A stretch of DNA of 16,308 nt, from the NCBI GenBank assembly GCA_003661385.1, contig QMWA01000020.1:1-16308 (forward strand), given 5' to 3'. Below, one piece after another: positions 1 to 16,308 of this stretch. The notes below the pieces were generated by a model. It ran no database searches and was not told the origin of the DNA. It saw nothing but the letters and a program-made list of their open reading frames with translations. The DNA is from Thermoproteota archaeon. GTDB taxonomy: Archaea > Korarchaeota > Korarchaeia > B14-G2. Every line of letters begins with the position of its first letter. The stretch's first letter is position 1. Both the position numbers and the translations under genes were made by a program.

Positions 1-400
<400 letters not shown>

Positions 401-508
401 TAAGGAGGCAACCTCTAAAGGCTGTCCAGGTCCACTTGTATACTTTGATGATACTCCCAATCCGGTGGGGTTGGGAGTTGAGCGCGAGCACGCTTATCTT
501 GTGCAGTG
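401..508 (+). other. 16S-23S internal transcribed spacer, no tRNA
   Basis: Short spacer between 16S and the 23S processing stem. It contains no tRNA-Ala, which many euryarchaeal spacers carry; its absence is usual in Thermoproteota. A perfect 8-bp hairpin is visible (ACTCCCAA at 453-460 with TTGGGAGT at 471-478), followed by a smaller GCAC/GTGC hairpin near 487-504. These probably organise precursor folding. The partner strand for a 16S processing stem would lie upstream of the window, so 16S release cannot be assessed. Confidence 0.85.
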
Positions 509-540
509 AGCGCTGCATACCCCCGCTTAAAGCTGGGTCT

Positions 541-541
<1 letters not shown>
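509..541 (+). other. 5' strand of 23S pre-rRNA processing stem, with BHB motif
   Basis: The 15 bases at 509-523 are exactly complementary to 3603-3617. Bases 524-527 (CGCT) pair with 3596-3599 (AGCG), and 531-541 pair with 3585-3595 with one G-U pair. Between these helices sit a 3-nt bulge UAA (528-530) on this strand and a 3-nt bulge AUA (3600-3602) on the other. A 4-bp helix flanked by two opposed 3-nt bulges is the canonical bulge-helix-bulge substrate of archaeal tRNA-splicing endonuclease. From the enzyme's usual behaviour, cleavage is expected between 529 and 530, releasing pre-23S that is normally circularised by RtcB-type ligation. Confidence 0.93.
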
Positions 542-3584
<3,043 letters not shown>

Positions 3585-3588
<4 letters not shown>

Positions 3589-3617
3589 CTCAGCTAGCGA
3601 TAGGGGTATGCAGCGCT
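3585..3617 (+). other. 3' strand of 23S pre-rRNA processing stem, with BHB motif
   Basis: Partner of 509-541: 3585-3595 pair with 531-541, 3596-3599 with 524-527, and 3603-3617 with 509-523. Bulge AUA is at 3600-3602, so the expected endonuclease cut lies between 3601 and 3602. The last base of this strand (3617) is directly followed by the first base of RNase P RNA (3618). The 3' trailer of 23S is therefore also the 5' leader of RNase P RNA. Confidence 0.92.
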
Positions 3618-3904
3618 GGGGAGTGGGTGGGGGGCAGCCCCTATTGGGGCTAGGAAACTCCGCCCACCGCTAGGAGGTGCGCTGGCGTAAGCCAGGGAGG
3701 CGAGAGCCTCCGGCTCCGCACAGAAACGACACAGCCTCCTTCAGATGCCGATGATATACTTTTGAGCATGAAGGAGTAGCTGGTGAAACGTGGTGGGGCC
3801 CGCACGGTGCAAGCCAGTTTCCCACGATGAGTTCCTAGTGAGTGGGAGGTTTGGTGCTTAGCCACATGCCCCCAGAACAGAAGGCGGGTTACTACCCACT
3901 CCCC
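3618..3904 (+). ncRNA. rnpB: RNase P RNA, archaeal type
   Basis: Catalytic RNA of ribonuclease P, which removes 5' leaders from pre-tRNAs. Ends are defined by a perfect 11-bp P1 helix (3618-3628 with 3894-3904). Conserved region I reads AGGAAACTCCGCCC (3652-3666), and conserved region V reads ACAGAAGGCGGG (3877-3888). Together they form the P4 core through CCGCCC and GGCGGG. The ACAGAAACGACA block (3720-3731) and the GGTGAAAC block (3782-3789) match the internal conserved segments. The 287-nt length is typical. Placement is unusual: it starts on the base after the 23S processing stem, with no room for its own promoter, and so is presumably co-transcribed with rRNA. Family assignment is by motif recognition, not a covariance-model score. 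Confidence 0.93.
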
Positions 3905-4012
3905 AATTTTGTTCAGCTCTATTGGCTAGCTGTTGGCTTCTGCAGCTTGTTAGGGGCCAGGAGGCGGCGCTGTGTGCTACCAGGTTAGGCAGAGCAGGGG
4001 CGTCTGGTAAGA
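3905..4012 (+). other. Intergenic region after RNase P RNA, nothing assigned
   Basis: It starts with AATTTTGTTC, a short T tract that may serve as a weak terminator for the rRNA-RNase P transcript. The rest (about 3915-4012) is GC-rich and hairpin-prone but matches no RNA family I recognise. It may be further trailer RNA. Confidence 0.4.
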
Positions 4013-4020
4013 CTTAATTA
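4013..4020 (+). promoter_or_regulatory. TATA-like element for the Lrp-domain gene
   Basis: CTTAATTA is centred about 26 bases before 4043, just ahead of candidate start codons GTG 4045 and ATG 4051. This suggests a leaderless or nearly leaderless transcript. Confidence 0.5.
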
Positions 4021-4050
4021 CCTGCTTAAGGTGTGGTTGCTGGTGTGCTG

Positions 4051-4272
4051 ATGAATGTGATCTTACTTCTCAAGGTAAAGGCTGGTAGGGAGGAGGTTTT
4101 GTCTGAGATCAGGAGACTTCCTGGTGTAGTTGAGTGTAATATGGTGTTTGGTATATATGATGCTGTAGTTGTCCTAGAGGGGGAGGAGAGGAAGGTAAGA
4201 GAAGCTATAGATAGTATAAGAGAGCTGCCTGGTGTTAGGATTAGGGAGGAACTTAGGGAGAGGCCGCTTTAG
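4051..4272 (+). CDS. Stand-alone Lrp/AsnC-type ligand-binding (RAM) domain protein
   Basis: Small protein of 73 residues if begun at ATG 4051. It matches the effector-binding RAM/SIAM fold of Lrp/AsnC regulators without a DNA-binding helix-turn-helix. Visible family features are the pattern LLLKVKAG.E.EVLSEIRRLPGV near the N-terminus, the GIYDAVVVLEG strand motif in the middle, and a repeated IRELPGV near the C-terminus. Such single-domain proteins oligomerise and bind amino acids or related ligands, sometimes modulating full-length Lrp proteins. The frame is open from GTG 4033, but ATG 4051 starts exactly where family members begin and fits the TATA spacing; GTG 4045 is the alternative. It stands alone, upstream of the initiator tRNA gene. 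Confidence 0.82.
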   Translation: MNVILLLKVKAGREEVLSEIRRLPGVVECNMVFGIYDAVVVLEGEERKVREAIDSIRELPGVRIREELRERPL

Positions 4273-4302
4273 CTGGCATGTGACTGTTCTCCTGTAGGAA
4301 AG

Positions 4303-4310
4303 TTTATATA
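4303..4310 (+). promoter_or_regulatory. TATA box of the initiator tRNA gene
   Basis: TTTATATA preceded by a purine-rich GGAAAG that could act as the TFB element. The usual 25-26 bp spacing places the transcription start at about 4332-4333, only three or four bases before tRNA position 1 (4336). The leader would be just (U)GGU. Confidence 0.8.
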
Positions 4311-4335
4311 CCGAATTGGGTGCAAGTATTATGGT

Positions 4336-4466
4336 AGCGGGGTGGGGTAGCCTGGTAACCCGCAGGGCTCATAAGCCCTGAGAGACCCTGAGATCGGTGT
4401 CCTATGGCTGAAGGTTCAAATCACCGAGGCGATAGCCTCGGTGTGAGAATCCACCCCCCGCTACCA
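4336..4466 (+). tRNA. Initiator tRNA-Met (CAU) with three introns
   Basis: The acceptor stem AGCGGGG (4336-4342) pairs with CCCCGCT (4456-4462), followed by encoded ACCA. The A1-U72 pair and three consecutive G-C pairs in the anticodon stem (GGG 4365-4367, CCC 4386-4388) are initiator hallmarks. The anticodon CAU is at 4370-4372. Intron 1 is 4374-4384 (11 nt, position 37/38), defined by helix CUCA/UGAG. Intron 2 is 4400-4413 (14 nt, 52/53), with central helix UCGG/CUGA and bulges UGU and AGG. Intron 3 is 4421-4449 (29 nt, 59/60), with central helix UUCA/UGAG, two AAU bulges and an internal 9-bp hairpin with a GATA loop. Removing all three restores the T arm GGTGG-TTCAAAT-CCACC and a 77-nt mature tRNA including CCA. 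Confidence 0.92.
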
Positions 4467-4526
4467 CAATGATGACTCCGAGCCTTCTGAGCTGTGATGA
4501 AGATCTTGAGTACTGAGTGGAGGCTT

Positions 4527-4862
4527 ATGAGGAGCGAGCTATCAACAGAGTTGCAGGAGGCTATACTAGAGCTTGCCTCTAAGGGAGATAGGGAGAAGCT
4601 TAAGAGAGCTGCTAAGAAGTTTGAAGAGGAGGGGGAGCTGAGTAGGGAGCTTAATGTGGTCTTATCTGCTCTCCTCAAAGACGATGGAGGAGCTTTTCTG
4701 AGGCAGTGTATTGAGCTAGGTGTTGAAAAGCATATTGAAGCTCTGAGCGAAGTGCTAAAAATCGCTTCACAGACAGGGGTTATGCAGGATGATGTGAGAG
4801 AGCTGAGAGTCTGGAGGGAGGTTCTCTCTATAGCTGCTAAGAGCTGTGGGACCTCAGCTTGA
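4527..4862 (+). CDS. Small predicted all-helical protein of unknown function
   Basis: I do not recognise this family. The product (111 residues from ATG 4527) is charged and almost wholly helical in appearance, with heptad-like stretches such as EKLKRAAKKFEEEGELSREL, and no cysteine cluster, signal peptide or membrane segment. ATG 4527 is preferred because GGAGG lies just upstream (4519-4523), though the spacing is short; in-frame GTG 4494 and ATG 4497 would add 10-11 residues. It lies about 60 bases downstream of the tRNA-Met gene with no clear promoter of its own, so it may depend on read-through. Its 3' end overlaps the convergent ATPase gene by 26 bases. Coding status is likely but unproven. 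Confidence 0.6.
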   Translation: MRSELSTELQEAILELASKGDREKLKRAAKKFEEEGELSRELNVVLSALLKDDGGAFLRQCIELGVEKHIEALSEVLKIASQTGVMQDDVRELRVWREVLSIAAKSCGTSA

Positions 4863-5937
4863 ACTTGAGGCCTACCTTCTCTATTATCCCTAGTGACACC
4901 ATCTCCTCCAGTAGCTCATAGGCCTCATTAGGGGGGAGTTTTAGTGCTCTGCTCGCCTGGATGTATGTGAATATGTTGGATCCAAACTTCTCCTCTAGCT
5001 TTCTGAAATATTCTTCATAGGGAGAGCCTTGAGCTAGGGTCTTCTCAAACCCTAGCTTGCTGACCACATAGTCTGCGTCTATTACAGCCTGTGAGTCGTC
5101 GCACACGTACAATGTGAGGAGCTTATGTAGTATCCTAAGAAGGTATCTTGGGTTGCCACTAGACTCTCTGTAAGCTATTCTGAGAGCTTCTGTTGTGAAG
5201 GGGAAGAGAGGCTCTCCTGTAGGCTTGATTCTGTATGCAGTCATCCTTTTCGAGACAACTTCCATCGCTTCCCTGAAGGTGAGAGGCCTTAGCTTCACTA
5301 CATGTGATATTTTCGCGTAGAAGTGTGGTGAGAGGGCTTTTATCTGCTCTGCTGTCCCTGGCGCACCAGCCATGAGGAGAGTTACATTGCAGCTCTCAAG
5401 AATTTTATGAAGCAAGTATAGGAACATGGAGGCTTCCTCCTTAACATGCATTATTGGCTTCTCTATCTCATCTATCTCTATAAGGCATGGAGATAGCTTA
5501 GCAAGCAAGCTTGCTATAGAACCCAATAGGTCGTCTGTTGACGAGAAAGGCGCCCTCAGCAAGGGGATCCTTAGCAGCATCCTCCTCTGCAGAGCTTCAC
5601 TGAGGACTGCCCTCAGCTTTAGCAGGTTCCTCCATGCCTCCTGGGAGTCTGCCTTTATGTAAACTGCAGTATATCCTGCTTCTGCAGCGATCTGTTTTAG
5701 GAGCAGGAGCCTCTCGGTCTTCCCATACCCAAAGGGCGCTGTGAGCAAGATTACAGAGGACAAACCTCCTCTCAAGCTCTTAATGACGAGGTCAGTCAAC
5801 GTACGGTCCTCCCGGAACCATATGTGAAGGTCTCTTATAGAGGAGCCTAATGCCTCACTTGACAGCTTGAAAAACGGATTACAAGCTAAGTTAGCTTTAA
5901 TGTAGTGCTGTAGGCCATCACTAATCATACAGACCAC
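4837..5937 (-). CDS. AAA+ family ATPase with C-terminal winged-helix-like region
   Basis: Cytoplasmic P-loop ATPase of 366 residues. Visible motifs are an NPFF segment near residue 20, Walker A APFGYGKT (67-74), Walker B CLIEIDE (151-157), a sensor-1-like LLMAGAPGT in the middle, and a sensor-2-like SGNPRYLLRILHKL in the lid domain. The last 60 or so residues (EAYELLEEMVSLGIIEKVGLKF region) look like a winged helix. This arrangement resembles Orc1/Cdc6-like and TniB/ExeA-like ATPases, but I cannot assign a specific role; it is not a clear Orc1/Cdc6. GTG 5937 fits a leaderless start from the TATA at 5961-5968; ATG 5928 is the alternative. It is divergent from the surface-protein gene and overlaps the upstream helical gene tail to tail. 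Confidence 0.78.
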   Translation of the reverse strand: MVCMISDGLQHYIKANLACNPFFKLSSEALGSSIRDLHIWFREDRTLTDLVIKSLRGGLSSVILLTAPFGYGKTERLLLLKQIAAEAGYTAVYIKADSQEAWRNLLKLRAVLSEALQRRMLLRIPLLRAPFSSTDDLLGSIASLLAKLSPCLIEIDEIEKPIMHVKEEASMFLYLLHKILESCNVTLLMAGAPGTAEQIKALSPHFYAKISHVVKLRPLTFREAMEVVSKRMTAYRIKPTGEPLFPFTTEALRIAYRESSGNPRYLLRILHKLLTLYVCDDSQAVIDADYVVSKLGFEKTLAQGSPYEEYFRKLEEKFGSNIFTYIQASRALKLPPNEAYELLEEMVSLGIIEKVGLKFKLRSHSS

Positions 5938-5960
5938 TCTGATAGGTGATTAGTGCCAAG

Positions 5961-5968
5961 CTTAAATA
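5961..5968. promoter_or_regulatory. TATA-like element shared by two divergent genes
   Basis: CTTAAATA read on plus, TATTTAAG read on minus. On minus it sits about 26 bp before GTG 5937 (leaderless ATPase). On plus it predicts a start near 5991, just before the AGGAGGAG Shine-Dalgarno (5997-6004) of the gene at 6013. One element may serve both directions in this 75-bp intergenic space. Confidence 0.5.
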
Positions 5969-6012
5969 CCACCCCAGTGAGGCATGTTATTAAAACAGGA
6001 GGAGACTTATAA

Positions 6013-6978
6013 ATGCTAGTCGACGCAAGAAAACCTGATTTTAGTTGGATGCTTCTGCTGATGCTAACATGCTTGCTGCTGGCTACCCCAGTCTATGGGC
6101 AGCAAGATAAGCAGGAGGAATATGACTACGTAGCTAACCAAGTAATTTATGTGACCAGCTTCACTCGCATATTAGTCGATTATGACCTACACTACAAGGG
6201 AGTAGCCGCTGAGATAACTGCTACAAGAATTAAACAGACGCCCAACTTTGAGAGAGAACTCTCTGATCTTGTGAAGAGCAGATACAACAAGGGCATTACC
6301 ATCGGTATCAGCGGAGAGGAGGCGAAGATGATCACGGCTACGGTTGATGATGTCTATGTTGAAGTTTACACAGGGGAAAGGACCTTAAGAATCAGCATCA
6401 AGATATCCCTTAAGACTGGGCTATCTGAGGCTGAGGAAGCAGGCATCAGAGCAGTGGTGCTGTACATGGAAGATAAGGCGATAAACCTCTTCCTAAACCC
6501 GAGCTTACTATTCACCTCGCTCATCAATAGGACACTGATTGTAGATAAGAGTATGTGGGCAGAGTTTGGGGCAATATACCCGATGTTTGCATACGAAACA
6601 AGCAAATACAGGGTTTATACGTGGCTGTACATGACGACAATAGATGTAGCTTACCAGTTTAGCGAAGTCGTCATAGTAAGAGACCCAGAGAAGCATAGCA
6701 GGATAGCTGGAGAGTTCAACATGGTTCTTGAAACAGCGAGGAGCATCTACTCGCAGCTTCCAGCTAGCGAGGCAAGCAAACTCAAGAGGAAAGTGTGGAC
6801 AGCTGAAGACAAGTACATGTACAGCTTCTCAAGCCTACCGAGGTACATAGATGAGATAGAAAAGAGCTTAGCCCCAAGGAGAAGCTGGGTAGATAGCAGC
6901 TATGTACTAGCTATAATAAACGTCATACTCGCTATGATAGCAGGTTATCAGGTTATTAAGATCAGAAAGAGAGAGTAA
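6013..6978 (+). CDS. Predicted secreted, C-terminally membrane-anchored protein, unknown function
   Basis: 321 residues; I do not recognise the family. A hydrophobic segment (WMLLLMLTCLLLATPVYG, about residues 12-29) looks like a signal peptide cleaved near VYG-QQ. A second hydrophobic helix near the C-terminus (about 299-315, VLAIINVILAMIAGY) is followed by the basic tail KIRKRE, giving a type I topology with most of the protein outside the cell. The ectodomain is rich in tyrosine and aliphatic residues with alternating strand-like patterns, then a helical section (about 230-290). It could be a surface-layer-associated or solute-binding component, but nothing shows this. The start is well supported by AGGAGGAG eight bases upstream. 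It is transcribed divergently from the ATPase gene. Confidence 0.8.
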   Translation: MLVDARKPDFSWMLLLMLTCLLLATPVYGQQDKQEEYDYVANQVIYVTSFTRILVDYDLHYKGVAAEITATRIKQTPNFERELSDLVKSRYNKGITIGISGEEAKMITATVDDVYVEVYTGERTLRISIKISLKTGLSEAEEAGIRAVVLYMEDKAINLFLNPSLLFTSLINRTLIVDKSMWAEFGAIYPMFAYETSKYRVYTWLYMTTIDVAYQFSEVVIVRDPEKHSRIAGEFNMVLETARSIYSQLPASEASKLKRKVWTAEDKYMYSFSSLPRYIDEIEKSLAPRRSWVDSSYVLAIINVILAMIAGYQVIKIRKRE

Positions 6979-6998
6979 TACGTTAGCAAGCCCTAAAG

Positions 6999-7005
6999 CT
7001 TATAG
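6999..7005 (+). promoter_or_regulatory. TATA-like element for the winged-helix regulator
   Basis: CTTATAG centred at 7002 places the transcript start at about 7028, which is the ATG itself. A leaderless mRNA is predicted. Confidence 0.55.
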
Positions 7006-7027
7006 CCACAGAAGATGTAGTGCTTTG

Positions 7028-7303
7028 ATGAGGCTTGAGGAGATATTCTCTTCCAGAGGGAGAGTTGTAGTCCTTAGGTGCGTATGTGAATGTGGCGGAG
7101 TCCACATATCAGAGGTATCAAGGAGAACAGGCTTAAGCTTCACTACGGTCAGGAGGCATCTTGAAGAGCTAAAAGACGAAGGGATCTTAGAGGAGATTTC
7201 GGTAGGTAGATCTAGGTTCTTTAGGTTAAGCAAGAGCGTTACAGCTGAGAGGATAAGAAGGTTCATGTTGAGCTTTGAAGACTCCAGAGACCATAAAATG
7301 TGA
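7028..7303 (+). CDS. Winged helix-turn-helix transcriptional regulator (ArsR/MarR-like)
   Basis: 91-residue DNA-binding protein. The helix-turn-helix is clear: HISEVSRRTGLSFTTVRRHLEELKDEGILEEI (about residues 25-57), followed by the wing GRSRFFRLS. This is the typical arrangement of small archaeal ArsR-type repressors. Cysteines near the N-terminus (CVCECGG, about 19-25) could bind metal or sense redox state, but the spacing is not a known sensor signature. ATG 7028 is chosen over the upstream TTG 7025 because it coincides with the predicted transcription start. It follows the surface protein by about 50 bases with its own promoter and converges on the clamp-loader gene, 11 bases away. Its target is unknown; the neighbouring surface-protein gene is a reasonable guess. 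Confidence 0.85.
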   Translation: MRLEEIFSSRGRVVVLRCVCECGGVHISEVSRRTGLSFTTVRRHLEELKDEGILEEISVGRSRFFRLSKSVTAERIRRFMLSFEDSRDHKM

Positions 7304-7314
7304 CTTTGCATTGT

Positions 7315-8274
7315 TTACATAGAACAAAGCGACGATACCAGGTAAGCAAGCTGAATGTCGTCAGAAGCCCCTTCGCTTATTCTAAAGTCGACATCAGCTA
7401 TTGTCTCTATTATCTTGAGCTTCTTCTCTGGCGGGATTGCTGGGCTAGCCACTATTTCACGATACATCTGCTTTAGAAGATCTGTTGAAGAAAGCCCTAC
7501 CTCGTAGAGGAGGTACTCAATGGCTTCTATCCCTTTCTTCAGGTCTTTCTCCTTAAATATCAGATCTATAACCTCTTTTACCTTTGCTGGGCTCACATAG
7601 CCAGCTAAATGATGCACATCTTCTATGGATGGAGCTGCAGTGGTAGATAGTAGTGCCTGTAGCAAGTTTATAGCTCTACGTAGGTCTCCCTCAGATATTC
7701 TAGCTACCTCCTCTAGGACATCTCTGCCCACATCGAATCCCTCCTGCTTGCTTATATAGGCGAGCCTTCCTATGATGTCCTCCAGGGACAGCCTAGAGAA
7801 CCTGAAGATTGCGCACCTAGACTGTATTGGAGGTATTATCTTGGACAAGTAGTTGCATGCCAGTATAAAGCGGCATGTAGATGAGTATAGCTCCATCATA
7901 CGTCTAAGAGCCTGCTGTGCATCAGCAGTAAGGTTGTCGCTTTCATCAAGGTGTATTATCTTGAAGCTAGCCCCACTTACAGAAGCTGTTCTGGCGAAGC
8001 TCTTTACCCTGGTTCTTATAGTGTCTATTCCACGCTCATCTGAAGCATTAAGCTCAAGGTAGTTCTCAGCAGCATGCTCTTCTCCAAATAGCTCGTTAGC
8101 CAAACATAGAGCTACCGTAGTCTTTCCAGTGCCAGGGGGGCCTGCAAATAGGAGATGTGGTATAGTCCCTCTCGACACAAACCCCTTCAGAGCAGCTATC
8201 ACTTCCTTGTGGCCACAGACTTCATCTAGTCTCCTAGGTCTGTACTTTTCTACCCACAGCTCAAGCTCTGCCAT
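7315..8274 (-). CDS. rfcS: Replication factor C small subunit (clamp loader)
   Basis: AAA+ clamp-loader subunit of about 319 residues that opens and loads the PCNA sliding clamp onto primed DNA together with the RFC large subunit (not in this window). N-terminal signature WVEKYRPRRLDEV. Walker A GPPGTGKTT (about 45-53), Walker B HLDESDN (about 108-114, where most relatives have DEAD), then TADAQQALRRMMELYS and the arginine-finger SRC motif in PPIQSRCAIF. A C-terminal oligomerisation domain follows. Length is normal for the family. ATG 8274 matches family starts and lies about 26 bp after TAATAAAG (8296-8303), so the mRNA is probably leaderless. The frame extends two codons further to TTG 8280. 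Confidence 0.97.
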   Translation of the reverse strand: MAELELWVEKYRPRRLDEVCGHKEVIAALKGFVSRGTIPHLLFAGPPGTGKTTVALCLANELFGEEHAAENYLELNASDERGIDTIRTRVKSFARTASVSGASFKIIHLDESDNLTADAQQALRRMMELYSSTCRFILACNYLSKIIPPIQSRCAIFRFSRLSLEDIIGRLAYISKQEGFDVGRDVLEEVARISEGDLRRAINLLQALLSTTAAPSIEDVHHLAGYVSPAKVKEVIDLIFKEKDLKKGIEAIEYLLYEVGLSSTDLLKQMYREIVASPAIPPEKKLKIIETIADVDFRISEGASDDIQLAYLVSSLCSM

Positions 8275-8295
8275 AACCAACCCCAGCTAGGAAAG

Positions 8296-8303
8296 CTTTA
8301 TTA
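8296..8303 (-). promoter_or_regulatory. TATA box for the clamp loader small subunit gene
   Basis: Read on minus: TAATAAAG, centred about 26 bases before ATG 8274. A leaderless transcript is predicted. Confidence 0.6.
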
Positions 8304-8318
8304 CTAGTAAGATAGGCT

Positions 8319-8327
8319 CTTTATTTA
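8319..8327 (+). promoter_or_regulatory. TATA box for the rpoN-rpsB-MEMO genes
   Basis: CTTTATTTA centred at 8323; the expected start at about 8349 coincides with ATG 8350 of rpoN. Confidence 0.65.
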
Positions 8328-8349
8328 GTTAACCCAAGGGATGAAAGCA

Positions 8350-8580
8350 ATGCTGTTCCCAGTACGCTGCTTCACCTGCGGCAAACTGATAGGAGACAAG
8401 TATGAGGAATATGTGAAGCTGATAGCTGAAGGGTATACTCCTAAGGAGGCTTTAGACGAGCTTGGAATAAAGAGATACTGCTGCAGGAGGCACTTCCTTA
8501 CGGATGTTGAGATAGCAAGAGAAGTCACGGTGTATTCTCTCGGCAGGAGGGAGGATTATGGCCGAGCAGGAGAGAGTTAA
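8350..8580 (+). CDS. rpoN: RNA polymerase subunit N (Rpo10/RPB10)
   Basis: Small zinc-binding subunit of archaeal RNA polymerase (not the bacterial sigma-54 factor of the same symbol). It reads MLFPVRCFTCG at the N-terminus, with the conserved CxxC, and RYCCRRHFL later, with the paired cysteines that complete the zinc site, plus the usual LDELGIKRYCC segment. Starting at ATG 8350 gives 76 residues and aligns with the family's M-x-x-P-V-R-C start. An in-frame ATG at 8341 would add three residues and is less likely given the TATA spacing. Its 3' end overlaps the start of the S2 gene by 23 bases, so the two are translationally linked. The C-terminal tail is a little longer than in typical relatives. 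Confidence 0.95.
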   Translation: MLFPVRCFTCGKLIGDKYEEYVKLIAEGYTPKEALDELGIKRYCCRRHFLTDVEIAREVTVYSLGRREDYGRAGES

Positions 8581-9184
8581 GGAATTTCTCGTCCCCCAGG
8601 AGCTATACCTGAGCGCTGGAGTACACGTAGGTACTTCAATAAAGTACAAGGACATGATGAAGTTTGTTTACAAGATCAAGGACAACGGTCTTGCGATACT
8701 AGACCTCAACAAAGTAGATGAGAGGCTTAGAGTCCTTAGCAGAGCTCTTGCAAGATACGGGCCAGATGAGGTGCTAGCTGTAACAGGAAGGATTTATGCA
8801 TTCAGGCCGGTGAAAAAGTTTGGAGAAGTTACTGGGATAAGAACTATGATTGGAAGAGTACTACCTGGAACTCTAACCAATCCAAGCTCACCCTCATACT
8901 GCGAACCTGAGGTGGTCTTCCTATCAGATCCTAGAGTAGACAGACAGATACATGAGGAAGCAGTTAAAATGGGAATACCAGTCTTTGCTCTCTGCGATAC
9001 AGATACATCAACAGCCTATATAGACCTCGTTGTCCCATGCAATAATAAGGGAAGGAAATCGCTCGCCCTAGTTTACTGGATATTGGCAAGGCAGGTCCTT
9101 AGAGAAAGGGAGGAAATAGGGCCGGAAGAGGATATAGGATATAAGTGGGAAGACTTCGTAACACAAATAGTTGGTGTGGAGTGA
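8558..9184 (+). CDS. rpsB: Ribosomal protein uS2
   Basis: Small-subunit ribosomal protein uS2, 208 residues, normal for archaea. Recognised by YLSAGVHVGTSIKYKDMMKF near the N-terminus, ILDLNKVDERLRV, the GRVLPGTLTNP segment and the DTDTSTAYIDLVVPCNNKGR stretch near the C-terminus. The start is secured by a strong Shine-Dalgarno (AGGAGGGAGG at 8545-8554) just before ATG 8558. It overlaps rpoN upstream by 23 bases and the MEMO gene downstream by one base (TGATG), indicating one transcript. The rpoN-rpsB-MEMO order is a conserved archaeal arrangement. Confidence 0.97.
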   Translation: MAEQERVKEFLVPQELYLSAGVHVGTSIKYKDMMKFVYKIKDNGLAILDLNKVDERLRVLSRALARYGPDEVLAVTGRIYAFRPVKKFGEVTGIRTMIGRVLPGTLTNPSSPSYCEPEVVFLSDPRVDRQIHEEAVKMGIPVFALCDTDTSTAYIDLVVPCNNKGRKSLALVYWILARQVLREREEIGPEEDIGYKWEDFVTQIVGVE

Positions 9185-10038
9185 TGATAAGATATCCAGC
9201 GGTTGCGGGACTCTTTTACCCAGGAGATGAAAAAAGCCTTAAGCAGGCTATAGAGCAGTGCTTTAAGGGAAGCAGGGGGCCAGGATGCATACCAGAGGTA
9301 AAGGAAAGCAAGCCTAGCACAGTGGTCAGCCTTATAGTACCTCATGCTGGCCTCCAGTATAGTGGAGAAGTAGCAGCACACAGTTATGCAGCTCTAGCAG
9401 AAGATGGAACACCACATACAGCAGTAGTAATTGGACCAAACCACACAGGGATAGGGGCGAGAATAGCGGTATCACCACATACAGCATGGAAAACACCATT
9501 AGGAGAGGTTAAAGTTGATACAAAGCTAGCTGAACAGGTAGTAAGTGAAGCAGCATACGCCGAGTTTGATGAGTTAGCACACGAAAGAGAACACTCCATA
9601 GAAGTCCAGCTGCCATTTCTGCAATATCTGTTCAAAGACCAGCTGAAGATAGTTGCAATAACTATGATGGACCAGTCTCTTACCGCTGCTAAGGACCTAG
9701 CTCAGGCTCTGGAAAGGACGCTGACACCAGGAGAACATGTCCTCATAGCCACCTCTGATCTGACACATTATGAGCCCCATGATGTAGCCGTCAGAAAGGA
9801 CTCTGAGGTAATAGACAGCATATTAAGGCTATCAGCAGGCGAGATAGTGGATGCAGCACGGAAGAGGGGATACACAGTATGTGGATATGGGGCTATAGCA
9901 ACAGCAGCACTTTACAGCCTTAAGAAGGGGGTAAAACGGGGGGAGCTCCTAAAGTACTCAACAAGCGGTGATGTTACAGGAGACCTCTATGCGGTAGTGG
10001 GCTATGCAGCTATAGCTTATAAGAAAGCCCAGCTCTGA
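9184..10038 (+). CDS. MEMO family protein (AmmeMemoRadiSam system component B-like)
   Basis: 284-residue member of the MEMO family, related in fold to class III non-haem iron dioxygenases. It begins RYPAVAGLFYPGD, as family members do. The presumed metal or active-site residues are visible: His54 in PHAGLQYSGE and His87 in IGPNHTGIG, then the EHSIEVQLPFLQ and SDLTHY motifs, and a cysteine in TVCGYGA near the C-terminus, matching the His/His/Cys set of human MEMO1. The substrate in archaea is not established. ATG 9184 overlaps the stop of rpsB by one base; the longer open frame upstream (from 9145) lies inside rpsB and is unlikely to be used. Confidence 0.93.
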   Translation: MIRYPAVAGLFYPGDEKSLKQAIEQCFKGSRGPGCIPEVKESKPSTVVSLIVPHAGLQYSGEVAAHSYAALAEDGTPHTAVVIGPNHTGIGARIAVSPHTAWKTPLGEVKVDTKLAEQVVSEAAYAEFDELAHEREHSIEVQLPFLQYLFKDQLKIVAITMMDQSLTAAKDLAQALERTLTPGEHVLIATSDLTHYEPHDVAVRKDSEVIDSILRLSAGEIVDAARKRGYTVCGYGAIATAALYSLKKGVKRGELLKYSTSGDVTGDLYAVVGYAAIAYKKAQL

Positions 10039-10081
10039 AGATCAAGCAGTCTTCCTCTACAACTCAATACGCAACTGCAAC

Positions 10082-10090
10082 CTTTAAAAG
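10082..10090 (+). promoter_or_regulatory. TATA box for the L7Ae-S28e-L24e genes
   Basis: CTTTAAAAG centred at 10086 predicts a transcript start near 10112, giving a short leader with GGTGAG (10117-10122) just before ATG 10126. Confidence 0.6.
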
Positions 10091-10125
10091 CAGCCGATAG
10101 GAGTGAGCTATGGGACGGTGAGAAG

Positions 10126-10503
10126 ATGAGTAAGCCTTCATATGCACGATTTGATGTCCCACCAGAGCTAGCTGAGAAGCTGTACGAGATAGTAGAGCTC
10201 AGCAGGACTACAGGAGGAAAGATAAAGAAGGGAGTGAACGAGGTCACAAAGGCCGTTGAGAGAGGAGAAGCTAAGCTTGTCGTGATAGCACTTGACGTCG
10301 ACCCAGAGGAGATAGTCGCCCACCTCCCACTGCTATGCGAAGAAAGAAAAATACCATATGCATATGTCCCAGAGAAGAAGAGGCTGGGACAAGCTGCTGG
10401 AATAGAGGTTGCAGCCTCATCAGCATGTGTATGCGACCCAGGTAATGCAAGTGAGCTTTTAAAGGCAATAATAGATAAGATAAAGGAGATAAAGGGAGAA
10501 TAA
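10126..10503 (+). CDS. rpl7ae: Ribosomal protein L7Ae (kink-turn RNA-binding protein)
   Basis: 125-residue kink-turn binding protein. In archaea it is a component of the large ribosomal subunit, of box C/D and H/ACA guide RNPs, and of RNase P, whose RNA gene is also in this window. Signature segments are [33 protein letters not shown], the [13 protein letters not shown] helix, [18 protein letters not shown] and the SSACVCDPG loop. Length is typical. A GGTGAG Shine-Dalgarno supports ATG 10126. It heads a run of small ribosomal genes and probably shares a transcript with eS28, 10 bases downstream of its stop. Confidence 0.98.
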
Positions 10504-10513
10504 GGTGTAGGAG

Positions 10514-10723
10514 ATGTCTCAAGAAGATGCATGGCCTGCTGAAGTAATCGAGATTCTAGGTAGGACTGGAGTAGCAGGGGAAGTCACCCAGGTTAGAGTA
10601 AAAGTGCTTGATGGCCCAGATAAGGGAAGAGTACTTATAAGGAACGTCATGGGACCTGTTAAAGTGAGCGACATCCTGATGCTGAGAGATACCGAGATAG
10701 AAGCAAGGAAAATCGGTAAGTAA
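10514..10723 (+). CDS. rps28e: Ribosomal protein eS28
   Basis: 69-residue small-subunit protein with an OB-type fold, located near the mRNA exit region. Recognised by [24 protein letters not shown] and the C-terminal [36 protein letters not shown] element lies directly upstream of ATG 10514. The L7Ae-eS28-eL24 order is a standard archaeal cluster. Confidence 0.98.
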
Positions 10724-10736
10724 GGTGTAATATAAG

Positions 10737-10934
10737 ATGTACAGCAGGAGAGTAAGGTGCACATTCTGTGGAGAGCAGGCGAAGCCAGGATATGGGGTCT
10801 ATTACGTAAAAAATGATGGAACAGTACTGTACTTTTGCTCTAGAAAGTGTAGGATAAGCTACCTACACCACAGGAGGTCTCCTAAGAAGACAACATGGGT
10901 TATCAAGAAGAAAAAGGAAAGAGGCCTAGTTTAA
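10737..10934 (+). CDS. rpl24e: Ribosomal protein eL24
   Basis: 65-residue large-subunit protein with a zinc ribbon: CTFCG (Cys8 and Cys11) and FCSRKC supply the four cysteines, followed by the family-typical basic tail with KKTTWVIKKKK. A GGTG Shine-Dalgarno precedes ATG 10737. In many archaea a nucleoside diphosphate kinase gene (ndk) follows this gene before infB; here infB comes next after a 43-base gap, so ndk is missing from the cluster. Confidence 0.98.
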   Translation: MYSRRVRCTFCGEQAKPGYGVYYVKNDGTVLYFCSRKCRISYLHHRRSPKKTTWVIKKKKERGLV

Positions 10935-10937
10935 AAG
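10929..10937 (+). promoter_or_regulatory. Possible TATA box for infB overlapping the eL24 stop codon
   Basis: GTTTAAAAG spans the TAA stop of eL24 and is suitably placed to give infB an additional transcript start near 10959. Confidence 0.45.
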
Positions 10938-10977
10938 TAGGCTATAACCCTACCTCTAACAGATACAGCTTACCCTG

Positions 10978-12783
10978 GTGGACGCATTGAGCAATAAAGG
11001 AGAGCTTAGACAAGCCATAGTTGCGGTTCTAGGGCATGTAGACTCAGGCAAGACAACGCTCCTAGACTACATAAGGAAGACACGTGTAGCCGCTAGAGAG
11101 GTAGGAGCCATAACACAGCATGTCGGATGCTCAGAGGTCCCTATAGATGCCATAGAGAAGGTTGCTGGAGTCCTACTGGATAGGTTCAAGCTAAGAGGGA
11201 AGCTTAGGCTTAGAGGGCTTCTGTTCATAGATTTGCCAGGACACGAGGCATTTACGAATCTTAGGAGAAGAGGAGGAAGCTTAGCTGATATAGCAATTCT
11301 CGTGATAGACATAATACAGGGGGTGCAGCCCCAGACAATAGAGTCTATAAACATCCTGAAAGCAAGAAGAACACCATTCGTGATAGCACTCAACAAGATA
11401 GACAAAGTCCCTGGATGGAAAAGCATCAGTGGAGCAAACTTCCTAGACACATACGAGAAGCAATCAAGCACAGCTAAGCAGTACATGGATCAGAGACTCT
11501 ATAGGATAGTTGGCGAACTCTCTAACCTCGGAATAGATGCTGAGAGATATGACCTCGTGACAGACTTCTCCAAGCAGACCCCAATAGTGCCAACTAGCGC
11601 AGTAACCGGAGAAGGAGTCGCAGATCTGCTGGTAGTTTTGCTAGGGCTTTCACAGAGGTTTCTGGCAGATAGACTCACTTTAAAAAGCAGAGAGGGTATT
11701 GGAACAATACTTGAGGTTAAAGAGGAGAGGGGTACAGGAACCGTCATAAACGTCCTTTTATATGATGGATTTATCCAGAAAGGAGACTATCTGGTAGTTG
11801 GAGGCAAAGACGGGGCTTTCATAACAAAGGTGAAGAACATCCTAATGCCTAGGCCACTAGATGAAATAAGAGACCCAAGATACAAGTTCAGAAGTGTATC
11901 AAGGGCTGTGGCAGCTAGTGGTGTGAAGATAATCGCAGCAGACCTGGATAAGGCGCTAGCTGGTGCACCAGTGTACGCAGTCAGAACAGAGGAGAGAGCA
12001 CATGAGGTATTAGAGATGGTAGAGAAGGAAGTCAAGTCTATAGTGATATCGACAGATAAGATAGGAGTTATAGTGAAAGCTGATACCCTTGGAACACTAG
12101 AGGCCCTTGTTGAGCAACTTAAAAAGATGAATGTCCCAATTAGGAAGGCAGATATAGGCCCTGTCTCAATGGGGGACGTAACCGAGGCCAGAGCAGTCAG
12201 AGAGACGGAGGAAGTATATTCATGCATAATATGCTTCAACGTCGACGCCCTTCCAGGCGTAGAGGAAGTAGCAGCAGCACATGGCATTACAATACTCAAG
12301 GACAGGATAATCTACCAGCTCTTAGAAAAAGTTGAGAAGTACCTCAAGGAGGCTAGGGAAAGCAAGCTAAGGAAGATAACACAAGAAATACCTCTCCCAG
12401 CCAAGATAAGAGTTCTACCAAAGTACGTGTTCCGGAGAAGCAAGCCTGCAATAGTAGGAGTAGAGGTGCTAGAGGGAAGACTTATCCCCGGGACACCTCT
12501 AATCCACCCATCAGGTAGAGAGGTTGGGAAAGTACATCAGATCCAACATGAAGGCAAGCCTCTGCCAGAAGCTAGGAAGGGAGATAGAGTAGCAGTATCG
12601 ATAATCGGAGCAACAGTCGGAAGGAACCTCCGTGAAGGAGATATACTGTACTCTAACATAAGCTTCGAGAATATACAGATCCTCAAGAGCAAGCTGAAGG
12701 ATTATTTGAGCGAGAGTGAAATAAAGTTGTTAAATGAGATACAAGCCATGAAAATCAGGCTTATTACGAGAGGTGAGCTGTAA
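10978..12783 (+). CDS. infB: Translation initiation factor aIF5B (IF-2 family GTPase)
   Basis: 601-residue GTPase that promotes subunit joining and holds initiator tRNA during initiation. G-domain motifs are all present: GHVDSGKTT (19-27, Ser where many have His or Thr), switch I ITQHVG (45-50), DLPGHEAF (85-92, with the catalytic His but Leu instead of the common Thr), and NKID (139-142). Domain II, the linker and the C-terminal domains follow in normal order and length. Start choice is uncertain: GTG 10978 has no good Shine-Dalgarno, whereas TTG 10987 has GGTGG six bases before it and would remove only three residues. Its stop overlaps the eS6 start by one base. It normally contacts the sarcin-ricin loop, which is altered in this organism's 23S. 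Confidence 0.97.
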   Translation: MDALSNKGELRQAIVAVLGHVDSGKTTLLDYIRKTRVAAREVGAITQHVGCSEVPIDAIEKVAGVLLDRFKLRGKLRLRGLLFIDLPGHEAFTNLRRRGGSLADIAILVIDIIQGVQPQTIESINILKARRTPFVIALNKIDKVPGWKSISGANFLDTYEKQSSTAKQYMDQRLYRIVGELSNLGIDAERYDLVTDFSKQTPIVPTSAVTGEGVADLLVVLLGLSQRFLADRLTLKSREGIGTILEVKEERGTGTVINVLLYDGFIQKGDYLVVGGKDGAFITKVKNILMPRPLDEIRDPRYKFRSVSRAVAASGVKIIAADLDKALAGAPVYAVRTEERAHEVLEMVEKEVKSIVISTDKIGVIVKADTLGTLEALVEQLKKMNVPIRKADIGPVSMGDVTEARAVRETEEVYSCIICFNVDALPGVEEVAAAHGITILKDRIIYQLLEKVEKYLKEARESKLRKITQEIPLPAKIRVLPKYVFRRSKPAIVGVEVLEGRLIPGTPLIHPSGREVGKVHQIQHEGKPLPEARKGDRVAVSIIGATVGRNLREGDILYSNISFENIQILKSKLKDYLSESEIKLLNEIQAMKIRLITRGEL

Positions 12784-13205
12784 TGGGAAAGATGGTACTA
12801 GATATATCAGACCCCAAAACGGGGAAAGCATACCACCTGGAGTTAGCTGAAGACGATCCTAGGAGAAATGCCTTACTAAGACTACGAATTGGAGACAGGG
12901 TGGCAGGAGAAGCTCTAGGGCTGAGAGGATACGTCCTCGAGATAACAGGAGGATCAGATTTAGCAGGATTCCCCATGAGACCCGACATACCAGGCCCTGG
13001 AAGGAAGAGAATTCTGACAAGCAGAGGGCCAGGGTATAGACCTAGGAGAAAAGGTGAGAGAAGAAGAGTTACAGTTAGAGGGAATGAAATCTCAGAAGAT
13101 ATAGCCCAGGTCAACTTGAAGATTGTGGAGTATGGAGAGAAGCCTCTTGAAGATCTACTAGAGAAGCTGAAGGGAGGTGAGGAGGATATCAGTAAGGAGG
13201 CTTAA
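12783..13205 (+). CDS. rps6e: Ribosomal protein eS6
   Basis: 140-residue small-subunit protein. Diagnostic segments are LEITGGSDLAGFPMRPD, then PGPGRKRILTSRGPGYRP and RKGERRRVTVRGNEIS. It lacks the long phosphorylated tail of eukaryotic S6, as expected for archaea. Its start overlaps the infB stop (TAATG) and its 3' end overlaps the aIF2-gamma start, so infB, eS6 and aIF2-gamma are translationally coupled. Confidence 0.97.
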   Translation: MGKMVLDISDPKTGKAYHLELAEDDPRRNALLRLRIGDRVAGEALGLRGYVLEITGGSDLAGFPMRPDIPGPGRKRILTSRGPGYRPRRKGERRRVTVRGNEISEDIAQVNLKIVEYGEKPLEDLLEKLKGGEEDISKEA

Positions 13206-14412
13206 GCAGCCTATAATGAACATAGGGACAGCAGGCCATGTTGACCACGGGAAGTCGACGCTCACACAAGCAATTACAGGAATATGGCCTGAAAGACACA
13301 GCGAAGAGCTCAAAAAGGGTATAACAATCAGGCTAGGGTATGCTGATGCTACCATAAGGAGGTGCCCAAGCTGTCCAACACCTCAAGCTTACACCACAAG
13401 CAAGAAGTGCCCATACTGTGGGAGCGAAACCGAGGAGAGGAGGAAAATATCGATAGTAGACTGCCCTGGACACGAGACGCTGATGGCTACAATGCTCGCA
13501 GGGGCTACAATAATGGATGCAGCTCTGCTTGTAATAGCAGCAAATGAAAAATGCCCTCAGCCTCAAACTAGAGAGCACTTAGCTGCACTACAAATCATGG
13601 GTGTAGATAAAATCATAGTAGTTCAAAACAAGATCGAGCTGGTAGATGACAAGAGGGCTCTAGAGAACTTCCACGAAATAAAGGAGTTTGTAAAGGGAAC
13701 TATTGCAGAGAAAGCCCCTATAATACCGATGTCCGCCCTACATAAAGGCAATTTGGACATACTGCTGATGATGCTGGTTGAAAAAATACCAGAGGTACAA
13801 AGAGATACAAAGGCCACACCTAGGATGTACGTGGCAAGGTCATTTGACGTAAATAGGCCAGGGACCACAGTTGATAAGCTAATAGGCGGGGTAATAGGCG
13901 GAACTATAATACAAGGGAAGTTCTCTGTCGGAGACGAGATAGAGTGCAGACCAGGAGTGAGAAGGAATGGTAAGTATATGCCGCTAAGGACTAAGATAGT
14001 GAGCTTAAGGTGCGGAAATGAGGAGCTTGATGAAGCAGTTGCAGGCGGGCTTGTTGCAGTTGGAACAAAACTTGACCCAGCATTAACTAAGTCAGATGCG
14101 CTGATGGGCAACGTGGTAGGCCCGCCAGGAACCCTGCCTGAGGTATTAGACGAACTCACGATAGAGACGCACTTGATGAGCAAAGTTGTCGGGCTGCCAA
14201 ATGAGGTTAGCGTCGAGAAACCCAAGCTTGGAGAAATCTGGGCATTAAATGTCGGAACCGCAATGACAGCAGGTAAGATAGTGAAAATCAGGGGGAACGA
14301 AATACAGCTCAAGCTCCTTCTCCCGGTCTGTGCAGAGGAGGGGCAGAGAATAGCGATCTCAAGGAAAATAGCTGGCAAGTGGAGGCTAATAGGGTATGGA
14401 ATAGTCTCATAG
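13177..14412 (+). CDS. eif2g: Translation initiation factor aIF2 gamma subunit
   Basis: 411-residue GTPase core of aIF2, which delivers initiator Met-tRNA to the small subunit. Motifs: GHVDHGKST (20-28), the zinc knuckle CPSC and CPYC (63-66 and 78-81), DCPGHE (95-100), NKIE (151-154), then beta-barrel domains II and III. The conserved RHSEELKKGITIRLGYA segment identifies the family. GTG 13177 is preferred over ATG 13216 because the residues before that methionine (QPI) match the QPEVNIG start region of homologues; ATG 13216 would cut it off and has its Shine-Dalgarno too far away. It overlaps eS6 by 29 bases. The stop codon abuts the encoded CCA end of the convergent tRNA-Gly gene with no gap. 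Confidence 0.96.
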   Translation: MRRISVRRLKQPIMNIGTAGHVDHGKSTLTQAITGIWPERHSEELKKGITIRLGYADATIRRCPSCPTPQAYTTSKKCPYCGSETEERRKISIVDCPGHETLMATMLAGATIMDAALLVIAANEKCPQPQTREHLAALQIMGVDKIIVVQNKIELVDDKRALENFHEIKEFVKGTIAEKAPIIPMSALHKGNLDILLMMLVEKIPEVQRDTKATPRMYVARSFDVNRPGTTVDKLIGGVIGGTIIQGKFSVGDEIECRPGVRRNGKYMPLRTKIVSLRCGNEELDEAVAGGLVAVGTKLDPALTKSDALMGNVVGPPGTLPEVLDELTIETHLMSKVVGLPNEVSVEKPKLGEIWALNVGTAMTAGKIVKIRGNEIQLKLLLPVCAEEGQRIAISRKIAGKWRLIGYGIVS

Positions 14413-14502
14413 TGGTGCGGCCGCCGGGATTCGAACCCGGGTCGCCGGCTTTCCTCTTCATAATGGAGGGCCGGCATCCTATCCAGGCTAGACTACGGCC
14501 GC
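14413..14502 (-). tRNA. tRNA-Gly (UCC) with a 13-nt anticodon-loop intron
   Basis: On minus, acceptor GCGGCCG (from 14502) pairs with CGGCCGC, followed by A73 and encoded CCA (14413-14415). The T arm CCGGG-TTCGAAT-CCCGG is canonical. The anticodon stem CCGGC/GCCGG encloses loop bases C32 C33 T34 C35 C36 A37, a 13-nt intron (14451-14463) and A38. The intron is defined by a perfect 4-bp helix of loop bases CCUC (32-35) with GAGG in the intron and a 3-nt bulge, the relaxed form of the BHB motif, at the canonical 37/38 site. C35, C36 and A73 are normal tRNA-Gly features. Base 33 is C rather than the nearly invariant U. It follows tRNA-Leu after six bases and is presumably co-transcribed. Confidence 0.9.
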
Positions 14503-14508
14503 ACCAGG

Positions 14509-14606
14509 TGCGGGGGGTGGGATTTGAACCCACGAACCCCTAAGGGACAGGGTACCCTAGACAGCTCCTAAGCCCTGCGCCGTTGGCCAGGCTTGGCGAC
14601 CCCCGC
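14509..14606 (-). tRNA. tRNA-Leu (UAG) with a 13-nt anticodon-loop intron
   Basis: On minus, acceptor GCGGGGG (14606-14600) pairs with CCCCCGC (14516-14510), with A73 at 14509. A long class II variable arm (TCCCTTAGGGG region) and T arm GTGGG-TTCAAAT-CCCAC identify a leucine tRNA. Anticodon stem CAGGG/CCCTG encloses C T T A G G, a 13-nt intron (14554-14566) and A38. The intron is supported by a 4-bp helix of CUUA (32-35) with UAGG in the intron (one G-U pair) and bulges GGA and GUA. After A73 the gene reads CCT, so the terminal A of CCA is not encoded, unlike in its neighbour tRNA-Gly. Confidence 0.9.
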
Positions 14607-14630
14607 ACCAAGTCAGGTTGGTACTATCCA

Positions 14631-14639
14631 GTTAATAAG
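14631..14639 (-). promoter_or_regulatory. TATA box for the tRNA-Leu/tRNA-Gly transcript
   Basis: Read on minus: CTTATTAAC. Its centre lies about 26 bases before 14609-14610, placing the transcript start at the TGGT that directly precedes tRNA-Leu position 1. Confidence 0.6.
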
Positions 14640-14640
14640 A

Positions 14641-14649
14641 ATTTATGTA
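14641..14649 (+). promoter_or_regulatory. TATA box for the coiled-coil protein gene
   Basis: ATTTATGTA centred at 14645 puts the predicted start at 14671, exactly the GTG start codon; a leaderless mRNA is likely. It lies next to the divergent tRNA promoter. Confidence 0.6.
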
Positions 14650-14670
14650 TCCTGAACATAACCTTAAGTT

Positions 14671-15624
14671 GTGGAGAAGAGCAAGATGAAGGAGAGAACA
14701 AGACTTACAAGATACCTGAGAGAAGCTATAAGGGAGTATTGGGGGGATAGCAAGGGAATTGAAGAGAAGTTTGAGGCTGTTGGAATACTTTCCTCTGATG
14801 ACCTAGTATATGTCAACATAGATGAAATATCAAAACAGACTGGAATAGATGTTAAGGAGTTAGCTGAGTTTCAGGCCAGATACACTCCAGCGTTCCTTAC
14901 AAAAGCTAGAGAAGAGCTCAAAAGGGTTAGGAAGATGTATGAAGAACAGATCAGGTGGCTCAGGAAAAGGATTGGAGCAGAAGAAAGACCTATGCTTCCA
15001 TTACCAGTCCAGAAAAGGCTTAGAGCTGCCAAGGATGCCGCAAAGGACACGCTGAATGCAGCTTCTAGGCTACTTCCGTTGGCTTTAACTGATGAGAAGC
15101 AGAGCATAGATATGAGGAAAGTGGTAGATGGAATAGGAGAAGTATGCGACTGCACTATGACCCTGGCGAGGAGGCTTGAGGACCTGATTTTCAGCTTGAA
15201 GAACTTGGGAGTAGATATTAGGGAGGCAGACGCCCTGAACAGTGAGGTGAATGGGCTTTATGAAATGGAAAGAGAACTGGAGGAAGAGCTTAAGGGGGAA
15301 GTCGACTTAAGCTCCATAAGAGCTGTGATCTCTGCGCTATCATCAGCTGCACAGACTGTTCTAGGAGTCATAGAGGCTATAGAAGAGCAAATGAGGAGAG
15401 TAAGATCTGAGAAATCCGATGAGGTGAGAAAGCTTAGAGAGAGGCTTGAGAAGGCACTTGATGAGAGGAATAAGGCGAGATTGGAGCTGGATAAGAGGAA
15501 CAGAGAGATATTAAGGCTAAGGAAGCTCATTGAGATGCTAAATGAAGACATAAAGCGGACTAAAGCCGAAAACGCGAAGCTAAAAAAGGTTGTTAGAGAC
15601 GTTCTAGGTGAGGTACTAGACTAA
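14671..15624 (+). CDS. Coiled-coil protein with N-terminal helix-hairpin-helix-like region, unknown function
   Basis: 317 residues, very charged and mostly helical. Residues about 25-70 (IEEKFEAVGILSSDDLVYVNIDEISKQTGIDVKELAEF) read like a helix-hairpin-helix domain of the type found in RadA N-termini and DUF4332-like proteins. Then come helical segments (75-110 and 115-180) and a long C-terminal coiled coil (about 240-310) with heptad-like runs such as RKLRERLEKALDERNKARLEL. No catalytic motif, cysteine cluster or membrane helix is visible. It may be a scaffold or nucleic-acid-associated structural protein; that is inference. GTG 14671 is chosen from TATA spacing; ATG 14686 is the alternative. 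Its stop codon overlaps the stop of the convergent UPF0147 gene. Confidence 0.78.
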   Translation: MEKSKMKERTRLTRYLREAIREYWGDSKGIEEKFEAVGILSSDDLVYVNIDEISKQTGIDVKELAEFQARYTPAFLTKAREELKRVRKMYEEQIRWLRKRIGAEERPMLPLPVQKRLRAAKDAAKDTLNAASRLLPLALTDEKQSIDMRKVVDGIGEVCDCTMTLARRLEDLIFSLKNLGVDIREADALNSEVNGLYEMERELEEELKGEVDLSSIRAVISALSSAAQTVLGVIEAIEEQMRRVRSEKSDEVRKLRERLEKALDERNKARLELDKRNREILRLRKLIEMLNEDIKRTKAENAKLKKVVRDVLGEVLD

Positions 15625-15884
15625 TCATGTACCTTCTCTAACTCACCAAGACACTCCCATATCTTAATTCGAGTTGTTGAAGGCATGTTCATGTCCATGC
15701 TTATTTCATCAAGCATATGAGCAGCTATGCCAGCCTTAACTCCATCCGACTTATCTGTAGAGAGAAGTACTTGAATAACATCTGACACGGTCTTCCTTAT
15801 GTTACGTGGAACACCTGTATCTTTGACTATGGACTGTAGTATACCAATAACCTTCTCTATACGCTCTTTGTTAGAAGCACTCAC
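15621..15884 (-). CDS. UPF0147 family protein
   Basis: 87-residue all-helical protein of an uncharacterised, widely conserved archaeal family. Characteristic segments are IVKDTGVPRNIRKTVSDVIQVL, a middle AGIAAHMLDEISMDMNMP, and the C-terminal TRIKIWECLGELE. GTG 15884 is the start, with GGGTGAT five bases upstream on minus, and TATTTAAC (15918-15925) as a suitably placed promoter. Its function is unknown. It converges on the coiled-coil gene with overlapping stop codons and is divergent from the zinc-ribbon gene. Confidence 0.93.
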   Translation of the reverse strand: MSASNKERIEKVIGILQSIVKDTGVPRNIRKTVSDVIQVLLSTDKSDGVKAGIAAHMLDEISMDMNMPSTTRIKIWECLGELEKVHD

Positions 15885-15917
15885 AGAATATCACCCAGAA
15901 TAGCATGTGAGCCAGCA

Positions 15918-15935
15918 GTTAAATACATTTATATT
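15918..15935. promoter_or_regulatory. Back-to-back TATA boxes for UPF0147 and zinc-ribbon genes
   Basis: TATTTAAC on minus (15918-15925) serves the UPF0147 gene; TTTATATT on plus (15928-15935) predicts a start near 15958, ten bases before ATG 15968 of the zinc-ribbon gene. Confidence 0.55.
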
Positions 15936-15967
15936 CTGATTACAGCATAAGCCAGATTGATTGAAAG

Positions 15968-16308
15968 ATGGATGAGAGAAGCATAGAGAAGGTACTAGCG
16001 GAAGTACTCAAATCCGGTGGAGACATACTAGCAGAGGTCTGTCCGAACTGTAGGGTACCCCTAGTGAGAGTTAGAGGAGAAGTATACTGCCCGAAATGCG
16101 GCAAAAGAGTTCTACTTGTTAAGACCGACTACGAAGCCATCGCCCAGAGAAGGAGGCTCATACTGGAGGAGTTGGAGGATATATTACTAGTTCAGCTCGA
16201 TAAGGCTGCTAGATCGCTTAAAGAAGATCTAGACGAGGATCAGCTGAGGAGCATCATCTACCTACTCGATGCTCTCAAGAGGACGGAGGACGTAAAGAAG
16301 TCTGTTAC
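15968..16308 (+). CDS. Autoantigen p27/ZNRD2-like zinc-ribbon protein (3' end outside window)
   Basis: The first 113 codons are present and the frame is still open at the window edge. It begins MDERSIEKVLAEVLKSGGDILAEVCPNC. A single zinc ribbon is clear: CPNC and CPKC (Cys pairs about 17 residues apart, roughly residues 25-48), in the context GGDILAEVCPNCRVPLVRVRGEVYCPKCGKR. This is the signature of the Sjogren's syndrome/scleroderma autoantigen 1 (p27) family found in many archaea. A helical segment rich in Glu, Leu and Arg follows. Its cellular role is not well established. The complete length cannot be judged. Confidence 0.88.
   Translation, partial: MDERSIEKVLAEVLKSGGDILAEVCPNCRVPLVRVRGEVYCPKCGKRVLLVKTDYEAIAQRRRLILEELEDILLVQLDKAARSLKEDLDEDQLRSIIYLLDALKRTEDVKKSV

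Follow-up and report, generated by a model that had tools for sequence, protein, structure and literature searches.

Judged from its sequence, position 4336-4466 on the forward strand of the window analysed here, a stretch of 16,308 nt, is an initiator tRNA gene laid out in four pieces and interrupted by three short introns that are real. As the earlier note had placed them, A1 is read at 4336 and A73CCA at 4463-4466. An alignment with uninterrupted initiators from the same class, supplemented for exons 2 and 3 by splice-aware alignment and for exon 4 by the sequence itself, delimits exon 1 (4336-4373, tRNA positions 1-37), exon 2 (4385-4399, positions 38-52), the seven-nucleotide exon 3 (4414-4420, positions 53-59) and exon 4 (4450-4466, positions 60-73 plus the encoded CCA at 4464-4466). 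Between them lie intron 1 (AGCCCTGAGAG, 4374-4384, 11 nt) at 37/38, intron 2 (4400-4413, 14 nt) at 52/53 and intron 3 (4421-4449, 29 nt) at 59/60, all on the same strand, so that the sizes and sites given in the note were borne out by both register analysis and splice-aware alignment, as was the separation of the two T-arm introns by only the seven exonic nucleotides 4414-4420. A TATA-like box, TTTATATA (4303-4310, +), can be read directly 26 nt upstream of the tRNA start and is a probable promoter. Removal of the three introns yields, as claimed, an orthodox initiator tRNA: over all 77 columns the spliced product aligns, free of gaps, with initiators that lack introns in other genomes of the class, and it is nearly identical to them, with paired changes at T13-A22/C13-G22 in the D stem, A28-U42/C28-G42 in the anticodon stem and U51-A63/A51-U63 in the T stem. 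The A1-U72 pair, the CAU anticodon and the three G-C pairs 29-31/39-41 that mark initiator tRNAs are present in the mature sequence and the alignment, and the putative role of the predicted mature tRNA is in translation start and aIF2 binding.

Directly abutting the tRNA CCA is a C/D box sRNA (4467-4519, +; C at 4469, D' at 4487, C' at 4494, D at 4513), which scores 38.2 bits with Rfam RF00095, below the gathering score of 45. Its D guide (4501-4511) can pair along 11 nt with the anticodon loop of tRNA-Leu(CAA) (L024), a length that none of 3000 shuffles reached, and along 10 nt, one pair being G-U, with that of tRNA-Leu(GAG) (L019), at position 34. The sRNA is predicted to methylate the wobble C34 of tRNA-Leu(CAA). 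The search for rRNA targets of its guides gave one 9-nt match to 23S rRNA containing a G-U pair and nothing else of at least 9 nt. In tRNA-sRNA pairs of N. equitans, the cut at the tRNA 3' end is also the sRNA 5' end (PMC3491384). Elsewhere in the window, an archaeal RNase P RNA (3619-3903, 188.8 bits) has the 23S rRNA gene on one side and the initiator tRNA on the other, and the feature that ARAGORN reports as tRNA-??? (agga) at 14507-14606 on the minus strand looks like a tRNA-Leu(UAG) whose anticodon is followed by an intron.

The boundaries of such introns can slide by a few bases with the spliced product unchanged, and the breakpoints 51/52 and 57/58 returned by the automatic splice-aware alignment, which likewise found three introns of 11, 14 and 29 nt, are equivalent sliding registers of 52/53 and 59/60. 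For each intron a single register provides a full 4-bp central helix: CTCA/TGAG for intron 1 (4368-4371 x 4379-4382), TCGG/CTGA for intron 2 (4394-4397 x 4408-4411) and TTCA/TGAG for intron 3 (4415-4418 x 4444-4447). Among random inserts of the same lengths, a full central helix occurred in 2.6%, 5.5% and 3.9%, respectively, the product being about 6 × 10^-5. With a 4-bp central helix in the correct register, all three count as bulge-helix-bulge introns when relaxed forms are included. The strict form, with two 3-nt bulges and both inner and outer helices, is attained by intron 3 after the removal of intron 2; intron 1, which lacks an inner helix, and intron 2, with its 2-bp flanks, are relaxed forms. 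The earlier note had given every intron a 4-bp helix with 3-nt bulges; the helix is there in each case, but the bulge had to be given up for intron 1, in which the 5' cut falls in a loop of 7 nt, with the 5-bp anticodon stem outside. Intron 3 has the strongest motif of the three, with the T stem outside and, as previously described, a 9-bp hairpin inside (4422-4430 x 4435-4443). The motif of intron 2, which includes a G-U pair and has two pairs on each side, is the weakest, and one could imagine on this ground that introns 1 and 3 alone are real, the 14 nt of intron 2 being due to faulty assembly or staying in the tRNA as a bulge. This is most improbable, since taking it out gives a perfect T stem and an arm sequence identical to that of L035, and since an intron at the same site in another initiator gene (L048, see below) has a strong motif.

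Both ARAGORN and the Rfam tRNA model overlook the gene. The earlier note had held that a second, intron-free initiator gene would contradict its reading; such a gene was sought, and no uninterrupted copy was found in the assembly, which is 91% complete and consists of 206 contigs. The initiator 5' half has a single match in the assembly with up to three mismatches allowed, an uninterrupted 3' half has zero matches, and the best covariance-model match, at 67.9 bits, is a tRNA-Ala, whereas intron-free initiators from other genomes of the phylum score 90-110 bits. The initiator gene is apparently single-copy. Given that the assembly is a draft, the locus might instead be a decayed pseudogene, with the working initiator tRNA hidden in an assembly gap. 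We regard this as very unlikely, because the exonic pairs are all intact with compensatory changes, the CCA is encoded, the boundaries of the inserts fit splicing rules and the assembly yielded no other initiator.

Since introns 1 and 2 have relaxed motifs, an enzyme accepting such motifs would be needed. The splicing endonuclease gene of the genome, endA (L030:898-2001, minus strand), encodes a protein of 367 aa in which two PF01974 domains are fused in one chain, and these two domains, both within this one reading frame, are the only PF01974 matches in the genome. The best solved relatives of the protein are crenarchaeal subunits, its second half being closest to crenarchaeal catalytic subunits. 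Its loop AKPK aligns with the K44 loop EKPR of A. pernix EndA, the loop lysine is kept in 26 of 26 aligned proteins of the phylum, and the catalytic Tyr, His and Lys are present in KYG, DHGP and RK motifs. With its fused domains, loop lysine and catalytic residues the protein belongs to the korarchaeal alpha2 EndA type with a Crenarchaea-type loop; a fused EndA with such a loop has been put forward as a hypothetical korarchaeal type (PMC4033280), and the loop lysine has been tied to broad specificity (PMC6379350, PMC12397907). Thus, of the heterotetrameric, broadly specific enzyme that had been anticipated, the heterotetramer gives way to a single fused protein, whereas the features associated with broad specificity, the loop and its lysine, are indeed there.

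Taken together, the uniqueness of the registers, the near-identity to intron-free initiators, the lack of a second initiator in the assembly and the loop-bearing EndA support the explanation that this is a functional single-copy initiator gene whose three introns are cut by EndA and whose exons are joined by tRNA ligase, and we consider it highly probable. The region 4336-4466 would be transcribed with all three introns, loop-bearing EndA would cut each of them, at six predicted sites in total, and tRNA ligase would join the exons; the removal of intron 1 would be independent of that of introns 2 and 3. The three central helices are absent from the minimum-energy fold of the entire precursor and have probabilities of 0.01-0.04 at 37 C and 0.06-0.34 at 70 C, in a calculation whose nearest-neighbour energies penalise bulges of this kind and ignore the enzyme.

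The close spacing of the two T-arm introns raises the matter of the order in which they are removed. The T stem (49-53/61-65) is interrupted by intron 2 and has a pairing probability of 0.03 when this intron is present and 0.98 when it is not, and the same five-pair stem doubles as the outer helix of the intron 3 motif. Because the T stem forms in these folds only after intron 2 has left, intron 2 is probably removed before intron 3. Ordered removal of neighbouring introns is also built into tRNAscan-SE 2.0 (PMC8450103). The earlier note had likewise suggested an order, by two arguments of which the split T stem makes the idea plausible and the other, a mispairing of CGGTG (4395-4399) with CACCG (4422-4426), fails: the mispair has a probability of 0.000 in every state and at every temperature computed, because CACCG is held within the hairpin of intron 3 itself. 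It could also be that the introns, though real, are removed in no fixed order, or that intron 3 even leaves first, EndA acting as each central helix forms and the T stem being of minor importance. Intron 3 does have the strongest motif, with its 9-bp inner hairpin in addition to the central helix, and two outer pairs pre-exist the loss of intron 2, namely 53-61 and a pair between position 62 and the final base of this intron. However, as long as intron 2 is present the T stem has a probability of at most 0.03, even after the loss of intron 3, and intron 3 is without its 5-bp outer helix. We therefore treat removal without a fixed order as a possibility that deserves some weight and retain as probable the removal of intron 2 ahead of intron 3.

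The earlier note mentioned Thermoproteales as a source of multiple non-canonical introns and called the three introns taxonomically informative; the EndA type matches Korarchaeota, and we infer that this small phylum, and not Thermoproteales, is very probably the lineage. Among 29 genomes of the phylum the source genome is the sole member of its family. The initiator is uninterrupted in G026 and in every sister-family genome in which it was found; that of G028 has the 37/38 intron only, and that of G027 a D-loop insert. From these comparisons the three introns of the window initiator look lineage-specific. No initiator tRNA was found with several patterns and a covariance model in G013 (99% complete), G016, G022 and G024, whose genus we infer to be Korarchaeum, and in these genomes it may be heavily interrupted, split, permuted or missing from the draft. 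The source genome is rich in T-loop introns of tRNAs. Its elongator Met, Thr and Asn tRNAs and one more tRNA (L014, L025, L026, L027) have short inserts in the T loop, at 59/60 or close to it, elongator Met showing TTCAAA-14 nt-TCCCGC; in its tRNA-Leu genes L019 and L024 the anticodon stem appears to be interrupted by an insert in its 5' strand, around 30/31.

A scan of named archaeal genomes for initiators interrupted at 37/38 gave at least 119 stretches, 118 of which were parsed, and is to be read as a biased lower bound and not as a frequency. Among the matches listed, splice-aware alignment found 54 genes with a single intron, 56 with two and 8 with three, and L119 probably has three as well, judged by eye; T-loop inserts occur in at least 20 of the initiator genes listed. 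The word 'extreme', used in the earlier note for three introns in an initiator, is therefore too strong, all the more as one of the 8 has them at the same positions. This gene, from the Nitrososphaerales isolate JOPF037 (L048, JASHPA010000124.1), likewise is interrupted at 37/38, 52/53 and 59/60, and its central helices (CCGG/CCGG at 52/53, TTCA/TGAA at 59/60) are complete in the registers seen in the window, but it belongs to another phylum, its introns are of 15, 24 and 31 nt and of unrelated sequence, and its inner helix at 52/53 is stronger. The other seven (L042, L083, L096, L111, L115, L129, L139), from Thaumarchaeota and a Bathyarchaeota bin, share the 37/38 intron and mostly one in the T loop, but have their further intron in the D loop and not at 52/53, L115 having its additional introns in the D arm and the variable region. 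The tRNA-iMet of Thermofilum pendens shares the joint at 59/60, the canonical 37/38 intron and an encoded CCA, but its halves are circularly permuted (PMC3218864), whereas the window gene is in normal order. In Thermoproteales, a multi-intron tRNA gene can also have as many as three introns of the bulge-helix-bulge kind, placed at non-canonical sites (PMC4033280, PMC8450103), although both the lineage and the endonuclease architecture differ from those of the window genome. No archaeal tRNA is known to have more than three introns (PMC8450103), and the three-intron initiator described here is a fresh case of a known arrangement.

The gene adds a clear case linking loop-bearing splicing endonucleases to tRNA genes that are broken at unusual places, and it is an essential gene that standard finders pass over. 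As relatives keep the initiator gene intact, the gain of the introns is datable and testable. We tentatively propose, as an idea that may well prove wrong, that having T-arm introns 7 nt apart makes the order of removal, intron 2 and then intron 3, obligatory, and that the same sites were filled independently in Korarchaeota and Nitrososphaerales. If this is true, the T arm of the initiator would be a repeated target of intron gain.
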